In this document: in pieces, positions 1-64,000 of the stretch
Layout: the number at the start of each line of letters is the position of its first letter
Position numbering within the stretch: position 1 is the stretch's first letter
Origin: Mycolicibacterium sp.
Lineage (GTDB): Bacteria; Actinomycetota; Actinomycetes; Mycobacteriales; Mycobacteriaceae
Length of the DNA stretch: 64,000 nt
Direction of reading: 5' to 3'
Assembly: GCA_020637165.1 (NCBI GenBank)
Contig: JACJWN010000004.1
Span: 401,011 to 465,010, forward strand
Made by a program: the position numbers and the translations under genes
The notes under the pieces: generated by a model
Told to the model about the DNA's origin: nothing
Database searches by the model: none
The model's input: only the letters and a program-made list of their open reading frames with translations

Positions 1-558
1 ATCGCGTACGGCGACGACCAGATCGGTCTGGATGGGTGAGTACACCGCGCCGCCGGCGCACTTGCCGAGGATGATCGAGATCTGCGGAATGACGCCGGAG
101 AGCAGTTCGTGGCGGCGGCCGAGCTCGGCGTACCAAGCCAGCGAGGTGACGGCGTCCTGGATGCGCGCGCCGCCGGAGTCGTTGATACCGATGATCGGGC
201 AGCCGACCATGGCCACCCACTCCATCAGCTTGGCCACTTTGCGGCCGAACATCTCACCGACCGAGCCGCCGAAGACCGTCTGATCGTGGGAGAACACCCC
301 GACCGGCCGACCGTTGATGGTGCCGTGGCCGGTGACCACACCGTCGCCGAACAGCGCGTTGGGATCCCCGGGGGTGCGGGCCATCGCGCCGATCTCCAAA
401 AAGCTGCCGGGATCGAGTAGTTCGTGCACGCGGGCCCGGGCGCTGGGGATGCCGCGCTTGTCGCGCTTGGCCGCCGCGGCCTCGCCGCCAGGTTCCTTGG
501 CCAGTTCGAGCTTCTCGCGCAGTTCGGCCAGCAGTTCGGCGGTGGTCCTGTTGGTCAC
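1..558 (-). CDS. accD4: AccD4, acyl-CoA carboxylase carboxyltransferase subunit (5' part only)
   Basis: Beta (carboxyltransferase) subunit of the acyl-CoA carboxylase that makes the 2-carboxyl-acyl extender condensed by Pks13 during mycolic acid synthesis. Only about the first 186 residues are present and the gene leaves the window on the left. The GTG start at 558 follows an AGGAG site and overlaps the pks13 stop by 4 bp (GTGA), so the two are translationally coupled. The N-terminus ([19 protein letters not shown]) and downstream [13 protein letters not shown] and [12 protein letters not shown] segments match the AccD family carboxyltransferase fold. Position directly after pks13, as in Rv3799c, separates AccD4 from the other AccD paralogues. 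The catalytic C-terminal half cannot be assessed. Confidence 0.93.
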
Positions 559-3500
559 TGCTTCTCCTGTACCTGATCCCGTTGGGCCTGAATCCGGTTG
601 ATGGCCTCGCTCATGTGCGCGCCCACCTTGGCAATGTACGGCTCGTCGATGGCCTGGATGTGCTCACCCCCGATCGGCACCACCTCGAGGTCGGCGACGA
701 ACTCGCCCCACCCGCCGTCGGGCTGGCGGATGCCGTATCGCGGCTCGAACATGATCGCGTCGTCGTGGTAGCGGTCAGCCATGTAAAGCGTCACGTGCCC
801 GTCGTAGGGCTCGATCTGGGCGGTGTCGATGGCCCGGTTGTCCAGATACGACGTGCGCTGATGCTCGATGATCCCGCCCGGGATGTCGACCCCGCTCTCC
901 TTGACCGCGTTGAGGACGAAGGTCACCTGGCCCGCGTCGTCGAGAACCTCGAGCTCCTCGTAGGGAATCGCCGGGATCTCCACGTTGAAGGTGCGCTGCG
1001 CGAACAGGGCGTAGCGGTCCCAGCGGGCCCGGATCTCCTCCTTGGTCTGGGGAATCTCCTCCCCGGCGCGCACTGTGTCGATCAGGCCGACGAACGGCAC
1101 GTCCGCACCGGCTTTCTTCAGCCCGATCGCGCAGGCATAGGCCAGCACCCCGCCGAGGGACCAGCCGGCCAGGATGAACGGGCCGTTGCCGCCCATCTCC
1201 AGCAGCTTGGGCACGTACTGCGCGGCGCGCTCGGAGATCGCGCCCTCCACCCGTTCGAATCCGTACATCGGGGTACCGGCCGGCAGCCGCTTGAGCAGCG
1301 GCTCGTAGACGACGGTGGATCCGCCCGCCGGGTGGAAGACGAAGACCGGGATCCGATCGGAACCTTCCGGCCGGGCCCGCAGGGTGCGCACGAATCCGTC
1401 CAGTTCACCGGATTCGAGGTACTCCCGCACCACGGTCGCCAGTTCCTCGATCGTCTTCGCGGAGCTGACCTGCTCGGCAGTGATGGTCCCCTCGGCCCGC
1501 TCGGAGAGACGCGCGGCGATCTTGGCCGCGGTGTCCGCATCGACCTTCGGCAACTCGTTGAAGATGCCGCCCGGGGACTTCCCGGTGACGATCGCCCACG
1601 TCGCGAAGGTCACCCGCTCGGAGGCCTCGCGCGGCGGGACGTCGGTGCCCAGAGCGTCGACGACGGCCTGCTGGGTGAGCGCCCCGGCGACCGCGCCCGC
1701 GGCGGACTCCCCACCGCCCGGACCCGCCGGGTCGGTGGGGGGCGGCGGAATGCCCGGTCCCGACGGATCGGTCGGCGGCGGCGGGATGTCCGGGCCGGCC
1801 GGGTTGGTGGGCGGCGCGGGGACATGCGCCTCCGGATGCTTCTCGGACAGCTTCTCTGCCAGCGCCTCCGGGATCTCCCCGGCGGCCAGCTTGGCCTGCT
1901 CGGCGGCGATCTCCTCGGGGGTCATGCCCTTCTGGTGCTCGGCCAGTTCGGCCACCTGGTCGCGGTTCTCGATCGCGTAGACGATCAGCTGCTCGACCGC
2001 ATACAGGTTGGCATCGCGCACCGCCGTCAGCTGGATCGGCGGCAGGTCGAAGTCGTACTCCACCCGGTTCTTGATCCGCACCGCCATCAGCGAGTCCAGG
2101 CCGAGCTCGATCAGCGGCACCTCCCACGGGAGGTCTTCGGGCTCGTAACCCATCGCGCTTCCGACGATCAGTCCGAGCCGGTCGTGCACGGTCTCCCCGG
2201 AATCCGGTGACCACTTGCCCAGACTGGCCGCCACACCCGCCCCGGCGGCGAGATTGTCGTGCAGAATCTGCGCGTCTTCGGCGGCTTCGGGCTCCGGCTG
2301 GCCTGAAACCTGCTGCACCGAACCCAACTGGGCCGAATCCGCTTGTGCCACCGCAATTCCGGTCGCGACCGCCGCCGGCAGCGCGGACTGCACCCCGCCG
2401 CGGCTGACGATTGCGTCGTAGACCAGTGTGAAGGACTCGTCGATGCGGGCGTGCACTTGAACCGAAGCCCCGCCGGGGTGCCGGGTCAGCGTGGTGACCA
2501 GCCGCGCGCCCTCACCGGCCACCGCGCGCTGCTCGGAGGCGGTCAGCGTCGCGTCCGGAAGCACCTGCACCGCAGCCGCTTTCACCAGCGCCGCGAGATC
2601 GGTGGTGCCGTCCCCTGCGTACTCCCAGACGTGTCGGCCGTCGGGCGTGGCGACGTGGGCGCCGGGAATCACCGCAGACCCGTCGGCGGAGAAGTGCGCG
2701 TTGAGCCAGTGCTCCTTGCGCTTGAACCGGGTCGGCGGGATATCGGCGTATTCGCCCCGGCTGAACAGGGTGCGGAAGTCCAGATCGTGGCCGTGGACGT
2801 AGAGCTGTGCCATGGCCGCCAGCATCGAATCGACTTCGTCCTGTTTGCGGGCCAGCGTCGGGATCAGCTGCCCGTCGTGCAGGCCGGCCGACGCCGTGGT
2901 CAGTCCGACCTGCATCAGCGCCACCGGGTTGGGAGCGAGCTCCAGGAAGGTGGTGTGTCCGTTGTCCACCGCGTTGCGGATGCCCTGAGTGAAATAGACG
3001 CTGTGGCGCAGTCCTTTACGCCAGTAGTCCACGTCGTGGATGGCCTCGCCCGGGCGGATGTAACCGCCCTCGTGAACCGTGGAGAAATAGCCGATCTTCA
3101 GCGGGAGCGCCGTGATGCCCTGGAGTTCGGCGGCGAGCTCGCCCAGCAGGGGGTCCATCTGGGTGGTGTGGCTGGCACCCTTGGTCTGGAACTTGCGGGC
3201 GAACTTGCCCTCCTGTTCGCAGCGCTCGATGATCGCGTCCACCTGGGCCGGCGGTCCGCCGATCACGGTCTGGGTGGGCGCGGCGTAGACGCAGACCTCC
3301 AAATCGGGGAAGTCGGAGAACACGTCGGTGATCTCGTCGGCCGAATACTCGACCAGCGCCATCAACCGGATGTACTCGCCGAATAGCATGGCCTCGCCCT
3401 CGCCCATCAGATGCGAACGCGCACATATGGTTCGGGTGGCATCAGCCAGGGACAGCCCCCCGGCGAAGTAGGCTGCGGCCGCCTCACCCAACGACTGTCC

Positions 3501-5981
3501 CACCACCGCTGCGGGTTTGGCGCCGTGGTGGCGCAGCAGTTCGCCGAGGGCAATCTGGATGGCGAAGATCACCAACTGAACGACTTCGATCGGGTACTGA
3601 CAGGTTTCGTCGGTGTAGTCGACGGAATCGTCGAGTATCAGCTCGAGGATCGAGTAGCCGCGCTCATCCTGGATCAGGGCGTCGACCCTGTTGATCCACT
3701 CGGCGAAAACGTCATCACGCAGGTACAGGCTCTTGCCCATCTTGCGGTGCTGCGCGCCGAAGCCCGCCAGCACCCAGACCGGACCGTTGGTCACCGGGCC
3801 GTCCGCGCTGTAGACCAGTGGGCTCTGCTTGCCCTCGGCGAGGGTCCGCAGTCCCTTGACGGCCTCGTCGTGGTCATGGGCCATCACCACCGCGCGGGAA
3901 CGGCCGTGGTTGCGACGCGACAGCGCGCGGCCGATGGACTCCAACGAGGACGCCCGGCCTTCCGGGCTGTCGATCCAGTCCGCCAATTCGGCGGCCGCCG
4001 CCCGCTTTCTGGACGTCAGGAAACCCGAGACCGCCAGCGGCACAACCGGAATGTGCGGCTCGGCCGCCTGGGCCGCGGCCAGTTCCTCGCGCGCGACCTC
4101 CAGCAGGCGAAGCGCCTCGTCGGTCAGTCCGGGCAACTCTTGCTCGTCACCGGAGCCGTCGATCGCCACATCGCCGTAACCGGCACTGTCGCCGTAACCG
4201 GCGCCATCGCCGTCATCGCCGATGAACTCGCCGTACTCGTCCATCCGCACGCCGCCGACGTAGACCGCATCGGCCGCGGCCAACGGCGAGTCGGCGGACT
4301 CCGGCTCCGGCTCGGGTTCCGGCTCGAGCAGATCCTCGGGCAGCACCTCGCGGAGCACCAGGTGCGCGTTGGCGCCGCCGAAACCGAACCCGGACACCCC
4401 CGCGATGGCATGACCGCTGTAGCGGGGCCATTCGCTGACGGTGTCGGCGACCTTGAGGTGAACGCCGTCGAAGTCGATGTACGGATTCGGGCCGGCGTAG
4501 TTGATCGACGGCGGAATAGCGTTGTTGCGCAACGACAAGGCGACCTTGGCCAGGCTGGCCGCGCCCGCCGCCGACTCCAGGTGGCCCAGGTTGGACTTCA
4601 CCGCCCCCAGCAGCGCTGGCGCGTCGGCGGCGCGGCCGCGACCCACCACCCGGCCCAGCGCGTCGGCCTCGATCGGGTCGCCGAGGATGGTTCCGGTGCC
4701 GTGCGCCTCGATGTAGTCGACGGTGCGCGGATTGATGCCGGCATCGCGGTAAGCCCGGCGCAGCACATCAGCCTGGGCATCCGGGTTGGGCGCCAGCAGT
4801 CCGTTGGACCGACCGTCGTGATTGACCGCGCTGCCCGCGATCACGGCCAGGATGTCGTCGCCGTCGCGGCGGGCATCGGACAGCCGCTTGAGGACCAGCA
4901 TTCCGCCGCCCTCCGACCGGGCGTATCCGTCGGCGTCGGCCGAGAACGACTTGATCCGGCCATCCGGCGCGAGCACCCCGCCGACCTCGTCGAACCCGAG
5001 CGTGACCGCGGGGGTGACCAGGGCGTTGACCCCGCCAGCCAGTACCACGTCGGCCTCGCCGGCGCGCAGCGCCTGCACGCCGGAGTGCACCGCGACCAGC
5101 GAGGAGGAACACGCGGTGTCCACCGCGACCGAGGGCCCGCGGAAGTCGTAGAAATAGGAGACCCGGTTGGCGATTATCGAACTGGCCGTGCCGGTGATCG
5201 CATAGGGGTGCGCAGTGCGCGGGTCCATCATCGCCAGGTAGCTGTAGTCGTTGGTGGAACTGCCGACGAACACACCGACGCTCTCCCCACGCAGGCTCGA
5301 GGCCGGGATGCGGGCGTTCTCCAGCGCCTCCCAAGTGAGTTCGAGAGCCATCCGCTGCTGCGGGTCGATGTTGTCGGCCTCCATCTTCGACAGTGCGAAG
5401 AACTCGGCGTCGAATCCCTTGATGTCGGAGAGGTATCCGCCGCGGGTGCGAGCCTTGGCGATCCGCTCGGCCAGCCGCGGCTCGTCCATGAACTCCGCCC
5501 ACCGGCCCTCAGGCAGGTCCGTGATCGCGTCGCGTCCGTCCAGCAGCGCCTGCCACATCTGATCGGGGGTGTTCATATCGCCGGGGAACCGGGTGCCCAA
5601 GCCGACGATGGCGATGTCCTCGACGTCGCGGGCCCGGCTCCAGTCCTCGTCATCCCCGACGGACTCCGCCTCCGGCTCGCCTTCGACGATCACTGTCGCC
5701 AGCGCCTCGATGGTGGGATGGCGGAAGGCCACTGTCGCGGTCAAAGTGACCCCGGTGAGGTCCTCGATGTCGCTGGCCATCGCCACCGCGTCGCGCGAGG
5801 ACAGCCCGAGCTCGACCATCGGGACAGACTCGTCGACCGCGTCAGGCGACTGCCCGGTGGCGTTGGCCACCCAGTTGCGCAGCCACTGGCGCATCTCGGT
5901 GACCGTCATCTCGGTCCGAGGGGCGATCAGCTCCTTTTCCGGAGCGATGACGAGTTCGTCAGAATTTTCCGTTTCAGACAT
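555..5981 (-). CDS. pks13: Pks13, mycolic acid condensing polyketide synthase
   Basis: Condenses the meromycoloyl chain with the carboxylated alpha chain to give the mycolic beta-ketoester precursor. The 1808 residues show the Pks13 order: N-terminal ACP (phosphopantetheine Ser62 in LGLSSRDAV), KS (Cys291 in DTACSSS), AT (Ser830 in GQSLGE), C-terminal ACP (Ser1297 in LGLDSLMA) and thioesterase (Ser1608 in GWSLGG). It is somewhat longer than the M. tuberculosis protein (about 1733 residues). The extra length appears to lie in a KS-AT linker with an EP run and Gly/Asp-rich [10 protein letters not shown], and in a Pro-rich linker before the thioesterase with three PPPTDPxGPG-like repeats. The ATG at 5981 has an AAGGA site 3 bp upstream. 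It starts 6 bp after fadD32, forming a fadD32-pks13-accD4 operon. Confidence 0.98.
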
Positions 5982-5987
5982 AAGTCC

Positions 5988-7880
5988 TTATTCCGATTCG
6001 TCCGGGAAGGCGTTGGCCACCTTCCCGGAGCGCAGGCTGCCGTCCAGGTAGGCCGACCGGCAGGCGCGCCGGCCGATCTTGCCGCTGGAGGTACGTGGGA
6101 TGGCGCCGGCCGGGGTCAGCAGGACATCACGAACGGTGACACCGTGCCGCACCGCGATCGCCGCCCGGATCGCGTCGGCCACCGGCTCCAGATCCATCTT
6201 GTGAGCACCGGCCGCGCGTTCGCCGACGATGACCAACTGCTCGGAGGTGTCGTTGGGGTCACGTTTGAGACCGGCGTGGGCATTGGCGAACACCTCGTCG
6301 GGCAACTGGTTGGCCGGCACCGAGAAGGCTGCGACGAAACCGGTGCGCACGGCTTTGGTGGACTCCTGGGCGGAGTACTCGAGATCCTGCGGGTAGTGGT
6401 TGCGGCCGTCGATGATGACCAGGTCCTTGGTGCGGCCCGTGATATAGAGCTCGCCACCGTGGTAGGCGCCGAGGTCCCCGGTGCGCACCCAGGTGGCGTC
6501 GTCAGCGGCACCCTCGGCGTGCGAGGGGCTGGTTCGCGACTTCAGGACGTTGCGGAAGGTCGATACGGTCTCTTCGGGCTTGTTCCAGTAGCCGGTGCCC
6601 ATGTTCTGGCCGCTGATCCAGATCTCGCCGATCTCGCCGTCAGGCAGTTCACTGGCGCTGTCGTAGTCGACGATCACCGCCCACTCCCCCACGCCGACCC
6701 TGCCTGCACCCGCCTGCGCGACGGCCTTGGGCGAGTCGTCCGGCACCGGGACGAAGCGTCCCGCGTTCAACTCGTCGCGGTCGACCGAGATGATCGTCGG
6801 CTCCTCCGAGGACGGCGTGGTCGACACGAACAGGGTCGCCTCGGCCAGGCCGTATGACGGTTTGATCGCCTTCGGCTGAAACCCGAACGGACCGAAGGCA
6901 TCGTTGAACCGCCGCACGGTGGCCGCCGAGATCGGCTCACTGCCGTTGAGAATCGCCTTGACGTGGGACAGGTCGAGGGGCCCCTCGCCGTCCTTGGGCA
7001 CACCGCGTGCGGCGGCGTGGTCGAAGGCGAAGTTCGGCGCCACCGAGATGGTGCCACCGGTATCGCCCTCCTTGTAGGCGAGTTCGCGCATCCAGCGGAT
7101 CGGCCGGCGCACGAACGCTGCGGGCGTCATGAAGGTGAAGTAGTGGCCGATCATCGGTGACAGCAGGGCGGTGATCAGGCCCATATCGTGGAAGAACGGC
7201 AGCCAGGACACACCGCGGTCGCCCTCCTCGCCCTCCAGCGCCTCGATCACCTGCACCACGTTGGTCGCGAGGTTCAGATGGGTGATCTGGACGCCGGTGG
7301 GAATCCGGGTGGAGCCGGAGGTGTACTGCAGGTAGGCAACGGTGTCCTCGTTGACGGTGTCGATGTGCTCCCAGGTGGCGCCGACCTCGTCGGGAACGGC
7401 GTCGACGGCGATAACCCGCGGGCGTTCCTTGGCCGGGCGGGTGCGGAAGAACTTGCGAACGCCCTCGGCCGCCGCGGTGGTGGTCAGGATCGCCGATGGG
7501 GCGCAGTCGTCGAGCACAGCGTGCAGGCGACCGACGTGACCCGGTTCAGAGGGATCGAACAGCGGCACCGCGATCCGGCCGGAGTACAGCGTGCCGAAGA
7601 AGGCCACCAGGTATTCCAGGTTCTGCGGGCACAGAATCGCCACCCGGTCGCCCGGCTGGGTCACCTGCTGCAGCCGGGCGCCCACCGCGCGGTTGCGCTT
7701 GCTGAAATCTGCCCAGCGCAGTTCGCGGGCCACGCCGTCGCGTTCGGTGGAGAAATCGAGGAATCGGTAGGCCAGCTTGTCGCCCCGCACCTTGGCCCAC
7801 CGCTCCACATGCTTCACCAGGCTGGCGCCCTCGGGGAAGGTGATGCGTCCGTCCTTGATGAACGGGTTATGGAACGGCAT
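5988..7880 (-). CDS. fadD32: FadD32, long-chain fatty acyl-AMP ligase
   Basis: Activates meromycolic acid as acyl-AMP and loads it onto the N-terminal ACP of Pks13. The 630-residue protein begins [13 protein letters not shown] and carries the ATP-binding [11 protein letters not shown] motif and the [11 protein letters not shown] motif of the FAAL family, plus the C-terminal SSGKIGRRA segment. Length and order are those of Rv3801c. The ATG at 7880 is preceded by AGGAGAAG at good spacing. It is the first gene of the fadD32-pks13-accD4 unit; the only sizeable upstream gap (7881-8117) lies before it, so the operon promoter should be there. Some FAALs share these motifs, but its position before pks13 decides the assignment. 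Confidence 0.97.
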
Positions 7881-8062
7881 ACCACTTCTCCTGTCGACAA
7901 CGTGGCCGTGTGGGCCATCGGTCCGCCGCAGCCGACCCGAGACCCACCGATCGTACAGAGGACCGGCTGGTCGTAATCGTGTCTGCGGAGCACGCGAACC
8001 GCCCCAATTAGACCCGATGCCCTAGTCTTCCGACCCTGTACCGCGCCCTTATTTTTCTCTTA

Positions 8063-8092
8063 ATGTTAGGCCCTCCGTCGGGCCTTGGCCAA
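8063..8092 (-). promoter_or_regulatory. Candidate promoter of the fadD32-pks13-accD4 operon with an inverted repeat in its spacer
   Basis: On the minus strand TTGGCC (8092-8087) and TAACAT (8068-8063) are separated by 18 bp and resemble -35 and -10 boxes, each matching consensus at four of six positions. The spacer is almost filled by an inverted repeat, AGGCCC-N6-GGGCCT (8068-8085). A repressor bound there would cover both boxes. This sits about 185 bp before the fadD32 start. The rest of the 237-bp gap (7881-8117) shows nothing else I recognise. The call rests on pattern only. Confidence 0.35.
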
Positions 8093-8117
8093 ATCCCGGC
8101 GCCGCCCGCGCGCCGCG

Positions 8118-9146
8118 TCAGCCGTGCGGCGGGTGCGGAGCGTTCTCGATGAGTCCGCGAGCCCAGTTCAGCGTCCATGACGTCGCGGTTTGCCCGTCGA
8201 GGCTCCAGAACTCCGGCGTGGCGTACATCGCGTGCACCGGCTGCCCGGCTCCCGCGGTGAGAACATCCAGGGTCTTGGGCAGGTTGGCGATGTTGAAGGC
8301 CGACTGTGGCGCCGCGCAAATCAGGTCACCGGGCGCACAGATCTGATTGACCCGGTTGTTCAGCGCACCGAACCCACCCGGCCGTTCACCGCTCATCGTC
8401 AGCCCGAGAGCCGAGAGCGTGGGGATCTCCTTGAGGGTGATCTCCGCACCCTGTCCAGGCGGATTGGGTCCGACCTCCTGGCCCACACCGGGCTGGCGGC
8501 GGCCGTCGGCGATCAGGGTGACCCCGAGCACGAGGTCCTCGTCCACCGGGCCCCGCCCGTTGCCGATGTCACTGGCCAGGTCACCGGCGATCACCGCGCC
8601 CTGGGAAAAACCGACCAGCACATAGCTGGTCAGCGGGCAGCGGTTGTTCATCTCGGTCATCGCCCGCACCGCAACCCCAGTGCCCTCGGCCCGGCTGTCG
8701 TTGTAGGACATCTGCTTGTCGGCCGACAGCGGGTTGTGGAACTGAGCCGTGTAGGGAACCGTGTAGACCTCGACCCGGTCCCGGCCGAACTGCTCCTGGA
8801 TCGGGCGCGTCACGCCGAGCAACAGGGCGATGGGGAATTGGCCTGGTTTGTAGGGGTCATCGGTCGGCGAGGATTCCCAGGTGCCGGGTATGGCGATCAT
8901 CTCGACGTCGGGGCAGCTGGCGTCCTGAAAGGCCGGCCTCGGCTTCTTCACCGGGGCACTGGTGGGCGGCAGCGCCGTCGGCGGAATCGCGGTGGTCGAC
9001 GGTTCCGGCCGGCGCACCATGATCACGATGATCGCGACCACTAGCGCGACGACCACCGCTACGGCTCCGGCTGCGATCAACGCCAGGATGCGATGTCGGC
9101 GGCGGCGGTCGTTCGTCCGGTTGTTCGGTCGTGAGTTTCGGGCCAT
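8118..9146 (-). CDS. Culp6-type cutinase-family lipase/phospholipase (Rv3802c homologue)
   Basis: Membrane-anchored serine esterase of the cutinase-like family, essential in known mycobacteria and linked to envelope lipid turnover. The 342-residue protein has an Arg/Asn-rich N-terminus, one hydrophobic anchor (about residues 19-44), a Pro/Thr linker and an alpha/beta-hydrolase domain. The nucleophile is Ser181 in GFSQG, with a late His in QPVHAMY as the likely catalytic base. It lies between fadD32 and the antigen 85 genes as in Rv3802c. Its ATG lies 3 bp after the DUF732 gene stop, so the two are probably co-transcribed. Confidence 0.93.
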
Positions 9147-9149
9147 AAA

Positions 9150-9671
9150 TCAGCAGAGACGTTGGGTAGCGATCCGGATGTAATTCCCCACCACCGCGTT
9201 GGCGTCCGGATCGGCGGAGGGCCGCGGCGATGCCGCATGTGCGTCGGCGACGTCGCTGCGCACCATCGGTGCCACCAGATCCCAGACCGCCTGATCGCCC
9301 TGGCCCGCGGCCCTCGCCTGACACACGTAGGAACCGATGCTCAGCGCACGCAGTTCGCTGGAGGGGTGCACGCCCTCGGCCCCCAGCGCATCGAGGTATC
9401 CGCGTTGCGCGGGGGTCAGTGCGACCGTACCGGCGTGTGGGCCGGCATCCGGAGCACCGACGTCGACCCCCTCGGCGTAGCCGCTGGCCTGCTGCGAGGG
9501 CAACGCCACAGAACTGATCAGATCCCCTGCCGACCCACACCCCGCTAGTACCCAGGCCGCTGGCAGGAAACCGGCCAGCAACACCCTTCCCGCCGGCGCC
9601 CCAAGACGCAGAGTTACCCCGCGGCGAGGTTTGCTGAGTGATCCGGAGTACGGACGTTGCACGGCTACCAC
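9150..9671 (-). CDS. DUF732-domain lipoprotein
   Basis: Small secreted lipoprotein of unknown function. After a hydrophobic segment the sequence has a lipobox, VLAGC, at about residues 41-45. Lipidation at that Cys would anchor the protein on the outer face of the membrane. The C-terminal part (RGYLDALGAEG ... NYIRIATQRLC) has the length, spacing and two Cys of DUF732. The frame stays open to a GTG at 9707; I prefer the GTG at 9671, which has GGCGGAG 8 bp upstream, giving 173 residues. A GTG at 9662 is also possible. It lies between fbpD and culp6, where I recall no gene in M. tuberculosis, though related mycobacteria may have one. Confidence 0.75.
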   Translation of the reverse strand: MVAVQRPYSGSLSKPRRGVTLRLGAPAGRVLLAGFLPAAWVLAGCGSAGDLISSVALPSQQASGYAEGVDVGAPDAGPHAGTVALTPAQRGYLDALGAEGVHPSSELRALSIGSYVCQARAAGQGDQAVWDLVAPMVRSDVADAHAASPRPSADPDANAVVGNYIRIATQRLC

Positions 9672-9747
9672 AGTACCGGCTCCGCCGGGGCGCTCAGGCC
9701 ACCGCACGATTGCGGATGGCTAACAGATCGCGCCGGGGCGAGGCAGA

Positions 9748-10638
9748 TCAGCCGATTGCGGCCTTGATGTCCCCGGACATCGGTCCGAGCTGACCAGCCC
9801 AGTTGCCCCAGTCGTGGTTGCCCCCCACCGGGAAGTCGAAGTGGCCGTTGCGGCCGCCATTGGAGCGGTAGTGCGCGTAGAAGGTGCGGTTGCTGCCCTG
9901 CGCCTCGGCACACGCGCCGATCATCGCGGCCGGGTCACTGCAGGTAACGGTTTGCGGGCTGAACACCCACATCCGGGTGTTGTTGTCGATCAGCAACTGA
10001 ACGTGGACGTTGGGGTCGTGCTGCTTCCAGCGCCCCAGCTGCGGCGCGCCCCACATGGCGTCGATATTGGCGCCGCTGGCGTTGATGCCATTGGAGATGA
10101 GTCCGTTCATCTGGGTGTTGGACGGGGTGAGGAACCCGGACAGCGAGCCGGCGTAGCTGTAACGGTCGGGACGGAACGCCGCCATCGCCATTGCCGCGTA
10201 CCCGCCCTGAGCGGCACCGACGACCGCATGCCGGTTCGGCGCGAGCCCCTTGTTGGCGGCAAGCCAGTTCGGCAACTCGTCACCCAGGAAGGTCTCCCAC
10301 TGCTTGCTGCCGTCCAGTTCCCAGTTGGTGTACATGCTGTAGGCGCCTCCGGCCGGGGCAGCGACCGACAGTCCGCTACCGGCCAGACTGTTCATCGCGT
10401 TGCCGACCGTCACCCAGTTGCTGACCTCGGGGGCGGCGTTGAACGCGTCCAGCAGGACCACCGCGTGCGGTCCGCCGCCCTGGAAGGCAACCGGAATGTC
10501 GCGGCCCATCGCAGCCGACGGGACCATCAGGTACTCGACCCCGGCGGCGGACGCGCTCGGGGCGGCCGCACCCCAGACGCCGAGCGTCAGGATCGCCGCG
10601 CCGAGGACGCGGAACATTTTCCTCAGACCCACAGTCAT
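9748..10638 (-). CDS. fbpD: FbpD/MPT51, antigen 85-fold secreted protein without the catalytic serine
   Basis: Secreted protein of the antigen 85 fold, thought to bind envelope glycans or fibronectin rather than to transfer mycolates. The 296 residues start with a Sec signal peptide ending near APSASA, followed by GVEYLMVPSAAMGRDI as in MPT51 (Rv3803c). Where antigen 85 enzymes have GLSMAGS, this protein has VGAAQGG, so the nucleophilic Ser is missing. That absence is also known for MPT51 and is not a local mutation. The ATG at 10638 follows GGGAG. A 181-bp gap separates it from fbpA upstream, so it may have its own promoter. Confidence 0.95.
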   Translation of the reverse strand: MTVGLRKMFRVLGAAILTLGVWGAAAPSASAAGVEYLMVPSAAMGRDIPVAFQGGGPHAVVLLDAFNAAPEVSNWVTVGNAMNSLAGSGLSVAAPAGGAYSMYTNWELDGSKQWETFLGDELPNWLAANKGLAPNRHAVVGAAQGGYAAMAMAAFRPDRYSYAGSLSGFLTPSNTQMNGLISNGINASGANIDAMWGAPQLGRWKQHDPNVHVQLLIDNNTRMWVFSPQTVTCSDPAAMIGACAEAQGSNRTFYAHYRSNGGRNGHFDFPVGGNHDWGNWAGQLGPMSGDIKAAIG

Positions 10639-10819
10639 CTCACTCCCGCCTCACCACCGCACCCGCAGGGAATGTCTGCAGGCGTCGGGCCCAGGGTCGA
10701 TCCCAACCCCGGGAGCCGTCGCATCGTAGTGAATCACACAGACGAAGAGGCGGCTCCGGGATTGGTCCCGATAGTCCACACCCCGGTGACCGGGAAGCCG
10801 TACCTCTCCGCCGGGCGGA

Positions 10820-12058
<1,239 letters not shown>

Positions 12059-12087
12059 TTACCTCAGCGCCGGGTTTCAGCTAACTA

Positions 12088-14007
12088 TCAGGGGCCCGTC
12101 GCCGGGAGGCCGGTATAGGGCGGCTCGTCCGGCTCCGGCACGGCCAGACCGCAGCGCCGCAATTCGTACTCGGGCACCCGGTCGATGCGATAGCGGGTGA
12201 ACTCCCAGGCGCGGTTGAGGTTCCCGATGAACCGGGGCCGGGTCATCGGATCCCGGATCGACTTCAGCATCTCCTCGGTCTGCGGGCAGTCCAGCGCGAC
12301 TTCGGCCTGCTCGATCCATCCCTCGTCGAGATACTCCGGCACCCACGGGCGCTCCTTGAGCCAGGGGCCCTCGGCGACCGCCCAGTCCGGGAAGAGGTTC
12401 TTGTCGTGGCCGATCCTGCCGTCCTCCAGCCGGGCGGTGTGCGCGGCCATCGGGTTGGCCAAACCGATCTGGTCGATCACCCGGGTGTTCAGCCCGACGT
12501 TCATTCCGAGCATGCCCAGATTGGTGAAAAACACCGTGTGCGGTGCGGTTTCACGTCGCCAGGTCTCCATCGGAACGCCGGGGGGCGGCGGTGGCGGGGG
12601 CAGGGCCGGAACCACGTCCCAGACGTCGTAGTTGCCCGACGGCAGCAGCAGCGCACCGTCGGGGGTGTTGTTGATCGCCACCAGCACCGCGCGCATGCGC
12701 GGGTAATCCAGATAGTCGGCCGCGGTCAGCGGGTGCGCGTGGCCGGTGGCCTGGGAGTAGAAGCGCCGCTCGTCGACGATTCCCGAGTAGGTCACCCGGG
12801 TCCCGTCGGCGCCCATCCCGGGTGAATTCGCCGCCCAGAGCGCCCAGCCGGCCAGTGCAACCCAAAGCCCGGCGACGACGCCAGCAGGCAGGCGGCCGCC
12901 CTCCCGTACGAACCAGCCACCCCGCGGTACTAGCAGCGGTATCACCGCGATCGGCGCCAACAGACAGAACAATGGGGCCAGCAAAACCCGACCGTGCATG
13001 AAGTCGCCGCCCTGCCGGATCCAATAAGCGGCCTGCACCACACCGGAGAGGAGCATGAAGACGACCACGGCCTCCGGACTCCGCACCCGGTCAACCATCC
13101 CGGCGCCGGACTGGGACCCAGCAGCGCGCTCGGACCCAGCGGCCGCGGAGCCCAGCACCACCGCCAGCCCGACCAGCAGGACGGCAGGTATCCACAACGC
13201 GTACGGTGCCGCAAAGTTCTGCAGGTAGACCATGCCCTGGCCCCACTTGCTGCCGGTGGCGTCCTTGGCGATCGCGGTCTGCGGCACCAGCAGGCCGTAG
13301 TAGCCCATCCGGAAGATCTGGTATCCGATCGGCAACAGCCCGCCCGCCACGACGATGAGCACCCGTCGCTTCCAGCCTCGCTCGGCGACGAGCAGCATCA
13401 TCAGCGCCAGCCCGCCGATCAAGGCGAGTTCCGGGCGAACGAGGACACTCAGTCCCGCAACGAAGGACAGCGCACCGAGGAACCCCAGCCCGGCGGGACG
13501 TTGCGGGGACTGGGACGGCGCCCGGTACTGGGACCAGCGGACCAGCATCCACCACAGCAGTCCCAGCCAGCAGGTCACTAGGCCGTTCTCCAGACCGGAC
13601 GTCGCGAAGTCACGGGCCGGTGGAACGGCGATGTAGACCAGCACACCGGCGGGCAGCATCAGGGCCGGGCGGCCGTTCAACCTCGGGCCGAAAAGCCGCG
13701 CGGTACCCAGCATGACCATGATCACGCCGGCGACACTGAGGACCAGCGCCAGCGCGAGCGCCACGTACTCCAGCCGCAGCGGACCACCGATCAGACTGCC
13801 CAGATAGACCAGATAGGTCCATGCGGTGGACGTGTTGGACTCCACCCGTTCACCGGCGTTGAACACCGGGCCGTTGCCGGCCAGCAGGTTGCGCACCGTC
13901 CGCAGCACGATCAGGCCGTCGTCGGCGATCCAGCGGCGCTGCCAGGCACCCCAGGCCCACAGCGCCGAGACCACCACGACACCGGCCCACAGGCTGATGC
14001 GGGTCAC
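12088..14007 (-). CDS. aftB: AftB, terminal beta-(1->2) arabinofuranosyltransferase
   Basis: Membrane glycosyltransferase of the GT-C fold that caps arabinan with beta-(1->2)-Araf, the site where mycolates attach. It uses decaprenyl-phospho-arabinose. The 639-residue product has about ten hydrophobic segments in its first two thirds and a soluble C-terminal periplasmic domain. The early RRWIADDGLIVLRT segment carries the DD motif typical of GT-C enzymes. The frame is open to 14199, inside ubiA. I chose the GTG at 14007 because the protein then begins VTRISLWAG, which aligns with the start of Rv3805c; 76 bp then separate it from ubiA. Order fbpA-aftB-ubiA is as in M. tuberculosis. Confidence 0.94.
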   Translation of the reverse strand: MTRISLWAGVVVVSALWAWGAWQRRWIADDGLIVLRTVRNLLAGNGPVFNAGERVESNTSTAWTYLVYLGSLIGGPLRLEYVALALALVLSVAGVIMVMLGTARLFGPRLNGRPALMLPAGVLVYIAVPPARDFATSGLENGLVTCWLGLLWWMLVRWSQYRAPSQSPQRPAGLGFLGALSFVAGLSVLVRPELALIGGLALMMLLVAERGWKRRVLIVVAGGLLPIGYQIFRMGYYGLLVPQTAIAKDATGSKWGQGMVYLQNFAAPYALWIPAVLLVGLAVVLGSAAAGSERAAGSQSGAGMVDRVRSPEAVVVFMLLSGVVQAAYWIRQGGDFMHGRVLLAPLFCLLAPIAVIPLLVPRGGWFVREGGRLPAGVVAGLWVALAGWALWAANSPGMGADGTRVTYSGIVDERRFYSQATGHAHPLTAADYLDYPRMRAVLVAINNTPDGALLLPSGNYDVWDVVPALPPPPPPPGVPMETWRRETAPHTVFFTNLGMLGMNVGLNTRVIDQIGLANPMAAHTARLEDGRIGHDKNLFPDWAVAEGPWLKERPWVPEYLDEGWIEQAEVALDCPQTEEMLKSIRDPMTRPRFIGNLNRAWEFTRYRIDRVPEYELRRCGLAVPEPDEPPYTGLPATGP

Positions 14008-14083
14008 CGCCGCGTAGCGAACCGGGCCGAGCGCGGACGCGGAGCTCTCGGCCCGGGATGCGCCTGCGGTGCCGAGCGGCGTG

Positions 14084-14992
14084 CTAACCGAGGACGACGG
14101 CGGCAATGACGGTTCCGATCCAGGCCAGGGCGAGCAGCTGCAACACCCGGTCCCGCAGTGCGATCTCCTCCGGCTCACCGGCGAGTCCGCCGTCGACATC
14201 GACGGCGTAGCGCAGGATGGCGACGGTGAACGGGACCATCGAGATGACGAACCAGGATCCGGTGTTGCCGTCCCGCTCGAACGCCCACAAGCCGTAGCAC
14301 AACACGACGGCCGTCGCCGAGAGCGTCCACACGAACGTCAGGTAGGTGCTGGTGTAGCTCTCCAGCGACTTGCGGATCTTCGCGCCCGTCCGCTCGGCGA
14401 GCTGCAGCTCCGCATACCGCTTGCCGGCCGCCATGAACAGCGAACCGAAGGCCATCACCAGAAGGAACCACTGAGATAGCGGGATCCCCGCGGCCACACC
14501 GCCGGCGATCGCCCGGATGAGGAAGCCCGAGGACACGATGCAGATGTCCAGCACCGCTTGGTGCTTGAGCCCGAAGCAGTACGCGAGCTGGATGCCGAGA
14601 TACACCGCCATCACGACGGCCAGCTGGGGCGTCAACCACCACGAGATCGCCAGACAGCCGACGCCCAGCGCCGTGGCGATCCCGTAGGCCAGCCCGACCG
14701 GCAGCACGCCGGCGGCGATCGGCCGGAACCGCTTGGTGGGGTGAGCCCGGTCTGCTTCGACGTCGCGGGCGTCGTTGACCAGGTAGATCGCCGAGGCCGC
14801 CATGCAGAACACCACGAAGGCGATCGAAACCTTGAACAGCACGTCGCGGTAGTCGTAGTGCACGTCTCCGCCGAACGCGGCCAGCGGGGCGGCCAGCACC
14901 AGGAGGTTCTTCACCCACTGCCGGGGCCGGACCGCCTTGACGATTCCTGCGAACAGGTTGCTGGGCGGGCCGGTGACCGTGGTCTCACTCAT
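14084..14992 (-). CDS. ubiA: UbiA-family decaprenyl-phosphate phosphoribosyltransferase (Rv3806c homologue)
   Basis: Integral membrane prenyltransferase that joins PRPP to decaprenyl phosphate, giving decaprenylphosphoryl-5-phosphoribose, the precursor of the arabinose donor for arabinogalactan and LAM. The 302 residues are mostly hydrophobic, with about nine membrane segments. The Mg/PRPP-binding motif NDARDVEAD lies at residues 73-81, followed by HPTKRFRPIAAG. The ATG at 14992 overlaps the stop of the PAP2 phosphatase gene by 4 bp (ATGA), matching their consecutive steps in the same pathway. Confidence 0.95.
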   Translation of the reverse strand: MSETTVTGPPSNLFAGIVKAVRPRQWVKNLLVLAAPLAAFGGDVHYDYRDVLFKVSIAFVVFCMAASAIYLVNDARDVEADRAHPTKRFRPIAAGVLPVGLAYGIATALGVGCLAISWWLTPQLAVVMAVYLGIQLAYCFGLKHQAVLDICIVSSGFLIRAIAGGVAAGIPLSQWFLLVMAFGSLFMAAGKRYAELQLAERTGAKIRKSLESYTSTYLTFVWTLSATAVVLCYGLWAFERDGNTGSWFVISMVPFTVAILRYAVDVDGGLAGEPEEIALRDRVLQLLALAWIGTVIAAVVLG

Positions 14993-15541
14993 GATCGCTC
15001 ACTTTGCCCTCTCCCGGTCCGCTCCGGCCCGCTGCCCCCGAAACGCGTCGTCACCCCCGCGACTGCCGCGCCGACGCCGATCCCGGCGAGAACGTCGGTG
15101 GGATAGTGCACACCGAGCACCAGCCGCGACAGCGCCATCAGCGGCACCACCGCCAAGGGCAGCGGTGACCGGGTGGCCCGGCACAGCAGAATAGCGGCGG
15201 CGGTGCTCGACGTCGCGTGCGCCGACGGAAAGCTCAGCGAACTAGGTGTGTCCACGTTCACCGCGACGTCAGGGTGATGCGGGCGGCGGCGCCGCACCGC
15301 GAGCTTGATCACGATCGCGGCGGCGTGCGCGGCGACGGCCCCGATGCCGACCAGCAGCCAGTCCCGGCGGCGACGGCGGGCCAGCAGCGCACCGACCCCG
15401 CCCAGCGCCAACCATCCGGCCGCGTGCTCGCCGAAATGCGACATCACCCGCGCGACGGCGAGCAGCGGGGGAGTCGCAAGCCTGGATTGGACGTCGACCA
15501 GTACCGCAACTTCTCCGCTGGGCCGGCAGTCCGGCACGGGT

Positions 15542-15549
<8 letters not shown>
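14989..15549 (-). CDS. PAP2-family phosphatase, probable decaprenylphosphoryl-5-phosphoribose phosphatase (Rv3807c homologue)
   Basis: Predicted membrane phosphatase that removes the 5-phosphate from decaprenylphosphoryl-5-phosphoribose. All three PAP2 motifs are visible: KLAVRRRRP, SFPSAHATSS and SRLVLGVHYPTD. They contain the catalytic histidines and the phosphate-binding Arg residues. I chose the GTG at 15549, which overlaps the end of glfT2 by 8 bp; a GTG at 15537 is the alternative. The frame is open further upstream, but that would lie well inside glfT2. Length is about 186 residues. It overlaps ubiA by 4 bp. Confidence 0.88.
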
Positions 15550-18729
<3,180 letters not shown>

Positions 18730-18941
18730 CTAGGTTATCCGACCCGGGCGGCGACAACCGCGCGGCGAACCGGGTCGACCCGCAGAAAGTGGGGTGGATA
18801 CGGCTTCGCGGCGGGCGGACCCATGGTCGCGATTGGCTCACGATTCCGCATCGTCACTCCAGTATCAGCAGTCTCAAAATTACCATCGGTTCTGTCAGCT
18901 TCCGGCCTCGGCGCAGGAGCCGGATCCGGGACTGGCGCAGA

Positions 18942-18960
18942 GGTTCGAAACGTACGAACC
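18942..18960. promoter_or_regulatory. Inverted repeat upstream of erp
   Basis: GGTTCG-N7-CGAACC, a perfect 6-bp inverted repeat, lies 26 bp before the erp start in the glf/erp divergent gap. It resembles an operator but its spacing does not fit the mycobacterial LexA box (TCGAAC-N4-GTTCGA). No regulator can be named from sequence. Confidence 0.35.
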
Positions 18961-18986
18961 GCGTGATCCAGATTGAGGAGACTTCC

Positions 18987-19943
18987 GTGCCGAACCGTCG
19001 TCGACGCAAGATTTCGACAGCCATGAGCGCGGTCGGCGCCCTGGCCGTCGCCAGCCCGTTCGCGGTGATCGGCGTCATCGGGCTGACCTCCGGCCAGTCC
19101 GCGCCCGAGCATCGCGAGTTCACCCGAGCGGCGGTCGTCACCGATCTACCCAACGAGATCCTGTCCGCCCTGCAGGCGGGACTGTCGCAGTTCGGCATCA
19201 ACCTCCCGCCGCTGCCGACTGGCCTCAGCCCGGCCGGCACGCAGCCGGTGCAGAGCGGACCCTTGACCGCGCCGGGGTTGACCACACCCAGCCTGACCAC
19301 ACCGGGGTTGACCACACCCAGCCTGACCACACCCGGACTGACCACACCCGGACTGACCACACCCGGACTGACCTCGCCGGCCGCCACCACACCGGGCCTG
19401 ACCACACCGAGCCTTGATACGCCCGGTCTCACCACGCCCGGACTGACCACACCGAGCCTCGACGCACCCGGGCTGACCACACCGAGCCTGACCACACCCG
19501 GCGCGACCACGCCGGGCCTGACCACGCCGGGCGCGGCGAGCACCGTTCCGTCGCTTACCGACCCGGCGCTGACCAATCCCGGACTCACCGCCCCGCAGGT
19601 CGGTATCGACCCAGCACTGACCAGTCCGACCGGCATCGGACTGCCGACCGAGATTCCGATCAGCACACCGCTGTCGCCGATCGGCGGGACCTACCCGATC
19701 CTGGGCGACCCGACAATCGGCCTGCCCGCGGCCCCCGCGGCCTCGAGTTCCGGCGGGATCATCGGCGACATCAGCAGTGCTGCCAACCAACTCGGCGTGG
19801 GCCAGGCCATCGACCTGCTCAAGGGCATCGTCATGCCGGGCATCACCCAGGCCATGCAGAACGCCGCCGGGGCGGCTGCCGCTGCCCCGGCAGCAGCAGC
19901 GCCGGCGGTCGAGGCCGCCGGCACCGCCTCGGCGATCGGCTGA
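18987..19943 (+). CDS. erp: Erp, exported repeated protein (Rv3810 homologue)
   Basis: Secreted surface protein known in mycobacteria for roles in growth, envelope integrity and virulence; its molecular activity is unknown. The GTG start at 18987 has GAGGAG 6 bp upstream. The 318-residue protein begins VPNRRRRKISTAMSAVGALAVASPFA, a Sec signal followed by a DLPNEILSALQAGLSQFGI segment conserved in Erp. Eighteen Pro-rich five-residue repeats (residues 96-185) form the middle, and a hydrophobic Ala-rich region forms the C-terminus (ANQLGVGQAIDLLKGIVMPGI). The repeat domain is the part that varies between species. It is divergent from glf, as in M. tuberculosis. Confidence 0.96.
   Translation: MPNRRRRKISTAMSAVGALAVASPFAVIGVIGLTSGQSAPEHREFTRAAVVTDLPNEILSALQAGLSQFGINLPPLPTGLSPAGTQPVQSGPLTAPGLTTPSLTTPGLTTPSLTTPGLTTPGLTTPGLTSPAATTPGLTTPSLDTPGLTTPGLTTPSLDAPGLTTPSLTTPGATTPGLTTPGAASTVPSLTDPALTNPGLTAPQVGIDPALTSPTGIGLPTEIPISTPLSPIGGTYPILGDPTIGLPAAPAASSSGGIIGDISSAANQLGVGQAIDLLKGIVMPGITQAMQNAAGAAAAAPAAAAPAVEAAGTASAIG
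19271..19540 (+). repeat. Array of 18 tandem 15-bp units encoding PGLTT-like repeats in erp
   Basis: The array encodes 18 consecutive five-residue units: mostly PGLTT and PSLTT, with variants PGLTS, PAATT, PSLDT, PSLDA, PGATT and PGAAS. The period is exactly 15 bp and stays in frame. Units differ mainly at third codon positions, which suggests expansion followed by drift. Confidence 0.95.
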
Positions 19944-19967
19944 TCGCCCGGGAGAGACCTGCACCGA

Positions 19968-20024
19968 AACGGCACCGCAGGGTGAGACTGGCCACCGGCC
20001 GGTGATAGCCCCTGCGGTGCCGTT
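19968..20024 (+). terminator. Hairpin downstream of erp
   Basis: A 15-bp perfect inverted repeat, AACGGCACCGCAGGG (19968-19982) with CCCTGCGGTGCCGTT (20010-20024), starts 25 bp after the erp stop. The 27-nt loop contains a smaller hairpin (CCACCGGCCGGTG). No T-run follows, as is common for mycobacterial terminators. Confidence 0.6.
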
Positions 20025-20139
20025 GCAGTTCTCGACACCCCGCGGGAATCATCGCCCGGCGAGTCGTCACGTGCATACCCAACAGTCACTTTGTCATCAA
20101 CAGCCCGTGTCGAAACGCAGGTAACAGCTGACCCATACG

Positions 20140-20145
20140 TAACAT
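20140..20145 (+). promoter_or_regulatory. Candidate -10 box of a leaderless transcript for the Rv3811-like gene
   Basis: TAACAT lies exactly 6 bp before the GTG at 20152. TANNNT at this distance is the usual layout for leaderless mycobacterial genes, and no Shine-Dalgarno sequence is visible. Confidence 0.45.
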
Positions 20146-20151
20146 CGCGAT

Positions 20152-21765
20152 GTGCCGTCCCGTCGTCCCGCCCCGACGATCCTGTTCACCGCCATCGCGG
20201 CGACAGTGATGGTCCTGCCATGGGCGGTCGGCGGATTGCCCGGAGACGACAAGAGACGGGGCATCGCCGAGGACACCGTGCTGGCCCAACAACCACTCGG
20301 CGGGATCGGCGGCGGGGAGACCGTCCGCGAGATCAGCCAGGACACACCCTTCTCCATGGTGGCGCTGACCGGAAGTGACCTCACCGGCACCTCGGCGCGG
20401 GTGCGCGCTAAGCGGGCCGATGGATCATGGGGTCCCTGGTACCACGCCGAACGCTTCGAACTCGGTTCCGAGGACGTCGAGGGCAACGGCACCCACGGAA
20501 CCGATCCGGTCTACGTCGGCGAGACCACCGCAGTCCAGATCGCGGTCAACCGTCCCAAGAACGCGCCGGTGACCATCGAACCGCCCCAAAGCGCCGTGGA
20601 TGCCGGTCGTGAACTCGGCTACGTACCCGCCAACGCCGAAGAGCCGTTGAGCCAGACCATGTCCGCGATTCTCATCACCCCGCCCAAGGCCCCGGTCGAC
20701 ACCCAGTGGACACCGCCGACCGCCACCCTGGGGCCGGGCCAGCCACCGAACATCATCAGCCGGGCGCAGTGGGGGGCTGGGACCGGTTCACGCTGCGGGG
20801 GACCGTTCTACGGCGACGGCGTCCGCGCGGCAGTGCTGCACCACACCGCCACGGGCAACGACTACGAGGCTGAAGACTCCGCGGCGATCATCCGTTCGAT
20901 CTACGCCTATCACACCATGACGCTGGGGTGGTGCGACATCGCCTACAACGCCTTGGTCGACAAGTACGGACAGGTTTTCGAGGGTAGGGCCGGCGGGATC
21001 ACCAAGGACGTACTGGGTTCGCACACCGGCGGATTCAACCGCGATGTGTGGGGCGTGTCGATGATTGGCGACTTCGAAGAGGTCGCGCCTCCGGAGGTGA
21101 TGGTGCGAACCGTCGGCCGTCTGCTCGGGTGGCGGCTGAGCCTGGACAAGGTCGACCCGCTGGGCATGGTGAAGCTCAAATCCGCCGGCGGTCAGAACAC
21201 CGTGGTTCCGGGCGGCAACACGGTCACCCTTCCGGAGATCTTCGCCCACCGCGATGTCGGCAACACCGAGTGCCCGGGAGACGCCGGGTACGCAGCACTC
21301 GATGAGATCCGGCGTCTGGCCGCGGCGTTCAACGGTCCGCCCGACGTCCTGGACACGCTCCGTGGCGGAGCGATCCTGGCCCGCTGGGAGGCCGACGGGG
21401 CCCAGGCGAGCCCGCTCGGGATGCCGACCTCGCCGGAGGCATCGGGCACCGGGCCCGCCCGTTACGCCACCTTCGAGCGCGGCGCGATGTACTGGTCGCC
21501 TGACACCGGCGCCCAGCCGCTGACCGGGGCGATCTATCAGGCGTGGGCGTCGCTGGGCTACGAGCGAGGTGCGCTCGGAATGCCCACCAGCGGGGAGATC
21601 GCCGAACCGCAGTGGATCGTGCAGAACTTCCAGCATGGGACGCTGAACTTCGACCGCCAGACCCACAACGTGGTCCGAGTGATCGACGGCGTCAGCCTGG
21701 TGCTGCCGCCCCCGCCCCTCGACGGACCACCGACCCAGTTGGAGCGTTTCAGCCCGGTCCGCTGA
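20152..21765 (+). CDS. Secreted peptidoglycan amidase, PGRP/amidase_2 fold with LGFP repeats (Rv3811 homologue)
   Basis: Predicted exported N-acetylmuramoyl-L-alanine amidase. The 537 residues begin with a short Sec signal (VPSRRPAPTILFTAIAATVM). A region of unknown fold follows, then the amidase domain from about residue 200 (IISRAQWGAG). Zinc ligands are visible in LHHTA (His230/231), AHRDVGNT and ECPGD. The C-terminal part carries LGFP repeats (SPLGMPTSPE, GALGMPTSGE), which are associated with cell-wall attachment. The start is the GTG at 20152. It follows erp in the same direction as in M. tuberculosis. Its stop is 51 bp from the eccA2 stop (convergent). Confidence 0.88.
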   Translation: MPSRRPAPTILFTAIAATVMVLPWAVGGLPGDDKRRGIAEDTVLAQQPLGGIGGGETVREISQDTPFSMVALTGSDLTGTSARVRAKRADGSWGPWYHAERFELGSEDVEGNGTHGTDPVYVGETTAVQIAVNRPKNAPVTIEPPQSAVDAGRELGYVPANAEEPLSQTMSAILITPPKAPVDTQWTPPTATLGPGQPPNIISRAQWGAGTGSRCGGPFYGDGVRAAVLHHTATGNDYEAEDSAAIIRSIYAYHTMTLGWCDIAYNALVDKYGQVFEGRAGGITKDVLGSHTGGFNRDVWGVSMIGDFEEVAPPEVMVRTVGRLLGWRLSLDKVDPLGMVKLKSAGGQNTVVPGGNTVTLPEIFAHRDVGNTECPGDAGYAALDEIRRLAAAFNGPPDVLDTLRGGAILARWEADGAQASPLGMPTSPEASGTGPARYATFERGAMYWSPDTGAQPLTGAIYQAWASLGYERGALGMPTSGEIAEPQWIVQNFQHGTLNFDRQTHNVVRVIDGVSLVLPPPPLDGPPTQLERFSPVR

Positions 21766-21790
21766 CCCTTTGGCCCAGTTGGCCATGGCG

Positions 21791-21819
21791 CGATATCGGT
21801 CACAACCCGATATTGGTCA
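21791..21819. repeat. Direct repeat in the amidase/eccA2 gap
   Basis: CGATATCGGTCA (21791-21802) and CGATATTGGTCA (21808-21819) match at 11 of 12 positions with a 17-bp period. The second copy runs into the eccA2 stop codon. It marks the left boundary of the ESX block; its function is unknown. Confidence 0.6.
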
Positions 21820-23664
21820 TAGCGTGATCGGCACATGTTTTTCCGCGCAGGCATCGACGACCGCCGCGACGATGTCCTGGGTTCGCAGCCTCTCCAGATC
21901 CTGGATCGTGACCGACCCACGATCCACCCGGTTCTGCGCCGCGACCCGCGAATCCCGCAGCCGCTCAGCCCGTTCCACCACGTTGCGGGCGAATCGCCCG
22001 TTCTGCATCAGGTCGATCCCGTGATTGCCGTCGGCGTCCAGATAATCACCCAACGTTCGGCACGCCACGTTGAGGGCATGGCGGGCCTCCGGATCGAGCA
22101 CCGTGGCCCTGGGGCTCCCGTAGCGAACGGCGATTTCCACGAGATCGTCGGGGCTATAGGAGGCGAACCGCAACTTCCGGTTGAACCGACCAGCCAGGCC
22201 CGGGTTGACCTTGAGAAAGTCGTCGACCTCGCGCTCGTAACCCGCTCCGATGAAACAGAAGTCGAACCGGTGGACCTCCAAAGCGACCAGGAGTTGATTG
22301 ACGGCCTCCATCCCGATCATGTCCGGGCGGCCATCATGATGGCGTTCCACCAGGCTGTAGAACTCGTCGAAGAACAGGATGCGGCCCAGCGAACGGTCGA
22401 TCAGGTCATTGGTTCTCGGCCCTGAGGACCCTATGTGCTCGCCACAGAAATCTGAGCGTTTGACGTCGATGATCTCCGGGTTGCGGACGAGACCGAGACC
22501 GGCGTAGATCTTCCCGAGCGCCTCGGCGGTGGTCGTCTTACCCGTGCCGGGTGGCCCGACCAGCAGCATGTGGTTCGTCTGGTTCGCCACCGGCAGTCCA
22601 TGTGCCAGTCGTAGCGCCCGCACCTCGATCTGGTCCTCGATCTCGGCGACAGCGCGCTTGACCTCGGCAAGACCGACCTGGCCGTGCAGCAGCGCACGGC
22701 CCTCGGCGAGAAGTTCGGCCCGCCGCTCAAGGTTGCGCTCCTCGGCCCGCGCTTCCTCCGAGCGGCCGGTGGTCGCATCCCACTTGTCGGTCCGACTGTT
22801 GATGGTCTCCTCGTCGGTGACGACCAGTTGCAGCCGTGGATCGGCCAGTGCCAGTTTGGCCTGGGGGATGGGGACACCGTTGACGACCGCCTTGGACAGC
22901 CAGATCTCGGCCTCGTCCTGCTGGTCGAGTTGCCGGTGCGCCATGCCGCGCGCGTAGGCGAGATCCGCAGCGATGAGCGGGAATTCGATCGGATCGAGCA
23001 CCGCGACTGAGGTCCGGTGATCGTTGCCGACCGAGACACCCGGATCGCACCGCGTTCGCACCTCGACCCGCTCGGCCCAATCCAGGGCCAGACGAGCCTG
23101 GCCGAGGTGCGCGGCGGCGTGGGCCGCCAGGGCGGCGGTGCCCGCCGTGACCGCCGGCATGATCAGGGCGTGGGCGGGTAGAACACGCGCAGCCTCGGCG
23201 ATGACGTCGGGCCACCGCTGGGTCGCGAACATCAGGTGGCCGCGAATGTGCTGGCGCCACTGGTGATTCTCCGGGCCGTCGAGCAGCGCATCATCGTCGA
23301 GAAGAACCTGCGCCTCCTCGAAACGGCCCGCATCGACCATCGCACCGGCCAGCGCGATGCCCACGTGCGATGCCTCGGTCACCGTGATCGACAGGTAAGG
23401 CCCGGCCCTGACCGCTGCGACGAGATTCAGCCCCAACCGATTGGACTCCCGATGCAGCCGCGCGCCGCGGCCGAAGAGGTTCTCCAGAGTTGACAAATCG
23501 GTGTCACCGGCGGCGATCCGGCCCAACCACGCATCGGCCATCGAAGGGTCGAGTTCGGTCGCTTCGCGGAAGAGCCGATAAGCCGATGCCGGTTCGGTCT
23601 CGAGGACCGACACTGCTTGGTCGAAATGCCGCCGCGCGGTGGCGGTCACGGTGCTGCTGGTCAT
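21817..23664 (-). CDS. eccA2: EccA2, ESX-2 type VII secretion AAA+ ATPase
   Basis: Cytosolic AAA+ ATPase of type VII secretion, thought to act on EspG-PE/PPE complexes before export. The 615 residues comprise an N-terminal TPR-like helical domain (about 1-290) and a C-terminal CbxX/CfqX ATPase domain. The domain has Walker A GPPGTGKT (Lys376), Walker B ILFFDEFYSL and the later arginine-containing GRFNRKLRF segment. The ATG at 23664 has GGCGGAG upstream and directly follows the eccE2 stop. It is the last gene of the locus, as Rv3884c is in ESX-2. Family is certain; ESX-2 membership rests on the linked esxC-like gene and gene order. Confidence 0.93.
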   Translation of the reverse strand: MTSSTVTATARRHFDQAVSVLETEPASAYRLFREATELDPSMADAWLGRIAAGDTDLSTLENLFGRGARLHRESNRLGLNLVAAVRAGPYLSITVTEASHVGIALAGAMVDAGRFEEAQVLLDDDALLDGPENHQWRQHIRGHLMFATQRWPDVIAEAARVLPAHALIMPAVTAGTAALAAHAAAHLGQARLALDWAERVEVRTRCDPGVSVGNDHRTSVAVLDPIEFPLIAADLAYARGMAHRQLDQQDEAEIWLSKAVVNGVPIPQAKLALADPRLQLVVTDEETINSRTDKWDATTGRSEEARAEERNLERRAELLAEGRALLHGQVGLAEVKRAVAEIEDQIEVRALRLAHGLPVANQTNHMLLVGPPGTGKTTTAEALGKIYAGLGLVRNPEIIDVKRSDFCGEHIGSSGPRTNDLIDRSLGRILFFDEFYSLVERHHDGRPDMIGMEAVNQLLVALEVHRFDFCFIGAGYEREVDDFLKVNPGLAGRFNRKLRFASYSPDDLVEIAVRYGSPRATVLDPEARHALNVACRTLGDYLDADGNHGIDLMQNGRFARNVVERAERLRDSRVAAQNRVDRGSVTIQDLERLRTQDIVAAVVDACAEKHVPITL

Positions 23665-23667
23665 GGC

Positions 23668-25179
23668 TTACTCCGCCATTTCCCACTGAGAACAGGTGAT
23701 GTAGCGGTTCTCGGCCCTGAAGAACTCCGGTTCGATGTCACAGCTCCACCCCCCGGAGGTCAGCTCGACGGCGGCCGCACCGGTTTGGGTGATCACGATG
23801 TCGGACGCAGGAGGCGCCGGACTGCCCGGGGGAGCCACCGAGAGCACGGTGTTGGGCCGTGGGGCGGGGGCGACCGTGCCGTCCACCACGCTGACCGTGG
23901 TACCCGGTGCGGGGCGTTGGTGCTCGATGACCGCGATGCCGGGCATCCGCACGCTTTGCCAGCCCGCGACGTCGGTGGTGTGGACGGTCACCCGCTGCCC
24001 CGCCGCTGCCGTTCGGATGACGATCCGCTTGGCTATCTCCTGCTCGGCGGCAATGTGCACCCGGGTCTGCTCGGCCGGGTCGCCCAGCGGCAGCAAAAGC
24101 CGCTCGCCCCTCGATATCTTGCCGATCAACACCCCGGAAGGTCCGATCGGGATCACCAGCGCCGGCGGAAGCCCACCTCGCAATAGACCGCGGACCTCTG
24201 GACGCGGTCCACACAGGTTGGCCGCCGCGGCGCCCGCCTGTTGGCCCGGCAGCGGCTGCAGGATCACCGCCGGCGGCGTGGTGGGAGGGCGGGACGTTCG
24301 CACCGTGACCGTCGTCGCGGCGGTTCCATCGGAGAACACCGTAATGTTCTGGATGATTGCGTCGGCTCGCAGTGACCACGCCTGCCCCAGCGCCTCGGAG
24401 GTGATATCTCCGGGCCGGTAGCCGTAACTCGTGTGCCACCCGGAATCGCCACGCAGGCTGCGCCAGCCGCGATTGCGTGGCCTCAGCACACTGGCGTCTA
24501 GGCGCTTCTCCAGTTCGATCATGTCTGTGGTGCTGGCGACCTTGGCCCGGATACCGCGGCATCGCAGCGACGCCGCGACCCGTTGCGCGGCGGTTAGAGC
24601 CGCCGTGCCGACGGTGGGCCGGTCGCGCAGTGCCTCACCGTTGTCGAGGGCATGCAGCCTGAGCACCAGCCAGGTCTCACGCCGGCCCGCATAGGGCGTG
24701 TTCCCGATCAGCGTGTCGTAGATAGCCGGGTAGTCCCCGCCGCTTCCCCGGCGCGCCCCTGCGGTGATTACGCTGAGCGAATCCAGTTCCAGCCCCAGGC
24801 TTTGACGCATCAGCGGCACCAATTCGGCGACGTCGACCGTGTTCGTTGTCTCGACCGTCGCCGATCCGGTGAAAACCGTTGGCTGCCATTGCTTTCCGAC
24901 AAGTTGAATCGCCGCGACGGCGATTCCGCCCTGATACCTAACGCCTCCCCCGGAGCGGTCGTTGACGACGGTTACCGGATCCGAAAGATCGAAGCACCGG
25001 TCCCGGGTGAGGTAGAGCCATGCCCACGACCACCCCGGCTGCCCTCGCCAGGGCACGACGAGAACGGCCACCCCGAGTGCCACCCCCGCCGCTGCGCCGA
25101 TGTGGTCCGCCAGACTCCAGCCGATGGTTCCGAATATGAAGACCCCCGCTGCGACGGCAAGGCGAATACCGTCCCTCAT
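23668..25179 (-). CDS. eccE2: EccE2, ESX-2 membrane core component
   Basis: Peripheral subunit of the EccBCDE membrane complex that stabilises the pore. The 503 residues start with two membrane segments (about residues 6-22 and 28-45), followed by a large soluble domain with the EccE pattern (VTVVNDRSGGGVRYQGGIAV). The ATG at 25179 overlaps the mycP2 stop by 4 bp (ATGA). Similarity between EccE paralogues is low, so the ESX-2 label depends on position between mycP2 and eccA2 (as Rv3885c). Confidence 0.88.
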   Translation of the reverse strand: MRDGIRLAVAAGVFIFGTIGWSLADHIGAAAGVALGVAVLVVPWRGQPGWSWAWLYLTRDRCFDLSDPVTVVNDRSGGGVRYQGGIAVAAIQLVGKQWQPTVFTGSATVETTNTVDVAELVPLMRQSLGLELDSLSVITAGARRGSGGDYPAIYDTLIGNTPYAGRRETWLVLRLHALDNGEALRDRPTVGTAALTAAQRVAASLRCRGIRAKVASTTDMIELEKRLDASVLRPRNRGWRSLRGDSGWHTSYGYRPGDITSEALGQAWSLRADAIIQNITVFSDGTAATTVTVRTSRPPTTPPAVILQPLPGQQAGAAAANLCGPRPEVRGLLRGGLPPALVIPIGPSGVLIGKISRGERLLLPLGDPAEQTRVHIAAEQEIAKRIVIRTAAAGQRVTVHTTDVAGWQSVRMPGIAVIEHQRPAPGTTVSVVDGTVAPAPRPNTVLSVAPPGSPAPPASDIVITQTGAAAVELTSGGWSCDIEPEFFRAENRYITCSQWEMAE

Positions 25180-26696
25180 CTGGCCCTCCGCGCCCTGCCG
25201 ATGATCGCGGCCAGCACCGCGGTCGCCGCCACCGTTCCTGCGAAGGCCAACGCAACTGTTCGGGCCCGGCGGTCCGGGGGTTCGGGCGGTGGGGGCGGCG
25301 TCACCACCCTGGCCTGCGCCCCGGGTGCGACGGGATCGCCGGCCGGCACGTCAAAGGTCAGCGCGGCCACCGGATCGACCACGCCGTACCCGATGCGGTT
25401 GTCGACGCCACGCGGCGGATTGTGCGCTGTCTGGAGTATCCGGTTGATCACCTGGCGGGCCGTCAGCTGTGGATACTTCGCCCGGACCAGTGCGGCGACA
25501 CCACTGACATAGGCCGCCGAGAAGCTGGTACCCCAGAACGGCATGGCGTTCTCACCAGGCCGACCCGGTGGATACGCATTGACCGGCGCTCCGTCATGCG
25601 GGGAGAGCCCCATGATGCCAACGCCGGGCGCCGCCACCGAGACCCAGGGGCCGGCGAGGCTCTTGGCCACCGGAATCCCCTTGTTGTCGACAGCTCCGAC
25701 CGAAAGCACATAGTCGGCGAACCATGACGGAGAGGAGACCGTCCTGACGTGATTCCAGTCCCGCGGATCATCATTGTCCAGCGGGTTGAGTTCGGGGTTC
25801 TGCGCGCACCCGTCCTCCCCCTCGTTGCCCCCGGCCGCGACGATGACGGCGTCCTTGGCCATCGCCGCAAACCAGACCGCCGCCCCGAGTGCACGCTGGT
25901 CGAGGGGGTCAGCCGCCGGTACACATGCCGTCACGCTGACGTTGATGACCTTGGCGCCCAGATTGGCGGCATGGACGATCGCCTTGGCAAGCGTTGAGAC
26001 CGTGCCCGCCTTCCGCCGCCTCTGAACGTCGACCGAGCCCGGACTCACCGGTTCGTAGGCCCGCGAGGACTGCCGGATCGAGATAACCGTCGCATGCGGC
26101 GCGATGCCCGCAACGCCGTCCGGAGGGACGGGCCGCGGTTCTGCCGGTGTCGGAGTCGCCGGTGACGGTGGCGCGGGCCGCGGCGCACTCCCGCCGAGTA
26201 CGGGTGGTCCGCCGACAGGCTGCGGGAACGCAGGGCTTGGCGGCATGGGAGCCGGCATCGGTGAGCCTTGCGGAGCGGCGTTGATCAACGAGGCCACGAT
26301 CGTCCCGTGAGCGTCGCAGTCGGTCAGACCATCCCCGCCCATGATGTAGTCGCCGCCGCCGACGACCGACAGGCGGCGGTTGGGTGTGACGCCGGTATCG
26401 ATGACCGCGACGGCGACGCCGTTACCCGTGGAGTGCCGCCACGCCGCGCGGGTGTTGAGCATGGAGAAACCCGGCGCCGGCAGGCCGATATCGGGATCCC
26501 CCGCGGCGACCGCCTGGGCGCAGACGTTGCTCTGTCGCATTGGCAGCTCCGGTCCGGGTGTGCCGTCGGACGGCACCAGCGCGGGGTCGACGGAAGGGGG
26601 TTCGATTGCCAACGCCTGCGGGAAGCCGAACGTGAGCCCGGTCAGCAGCACCACCAGCGCGGCGGCGCTCGACCGTACGAATCTGGATCGCCTCAC
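25176..26696 (-). CDS. mycP2: MycP2, ESX-2 mycosin (subtilisin-like protease)
   Basis: Membrane-anchored periplasmic serine protease of type VII secretion, required for stability of the secretion complex. The catalytic triad is complete: Asp100 (VIDTG), His130 (DAHGT) and Ser391 (GTSFS). A signal peptide ending near PQALA precedes the mature start, and one C-terminal membrane segment (TVALAFAGTVAATAVLAAI) precedes an Arg-rich tail. After the His, a loop of about 60 residues is very rich in Pro, a longer version of the insertion seen in mycosins. The start is the GTG at 26696, overlapping the eccD2 stop (GTGA), giving 506 residues. Confidence 0.93.
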   Translation of the reverse strand: MRRSRFVRSSAAALVVLLTGLTFGFPQALAIEPPSVDPALVPSDGTPGPELPMRQSNVCAQAVAAGDPDIGLPAPGFSMLNTRAAWRHSTGNGVAVAVIDTGVTPNRRLSVVGGGDYIMGGDGLTDCDAHGTIVASLINAAPQGSPMPAPMPPSPAFPQPVGGPPVLGGSAPRPAPPSPATPTPAEPRPVPPDGVAGIAPHATVISIRQSSRAYEPVSPGSVDVQRRRKAGTVSTLAKAIVHAANLGAKVINVSVTACVPAADPLDQRALGAAVWFAAMAKDAVIVAAGGNEGEDGCAQNPELNPLDNDDPRDWNHVRTVSSPSWFADYVLSVGAVDNKGIPVAKSLAGPWVSVAAPGVGIMGLSPHDGAPVNAYPPGRPGENAMPFWGTSFSAAYVSGVAALVRAKYPQLTARQVINRILQTAHNPPRGVDNRIGYGVVDPVAALTFDVPAGDPVAPGAQARVVTPPPPPEPPDRRARTVALAFAGTVAATAVLAAIIGRARRAR

Positions 26697-28267
26697 CGCA
26701 TTCGCACCCAGGTGAACAGCCCGCCGAGCCAGGCGGCCAGCGGCAACGCCACCACGATGGCGGCCAATTCGAGCCACTCAGCGGCCATTCGTACCAGAGG
26801 GGTGAACCGCGCGGCCGGTATCAACAGCGCCGCGGCCAAACCCAGACCGGCGAACACTGTCAGGAACAGGCTTCCCCACAGCAGCGGCACGACCGGGGCC
26901 GCCGGAGAGGACAGAACATAGCGGACCGTACCGCTGCAGAATCCCGCCGCGGCCCCACCGACCAGAGCGATTGCTTGATTCCGGTCGGTGAACGCCCGCC
27001 CCCTGCTGATGAAGATCAGCACGAAGAGACCCGCCAGGATCGCCGCGGGGATGCCCCTCGGCCGCCCAGGTGTCAAAGTCGCCCACACCGCGACAGGAAG
27101 AACGATCGCCGCTGCCACGCAGATGCCGGTCAGAACTCCGTTGGCGGTGCGGGCGGCCTCGGCGATGACCGTCCCGGGCGCCGTTCTGTCCGGACTCGGT
27201 TCCTCCTCAGCGTGCTCGTCCACCGGTATGACGGCGTCGACCGGCATACCGTCGCCGCGGCGGAAGAGTTCGCGTCCGGTGATCGATCCGAAGTGGGGCG
27301 GCCGGATCCGCGCCGCCCGCAGCGCGAGCGTCGGCGCCACCGTGATCAGGACGAGAAGTCCGATCAGTGTCCCCATCCCCAGCCGTTGAGCCCCCACGGG
27401 TTGCCACATACGTACCGCCGAAACGAGAACAGCCACCGCACAGAGGGTTACGACCGTTGCCGAGGCCGTGACGTAGCGATGCGCAGCCGCTGACAGCCCC
27501 GCCACCATGACGCCCATTGCCAGTGCCCCGATGAACAGGTGCGCCGCGCCGACCCGACCGGGGGCTACAGCTGCAAGACCCACCGACAATGGCACCACCG
27601 CCGACCAGCCGAGGATTCCCCACAATTCCGGCTGCCCGGGCCACCATCTGCGGGCCCATACGCCCCCAACCGCCAGAAGCGTGCCGGGAATCAGGGCGGC
27701 GAGCGATGCCCCCCACGAGTCGGTAAGCAGTCGCGTGTGCACCGTAAGAGTGGTAGCGACCAGGACGGCCATCGCGATGATCGCCAGTGCCGTCCGCTGC
27801 GCGGTCTGCGCGGTGACCGGGGTGAAAAGCCGCTTGCCAACCCGAGCCAAACCTGTCGACAACGATTCATATTGGGGCACGAAGGAGTCACCCGGTTCGG
27901 CCGGCACCAGGACCAGGGTGGCGCCGTCTTCGACACCCAGTTCGTCGAGATTCCGGGAGATGTCGAGACGAGTTCCGTTGGCACGGTGCAACTCATAGGC
28001 CAGCCCTGGATCCAGGGCCGCCCCACCGCGGCGCCTCAGGTCCTCGTCAAGGAGTTCAACGATGTCATCGATGAACACCTCGACGGGTATCGAGGCCGGG
28101 TACACCTGGGAGACAAGGTGTTCGCCATAGATCACCGCGACGGCGCAGCGCGCCGGGAAAGCAGCCTTCGGCGCTGTTGCAACAGCAGTTGGTGGGACAG
28201 CCGGTGCCGGAGCATTCGTGTTCGGGCCAGACGGTATCGGGCCCGACGTCGTCGGAGCAGCCATCAC
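26693..28267 (-). CDS. eccD2: EccD2, ESX-2 integral membrane pore protein
   Basis: Main membrane-spanning subunit of the type VII pore. The 524 residues comprise a Pro/Thr-rich N-terminal tail, a ubiquitin-like cytosolic domain (about 36-118; RCAVAVIYGEHLVSQVYPA), a linker, then about eleven membrane segments from about residue 160 to the C-terminus. The GTG at 28267 overlaps the stop of the upstream gene (GTGA); an ATG three bases later at 28264 is an equal alternative. Order is as Rv3887c. Confidence 0.92.
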   Translation of the reverse strand: MMAAPTTSGPIPSGPNTNAPAPAVPPTAVATAPKAAFPARCAVAVIYGEHLVSQVYPASIPVEVFIDDIVELLDEDLRRRGGAALDPGLAYELHRANGTRLDISRNLDELGVEDGATLVLVPAEPGDSFVPQYESLSTGLARVGKRLFTPVTAQTAQRTALAIIAMAVLVATTLTVHTRLLTDSWGASLAALIPGTLLAVGGVWARRWWPGQPELWGILGWSAVVPLSVGLAAVAPGRVGAAHLFIGALAMGVMVAGLSAAAHRYVTASATVVTLCAVAVLVSAVRMWQPVGAQRLGMGTLIGLLVLITVAPTLALRAARIRPPHFGSITGRELFRRGDGMPVDAVIPVDEHAEEEPSPDRTAPGTVIAEAARTANGVLTGICVAAAIVLPVAVWATLTPGRPRGIPAAILAGLFVLIFISRGRAFTDRNQAIALVGGAAAGFCSGTVRYVLSSPAAPVVPLLWGSLFLTVFAGLGLAAALLIPAARFTPLVRMAAEWLELAAIVVALPLAAWLGGLFTWVRMR

Positions 28268-29295
28268 CGGGGCCTGTCGGCATCGGGAACGTACTTGTCT
28301 GCCAGAGTCGCAGCGATCTCGAGAAGCCGAAGCCGGGCCTTCTTGTGAAGTTCGCCCCGGGTATCGATGATTCCGCCCTCAGCCAGGTGCGGGTCGAAGG
28401 GCATGAACTCGACGTCTGCGCCGGTCTGGGCGAATCTCTCGGTGAGGTAGTCCCGGGCGTCCTTGTCGTAGCCGTTGCGGGCGTCGTTGAGAATCACGGT
28501 GCTCCGCGACACCAATTCGTGGTAGCCCATCGAGCGCAAAAGGTCGATGGCCCGCGTGACGGGCAGGGACGCGTCGGCGGTCAGGCCGGAGACGAACACC
28601 AGCGCGTCGGCCGCGTCCAGAACCGCCTCCATCACCGGATGTTCGAGATCGTCGGAGGTATCGACGAGGATCACGTTGTGGGTCCGGCGAAGTCGTGCCA
28701 GGACGCCGCTGAACATCGCGGGAACCAGGGGCCTGGGCTGATCGGACATCCGATTGCCGGCAAGGACGTCGAGCCCAACGGCGTTCTGCCCCAGATGTTC
28801 ACGGATGTCGGCGTAGCCCTGGACGTCGGCGTCGTTGAGCACACCCGCATAGTCGCCCGGAGGGGATTCGTCGATGCGACCGGCCAGGGTCCCGAAGCCC
28901 GGCGCGGCATCGACCGCGACGACATTCTCGGTTCGGCACTCACGGAAAACCCCGCCGATACATGCCGTCATCGTGGTCTTGCCCACACCACCCTTGCCGG
29001 AAACGAAGGCGATCACATACTGCTTGCGAATGTGTCGGCGAATGCGGTCGCGAAGCGCTCGGTGGTGCCGTTCGGCGGGCGACTCACCCGGATTGACCGT
29101 CTTGAAGGACAGCGCGAAAACGATTTTGCGCCAACCCGAGGCGGGGGGGACCTTGCGAGGGGCCACCATGTCCGAGATCCGCAACGTCCCGGACACGGAA
29201 TCCGACCGGAACCGATTAGGAGATTCGGACGGATCTCTGTCGACCGCCGACGGCGGATTCTCCGGGAGTACCGCCCCCTTCCAGGAAGTGCTCAC
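28264..29295 (-). CDS. ESX-2-associated ParA/MinD-like ATPase (Rv3888c homologue)
   Basis: Member of the SIMIBI P-loop ATPases found inside ESX loci. The N-terminal 90 residues are polar and probably disordered. A deviant Walker A follows, SGKGGVGKTT (Lys101 and Lys106), then ENVVAVDAAPG and NVILVDTSDD, the later switch and Walker B regions. It resembles EspI of ESX-1, which has been linked to regulating secretion according to ATP level. No membrane segment is visible, although Rv3888c has been annotated as a membrane protein. The GTG at 29295 directly follows the espG2 stop, with AAGGTG upstream. Its role in ESX-2 is inferred. Confidence 0.82.
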   Translation of the reverse strand: MSTSWKGAVLPENPPSAVDRDPSESPNRFRSDSVSGTLRISDMVAPRKVPPASGWRKIVFALSFKTVNPGESPAERHHRALRDRIRRHIRKQYVIAFVSGKGGVGKTTMTACIGGVFRECRTENVVAVDAAPGFGTLAGRIDESPPGDYAGVLNDADVQGYADIREHLGQNAVGLDVLAGNRMSDQPRPLVPAMFSGVLARLRRTHNVILVDTSDDLEHPVMEAVLDAADALVFVSGLTADASLPVTRAIDLLRSMGYHELVSRSTVILNDARNGYDKDARDYLTERFAQTGADVEFMPFDPHLAEGGIIDTRGELHKKARLRLLEIAATLADKYVPDADRPR

Positions 29296-30129
29296 CTAAA
29301 TCACCTTTCTGTAGCAATGCCAGTCATCCCGGGCCGGCAATCGGCGCAACATCCGCTGCACCGCGGCGGAGATGCCGAGGCTCGAGGCGGGTCCGACGAT
29401 CATCCAGGTCCTGCCGCCGCGAGAGTCGTGCTCGGAAATCAGCCGACCCTGGGGGGTGTCGATGATGGTTACGGTGGTCGATCCGATGCGCGAGTCGGCC
29501 GGGTGCCCGGCCCCGCCGGACTGGAGTGCCACCAGGGAGAACTGGGCTGAGTGCTCACCGTCGGACGCCAGCATCAAGGACCCGACCTGGTCTGCCTCCA
29601 ATCCACACTCGCGAAGGAAGCTGTGCAGCGTCGCGCGGTCGCGAACCACCGCCAACAGTTCGGTGGCATCCAATGTCATCGGCTTGACCTCAGCCGGCGA
29701 CTTCTCGCCGCAGAGACGTTGGATCTGGGACTGGATCAGCAGACCCGCGGACCGCTCGCTGCAGGCCGTGCCGGCACCGCTGAGCCGGATCAGGATTCCG
29801 CAGCGCTCCAGGCTGACCCACCATTGCGCGAACCTGGCCAAAAGCGCCTGTTCGAACCCGGATCCCGTGGTGGGCGTCTGGGCGTGTAAGAGCAGGCCGA
29901 CCTCCCGTCGCGCGAGGACGGTCAGCCATTCGAGGACGGTCTGGTCCACCTCACCGGTCGAACTGACGGCGCCCGACGCCTGGAGTTCGTCGGCCACCGG
30001 ATGCGCCAACGCCACTTGGGCGCTCTCCACGCTGGGCAGGTGTGGGCGCAGGCCAAGTTCGGGTGCCAGCACCTCGATACCCGACAGCACCTGGAGAACC
30101 CAAAGGCCGTCAAGAGTGGTCGTCAACAT
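29296..30129 (-). CDS. espG2: EspG2, PE/PPE-specific export chaperone
   Basis: Cytosolic chaperone that binds the tip of a cognate PE-PPE pair and delivers it to its own ESX system. The 277 residues show the EspG opening (TTTLDGLWVLQVLSGIEVLAPELGLRP) and the alternating strand/helix pattern with a late SLVALQSGG strand. EspG proteins diverge strongly, so system assignment relies on the flanking esxC and Rv3888c-like genes. The ATG at 30129 follows GGGGGA. A hairpin lies between this gene and esxC, so its transcription may be lower than that of esxD-esxC. Confidence 0.88.
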   Translation of the reverse strand: MLTTTLDGLWVLQVLSGIEVLAPELGLRPHLPSVESAQVALAHPVADELQASGAVSSTGEVDQTVLEWLTVLARREVGLLLHAQTPTTGSGFEQALLARFAQWWVSLERCGILIRLSGAGTACSERSAGLLIQSQIQRLCGEKSPAEVKPMTLDATELLAVVRDRATLHSFLRECGLEADQVGSLMLASDGEHSAQFSLVALQSGGAGHPADSRIGSTTVTIIDTPQGRLISEHDSRGGRTWMIVGPASSLGISAAVQRMLRRLPARDDWHCYRKVI

Positions 30130-30151
30130 TCACGTATCCCCCGACATGACG

Positions 30152-30182
30152 CGGTGGGCGCGCGGATTCAGCGCGCCCACCG
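30152..30182 (-). terminator. Hairpin between esxC and espG2, probable attenuator
   Basis: A perfect 12-bp inverted repeat, CGGTGGGCGCGC (30152-30163) with GCGCGCCCACCG (30171-30182), has a 7-nt loop and sits in the 68-bp gap after esxC. No T-run follows in the direction of transcription. It could end or slow transcription after the small substrate genes, or protect the 3' end of their mRNA. Confidence 0.55.
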
Positions 30183-30197
30183 ACCCATGCCAATCGT

Positions 30198-30485
30198 CTA
30201 GAAGAGGTTCCCCATCATCAGGTCGGTCTGGTGGGCACTTTCGTTGACGCTGCTGATCGTCTGCCCGTGCTTGTTCATCGTGTGGATGAGCCCCTTGAGG
30301 CCCCCCAGCATCTGCATCTGCGATTCGTGGAACGCGGTGGCCGCAGCGCCCTGGAAGAAGTCGGCGATCGCGTTGGTGCGCTGCGCGATGTCGTCATGGA
30401 TCTGCATCAGCTGTGCCGAGCGGGCCCCGACATCGGAGGCGAAGTCGGCGACGCCGCCGTGGTTGTAGGTGATGTTGTCAGACAT
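30198..30485 (-). CDS. esxC: EsxC-like WXG100-family substrate of ESX-2
   Basis: Small helical-hairpin protein secreted as a heterodimer with its esx neighbour. The 95 residues begin MSDNITYNHGGVADFASDVGARSAQL, closely resembling EsxC (Rv3890c) and identifying the locus as ESX-2. The turn holds FFQG in place of the canonical WxG, as I recall for EsxC, which has FFAG. No C-terminal YxxxD/E export motif is visible. The ATG at 30485 has an AAAGGA site. It follows esxD by 25 bp. Confidence 0.92.
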   Translation of the reverse strand: MSDNITYNHGGVADFASDVGARSAQLMQIHDDIAQRTNAIADFFQGAAATAFHESQMQMLGGLKGLIHTMNKHGQTISSVNESAHQTDLMMGNLF

Positions 30486-30510
30486 TGACTGGTCCTTTCG
30501 AGACAGGGGG

Positions 30511-30816
30511 TCAGGCGTTCGCGGCGAACGCCGTGAGGCTGTGGGCGGCTTCGGACTCGTGCCCCTCCATCAGCGATGCCGCCTGGCTGAGCCCGTGAGC
30601 CAGGCGGGTGCCGCCGGTGATCGTCTGCTGGAGGTCCTGATTGATCTGGGCGGCGGTATGCACCGACGCCAGCTGGGCCTGACCGCCCCAGACGGCCGAG
30701 CCGAGACCCTCGTGGGTACTCAGGTAGCCGTTGGCGATGGCCGTGGCGTGTTCGAGCGCCGATTCGATGGCGTTTCGGGTGCTGCGGAGCACCTCAGGTG
30801 TGACGACGAGTGTCAT
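30511..30816 (-). CDS. esxD: EsxD-like WXG100-family protein
   Basis: Partner of EsxC in a predicted helical heterodimer. The 101 residues show the WXG100 layout, with the turn motif VWGGQ at about residues 42-46 and two flanking helices. Order before esxC matches Rv3891c. The sequence contains one Tyr (GYLSTHEGL) and no YxxxD/E motif at the C-terminus, so the pair may take its export signal from elsewhere. The ATG at 30816 has AGGAAAG upstream. Confidence 0.87.
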   Translation of the reverse strand: MTLVVTPEVLRSTRNAIESALEHATAIANGYLSTHEGLGSAVWGGQAQLASVHTAAQINQDLQQTITGGTRLAHGLSQAASLMEGHESEAAHSLTAFAANA

Positions 30817-30872
30817 GTGTTCTTTCCTGTGTTGGCGGTCATGTGATCGACCCCGGATCGGGGCGGATTTCG

Positions 30873-30901
30873 AGTATTCGACGCTGGAACGCGGCTGTCA
30901 C
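30873..30901 (-). promoter_or_regulatory. Candidate internal promoter for esxD-esxC
   Basis: On the minus strand GTGACA (30901-30896) and AATACT (30878-30873) are separated by 17 bp; they match sigma-A boxes at five and four of six positions. The site lies in the 137-bp gap between the PPE gene and esxD, about 57 bp before the esxD start. A short CCCCG-GAT-CGGGG hairpin (30851-30863) follows it. Confidence 0.45.
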
Positions 30902-30953
30902 TTCACCCTTCGGCAAACACGTTTTCCCATTCCCCCTTCGGTTTTTTTGTTAG

Positions 30954-32201
30954 CTATTCAGGGTTGTGACGACCTCGCCCAGGGGGCGCCAGAACCCGTG
31001 CTCGCGGCAGCCCGTCCCCCTCCTGGTGGTCTTTGCCACGAGCCGGGCCGACGGGCGGTGCCATCGGCATCCCCGCAGCGCCGATCGGGCCCGCCGTCGG
31101 TCCCCGTTGTTCCCCGGCGCTGAGCAGGCCGGTTTTCAAGCCCACCGGCCGACCACCGCTCTCCGGCGGGAAACTACTGTTGGGCCTGGTGAAGTTGGTC
31201 AAACCAGCGCCGGGAATGCCGCCACCCAGACCGCTGCCGCCCACCGTCGAACCCGGGGCGGCGCCACCCGCAGCCCCTGCGCCGACTCCCCCCGCGCCAG
31301 CCGGGTTCGCCGCGGCACCGACGAACGCACCCGGCAGGCCGAACTCTCCCACCGGGACTGCATCCCTCAGCCCGCCAAGCGGGCCGGTCATCGACTGCAA
31401 CAGTCCGGACGTGCCGCCGGCGGCCTGTATCGGAGTCTGAAACATGCCCATCGCAGGCTGCATCGCACCCAGGGCGGACTGAATCGGTTGCATCATCGAG
31501 CCGATCCGCCCCGCTTGGCCGGCCGCCTCAGCCGGGGCGGCAGCACCGTCACCCGCCGCCGTTGCGAGCTGCGCCGATTCCTCAAACACCCCGCCGGCAA
31601 CGGCCTGCGCCGCGCTCTGGGCCGCGGCGGCCGCCGCCGGCGCGGCGGCCGACGCCCCCGGCGGGGACAGCGGCGGTGGGACGGCCAGCGCCGCGGACAG
31701 CACCCCGAGCGCAGATCCGTAGGCGGCTCCCGCCGCCGCGTTGTGCGGCCAGTGCTCACCGAAATAGGCGGCGTCCAGCGCCACGATCGCGGGGGTAAGA
31801 GCCCCGAGGACCAGCGGGTTCATCGCCACGTCAGCCGCCTGCTCGGTGCGGTTGGCGATCGAGACCGCGGCCGGGATCATCGATGACACAGCTGTCTCGT
31901 AGGCCGAGACGGCGCTCGCCGCGATCGGCGGCTTCTCCTGGGCCCAGCCGGCCAGCATCTGTAACGCGGCGTTCAGACCGGTCACCGCGGCGGTAGAGCT
32001 CAGCCCGCCCACGCCTTCGAAGTCCACCGCCGTCGCCGTGGCGTTGAGCGCGGAGGCCGAGGACGCCAGCTCGTCACCGATCGCCAGCGCCTGCCATGCG
32101 GCCGCGCTGGCCACCGTTGTCGCGGTGCCGGCCACGCCCGGCCCGGCCAGCCTCAGATAGTTGACCTCAGGCGGTGATGACGACCATGAAGGATCCGGCA
32201 T
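30954..32201 (-). CDS. PPE69: PPE protein of the ESX-2 locus (PPE69-like)
   Basis: PPE-family protein expected to pair with the PE protein encoded immediately upstream and to be exported through an ESX system. The 415 residues carry the Pro-Pro-Glu motif at residues 10-12, followed by the helical PPE domain (about 1-180). The C-terminal region is rich in Ala, Gly and Pro, without the MPTR or SVP repeats of expanded PPE families. It ends with a charged tail (RGKDHQEGDGLP). The start is the ATG at 32201, 12 bp after the PE stop. The family is clear; the PPE69 name follows from position (Rv3892c). Confidence 0.88.
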   Translation of the reverse strand: MPDPSWSSSPPEVNYLRLAGPGVAGTATTVASAAAWQALAIGDELASSASALNATATAVDFEGVGGLSSTAAVTGLNAALQMLAGWAQEKPPIAASAVSAYETAVSSMIPAAVSIANRTEQAADVAMNPLVLGALTPAIVALDAAYFGEHWPHNAAAGAAYGSALGVLSAALAVPPPLSPPGASAAAPAAAAAAQSAAQAVAGGVFEESAQLATAAGDGAAAPAEAAGQAGRIGSMMQPIQSALGAMQPAMGMFQTPIQAAGGTSGLLQSMTGPLGGLRDAVPVGEFGLPGAFVGAAANPAGAGGVGAGAAGGAAPGSTVGGSGLGGGIPGAGLTNFTRPNSSFPPESGGRPVGLKTGLLSAGEQRGPTAGPIGAAGMPMAPPVGPARGKDHQEGDGLPRARVLAPPGRGRHNPE

Positions 32202-32213
32202 GACAACGCCGCC

Positions 32214-32513
32214 CTACAGCGCCAGAGCCGCGTTGTTGACAGCGTCGGTAGCGCTGTAGGTCACCGCGGCGAGGTGCTGCGCCTCGGCGAACAGAGCGCG
32301 GTTCGCCAGATGCTCGCCGGCGCTCCCGACGTACGCGGCGCCCGCGGAGTTCAGTGCGGTGGCGAAGGCAAGCGAGTCCAGGTCCGCGCCCATCGGCAGC
32401 ACCCCGACCAGCGCCTCCGCGGCGGCAGCGGTTGCCGCCGCCAACGTCGCGCCGATGCCCGTCTCCGTCGCAGCGGATCCTACAACCGTTGCTGAATTGA
32501 CATTCAGGATCAT
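32214..32513 (-). CDS. PE36: PE protein of the ESX-2 locus (PE36-like)
   Basis: Short PE-family protein, predicted partner of the adjacent PPE protein. About 99 residues form a helical hairpin without a PGRS tail. The C-terminal segment contains YSATD, which fits the YxxxD/E export signal of type VII substrates. The N-terminus (MILNVNSATVVGSAATETGI) lacks a clear PE dipeptide, as in short, early-diverging PE proteins of ESX loci. I chose the ATG at 32513, preceded by an AAGGGGTGGAG purine stretch; a GTG at 32531 and the next ATG are in frame. It is the first gene of the ESX block here, where eccC2 would be expected upstream. Confidence 0.82.
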   Translation of the reverse strand: MILNVNSATVVGSAATETGIGATLAAATAAAAEALVGVLPMGADLDSLAFATALNSAGAAYVGSAGEHLANRALFAEAQHLAAVTYSATDAVNNAALAL

Positions 32514-32744
32514 GCTCCACCCCTTCATCACCCGCTCGCCCGAGTGGCGAACGGGCGTCAGCCTAGAGTGTGCTGGAGGATGCTGTCGAGTCAGTTATTT
32601 CGTTTGCTAGCAAATTTCATGTGGAAGCGCTGTACAGAATCGCGCAACCCCCGGATTCCCGACCCTGCCGACCCGTTTCGCCAGCAGCGCCTACCATCGG
32701 GTCATAGTGTGATTCCCGACACTTTCGGCCCCGAGGAGGCCCCT
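32514..32744. other. Divergent gap and probable rearrangement junction between the ESX-2 block and the Rv0250c block
   Basis: This 231-bp gap separates PE36 (minus) from the Rv0250c homologue (plus). It is where eccC2 and eccB2 should begin if the locus followed the M. tuberculosis order. The stretch 32590-32640 is visibly richer in A and T than its surroundings and contains a perfect 12-bp palindrome, TTTGCTAGCAAA (32603-32614). I see no remnant of eccC or eccB in any frame and no insertion sequence. Promoters for both divergent genes must lie here, but no clear pair of boxes stands out. Confidence 0.6.
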
Positions 32745-33041
32745 ATGCCCAAAGCCGCTGAACTCGCCGAACTGCACCATCTGATCGGAAACATGCGCCG
32801 CTGCGTGACCGCGCTGCAGGATCGCTACGGCGATGCACCGGCGATGCGCCGGGTGATGATCGACACCGACCGCATCCTCGGTGACCTGGAAATTCTCGAG
32901 ATGGACGCCGGCGAACTCGAGCACGCCGCGCACATCGTGGTGGCCACCGGCGAGAAGGTCCAGGTGCCCGACACCCCCTACGACCGCGAGTTCTGGCGGG
33001 GCATCGACGACGAGGGCGTAGGCGGGCGCAACCGCGACTGA
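32745..33041 (+). CDS. Small conserved protein upstream of sdhCAB (Rv0250c homologue)
   Basis: Ninety-eight-residue soluble protein, rich in charged residues and probably helical in its first half (AELAELHHLIGNMRRCVTAL). A conserved C-terminus follows (YDREFWRGIDDEGVGG), recognisable from Rv0250c. The ATG at 32745 has GAGGAGG at ideal spacing. It lies 69 bp before the succinate dehydrogenase genes on the same strand. A type F succinate dehydrogenase (Sdh1) with an additional small subunit, SdhF, is known from M. smegmatis; this gene is a candidate for that subunit or an assembly factor, but I cannot confirm either. Confidence 0.8.
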   Translation: MPKAAELAELHHLIGNMRRCVTALQDRYGDAPAMRRVMIDTDRILGDLEILEMDAGELEHAAHIVVATGEKVQVPDTPYDREFWRGIDDEGVGGRNRD

Positions 33042-33110
33042 CCCGACTTTAGAAACGGGTCCGCGTCTGAGTAGTGTTCCCTGCAGTTGACTCGAAGGGG
33101 ATCACTGCAG

Positions 33111-33929
33111 ATGAGCGCACCCACAGCCAATCGTCCCGCCACCGGTGTCTTCTCACCCGGTCGGGCGCAGATTCCACAACGGACGCTGCGCACGGACAAT
33201 TGGCTGCGATCGCCCATCCTCGTCGACCTCGGTTTCGCCGCGTTCGTCATCTACGCGACGGTCCGGGCGTTCCAGCAGAACAACTTCTTCGTCGAGAAGT
33301 ACCACTACCTCACCCCTTTCTACTCGCCGTGTATCAGCAAGGGTTGCGGAGCGGCCAGCGAGTTCTGGCCGCAGCTGCTGCCCGACGTCTGGTGGCTTCC
33401 CTACGCGGCGCTGTCACTGCCGTTCCTACTGCTTTTCCGACTGACCTGCTACTACTATCGCGGCGCCTACTACCGGTCGGTCTGGCAAGCTCCGACGGCC
33501 TGCGCGGTGGCCGAGCCGCACGCCACCTACACCGGTGAGACCCGGCTCCCGCTGATCATCCAGAACAGCCACCGGTACTTCTTCTACATCGCGGCCATCA
33601 TCTCGGTGATCAACACCTACGACGCGATCAAGGCGTTCCACTCGCCGTCCGGCTTCGGCCTGGGACTGGGCAACCTGATCCTGGTGGGCAACGTCATCCT
33701 GCTGTGGATCTACACGCTGAGCTGCCACTCCTGCCGGCACGTGACCGGCGGACGGCTCAAACACTTCTCCAAGCACCCGGTCCGGTACTGGATCTGGACG
33801 CAGGTCAGCGCGATCAACACCCGGCACAAGATGTTCGCGTGGATCACCCTCGGCTCGCTGATGCTCACCGATTTCTACATCATGCTCGTCGCCAGTGGCA
33901 CCATCTCCGACCTGAGATTCATTGGCTGA
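33111..33929 (+). CDS. sdhC: Succinate dehydrogenase 1 membrane anchor (Rv0249c homologue)
   Basis: Membrane subunit that anchors SdhAB and carries electrons to menaquinone. The 272 residues contain about five membrane segments (from ILVDLGFAAFVIYATV to TLGSLMLTDFYIML). There are two Cys-rich sites, PCISKGC and SCHSCRH. The second, with two Cys and two His, is a plausible ligand set for the Rieske-type cluster reported in mycobacterial Sdh1. The start is the ATG at 33111 with AAGGGG upstream. It is followed by sdhA after 38 bp. Confidence 0.88.
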   Translation: MSAPTANRPATGVFSPGRAQIPQRTLRTDNWLRSPILVDLGFAAFVIYATVRAFQQNNFFVEKYHYLTPFYSPCISKGCGAASEFWPQLLPDVWWLPYAALSLPFLLLFRLTCYYYRGAYYRSVWQAPTACAVAEPHATYTGETRLPLIIQNSHRYFFYIAAIISVINTYDAIKAFHSPSGFGLGLGNLILVGNVILLWIYTLSCHSCRHVTGGRLKHFSKHPVRYWIWTQVSAINTRHKMFAWITLGSLMLTDFYIMLVASGTISDLRFIG

Positions 33930-33967
33930 CCTGGTTTTACCGATAGTTGCAGTGAGGACGAGAAGTT

Positions 33968-35884
33968 ATGGTTGAAGTCGAACGGCATTCGTACGACGTT
34001 GTCGTGATCGGTGCCGGGGGCTCGGGGCTGCGCGCGGTGATCGAGGCTCGTCAGCGCGGGCTACGGGTGGCGGTGGTGAGCAAGTCGTTGTTCGGCAAGG
34101 CGCACACCGTGATGGCCGAGGGTGGCTGCGCGGCCGCGATGGGCAACGCCAACTCCAAGGACAGCTGGCAGGTGCACTTCGCCGACACGATGCGCGGCGG
34201 CAAATTCCTCAACAACTGGCGAATGGCCGAGCTGCACGCCCAGGAGGCACCCGAGCGGGTGTGGGAGCTGGAGACTTACGGCGCGCTGTTCGACCGGACC
34301 AAGGACGGCCGGATCAGCCAGCGCAACTTCGGCGGCCACACCTACCCGCGGCTGGCTCACGTCGGCGACCGCACCGGCCTGGAGATCATCCGCACCCTGC
34401 AGCAGAAGATCGTCTCGCTGCAGCAGGAAGACAAGGCCGAACTGGGTGACTACGAGGCCCGGATCAAGGTCTTCGCCGAATGCTCGATTACCGAGTTGAT
34501 CACCGAGGGAGGCCGGATCGCCGGGGCGTTCGGCTACTGGCGCGAGACCGGCAAGTTCATCCTCTTCGAGGCGCCGGCGATCGTGCTGGCCACCGGCGGC
34601 ATCGGCAAGTCGTTCAAGGTGTCGTCGAACTCCTGGGAGTACACCGGCGACGGCCACGCGCTGGCGATGCGGGCCGGGTCCTCGCTGATCAACATGGAGT
34701 TCATCCAGTTTCACCCGACCGGAATGGTCTGGCCGCTGTCGGTGAAGGGCATCCTGGTCACCGAGGGCGTGCGCGGCGACGGCGGGGTTCTGAAGAACTC
34801 CGAGGGCAAGCGGTTCATGTTCGACTACATCCCCTCAGTGTTCAAGGGTCAGTACGCCGAGACCGAGGAGGAGGCCGACCAGTGGCTCAAGGACAACGAC
34901 TCGGCTCGGCGCACCCCTGACCTGCTGCCCCGCGACGAGGTCGCCCGGGCGATCAACACCGAGGTCAAGGCCGGCCGGGGCACCCCCCACGGCGGCGTTT
35001 ACCTCGATATCGCGTCGCGGATGACCCCTGAGGAGATCAAGCGGCGGCTGCCCTCGATGTACCACCAATTCCTCGAACTGGCCGAGGTCGACATCACCAA
35101 GGACGAGATGGAGGTCGGACCGACCTGCCATTACGTGATGGGCGGCATCGAGGTCGATCCCGATACCGGGGCGGCGGCCACCCCCGGCCTGTTCGCCGCC
35201 GGCGAATGCGCCGGCGGTATGCACGGCTCCAACCGCCTGGGCGGAAACTCGCTGTCCGACCTGCTGGTATTCGGCCGGCGCGCCGGACTCGGCGCCGCGG
35301 ACTACGTTCGCGGTCTGTCGAACCGGCCCACGGTGTCCGAAGCGGCGGTCGAGGAGGCCGCCGGGATCGCGCTGGCTCCGTTCAAGGGGCCGGAGGGCCG
35401 CGAGAAGCCGGAGAACCCCTACGCGCTGCACGCGGAGTTGCAGCAGACGATGAACGACCTCGTCGGGATCATCCGCACCGGCGGGGAGATGCAGGAGGCG
35501 CTGGACCGGATCGAGGAACTGAAGGTCCGCTTCCGCAACATCGAGTCCGACGGACGCCGCGAGTTCAACCCGGGCTGGCACCTTGCCATGGACATGCGCA
35601 ACATGCTCCTGGTCAGCGAATGTGTGGCGAAGTCCGCGCTGGCGCGCACTGAGAGCCGCGGCGGCCACACCCGCGACGACTTCCCGCAGATGGACTCGCA
35701 CTGGCGCCGCTCGCTGGTGGTGTGCCGCTCGGCCGGCGACGATCCGGTGATGCCGGAGGTCCGCGTCACCCCCGAACAGCAGCCCCCGATGCGTGAGGAT
35801 CTGCTCGAACTGTTCGACATCGAGGAACTCGGCAAGTACTTCACCGACGAGGAGCTTGCGCAACACCCGGGACGGAGGGGCTAG
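33968..35884 (+). CDS. sdhA: Succinate dehydrogenase 1 flavoprotein subunit
   Basis: Oxidises succinate to fumarate and passes electrons to SdhB. The 638 residues show the FAD-binding GAGGSGLRA motif (residues 15-23), His46 in AHTVMAEGG for covalent FAD attachment, the substrate segment QFHPTGMV, and a late HGSNRLGGNSL loop. Length and sequence style match Rv0248c rather than the Sdh2 paralogue. The stop codon directly abuts the sdhB start, so translation is coupled. Confidence 0.95.
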   Translation: MVEVERHSYDVVVIGAGGSGLRAVIEARQRGLRVAVVSKSLFGKAHTVMAEGGCAAAMGNANSKDSWQVHFADTMRGGKFLNNWRMAELHAQEAPERVWELETYGALFDRTKDGRISQRNFGGHTYPRLAHVGDRTGLEIIRTLQQKIVSLQQEDKAELGDYEARIKVFAECSITELITEGGRIAGAFGYWRETGKFILFEAPAIVLATGGIGKSFKVSSNSWEYTGDGHALAMRAGSSLINMEFIQFHPTGMVWPLSVKGILVTEGVRGDGGVLKNSEGKRFMFDYIPSVFKGQYAETEEEADQWLKDNDSARRTPDLLPRDEVARAINTEVKAGRGTPHGGVYLDIASRMTPEEIKRRLPSMYHQFLELAEVDITKDEMEVGPTCHYVMGGIEVDPDTGAAATPGLFAAGECAGGMHGSNRLGGNSLSDLLVFGRRAGLGAADYVRGLSNRPTVSEAAVEEAAGIALAPFKGPEGREKPENPYALHAELQQTMNDLVGIIRTGGEMQEALDRIEELKVRFRNIESDGRREFNPGWHLAMDMRNMLLVSECVAKSALARTESRGGHTRDDFPQMDSHWRRSLVVCRSAGDDPVMPEVRVTPEQQPPMREDLLELFDIEELGKYFTDEELAQHPGRRG

Positions 35885-36634
35885 ATGAGCTACCAGGCAA
35901 ACCTGCGGGTGTGGCGCGGCGACGACGAGGGCGGCGGGCTGCACGATTTCACCGTCGCGGTCAACGAGGGCGAGGTCGTCCTCGACATCATTCACCGGCT
36001 GCAGGCCGAGCAGGCCCCGGACCTCGCGGTGCGGTGGAATTGCAAGGCCGGCAAGTGCGGTTCCTGTTCGGCGGAGATCAACGGCCGACCGCGGCTCATG
36101 TGTATGACCCGGATGTCGACCTTCGACCCCGCCGAGACCGTCACGATCACTCCTTTGCGCACCTTCCCGGTGATCCGCGATCTGGTCACCGATGTGTCCT
36201 TCAACTACGAGAAGGCCCGCGAGATCCCTTCGTTCGCACCGCCGAAGGATCTCCAGGCCGGCGAGTACCGGATGGCCCAGATCGACGTGGAACGCTCCCA
36301 AGAGTTCCGCAAGTGCATCGAATGCTTCCTCTGCCAGAACGTCTGCCACGTGGTGCGTGACCACGAGGAGAACAAGAAGGCCTTCGCCGGCCCGCGTTTC
36401 CTGATGCGCACCGCCGAGCTGGACATGCACCCGCTGGACACCCTGGACCGCAAGGACATGGCCCAGGAGGAATTCGGCCTCGGTTACTGCAACATCACCA
36501 AGTGCTGCACCGAGGTGTGCCCCGAGCACATCAAGATCACCGACAACGCCCTGATCCCGATGAAAGAACGGGTTGTCGACCGCAAGTACGACCCGGTGGT
36601 CTGGCTCGGCAACAAGCTGTTCAAGCGAAAGTAG
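35885..36634 (+). CDS. sdhB: Succinate dehydrogenase 1 iron-sulfur subunit
   Basis: Carries electrons from SdhA to the membrane anchor. The 249 residues contain a [2Fe-2S] site (Cys53, Cys58, Cys61, Cys73) and two further cluster sites: Cys144/147/150 with Cys212, and Cys154 with Cys202/207 or 208. These give the usual 2Fe-2S, 4Fe-4S, 3Fe-4S series. It begins on the base after the sdhA stop. It corresponds to Rv0247c and ends the operon. The 71 bp to the convergent flavin reductase gene contain no strong hairpin. Confidence 0.95.
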   Translation: MSYQANLRVWRGDDEGGGLHDFTVAVNEGEVVLDIIHRLQAEQAPDLAVRWNCKAGKCGSCSAEINGRPRLMCMTRMSTFDPAETVTITPLRTFPVIRDLVTDVSFNYEKAREIPSFAPPKDLQAGEYRMAQIDVERSQEFRKCIECFLCQNVCHVVRDHEENKKAFAGPRFLMRTAELDMHPLDTLDRKDMAQEEFGLGYCNITKCCTEVCPEHIKITDNALIPMKERVVDRKYDPVVWLGNKLFKRK

Positions 36635-36705
36635 ACCCGCCCGGCGCGCCCGCGGAGAAGCTACAACGGTTGGTCGGTTTGAGAGCGCGTGCTCCGCTGG
36701 GGCGA

Positions 36706-38971
<2,266 letters not shown>

Positions 38972-38982
38972 CTGACCTGCTG

Positions 38983-39618
38983 ATGTGGATCACCCTGCTG
39001 GTGATGGCCGTCGCGGTGAGTCTGGAGCCGTTTCGGATCGGGATGTCGGTGGTGATGCTCAACCGTCCGCGCCCGCACCTGCAACTGGCGGCATTTCTGT
39101 GTGGTGGTTTTCTGATGGGCTTGGCGGTCGGCACTGTGGTGTTGTTCGCCCTCGGGTCCAGACTGCCGGCATCCACGCATTTCACCCTTCCCAAGGTGCA
39201 GATCGTCATCGGCGGGCTGGCCCTGCTGGCCGCTGCGGTTGTCGCCACCACCAACGCCGGCAACCACGCCCCACCGTCATGGCTGGCCCGACTGCTCGGC
39301 GGGCAGTCCTTGTGGGTCGCAGGTACCGCGGGCCTCGGCATCGCGCTGCCGTCGGTCGACTACCTGGCGGCGCTGGCGGTCATCGCCGCCGGCGCGACCA
39401 CACCCGCGACCCGGATGTCGGCGCTACTGGTATTCAATGTTGTGGCCTTCGCCCCGGTGGAAGTCCCACTGCTGGCCTACCTGGTTGCCCCGGATCGGAC
39501 GCTCGCAGCGATGACCAGGCTGCACCGCTGGATTCGCGCGCGCCAACGACGCGAGGTCGCCGGGTTGCTGGCGGTGGTGGGCGGCGTATTGGTGACTGCC
39601 GGGGTGCTGGGGTCGTGA
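38983..39618 (+). CDS. GAP-family integral membrane protein (Sap-like)
   Basis: Polytopic membrane protein of the GAP/Sap family, whose known members help move glycopeptidolipids or sulfolipids to the surface together with MmpL transporters. The 211 residues begin MWITLLVMAVAVSLEPFRIG, the conserved opening, followed by MLNRPRPHLQLAAFLCGGF. About six hydrophobic segments are visible. The ATG at 38983 is preferred; there is no strong ribosome-binding site, and translation is probably coupled to the FAAL gene 11 bp upstream. Its role in this lipid pathway is inferred from position. Confidence 0.78.
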   Translation: MWITLLVMAVAVSLEPFRIGMSVVMLNRPRPHLQLAAFLCGGFLMGLAVGTVVLFALGSRLPASTHFTLPKVQIVIGGLALLAAAVVATTNAGNHAPPSWLARLLGGQSLWVAGTAGLGIALPSVDYLAALAVIAAGATTPATRMSALLVFNVVAFAPVEVPLLAYLVAPDRTLAAMTRLHRWIRARQRREVAGLLAVVGGVLVTAGVLGS

Positions 39619-39659
39619 AGCCGCTCATTGCACTGAGCGATCCACCGTACCGAGCGTCG

Positions 39660-40871
39660 TCAGCCTGGGGCCTCGGCAGCCAAGGGTGGAGGAGGAGGAG
39701 CACCGGCGCTGTCGTCCGCCGAGCCGAAACTACCAAGAAGAGCCAGCATCTGCGAGAACGGGTCGTCACCGACCTGATCTCCATAGGTCGCCTTCGATGC
39801 CGGCGCGGTCACCGCGGCCGGATCGTAGCCGTTGACCGGATCCACGGTGATCGGCGCGGTGGCGGGGTCGTCGTTGCGCGAGTAACCGGCGTCGACCATC
39901 GGCTGAAGGATGGCGTCGAGCCGGTTGAGGGTGTCTTCGTCCACCCCGAGGTATTTGAACGGCATCACCAGCGGAAGGTGCTGCTCGGGGATCATGAACG
40001 TCGTCGTCCTGCCGCCGCGGGAGTTGACCGTCGTCCGGATATTGCGCGCCGGAACATTCCTAGGATTGGTGAACGCCACGGCTGTGTGTCCCGTCGCCAG
40101 ACCGGCGATCGAGTTGAGCAGCGACATCCAATTGTCGGTCCGATCCGGCCAGTCGGCGATGCTGTCATAGGCGGAGACGAACGAGTAGGTGTCGTACTGG
40201 CTTTCCACCGGAGCGGGAATCCGGAAGTCCATCGACGGTACGACATCGCCCACCGCGAAATTCTGCCTCAGCCAACCGTCACCGAAGGCGTGCTGCCCGA
40301 TCGGGTCACCGTAGACCGCGAAGGACAGCTCGTCCGTGGGCGGAGCGTTGGGATCGGCGGCTAGCCGAGCCTGCACGGCGTTGACCACCATCGCCCCCTC
40401 CGACAGGCCGAGCACCGTACCTGGACCGTCCCGATTCACCGTCTCGATGACGTTGCCGGCCCCCTGGTCCACCGACTCCCCGATGCTCGGGCCGTTCAGT
40501 CCCAGCCCCGGAAGTGCCCGATCGATGCCGGGGAAGAGGCGCTCAAAGGTGTAGCCCTGGACCTGGCCGGCCCAGTAGTCCACCTTCTGGCGCTGCAGAT
40601 CCGGAAACCATTGCGCACCCGTCATGCGGATGTACTCGTCATACGGAATCCCTGGAACATGGGCGCCGCCCAGCCCGTACCCCCGTGGGGGCGTGCCTTC
40701 CAGAGTGGTCGCGGTGCCTCCCGAAGAAAAATCGGGGAGCGAGAAGAAAGGAGCCGAGCCGTCCGGCGACGGGGGGTTCGGCGAGTCGTCGGCGGCGGCG
40801 ACGCCGCCGGACACCCCCAACAACGCTGCAATGCCGACCAGAGCGGCCACCGTCGCGCACAACTTCCTCAT
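39660..40871 (-). CDS. PE-PPE-domain serine hydrolase/acyltransferase of the TPP-type locus
   Basis: Exported alpha/beta hydrolase of the PE-PPE domain family, related to the Chp acyltransferases that finish acylation of trehalose lipids outside the membrane. The 403 residues begin with a clear signal peptide ([19 protein letters not shown], cleavage near VAAADD). The nucleophile is Ser157 in LGLSEGAM. The C-terminal tail is Ala/Pro-rich. Despite the domain name it has no N-terminal PE motif. The ATG at 40871 overlaps the mmpL10 stop (ATGA), which couples the transporter to the enzyme expected to act on its cargo. It corresponds to the 'PE' gene of known TPP loci. Confidence 0.88.
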
Positions 40872-43843
40872 GCCTGCGCCCTCCCCCGGGTTGTCAGCCT
40901 CGACGGCCACCAATTGGTCCTGCCCATCAGGGTAGCGATCGCCGGCACCAAGACGGTCCGCACCAGGAACGTGTCCAGCAGGATCCCGGCGCCGATGACG
41001 AAGCCGCCTTGCACGACGGTGCCGATGCTGGAGAACAACAGGCCCCACATGGACGCGGCGAAAATCAACCCCGCGGCCGTGATGACCCCACCCGTAGAGG
41101 ACAGCGTCCGGATGACACCGAAGCGAGTGCTGCGCGGAGACTCGTCACGCAACCGCGAAGCGAACAACAGGTTGTAATCGGCCCCGACCGCGACCAGCAC
41201 AACAAACGCCAGAGGCGGCACAGTCCAGTGCAGCGGCTGGTGCAGCCCGTACTGGAACGCCAGAACACCGATCCCGAGTGCACCAAAGTATGAAATCACC
41301 ACGGAGCCAACCAGATAGAGCGGTGCGACGATGGCCCGCAGCAGGATCATCAGGGTGATCAGGACGACGACGACGGTCGCGGCGACGATGAATCGGATGT
41401 CCTCGCGGTAGTAGTCACGGGTATCACGCAGGGCGGCAGGATATCCGCCGATCGTGATCGTGGCGTCCTGCAGCGTTGTGTTGGGCTGGGCAGCCCGGGC
41501 GGTGTCCAGGATGTCATTGACCTGGTCCATCGCCGCGGGGCTGAAGGGATCGAGCCCGGTGAATACCAAATAGCGTGCCCAGTGACCGTTCGGCGATAGG
41601 AACGTCTTGGTGGCCGCGCGGAAATCGGCCGTCCCGAGTACCTCCGGCGGAATGTTGAAACCCGCCATCGAGGAACCCGCCGCATCTTCCTGCATCGCCA
41701 GCAGGAAAGCCGCCGCCTGATCGAGTCCGGTGCGCATGGTCTCGATCTGCCGGACGACCTGATCCACACCGGCCGCCACCTCCTTGCTTCCGGCGGCGGC
41801 GCGATCGGCTTGGGCCTGGAAGTCATTCATCGCGCTCTGCGCACCGGCCGGGGTGTCAAGACCCATGGAGCGCATGACCGCCGTCAGCTTCGCGTAGGAA
41901 TCCCTGATCTGGCTCAGGGTTGCGCTGAGAGACTGGGTGTCCTGAAGCGATTTCAGCTGTCCGGCAAGATCATTGATCTCGTCGATCGCTCCCTGGTTGC
42001 GCGCGTCGACCAGACTCTGGAAATGCCCCCGGGTCTCGGCGCAGGAGGGGTTGAGGTCGCAGACGACGTTGCCGTGCAGCGCCGCGAGCACCGGGCCCAC
42101 CCAACCGATGAGGTTGCGGCCGGCCTCGTAACTGATGCCCATCGAGGTGCCCAGTTCGTTGATCGCCTGTACGAGTTTTGCCGCGAGCTCGACATTCTTC
42201 ACCAGGTTGTCGCCGCTGTACGCGAGCTTCAGGGCGGTGAACGCGTTGACCATGCCCTCGATGTTGGTGGCGAGATCGCTGACCTCGAAGCGGACGTCGC
42301 CCAGTCCGAGTGCCAGGGTGTTGGCCCCCTCGGAGAGCCGGTTCAGACCGTCCATGTTGTCGTTGATCGTCGCCGAACCCTCGCTGAGCCGATCCCCGAC
42401 GATGCCCGCCTGATAGGTGGCCCGGAACTCCTTGGGCACCTCGCCCAGCGGCCTGGTGACACCGTTGACCATCGCGATATCCGGCAACTGGCTGATGCGT
42501 TCGGCCATCTGCTCCATGTCAGCCAGCGCCCGCGGGGTCCTCAGGTTGCGGGGCGAGTGAATCAGTACATAGGACGGTACGAACTGGTTGATCTGGAAGT
42601 GGCGCTCCAGTGCCGCGTATCCGACCGAACTCGGGTCCGTCCGCTGCACGGCCTTGCGGTCGTCGTAGTTGTATCGCGCCAGGCCGACGCTGCCCGCGAG
42701 GAGCAGTAGGACAAGCAGACTGCTTACCAGATAGGTACGTGGCCGGTGCACGATCCGGATGCCCGAGCGGCGCCAGAAGCCGGCGGTGAGTTCGCGACGC
42801 GGCGTGATCCAGCCCCACCGGCCAATGACCACGAGGATGGCCGGCAGGAGCGTCAGCGCAGCCAGGAATGCCACGCCGACACCCACCGCCGAGGACACGC
42901 CCACCGTGGAGAACACGCCCATCTTGGCAAAACTGATCGCCAAAAAGGTGAGCCCTATGGTCGCCGCGGACGCGGTGATGACCTTGCCCACCGAACCGAG
43001 GGCCTGACGGACCGCCTCGTCGGAACTGTCGCCGCGCCGCACGTAATCGTGGTAGCGGCTGATGAGGAATACGGCGTAGTCGGTTCCGGCGCCGGCAATC
43101 ATCGCGCTCAGCAGGATGATGGCCTGGTTCGAGACCCCCAGGCCGGTCGCGGCGGACAGGCCCGCGACGGCGGACTGCGCGATCACCAGCGACATGCCGA
43201 TCCCAATCAACGGCACCAGCATGGTGATCGGGTTGCGGTAGACCACCAGCAGCACCACCAGCACCAGAACCCCGATCGCGATCTCGATCGGCCTGCGGTC
43301 GCGCTCACCGGCCACCGTGAGGTCGGCAACCGTCGACGCGGGTCCCGTCAGGTACACCTGGAGCGGGGTCGCGGCCGTCTTCTCGGCGATGATCTCCGAC
43401 ACCCGCTGGAATGACGCGTAGGACTGCGGTGTGCCCAACGCACCCGCCAGTCCCACCGGAATCACCCAGGCCTTGCCGTCCTTGCTGGTCAAGAACGGAC
43501 GCAGAGCGGGAGTTTCGATGAAGTCCTGCAGCATCACCACGTCGGGGTCCTCACGCAACGCGTCGACCACGTTGCGGTAGGCCGGCTCGTCGCCCCGGTC
43601 GAGTCCGCGATCATCAACGAGGACCACGAGCAGCAGATCGTCGGTTCCAGTCTCCTGGAAACCCTTGGTCATCTCCTGCGCGGCGACACTGGACGGCGCG
43701 TCGGCGGGCAGCATGGCCAGCGGATTCTTCTGGGCCATCTCGCCCAGGCTCGGGAACGTCTGCGGTAGCGCCACCGCCAGCGCCGCCCAGACCAGGATGA
43801 CGAAGAAGGGCCACCGCACGACGAACCGTGCCAGCCGTCCCAT
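40868..43843 (-). CDS. mmpL10: MmpL10-type RND lipid transporter of the TPP-type locus
   Basis: RND-family transporter that carries the lipid precursor across the inner membrane using the proton gradient. The 991 residues show the RND plan: one membrane segment, a periplasmic domain, five to six segments, a second large periplasmic domain (about 410-740) with coiled-coil-like stretches, then the final segments. Both proton-relay Asp-Tyr pairs are present ([26 protein letters not shown]). I chose the ATG at 43843 ([14 protein letters not shown]); the frame is open 11 codons further. The MmpL10 name follows from neighbours papA3 and the PE-PPE gene; MmpL8 is the sulfolipid counterpart. Confidence 0.9.
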
Positions 43844-43918
43844 CACACTCGTACCCCCGACTCCGGTACGGACCAACCTCTGGCGTTCACGAGTCAGGTC
43901 GGCCTAAACGGCGCCGGC

Positions 43919-45340
43919 CTAAACACCGTGCCCCCAATCGCCGCCGTCGGCGACCTGCCGGCACACCGAGGCCATCGCCTCGATGTACCGGGCGAGCGAC
44001 TTCCTGGCGATCGGGTTGTCGGGGCCGAGGATCGACATCGCCGTGCCGCCCTCGTACAGGAACACGTAGATCGTCAGCTGGTAGGAAAATCGGCCGTCCG
44101 AGTAGATGCCGATGTTGTTCGAGTAACCCAACTCGGTCGCCGCCAGGATAGCGTTGAGGGGCGCGGCGCCCCCGTGCAGGAAGTTTGAAACGGGAAAATT
44201 CGGCCGGGGCTTCTCCAGCCATGGGGCCAACTCGAGCACCCGGTAGTAGGGAACCCTCGCCAGTTTCTGACCGGAGTCGAAGGACTCCTGCGCCGCCCAC
44301 GCAGCCTCTGGGAACGACGTGGCCGCGATCGGAACAGTGATCGGCACGAGGCCGGTGAACCAGCCCTGGGTGGTGAAATTGTCAGACGTGCGGCGAGTGT
44401 CGCGGGGCGTGAGGCCGTAGTAGGTCGTCGCGCCAGTGAACTCGTGTTCAACTTTGGCGCTGCAGGCGAACAGACCGCCCACGAAGCGCACGCCCGCCGC
44501 TGCGCAGGCCGCTTCGAAACGCTGGGTTTGGTCGGGATCCATGATCATCTCGCCGACCATCTTCGCGGCGGTGGGCTCCAGCGGATTCCCCAGCGGAAGA
44601 GGGAAGTCCGGCATAGTGCCGTTGTTGTCCTCGGCAAACTCGATCCAGGCACGAACCTCTGGCGAATCCACGGTCAGCGCCGCCGTCGCGGCGCGTTCCT
44701 GAAGACAGAAATCGTCGAAGCTGCCCGCGTCCGGCAACTCCATGGGCTGGCCACTCAACGTCAGCGACGTGTACATCCCATGTGCCTCGAGCATCGTAAT
44801 GCCGATCAGCGCGGCATCGCCGTGAACGTGGTCGATACTGGCATAGAAATCGAAATGGTCGGCGGACTGGACAATTCCGAAAGAGAAACAACCCCATTCA
44901 AATGGCGTGGGAATGTCGACGATATGCCGTTGCGCGTCTTCAGCCGACATCTCACCCTGATCGACCGGCTCGAATTCGATGTCGTTGGGGTCCGAAATGG
45001 TGCGCCGGACGATATCCCCGGTTCCGCTGTATTCAAACCAACTCCGGTAGGTGTCGTGACGGCGAAGATAGGCGTTGATGGCGTGATTCATCGCCTGGAC
45101 ATCGCACTGACCCGGGACTTGACACGTCGCGATGATCTGCCGGGAATAGTCGAGTTCGGCGGCCTCCTGGTGGAACACACCCCGCAGATGCTGCCCCTGC
45201 ATGAAACTGACGGGGACCGTACTCACCGGCGCCTCGTGCGCTATCTTCTTCGCCGCATCGGTAGGGTGCCAGGAAACCAATTTGCCCTTACTCGGCAACC
45301 AGTCAGCGACAGTGCCGACCGTAATCTTGGCGATTTGCAA
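43919..45340 (-). CDS. papA3: PapA3-like acyltransferase of the TPP-type locus
   Basis: Polyketide-associated acyltransferase that transfers acyl chains onto trehalose before export. The 473 residues contain the condensation-type active site HVHGD (His171 to Asp175). The PapA opening (QIAKITVGTVADWLPSKGKLVSW) starts directly after a TTG at 45340, which has GGGGAGGG 6 bp upstream. The frame is open further upstream, but that part is low-complexity and unlike any PapA. The TTG start could limit expression. A second conserved segment, DNFTTQGWFTGLVP, matches the DFGWG-like region loosely. It precedes mmpL10 by 75 bp and is divergent from the synthase. Confidence 0.9.
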   Translation of the reverse strand: MQIAKITVGTVADWLPSKGKLVSWHPTDAAKKIAHEAPVSTVPVSFMQGQHLRGVFHQEAAELDYSRQIIATCQVPGQCDVQAMNHAINAYLRRHDTYRSWFEYSGTGDIVRRTISDPNDIEFEPVDQGEMSAEDAQRHIVDIPTPFEWGCFSFGIVQSADHFDFYASIDHVHGDAALIGITMLEAHGMYTSLTLSGQPMELPDAGSFDDFCLQERAATAALTVDSPEVRAWIEFAEDNNGTMPDFPLPLGNPLEPTAAKMVGEMIMDPDQTQRFEAACAAAGVRFVGGLFACSAKVEHEFTGATTYYGLTPRDTRRTSDNFTTQGWFTGLVPITVPIAATSFPEAAWAAQESFDSGQKLARVPYYRVLELAPWLEKPRPNFPVSNFLHGGAAPLNAILAATELGYSNNIGIYSDGRFSYQLTIYVFLYEGGTAMSILGPDNPIARKSLARYIEAMASVCRQVADGGDWGHGV

Positions 45341-45694
45341 ATTCTTCCCTCCCCGACTCTGACCGCCTCCGGCCGCTGCTGGGCGGCGCTGTGGCGCGCT
45401 TCCAAGATAGCCTCCGCCGCTGAAACGGGGTCCCGGAGCGGTCCCACCCTCCCAAGGGGCGCCGTGCTGGCACAACGGAACGCCGTGGCGGCACGAAGGT
45501 ACGGCGGCAGCGAGCAATACGCACCTCAGGCGGTACGCAGTCCGCCGTCAGCAACGACCGTGCAATACTGGCTCTCTGGAGATGAGTCGGGCCCACGACT
45601 TGGCCTTGGCCGCTCACCAACCCGATCGGGGCCGTGACGCGATCTCCCCTCAATGACATCGATACATCACCGGCGGGAGCGGGGGTCCATCCTG
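45341..45694. other. Divergent papA3/pks promoter region
   Basis: This 354-bp gap separates papA3 (minus) from the synthase (plus). It holds the strong papA3 ribosome-binding site at 45344-45353. GCAATAC occurs twice (45515-45521 and 45562-45568). AATACT at 45564-45569 could be a -10 box for the synthase, but no convincing -35 precedes it. No other gene is visible. Confidence 0.5.
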
Positions 45695-56752
<11,058 letters not shown>

Positions 56753-56809
56753 CCGCCGTTCGGAACCCACGAACCGGCCGCCACCTGCATGGCCTCGGTC
56801 ACAGGCATC

Positions 56810-56858
56810 TTGCGTTTGGGTTGCCGAGCGGTATAGTAATCGTGTTACTGGTGGGTAA
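56810..56858 (+). promoter_or_regulatory. Candidate fadE5 promoter with overlapping operator
   Basis: TTGCGT (56810-56815) and TATAGT (56832-56837), 16 bp apart, form a good promoter about 70 bp before the fadE5 start. Two overlapping inverted repeats lie on and just after the -10 box: AGTAA-N5-TTACT (56835-56849) and TTACT-GGTG-GGTAA (56845-56858). The second has the same layout as the element in front of fabG4. A TetR-type repressor responding to acyl-CoA would fit, but none can be named. Confidence 0.55.
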
Positions 56859-56906
56859 CTTATCCGAGTACCCAACCGCGAGTGGCGTTCTCATCGAGGA
56901 GGAATA

Positions 56907-58742
56907 GTGAGCCACTACAAGAGCAATGTCCGTGATCAGGTGTTCAACCTGTTCGAGGTCTTCGGCTTGGAGAAGACCCTCGGCGAGGGCCCGTTCAGCG
57001 ATCTCGACGTCGACACCGCCACTGAGATGCTGGGCGAAATGGCCCGCCTCAGCGAGGGGCCGATCGCGGAGTCCTTCGTCGAAGGTGACCGCAACCCGCC
57101 GGTCTTCGACCCGGCCACCCACACCGTGACCCTGCCGGAGTCCTTTAAGGCCTCCGTGCGCGCCTTCATCGACGGCGGCTGGGACAAGGTCGGCCTGATC
57201 GAGGAACTCGGCGGCGTACCGGCCCCCAAGGCTCTGCTGTGGGCCCTGCACGAGCATGTGCTCGGCGCGAACCCCGCCGTCTGGATGTACGGCGGCGGCG
57301 CCGGCTTCGCGCAGATCCTGCACCACCTCGGGACCGAGGAGCAGAAGAAGTGGGCCGTATTGGCGGCCGAACGCGGCTGGGGTTCGACGATGGTGCTCAC
57401 CGAACCGGACGCCGGCTCCGACGTAGGCGCCGGACGCACCAAGGCGGTCAAGCAGGAAGACGGCACCTGGCACATCGACGGGGTGAAGCGGTTCATCACC
57501 TCGGCCGATTCCGATGACCTCTTCGAGAACATCATGCATCTGGTGCTGGCTCGCCCCGAGGGCGCCGGACCGGGAACCAAGGGACTGTCGCTGTTCATGG
57601 TGCCGAAGTTCCTCTTCGACTTCGAGACCGGCGAGCCTGGCGAGCGCAACGGCGCTTTCGTCACCAACGTCGAGCACAAGATGGGCCTGAAGGTCTCGGC
57701 CACCTGTGAGCTGACCTTCGGCCAGCACGGCGTGCCCGCCAAGGGCTGGCTGGTCGGCGAGGTCCACGAGGGTATCGCGCAGATGTTCGACGTGATCGAG
57801 CAAGCGCGAATGATGGTGGGCACCAAAGCCATCGCCACGCTGTCAACCGGCTATCTCAACGCCCTCGAGTACGCCAAGAACCGCGTGCAGGGCGCCGATC
57901 TGACTCAGATGATGGATAAGACCGCACCGCGCGTCACCATCACCCACCATCCGGACGTGCGTCGCAGCCTGATGACTCAGAAGTCCTACGCCGAGGGCAT
58001 GCGCGCGCTGTACCTCTTCACCGCCACCTACCAGGACGCCTCGGTGGCCCAGGCACTGCACGGCGTGGAGCCCGAACTGGCGGTCCGGGTCAACGACCTG
58101 CTGCTGCCGATCGTCAAGGGCGTGGGTTCGGAGCAGGCCTACGCCAAGCTCACCGAGAGCCTGCAGACCTTCGGCGGATCCGGCTTCCTGCAGGACTACC
58201 CGGTCGAGCAGTACATCCGCGACGCCAAGATCGACTCGCTCTATGAGGGCACCACGGCCATCCAGGCGCAGGATTTCTTCTTCCGCAAGATCATTCGCGA
58301 CAAGGGCCAGGCCCTGGCGCACGTGGCGGGCCAGATCGAGGAGTTCGTCAAGAACGAGTCCGGCAACGGCCGATTGAAGACTGAGCGCGCCCTGCTGGCC
58401 AAGGCCCTCGAGGACGTCCAGGCTATGGCCGCCGCGCTGACCGGGTACCTGATGGCAGCGCAGGAGGATCCCAAGAGCATCTACAAGGTGGGCCTGGGAT
58501 CGGTTCGCTTCCTGATGAGCGTGGGCGACCTGGTCATGGGCTGGTTGCTACTGCGCCAGTCGGCGGTGGCGATGGCCGCCCTCGACGGTGGCGCGACCGG
58601 CGCCGATCGCAACTTCTACGAGGGCAAGATCGCCGCGGCGTCGTTCTTCGCGAAGAACTTCCTCCCGCTGCTCAGCGGCACCCGCCAGACGGTGGAGTCG
58701 GTGGACAACGAGGTCATGGAGCTCGACGAAGCGGCCTTCTGA
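56907..58742 (+). CDS. fadE5: FadE5, acyl-CoA dehydrogenase
   Basis: FAD-dependent dehydrogenase for the first step of fatty acyl-CoA beta-oxidation, of the large mycobacterial FadE5 type with broad chain-length range. The 611 residues match the length of Rv0244c. Visible motifs are the flavin segment [28 protein letters not shown], and the late [15 protein letters not shown] followed by [11 protein letters not shown]. The C-terminal extension beyond about residue 460 is typical of this subgroup. The GTG at 56907 has GAGGAGG upstream. A separate promoter and a strong terminator on either side suggest it is transcribed alone. Confidence 0.96.
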
Positions 58743-58754
58743 GAAGACCGAGAA

Positions 58755-58790
58755 CCGAAGGCGCCGGGGTCAGCACCCCGGCGCCTTCGG
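58755..58790 (+). terminator. Strong hairpin terminator after fadE5
   Basis: A perfect 16-bp stem, CCGAAGGCGCCGGGGT (58755-58770) with ACCCCGGCGCCTTCGG (58775-58790), has a CAGC loop and starts 12 bp after the stop codon. No long T-run follows. Confidence 0.85.
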
Positions 58791-58850
58791 CGTTTCCCGG
58801 GAAGCGCAGGCGCAGCGCACGCCCCTCGGTCCGGTGACCCCCGTACCTGT

Positions 58851-58915
58851 GAACCTGTGCAGATCTCTGACGGATGAACGTGTGACCGATGAACCTGTGG
58901 ACCTATGAACCTGTG
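58851..58915. repeat. Four GAACCTGTG direct repeats between fadE5 and the hydrolase gene
   Basis: Copies start at 58851, 58876 (GAACGTGTG), 58891 and 58907, at intervals of 25, 15 and 16 bp. Three are preceded by AT (ATGAACSTGTG). The array ends 12 bp before the -35 box of the hydrolase promoter candidate, so it could be a multi-site operator or a decayed minisatellite. Confidence 0.75.
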
Positions 58916-58926
58916 ACCTAGGCCTC

Positions 58927-58954
58927 TTACCGTCAGCACGCGGCTTGCTACGGT
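58927..58954 (+). promoter_or_regulatory. Candidate leaderless promoter of the hydrolase gene
   Basis: TTACCG (58927-58932) and TACGGT (58949-58954) are 16 bp apart, and the GTG start at 58961 lies 6 bp after the -10 box. There is no ribosome-binding site, so the transcript probably begins at or next to the start codon. Confidence 0.5.
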
Positions 58955-58960
58955 CAAGAC

Positions 58961-60331
58961 GTGGCCATGCCCCAGAGCACCCCTGGGCCCCAGAGCACCC
59001 CCGGGCCCCAGAGCACCCCCGGGCCCCAGAGCACCCCCGGACACGATCGGCCCGGCGGTGGCACCGACGGTCCCCGGACCACGCGCGGCACATCGGCGGC
59101 CAGCAACCGCAACCCGCTGGAGAACCTCGCCGGGTCGTTCGCCAAGGCTGGCCGCTACTACGCACGGTCCTGGGGCGCCTACCTCGGCGGAACCCACAAC
59201 GAGCTCCCGGTGGCCCGCCCCACACTGTCCCTGGCCACCCACGCACTGCGCGACGAACTGGTCCTTGTCGGACTGCTTTGGCGCCGGCCGCTCAGCGACC
59301 CCGAACAGTACGAGCAGATCGACCGCGAGATCCACCAGGCGGTCGACTATTACGGCACCCGGGGCTGGCTGGACAACCCAGAGGGCTTCTTCACCGCGCC
59401 GCAGCAGGCTCCCCGCGATGTCTCGGTCCGCTCCCACACCACCCGCAACCGCACCCACGAGCGGATCTCCTTCGACAGCGGCTATCAACCCCACCCAGGC
59501 GAACCCGGTGCCGAGCGCTGGATGAGTTACACCGGCAACCGTCGCGGCTACGCGTTGATGTTGCGGCACCGGGACGAGTCCGGCCCGGAACCCCGGCCCT
59601 GGCTGGTATGTGTGCACGGCACCGAGATGGGCCGCGCCGGGCTCGACCTGGCCCTGTTCCGGGCCTGGCATCTGCACGAGGACTTCGGCCTCAACGTCAT
59701 CCTTCCGGTACTGCCCATGCACGGCCCGCGAGCCAGAGGGCTTCCCAAGGGCGCGGTGTTCCCGGGCGAGAACGTTCTGGACGACGTGCACGGCACTGCC
59801 CAGTCGGTGTGGGACGTACGCCGGGTTATCGCCTGGATCCGGGCCCAGCAGCCCGACGCCAGGATCGGCCTGAACGGCATCTCCCTCGGCGGGTTCGTCT
59901 CCGCCCTGGTCGCCGGCTTGGACGACGATCTGACCTGTGCGATTCTCGGGGTGCCCCCGTCGAACCTGGTCGAGCTTCTCGGTCGGCACTCAGGCCTGAC
60001 CGCTGAGGATCCGCGCCGCACGACACTGGAGTTGGCCAAGCCGATCGGACGGATGGTCTCACCGCTGTCGCTGGAGCCGAAGGTTCCCGCCAAGGGGCGG
60101 TTCATCTACGCCGGGGTCGCCGACCGGATCGTGCATCCCCGCCAGCAGGTCATGCAGCTCTGGGAACACTGGGGCCGGCCGGACATCGGCTGGTACCGCG
60201 GCGGCCACACCGGGTTTTTCCAGGCCCGGCCGGTGCAGCGCTATGTCGACGCCGCTCTGGTGCAGTCCGGCCTGGCCGCTGGCAACACCGAAACAGGTGG
60301 CGCCGAAAAAGGTGAACCGAACGGCTCCTGA
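58961..60331 (+). CDS. Alpha/beta hydrolase with N-terminal PQSTPG repeats, substrate unknown
   Basis: Serine hydrolase of unknown substrate. The 456-residue protein starts with a low-complexity tail holding four exact PQSTPG repeats. A region of about 150 residues follows, then the hydrolase core. The core has the oxyanion-side segment WLVCVHGTEMG, the nucleophile motif GISLGG, the acid in GVADRIVHP and the His in YRGGHTGFF. No signal peptide or membrane segment is visible, so it is probably cytosolic. I do not recall a gene here in M. tuberculosis. The GTG at 58961 is used; the ATG at 58967 is in frame. Position among fadE5, fadA2, fabG4 and htdX suggests acyl-ester or acyl-CoA metabolism. 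Confidence 0.78.
   Translation: MAMPQSTPGPQSTPGPQSTPGPQSTPGHDRPGGGTDGPRTTRGTSAASNRNPLENLAGSFAKAGRYYARSWGAYLGGTHNELPVARPTLSLATHALRDELVLVGLLWRRPLSDPEQYEQIDREIHQAVDYYGTRGWLDNPEGFFTAPQQAPRDVSVRSHTTRNRTHERISFDSGYQPHPGEPGAERWMSYTGNRRGYALMLRHRDESGPEPRPWLVCVHGTEMGRAGLDLALFRAWHLHEDFGLNVILPVLPMHGPRARGLPKGAVFPGENVLDDVHGTAQSVWDVRRVIAWIRAQQPDARIGLNGISLGGFVSALVAGLDDDLTCAILGVPPSNLVELLGRHSGLTAEDPRRTTLELAKPIGRMVSPLSLEPKVPAKGRFIYAGVADRIVHPRQQVMQLWEHWGRPDIGWYRGGHTGFFQARPVQRYVDAALVQSGLAAGNTETGGAEKGEPNGS
58970..59041 (+). repeat. Four 18-bp tandem repeats encoding PQSTPG
   Basis: Four adjacent in-frame copies of an 18-bp unit (CCCCAGAGCACCCCYGGG) lie at the start of the hydrolase gene. They differ only at single bases, so the array is recent or unstable and the copy number probably varies between strains. 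Confidence 0.93.
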
Positions 60332-60341
60332 AAACCGACAA

Positions 60342-60382
60342 ATGGCCGCCGCTGGAGTCCCCTCCGCTCCAGCGGCGGCCAT
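60342..60382. terminator. Bidirectional hairpin between the hydrolase gene and fadA2
   Basis: A perfect 16-bp stem, ATGGCCGCCGCTGGAG (60342-60357) with CTCCAGCGGCGGCCAT (60367-60382), has a 9-nt loop and lies between two convergent genes, so it can serve both. Confidence 0.8.
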
Positions 60383-60512
60383 CCGGCCCCCGGCTTGACT
60401 CAAGGACGCTCCGCGTCGCCGCCGGGTCGGGGGTCAGACGGCGATGCGGAGCCATCCGGACACCGGTTTACCCCGTCGGCACGGCGTTCAAACCAGCGGA
60501 CCGCCGGGCGGA

Positions 60513-61808
60513 TCAAGCCTCCAGGATCGCGGTGACGCCCTGACCACCCGCGGCACAGATCGAGATCAGCCCGCGAACGCCCCGGCCGGTCTCGGCCTTC
60601 TTCTCGGCCAGTTGTTTGGCCAGCTGCGCCACGATCCGGCCGCCGGTCGCCGCGAACGGGTGCCCCGCCGCCAGCGAGGAGCCGTTGACGTTGAGCTTGG
60701 CACGGTCGATCGCGCCCAGCGGAGCATCCAGTCCCAGCCGTTCCTTGCAGTACTGCTCGGATTCCCAGGCCTGCAGATGACATAGCACCACCGAGGCGAA
60801 CGCCTCGTGGATCTCGTAGAAGTCAAAATCCTGCAGCCCCAGCCCGTTGCGGGCGAGCAGTCTGGGCACCGCGTAGGTCGGCGCCATCAGAAGGCCGTCG
60901 GCCCCGTTGACGTAATCCACCGCGGCTGTCTCCGCATCGGTGAAGTACGCCAGCGGCTCGAGGCCGCGGGTCTGCGCCCAGTCCTCGCTGGAAAGCAGCG
61001 CCACCGAGGCGCCGTCGGTCAGCGGTGTCGAATTGCCGGCGGTCATGGTCGCGTCTCCGCCCTTGACGCCGAACACCGGTCGCAAGCCCGCCAATTTCTC
61101 TTCGGTGGAATCGGCGCGCAGATTGTTGTCCCGATACAGCCCGAGGAACGGGGTGATCAGATCGTCGAAGAACCCGCGGTCGTAGGCGGCGGCCATATTG
61201 CGGTGACTGGCCGCGGCGAGTCGATCCTGATCGACGCGTTTGATGCCCATTTTTTTCGCGGTGATCGCAGCATGCTCACCCATCGACAGACCGGTGCGCG
61301 GTTCGCCGTTGGCCGGGATTTCCATACCCAGGGCGGCCGGCAGTCCGCCCACCAGTTTGAGCCTCTCCAGGTTGGATTTCGACCGGCGCAGCGCCAGCAA
61401 CGAGCGGCGCAGGTCGTCACCCAGGCCGATCGGGGGGTCGGAGGTGGTGTCGACCCCACCGGCCGCGGCCACCTCGTAGCGGCCCGCGGCGATACCGTCG
61501 GCGGCGCTGACCGCCGCCTGCAGTCCAGTGCCGCAGGCCTGCTGCAGGTCGAAGGCCGGGGTGCGGGCCGATAAGGCCGTCCCCAGCACCGACTCCCGGG
61601 TCAGGTTGAAGTCCCGGCTGTGTTTGAGTACGGCACCGCCGATGACCGCACCGAGTTGTTCCCCGTCCAGACCGAAGCGATCCACCAGGCCATCCAGGGC
61701 GGCGGTGAACATGTCCTGATTCGAGGCCTCGGCATAGGCGCCGTCGGACCGTGCGAACGGGATGCGGTTGCCCCCCAGCACGGCGACCTTGCGACGGTTC
61801 TTGGCCAC
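60513..61808 (-). CDS. fadA2: FadA2, acetyl-CoA acyltransferase (thiolase)
   Basis: Thiolase that cleaves 3-ketoacyl-CoA in beta-oxidation. The 431 residues contain the nucleophilic Cys in QQACGTGLQAA, the EIHEAFASV and AAGHPFAATGGR segments with the catalytic His residues, and the second Cys in ISICAAGGQG at the C-terminus. The GTG at 61808 has GGAGG 6 bp upstream and gives the family length; the frame is open to 61973, which would cross the promoter region. It is divergent from fabG4 across 106 bp containing the TTACT-N4-AGTAA element, so both are probably controlled together. It corresponds to Rv0243. Confidence 0.95.
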   Translation of the reverse strand: MAKNRRKVAVLGGNRIPFARSDGAYAEASNQDMFTAALDGLVDRFGLDGEQLGAVIGGAVLKHSRDFNLTRESVLGTALSARTPAFDLQQACGTGLQAAVSAADGIAAGRYEVAAAGGVDTTSDPPIGLGDDLRRSLLALRRSKSNLERLKLVGGLPAALGMEIPANGEPRTGLSMGEHAAITAKKMGIKRVDQDRLAAASHRNMAAAYDRGFFDDLITPFLGLYRDNNLRADSTEEKLAGLRPVFGVKGGDATMTAGNSTPLTDGASVALLSSEDWAQTRGLEPLAYFTDAETAAVDYVNGADGLLMAPTYAVPRLLARNGLGLQDFDFYEIHEAFASVVLCHLQAWESEQYCKERLGLDAPLGAIDRAKLNVNGSSLAAGHPFAATGGRIVAQLAKQLAEKKAETGRGVRGLISICAAGGQGVTAILEA

Positions 61809-61891
61809 GTCAAACCTCCGGTTGTTCTGCGAGCGGACTGGCTTCGGGCGCTGGATCGGCCTGCGCGCGGACCCCATACTACGCAGCGTTC

Positions 61892-61908
61892 TTACTCTCC
61901 AGTAAGTT
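61892..61908. promoter_or_regulatory. TTACT-N4-AGTAA operator overlapping the fabG4 -10 box
   Basis: CTTACT-CTCC-AGTAAG (61891-61906) is a perfect 6-bp inverted repeat. The sequence TAAGTT (61903-61908) overlaps its right half and lies 6 bp before the fabG4 GTG, so it looks like the -10 box of a leaderless transcript. A protein bound here would block fabG4 and could also affect the divergent fadA2. The layout matches the element near fadE5. Confidence 0.55.
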
Positions 61909-61914
61909 AGCCTC

Positions 61915-63267
61915 GTGGCTCCCGACCTACTGTCGCAGGTGATCAATTCCGCGCCGGGCTCGTTCCTGGCCAAGCAGTTCGGCCTTCCCGCTCCCGAGAC
62001 GCTGCGGCGTTACCGGCCCGGCGACCCTCCCCTGGCCGGCTCGCTGCTGGTCGGCGGGCAAGGCCGGCTCGCCGAACCGATCCGAACCGCCTTGGCCGGC
62101 GACTACGAAATCGTCGGCAACAATCTGGGGGGCCGCTGGGCCGACACCTTCGGCGGACTGGTGTTCGATGCCACCGGTATCACCGAGGCGGACGATTTGC
62201 GAGCCCTGTACGAGTTTTTCACCCCGTTGTTGCGCAATCTCGGCCCCTGCGGCCGGGTGGTGGTCCTGGGCGCCACCCCGGAGGAGGTCAGCGACACCGA
62301 CGAGCACATCTGCCAGCGGGCGTTGGAGGGATTCACCCGCTCGCTGGGCAAGGAACTGCGTCGCGGGGCCACCGCGGCGCTGGTTTATGTCTCGCCGGCC
62401 GCGGGTCCGGCGGCCACCGGCTGTGAGTCCACCCTGCGGTTCATCCTGTCGGCCAAGTCCGCCTACGTCGACGGCCAGGTCTTCCGCGTCGGGGCGGCCG
62501 ACTCCGAGCAGCCCGCCGATCCGGACAAACCGCTGGCCGGCACCGTCGGAATCGTCACCGGCGCGGCCCGCGGGATCGGCGCCACCATCGCCGAGGTGTT
62601 CGCCCGCGACGGCGCCCGAGTGGTCGCCGTCGACATCGAGGGCTCGGCGCAGGCCCTCGAGGAGACGGCCGGCCGGGTTGGCGGCACCGCCCTGGCACTG
62701 GACGTCACCGCCCCCGATGCCGTCGACCGCATCACCGCCCACCTGACCGAGCACCACGGCGGCCGGGCCGACATCCTGGTCAACAACGCCGGGATCACCC
62801 GCGACAAGTTGCTGGCCAACATGGACGATGCCCGCTGGGACGCGGTGATCGCGGTGAATCTGCGCGCCCCACTGCGGCTCACCGAGGGGTTGGTGGGCAA
62901 CGGCGCCATCGGCCGCGGCGGCCGGGTGATCGGCCTGTCGTCGATGGCGGGCATCGCGGGCAACCGCGGCCAGACCAACTACGCGACCACCAAGGCCGGG
63001 ATGATCGGCATCGCCGAGGCGCTGGCACCGTCGCTGGCGGACAAGGGCATCACGATCAACGCGGTCGCCCCCGGCTTCATCGAGACCGCCATGACCGCCG
63101 CCATCCCATTGGCCACCCGTGAGGTGGGCCGCCGGCTGAACTCCCTGCTGCAGGCCGGTGAACCGGTTGACGTCGCCGAGACCATCGCCTACTTCGCCAG
63201 CCCAGCCTCCAACGCGGTGACCGGCAACGTCATCCGGGTGTGCGGCCAGGCGATGCTGGGAGCCTGA
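61915..63267 (+). CDS. fabG4: FabG4, long 3-oxoacyl-(CoA/ACP) reductase
   Basis: NAD(H)-dependent short-chain reductase of the high-molecular-weight FabG type, acting on 3-ketoacyl-CoA. The 450 residues have two parts. The N-terminal flavodoxin-like domain (about 1-208) lacks catalytic residues. The C-terminal Rossmann domain has [17 protein letters not shown], and the catalytic Ser, Tyr and Lys in GLSSMAG and NYATTKAG. The GTG at 61915 has no ribosome-binding site but lies 6 bp after a -10-like box. htdX starts 3 bp after its stop. Together they supply reduction and dehydration/hydration steps in acyl-CoA metabolism. It corresponds to Rv0242c. Confidence 0.96.
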
Positions 63268-63270
63268 GCC

Positions 63271-64000
63271 GTGCCGCTGACCACCATGATCCGCGCCGCC
63301 GCCGGTGCACTGCCGCTGATACCCCGGGGGGACCGGCTTCCGGATCGGACACTGACGGTCGACGAGCTGAGCATCGACCGGTCGAACGTGGCGGCCTACT
63401 GCGCCCTCACTGGTCTGCGCTATGGCAACGCGGTCCCGCTGACGTACCCCTTCGCGCTGACCTTTCCCAGCGTGATGGAACTCATCACGGCCTTCGACTT
63501 CCCGTTCTCCGCGATCGGGGCGGTGCACGTGGAGAACGTCATCACCCGGTACCGGCCGATTGCGGTGACCGACACCGTGCGGGCCACCGTGCGGGCGGAG
63601 AATCTCCGCGAGCACCGCAAGGGACTGCTGGTCGACGTCAGCACCGAACTCGCGGTCGGCAACGAAACGGCCTGGCAGCAGGTCACCACGTTTCTGCACC
63701 AACAGCGCACCAGCCTGTCCGACGAGCCCAAACCGGAACCGCCCAAACAACCCAAGTTGCCGCCGCCGAACACGATCCTGCGGATCAGCCCGGGACGGAT
63801 CCGCCAGTACGCCGCCGTCGGGGGCGACCGCAATCCCATCCACACCAGCAGGCTCGGGGCGAAACTGTTCGGCTTCCCCACCGTCATCGCCCACGGGATG
63901 TTCAGCGCCGCGGCCGTGCTGGCAAATATCGAGGGGCAGCTGCCCGACCGGGTTCGCTACACGGTCAAGTTCGGCAAGCCTGTCATCCTGCCGGCCGCCC
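63271..64000 (+). CDS. htdX: HtdX, 3-hydroxyacyl-thioester dehydratase (3' end cut by the window)
   Basis: R-specific (3R)-hydroxyacyl-CoA/ACP hydratase of the double hot-dog fold. About 243 codons are present; homologues have about 280 residues, so about 110 bp are missing at the right edge. The C-terminal hot-dog domain shows the hydratase motif YAAVGGDRNPIHTS, with catalytic Asp and His, followed by GFPTVIAHGM. The N-terminal domain (from LSIDRSNVAAYCALTG) is the degenerate half. The GTG at 63271 lies 3 bp after the fabG4 stop, so the two form one operon. It corresponds to Rv0241c. Confidence 0.93.
   Translation, partial: MPLTTMIRAAAGALPLIPRGDRLPDRTLTVDELSIDRSNVAAYCALTGLRYGNAVPLTYPFALTFPSVMELITAFDFPFSAIGAVHVENVITRYRPIAVTDTVRATVRAENLREHRKGLLVDVSTELAVGNETAWQQVTTFLHQQRTSLSDEPKPEPPKQPKLPPPNTILRISPGRIRQYAAVGGDRNPIHTSRLGAKLFGFPTVIAHGMFSAAAVLANIEGQLPDRVRYTVKFGKPVILPAA

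Follow-up and report, generated by a model that had tools for sequence, protein, structure and literature searches.

The ESX-2 genes of Mycobacterium tuberculosis, Rv3884c-Rv3895c, are contiguous, and they are likewise contiguous in four relatives (genomes G122, G160, G345 and G307), where the order eccB2-eccC2-...-espG2-...-eccA2 is followed by gltB-gltD-type genes and where the PE, PPE and esx genes lie between eccC2 and espG2 (inspected in G122 and G345). The locus described here has the same components and internal order as these contiguous loci, in which, however, eccB2-eccC2 stands directly before the PE gene. Split ESX-2 loci are already in print, and the lineage studied here is a further case. 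In the M. avium complex, a 'transposition of EccB2 and EccC2' is reported in the excerpt considered here (Newton-Foot et al. 2016, PMC4791881), which sets eccB2-eccC2 apart from the rest, as is probable for our locus. For M. paragordonae, the excerpt at hand divides ESX-2 between two chromosomal regions far apart, with pe36, eccC2 and eccB2 in the second (PMC6616192); the probable likeness lies in the two regions with eccB2/eccC2 in the second, and the difference in pe36, which is found there with eccC2-eccB2, whereas PE36-PPE69 accompanies the esx genes in our locus. According to the relevant passage on M. decipiens and M. riyadhense, ESX-2 there also falls into two genomic sections, which PCR has confirmed for M. 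decipiens (PMC11237670); the arrangement is like the one proposed here, but the lineage differs. An excerpt of a further paper, on a topic other than the split, counts eccC2 among hypermutated regions (PMC8025370). Among the open-access papers listed, there was no report of a split ESX-2 for the present lineage and no genus-wide count of ESX-2 breakpoints.

The window, that is, the whole stretch of DNA analysed, comprises 64,000 nucleotides of a Mycolicibacterium sp. draft genome (assembly GCA_020637165.1, contig JACJWN010000004.1, positions 401,011 to 465,010). Judging from comparison with sister genomes, it is very probable that ESX-2 here consists of two units about 53 kb apart, that the operon is cut between eccC2 and PE36, and that eccB2-eccC2 falls into an assembly gap. 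The apparent paradox of an intact secretion locus without its motor would then become a known operon break combined with a probable assembly gap.

The PE36-eccA2 unit and its junction

Ten intact ESX-2 genes occupy 21817-32531 on the minus strand, from PE36 to eccA2 and without eccB2 or eccC2, in the order PE36, PPE69, esxD, esxC, espG2, a gene for an Rv3888c-like MinD/ParA ATPase, eccD2, mycP2, eccE2 and eccA2 (Table 1). A sequence-only reading of the window had listed the same ten genes in this conserved order, and all ten open frames were found as named. Although the open frame of PE36 extends to 32531, a start at 32513 is more likely from the alignment. EccA, EccE, the mycosin and EccD all score above their NCBIfam cut-offs (467, 108, 279 and 95 bits, respectively), while the two WXG100 proteins reach 37 and 34 bits with NCBIfam, below the cut-off of 45, and 48 and 35 bits with Pfam, above the cut-off of 27. 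The catalytic motifs, previously claimed to be intact, are present as well: EccA2 contains GPPGTGKT, the mycosin aligned with the mycosin-5 structure has the triad D127/H157/S418, and EccD2 has ten hydrophobic segments. EccD, EccE, MycP, EccA, EspG, PE/PPE and an Esx pair are all present in conserved order, and orthologues of the window's eccD2 adjoin an EccC2-type protein in relatives, which points to ESX-2 rather than to another ESX type. A consensus scan found no promoter.

Table 1. Features of the ESX-2 locus and its surroundings, in positions of the window
Feature	Position	Strand	Evidence or remark
PE36-type PE protein	32214..32513	-	Pfam PE 30.8 bits; start from orthologue alignment
PPE69-type PPE protein	30954..32201	-	Pfam PPE 70.4 bits; dN/dS 0.20-0.22 in two comparisons
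esxD, WXG100 protein	30511..30816	-	Pfam 34.6 bits; 88-98% identity to three relatives
esxC, WXG100 protein	30198..30485	-	Pfam 47.7 bits; 86-98% identity to three relatives
espG2, PE-PPE chaperone	29296..30129	-	Pfam EspG 99.8 bits
Rv3888c-like MinD/ParA-type ATPase	28264..29295	-	Pfam CbiA 34.6 bits; motif GKGGVGKT
eccD2, membrane channel component	26693..28267	-	TIGR03920 298 bits
mycP2, mycosin protease	25176..26777	-	TIGR03921 349 bits; catalytic triad
eccE2	23668..25179	-	TIGR03923 232 bits
eccA2, AAA+ ATPase	21817..23664	-	TIGR03922 622 bits; Walker A
Rearrangement junction	32514..32744	.	Position of eccC2 in contiguous loci; here a divergent non-ESX gene and succinate dehydrogenase genes instead
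Succinate dehydrogenase/fumarate reductase genes flanking PE36	33087..36634	+	Flavoprotein and iron-sulfur subunits by family match
First flanking gene, sdhC-type by position only	33087..33929	+	No family match; also before PE36 in L017
End of contig C27	63990..64000	.	Collinear HKST-UBA37 contig runs on, with eccC2-eccB2 about 21.6-27.2 kb further on the strand of PE36

The PE36 junction was compared with that of sister genomes, as the sequence-only reading had proposed. The same divergent gene adjoins PE36 in HKST-UBA37 (contig C106, in its non-chimeric part) and in O_S4.2_bin.13, at species-level divergence and with an alignable intergenic region; these alignments show the junction to be genuine and of long standing. 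A misjoin at 32.5 kb setting PE36 beside foreign DNA, which had been raised as a possible refutation, could appeal to the chimeras known in this group, C106 among them, but is contradicted by the recurrence of the junction in two other genomes and is very improbable. Contig C106 of HKST-UBA37 (G206) shows 77-96% identity to the window between 20 and about 35.9 kb, rising to 99.2-100% thereafter, the chimeric stretch being the equivalent of window 35.9-57.8 kb, in which the contig passes from its own species to near-window DNA. Therefore, only its earlier part was used as junction evidence.

On its left flank, the window carries pks13, fadD32, a decaprenyl-phosphate phosphoribosyltransferase gene, glfT2 and glf. 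In terms of the M. tuberculosis map, the window brings together the Rv3800-Rv3811 and Rv0247c-Rv0250c regions, which are on opposite sides of the replication origin, and an origin-spanning rearrangement is a likely cause of the split. Insertion of a mobile element between eccC2 and PE36 was considered and judged less likely than rearrangement: several of the intervening frames have no family match, but those that do are of ordinary chromosomal kinds (succinate dehydrogenase, AMP-ligase, MMPL, condensation domain, polyketide synthase, acyl-CoA dehydrogenase, GH3, AftD and acyltransferase). The polyketide synthase, a two-module type I enzyme of 3699 aa, is encoded at 45653-56752, between the ESX-2 units and beside a condensation-domain protein and an MMPL transporter.

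The eccB2-eccC2 pair, probably beyond the contig end

The claim that eccC2 and eccB2 are absent from the window was borne out, and the absence extends to the whole assembly (3,847,137 bases in 32 contigs, 94.31% complete). Neither EccB nor EccC was found among the window proteins examined, and profile searches of the whole assembly gave no EccB match and no EccC match above the cut-off of 346.55, the single EccC match of 38.9 bits falling in a 906-aa frame that is taken for FtsK. The proposed count of EccB and EccC against EccD over the whole assembly is thus zero EccB, zero EccC over the cut-off and one EccD, the window's own eccD2. In control searches the EccB profile matched none of 14 control genomes and, at E 0.001, 35 of 36 same-genus relatives, the sole relative without a match being an 84%-complete draft of about 720 contigs, while EccC exceeded its cut-off in 31 of 32 genomes, the exception being the window's genome.

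Three relatives, HKST-UBA35, HKST-UBA37 and O_S4.2_bin.13, have an eccD2 that is 91%, 83% and 68% identical to that of the window, respectively. All three (3/3) contain EccC over the cut-off, and in each of them eccB2-eccC2 is separate from the other ESX-2 genes and next to an enoyl-CoA hydratase gene. HKST-UBA35 and HKST-UBA37 have both genes in full, and in O_S4.2_bin.13 eccB2 is interrupted by contig ends. In HKST-UBA37, eccC2 (1365 aa) and eccB2 (496 aa) are adjacent and the enoyl-CoA hydratase gene follows eccC2, as it does in HKST-UBA35; glt genes lie upstream of eccB2 in HKST-UBA37, and an amidase gene comes after eccA2. Both units of the split are visible in HKST-UBA37 and O_S4.2_bin.13, HKST-UBA35 shows the eccB2-eccC2 side, and the window's genome the PE36 side only. 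ESX typing of any EccC found elsewhere had been called for by the sequence-only reading; the best match of the sister EccC is the solved EccC2, its ATPase-3 domain scoring 234 bits against 110 for EccC5, 92 for EccCb1 and 54 for EccC3, and the protein is 81% identical to the EccC from the ESX-2 locus of four relatives. Judged by these matches, the sister EccC is of the EccC2 type. A small conserved frame, which we take to be YbaB/EspL-like, terminates just before eccB2 on the same strand (L087, 15.1-15.5 kb; L089, 0.4-0.8 kb), so that the eccB2-eccC2 unit may begin further upstream.

Selection was estimated as dN/dS by the Nei-Gojobori method (own script), with the window genes compared with HKST-UBA35, HKST-UBA37 and O_S4.2_bin.13 under a length filter. 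All 26 comparisons of the ten window genes that passed the filter gave values of 0.06-0.28, and the values were 0.11-0.23 for eccB2/eccC2 of HKST-UBA37 in six comparisons with HKST-UBA35, O_S4.2_bin.13 and G122. Such ratios indicate that the window genes and the sister eccB2-eccC2 are under purifying selection and that both units are kept.

The last base of the window is also the last base of its contig, C27 (465,010 bases). Over its bases 1-27990, HKST-UBA37 contig C154 is collinear with window 35933-64000 (91.8% and 90.5% identity) as far as the final base of the window. C154 continues with GH3 and AftD-type genes, next with eccC2 and eccB2 (49574-55165, minus strand, the same as that of PE36), and after these with gltD/gltB-type genes. 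By this HKST-UBA37 map, the distance from PE36 to eccC2 is most likely about 53 kb. It is this one MAG contig that bridges the contig end; it shows no identity jump and is 88-93% identical to HKST-UBA35. When the window's assembly was searched genome-wide at the DNA level, C154 40001-60000 and 60001-80000 gave no near-sister match, for which about 91% identity was expected; the best matches of C154 40001-80000 were 1.4 kb at 76%, and others of 63-74% or of fewer than 100 bases (40 candidates scored after a first look). C154 beyond 27990 likewise had no near-sister match (>200 bases, E 1e-20) in 51 contig-end pieces and one inner stretch; C16 and C24 contributed no far-end piece, and C154 27991-40000 was compared with contig pieces only. 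Thus, besides EccB and the EccC motor, much of the sister's eccB2-eccC2 region is missing from the assembly, including the nearby glutamate synthase genes gltBD, and the absence of DNA far past eccB2-eccC2 is the mark of an assembly gap. Since C154 is collinear to the contig end, with eccB2-eccC2 beyond it and the surrounding DNA unmatched, two units of which one is unassembled are the most likely arrangement.

A recent deletion that took eccB2-eccC2, perhaps together with tens of kb of neighbouring DNA, and left the ten genes still undecayed would agree with the absence of EccB and EccC from a 94.3%-complete assembly and with the lack of the flanking genes. It is nevertheless unlikely, since the missing DNA includes glutamate synthase, collinearity stops exactly at the contig end, as at an assembly gap, HKST-UBA35, about 94% identical to the window at the DNA level where compared, retains the pair, and the ten genes are all intact and constrained. 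Loss is rejected as the main reading because DNA around eccB2-eccC2, gltBD included, is missing too, and ESX-2 here is probably not a motorless system. The sequence-only reading had proposed that EccB and EccC are supplied from another site, either relocated or borrowed, or else that they were lost very recently. Relocation is supported by the sisters, in which the pair is apart, is of the EccC2 type and lies on the HKST-UBA37 continuation of the window's contig. Borrowing, in which EccB and EccC of another ESX system would serve EccD2/EccE2/MycP2, has a precedent for possible donors in the paralogous systems of HKST-UBA35 and HKST-UBA37, none of which was found in the window's assembly. It is highly unlikely, and is rejected because no donor was found: the window's assembly has no further EccB, EccC or EccD, and in O_S4.2_bin.13 (85% complete) the split ESX-2 accounts for the only EccB, EccC over the cut-off and EccD found.

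Under the preferred reading of two units, a chromosomal rearrangement would have cut the ESX-2 operon between eccC2 and PE36. The window locus would be the downstream unit and eccB2-eccC2 the upstream one, on the same strand at a distance of about 53 kb, the draft assembly stopping about 21.6 kb short of it. The two units would be transcribed separately, EccC2, the motor, and EccB2 would join EccD2/EccE2/MycP2 in the membrane, and EspG2 and EccA2 would handle PE/PPE substrates with EsxC/EsxD as co-substrates, as in other ESX systems.

Split ESX-2 and other ESX systems among relatives

The survey joined the best 149 of 169 genomes with eccD2 and the best 149 of 208 with eccB2, orthology being taken as best match. 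Among the matches listed, 130 genomes have both eccD2 and eccB2, 46 of them on different contigs, which is uninformative; the 84 with both on one contig comprise, again among the matches listed, 48 contiguous and 36 split cases. Breakpoints were inspected in 20 of the 36 split genomes, and lie between PPE and esxD in 11, a type resembling M. paragordonae, and between eccC2 and PE in nine. Six survey genomes of one eccD2 clade, which we suspect to be members of the M. avium complex, are broken between eccC2 and PE like our locus, but their units are 138-577 kb apart on opposite strands, as against probably about 53 kb, the same strand and other neighbours here. A third layout was also observed (loci L274, L275, L282, L287 and L290), with PE-PPE ahead of eccB2-eccC2 in G218 and G276 and gltD ahead of esxD in G218 and G151; an amidase gene follows eccC2 in all three genomes. 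In the split genomes G031 (L251) and G124 (L266), the eccC2 match is in two pieces, perhaps through frameshifts or sequencing errors.

On an eccD2 tree of 76 rows, at least six changes between contiguous and split are required with all labels, five being forced by well-supported branches, and three when the tree is restricted to the 57 one-contig cases. The label split was given to 37 rows, 20 with both units on one contig and 17 with separate contigs or one side only, and MFM001 carried no label. Because branch support is SH-aLRT from a quick search and the window's clade includes the contiguous G233, it is uncertain how many origins there were. The distribution suggests that integrity of the ESX-2 operon is dispensable and has been lost more than once. 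If it is dispensable, ESX-2 offers a natural case for the maintenance of stoichiometry in a membrane machine whose motor and channel genes are unlinked. Calling ESX-2 complete or incomplete from a single locus is a trap.

The EccB, EccC and EccD models detected no ESX system besides ESX-2 in the window's assembly. O_S4.2_bin.13 (85% complete) yielded a single EccD, a single EccC above the cut-off and an EccB in two contig-end pieces, and G218 (97% complete) one EccB and one EccD. In the single-contig G122 there are two matches each for EccB and EccD, one EccD being under the cut-off, and no third of either, in keeping with ESX-2 plus one ESX-4-like system; further ESX systems besides ESX-2 are present in HKST-UBA35 and HKST-UBA37. 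We offer only as a tentative and rather doubtful proposal that, in some small-genome members, no type VII system but the split ESX-2 is left, ESX-3 and ESX-4 both being absent, and it alone does the work that several systems do in others, the eccC2-PE-PPE-esxD stretch being a hinge cut repeatedly without loss of constraint.

An additional ESX cluster in HKST-UBA35 (L091; G281 C257) reads eccC-PE-PPE-esx-espG-eccB-..-eccD, as named from sequence starts, an order that we take to be that of plasmids. EccC matches of equal score, 597.1 bits, occur in two different MAGs (G281 C257 and G291 C431), which suggests a recently shared element.
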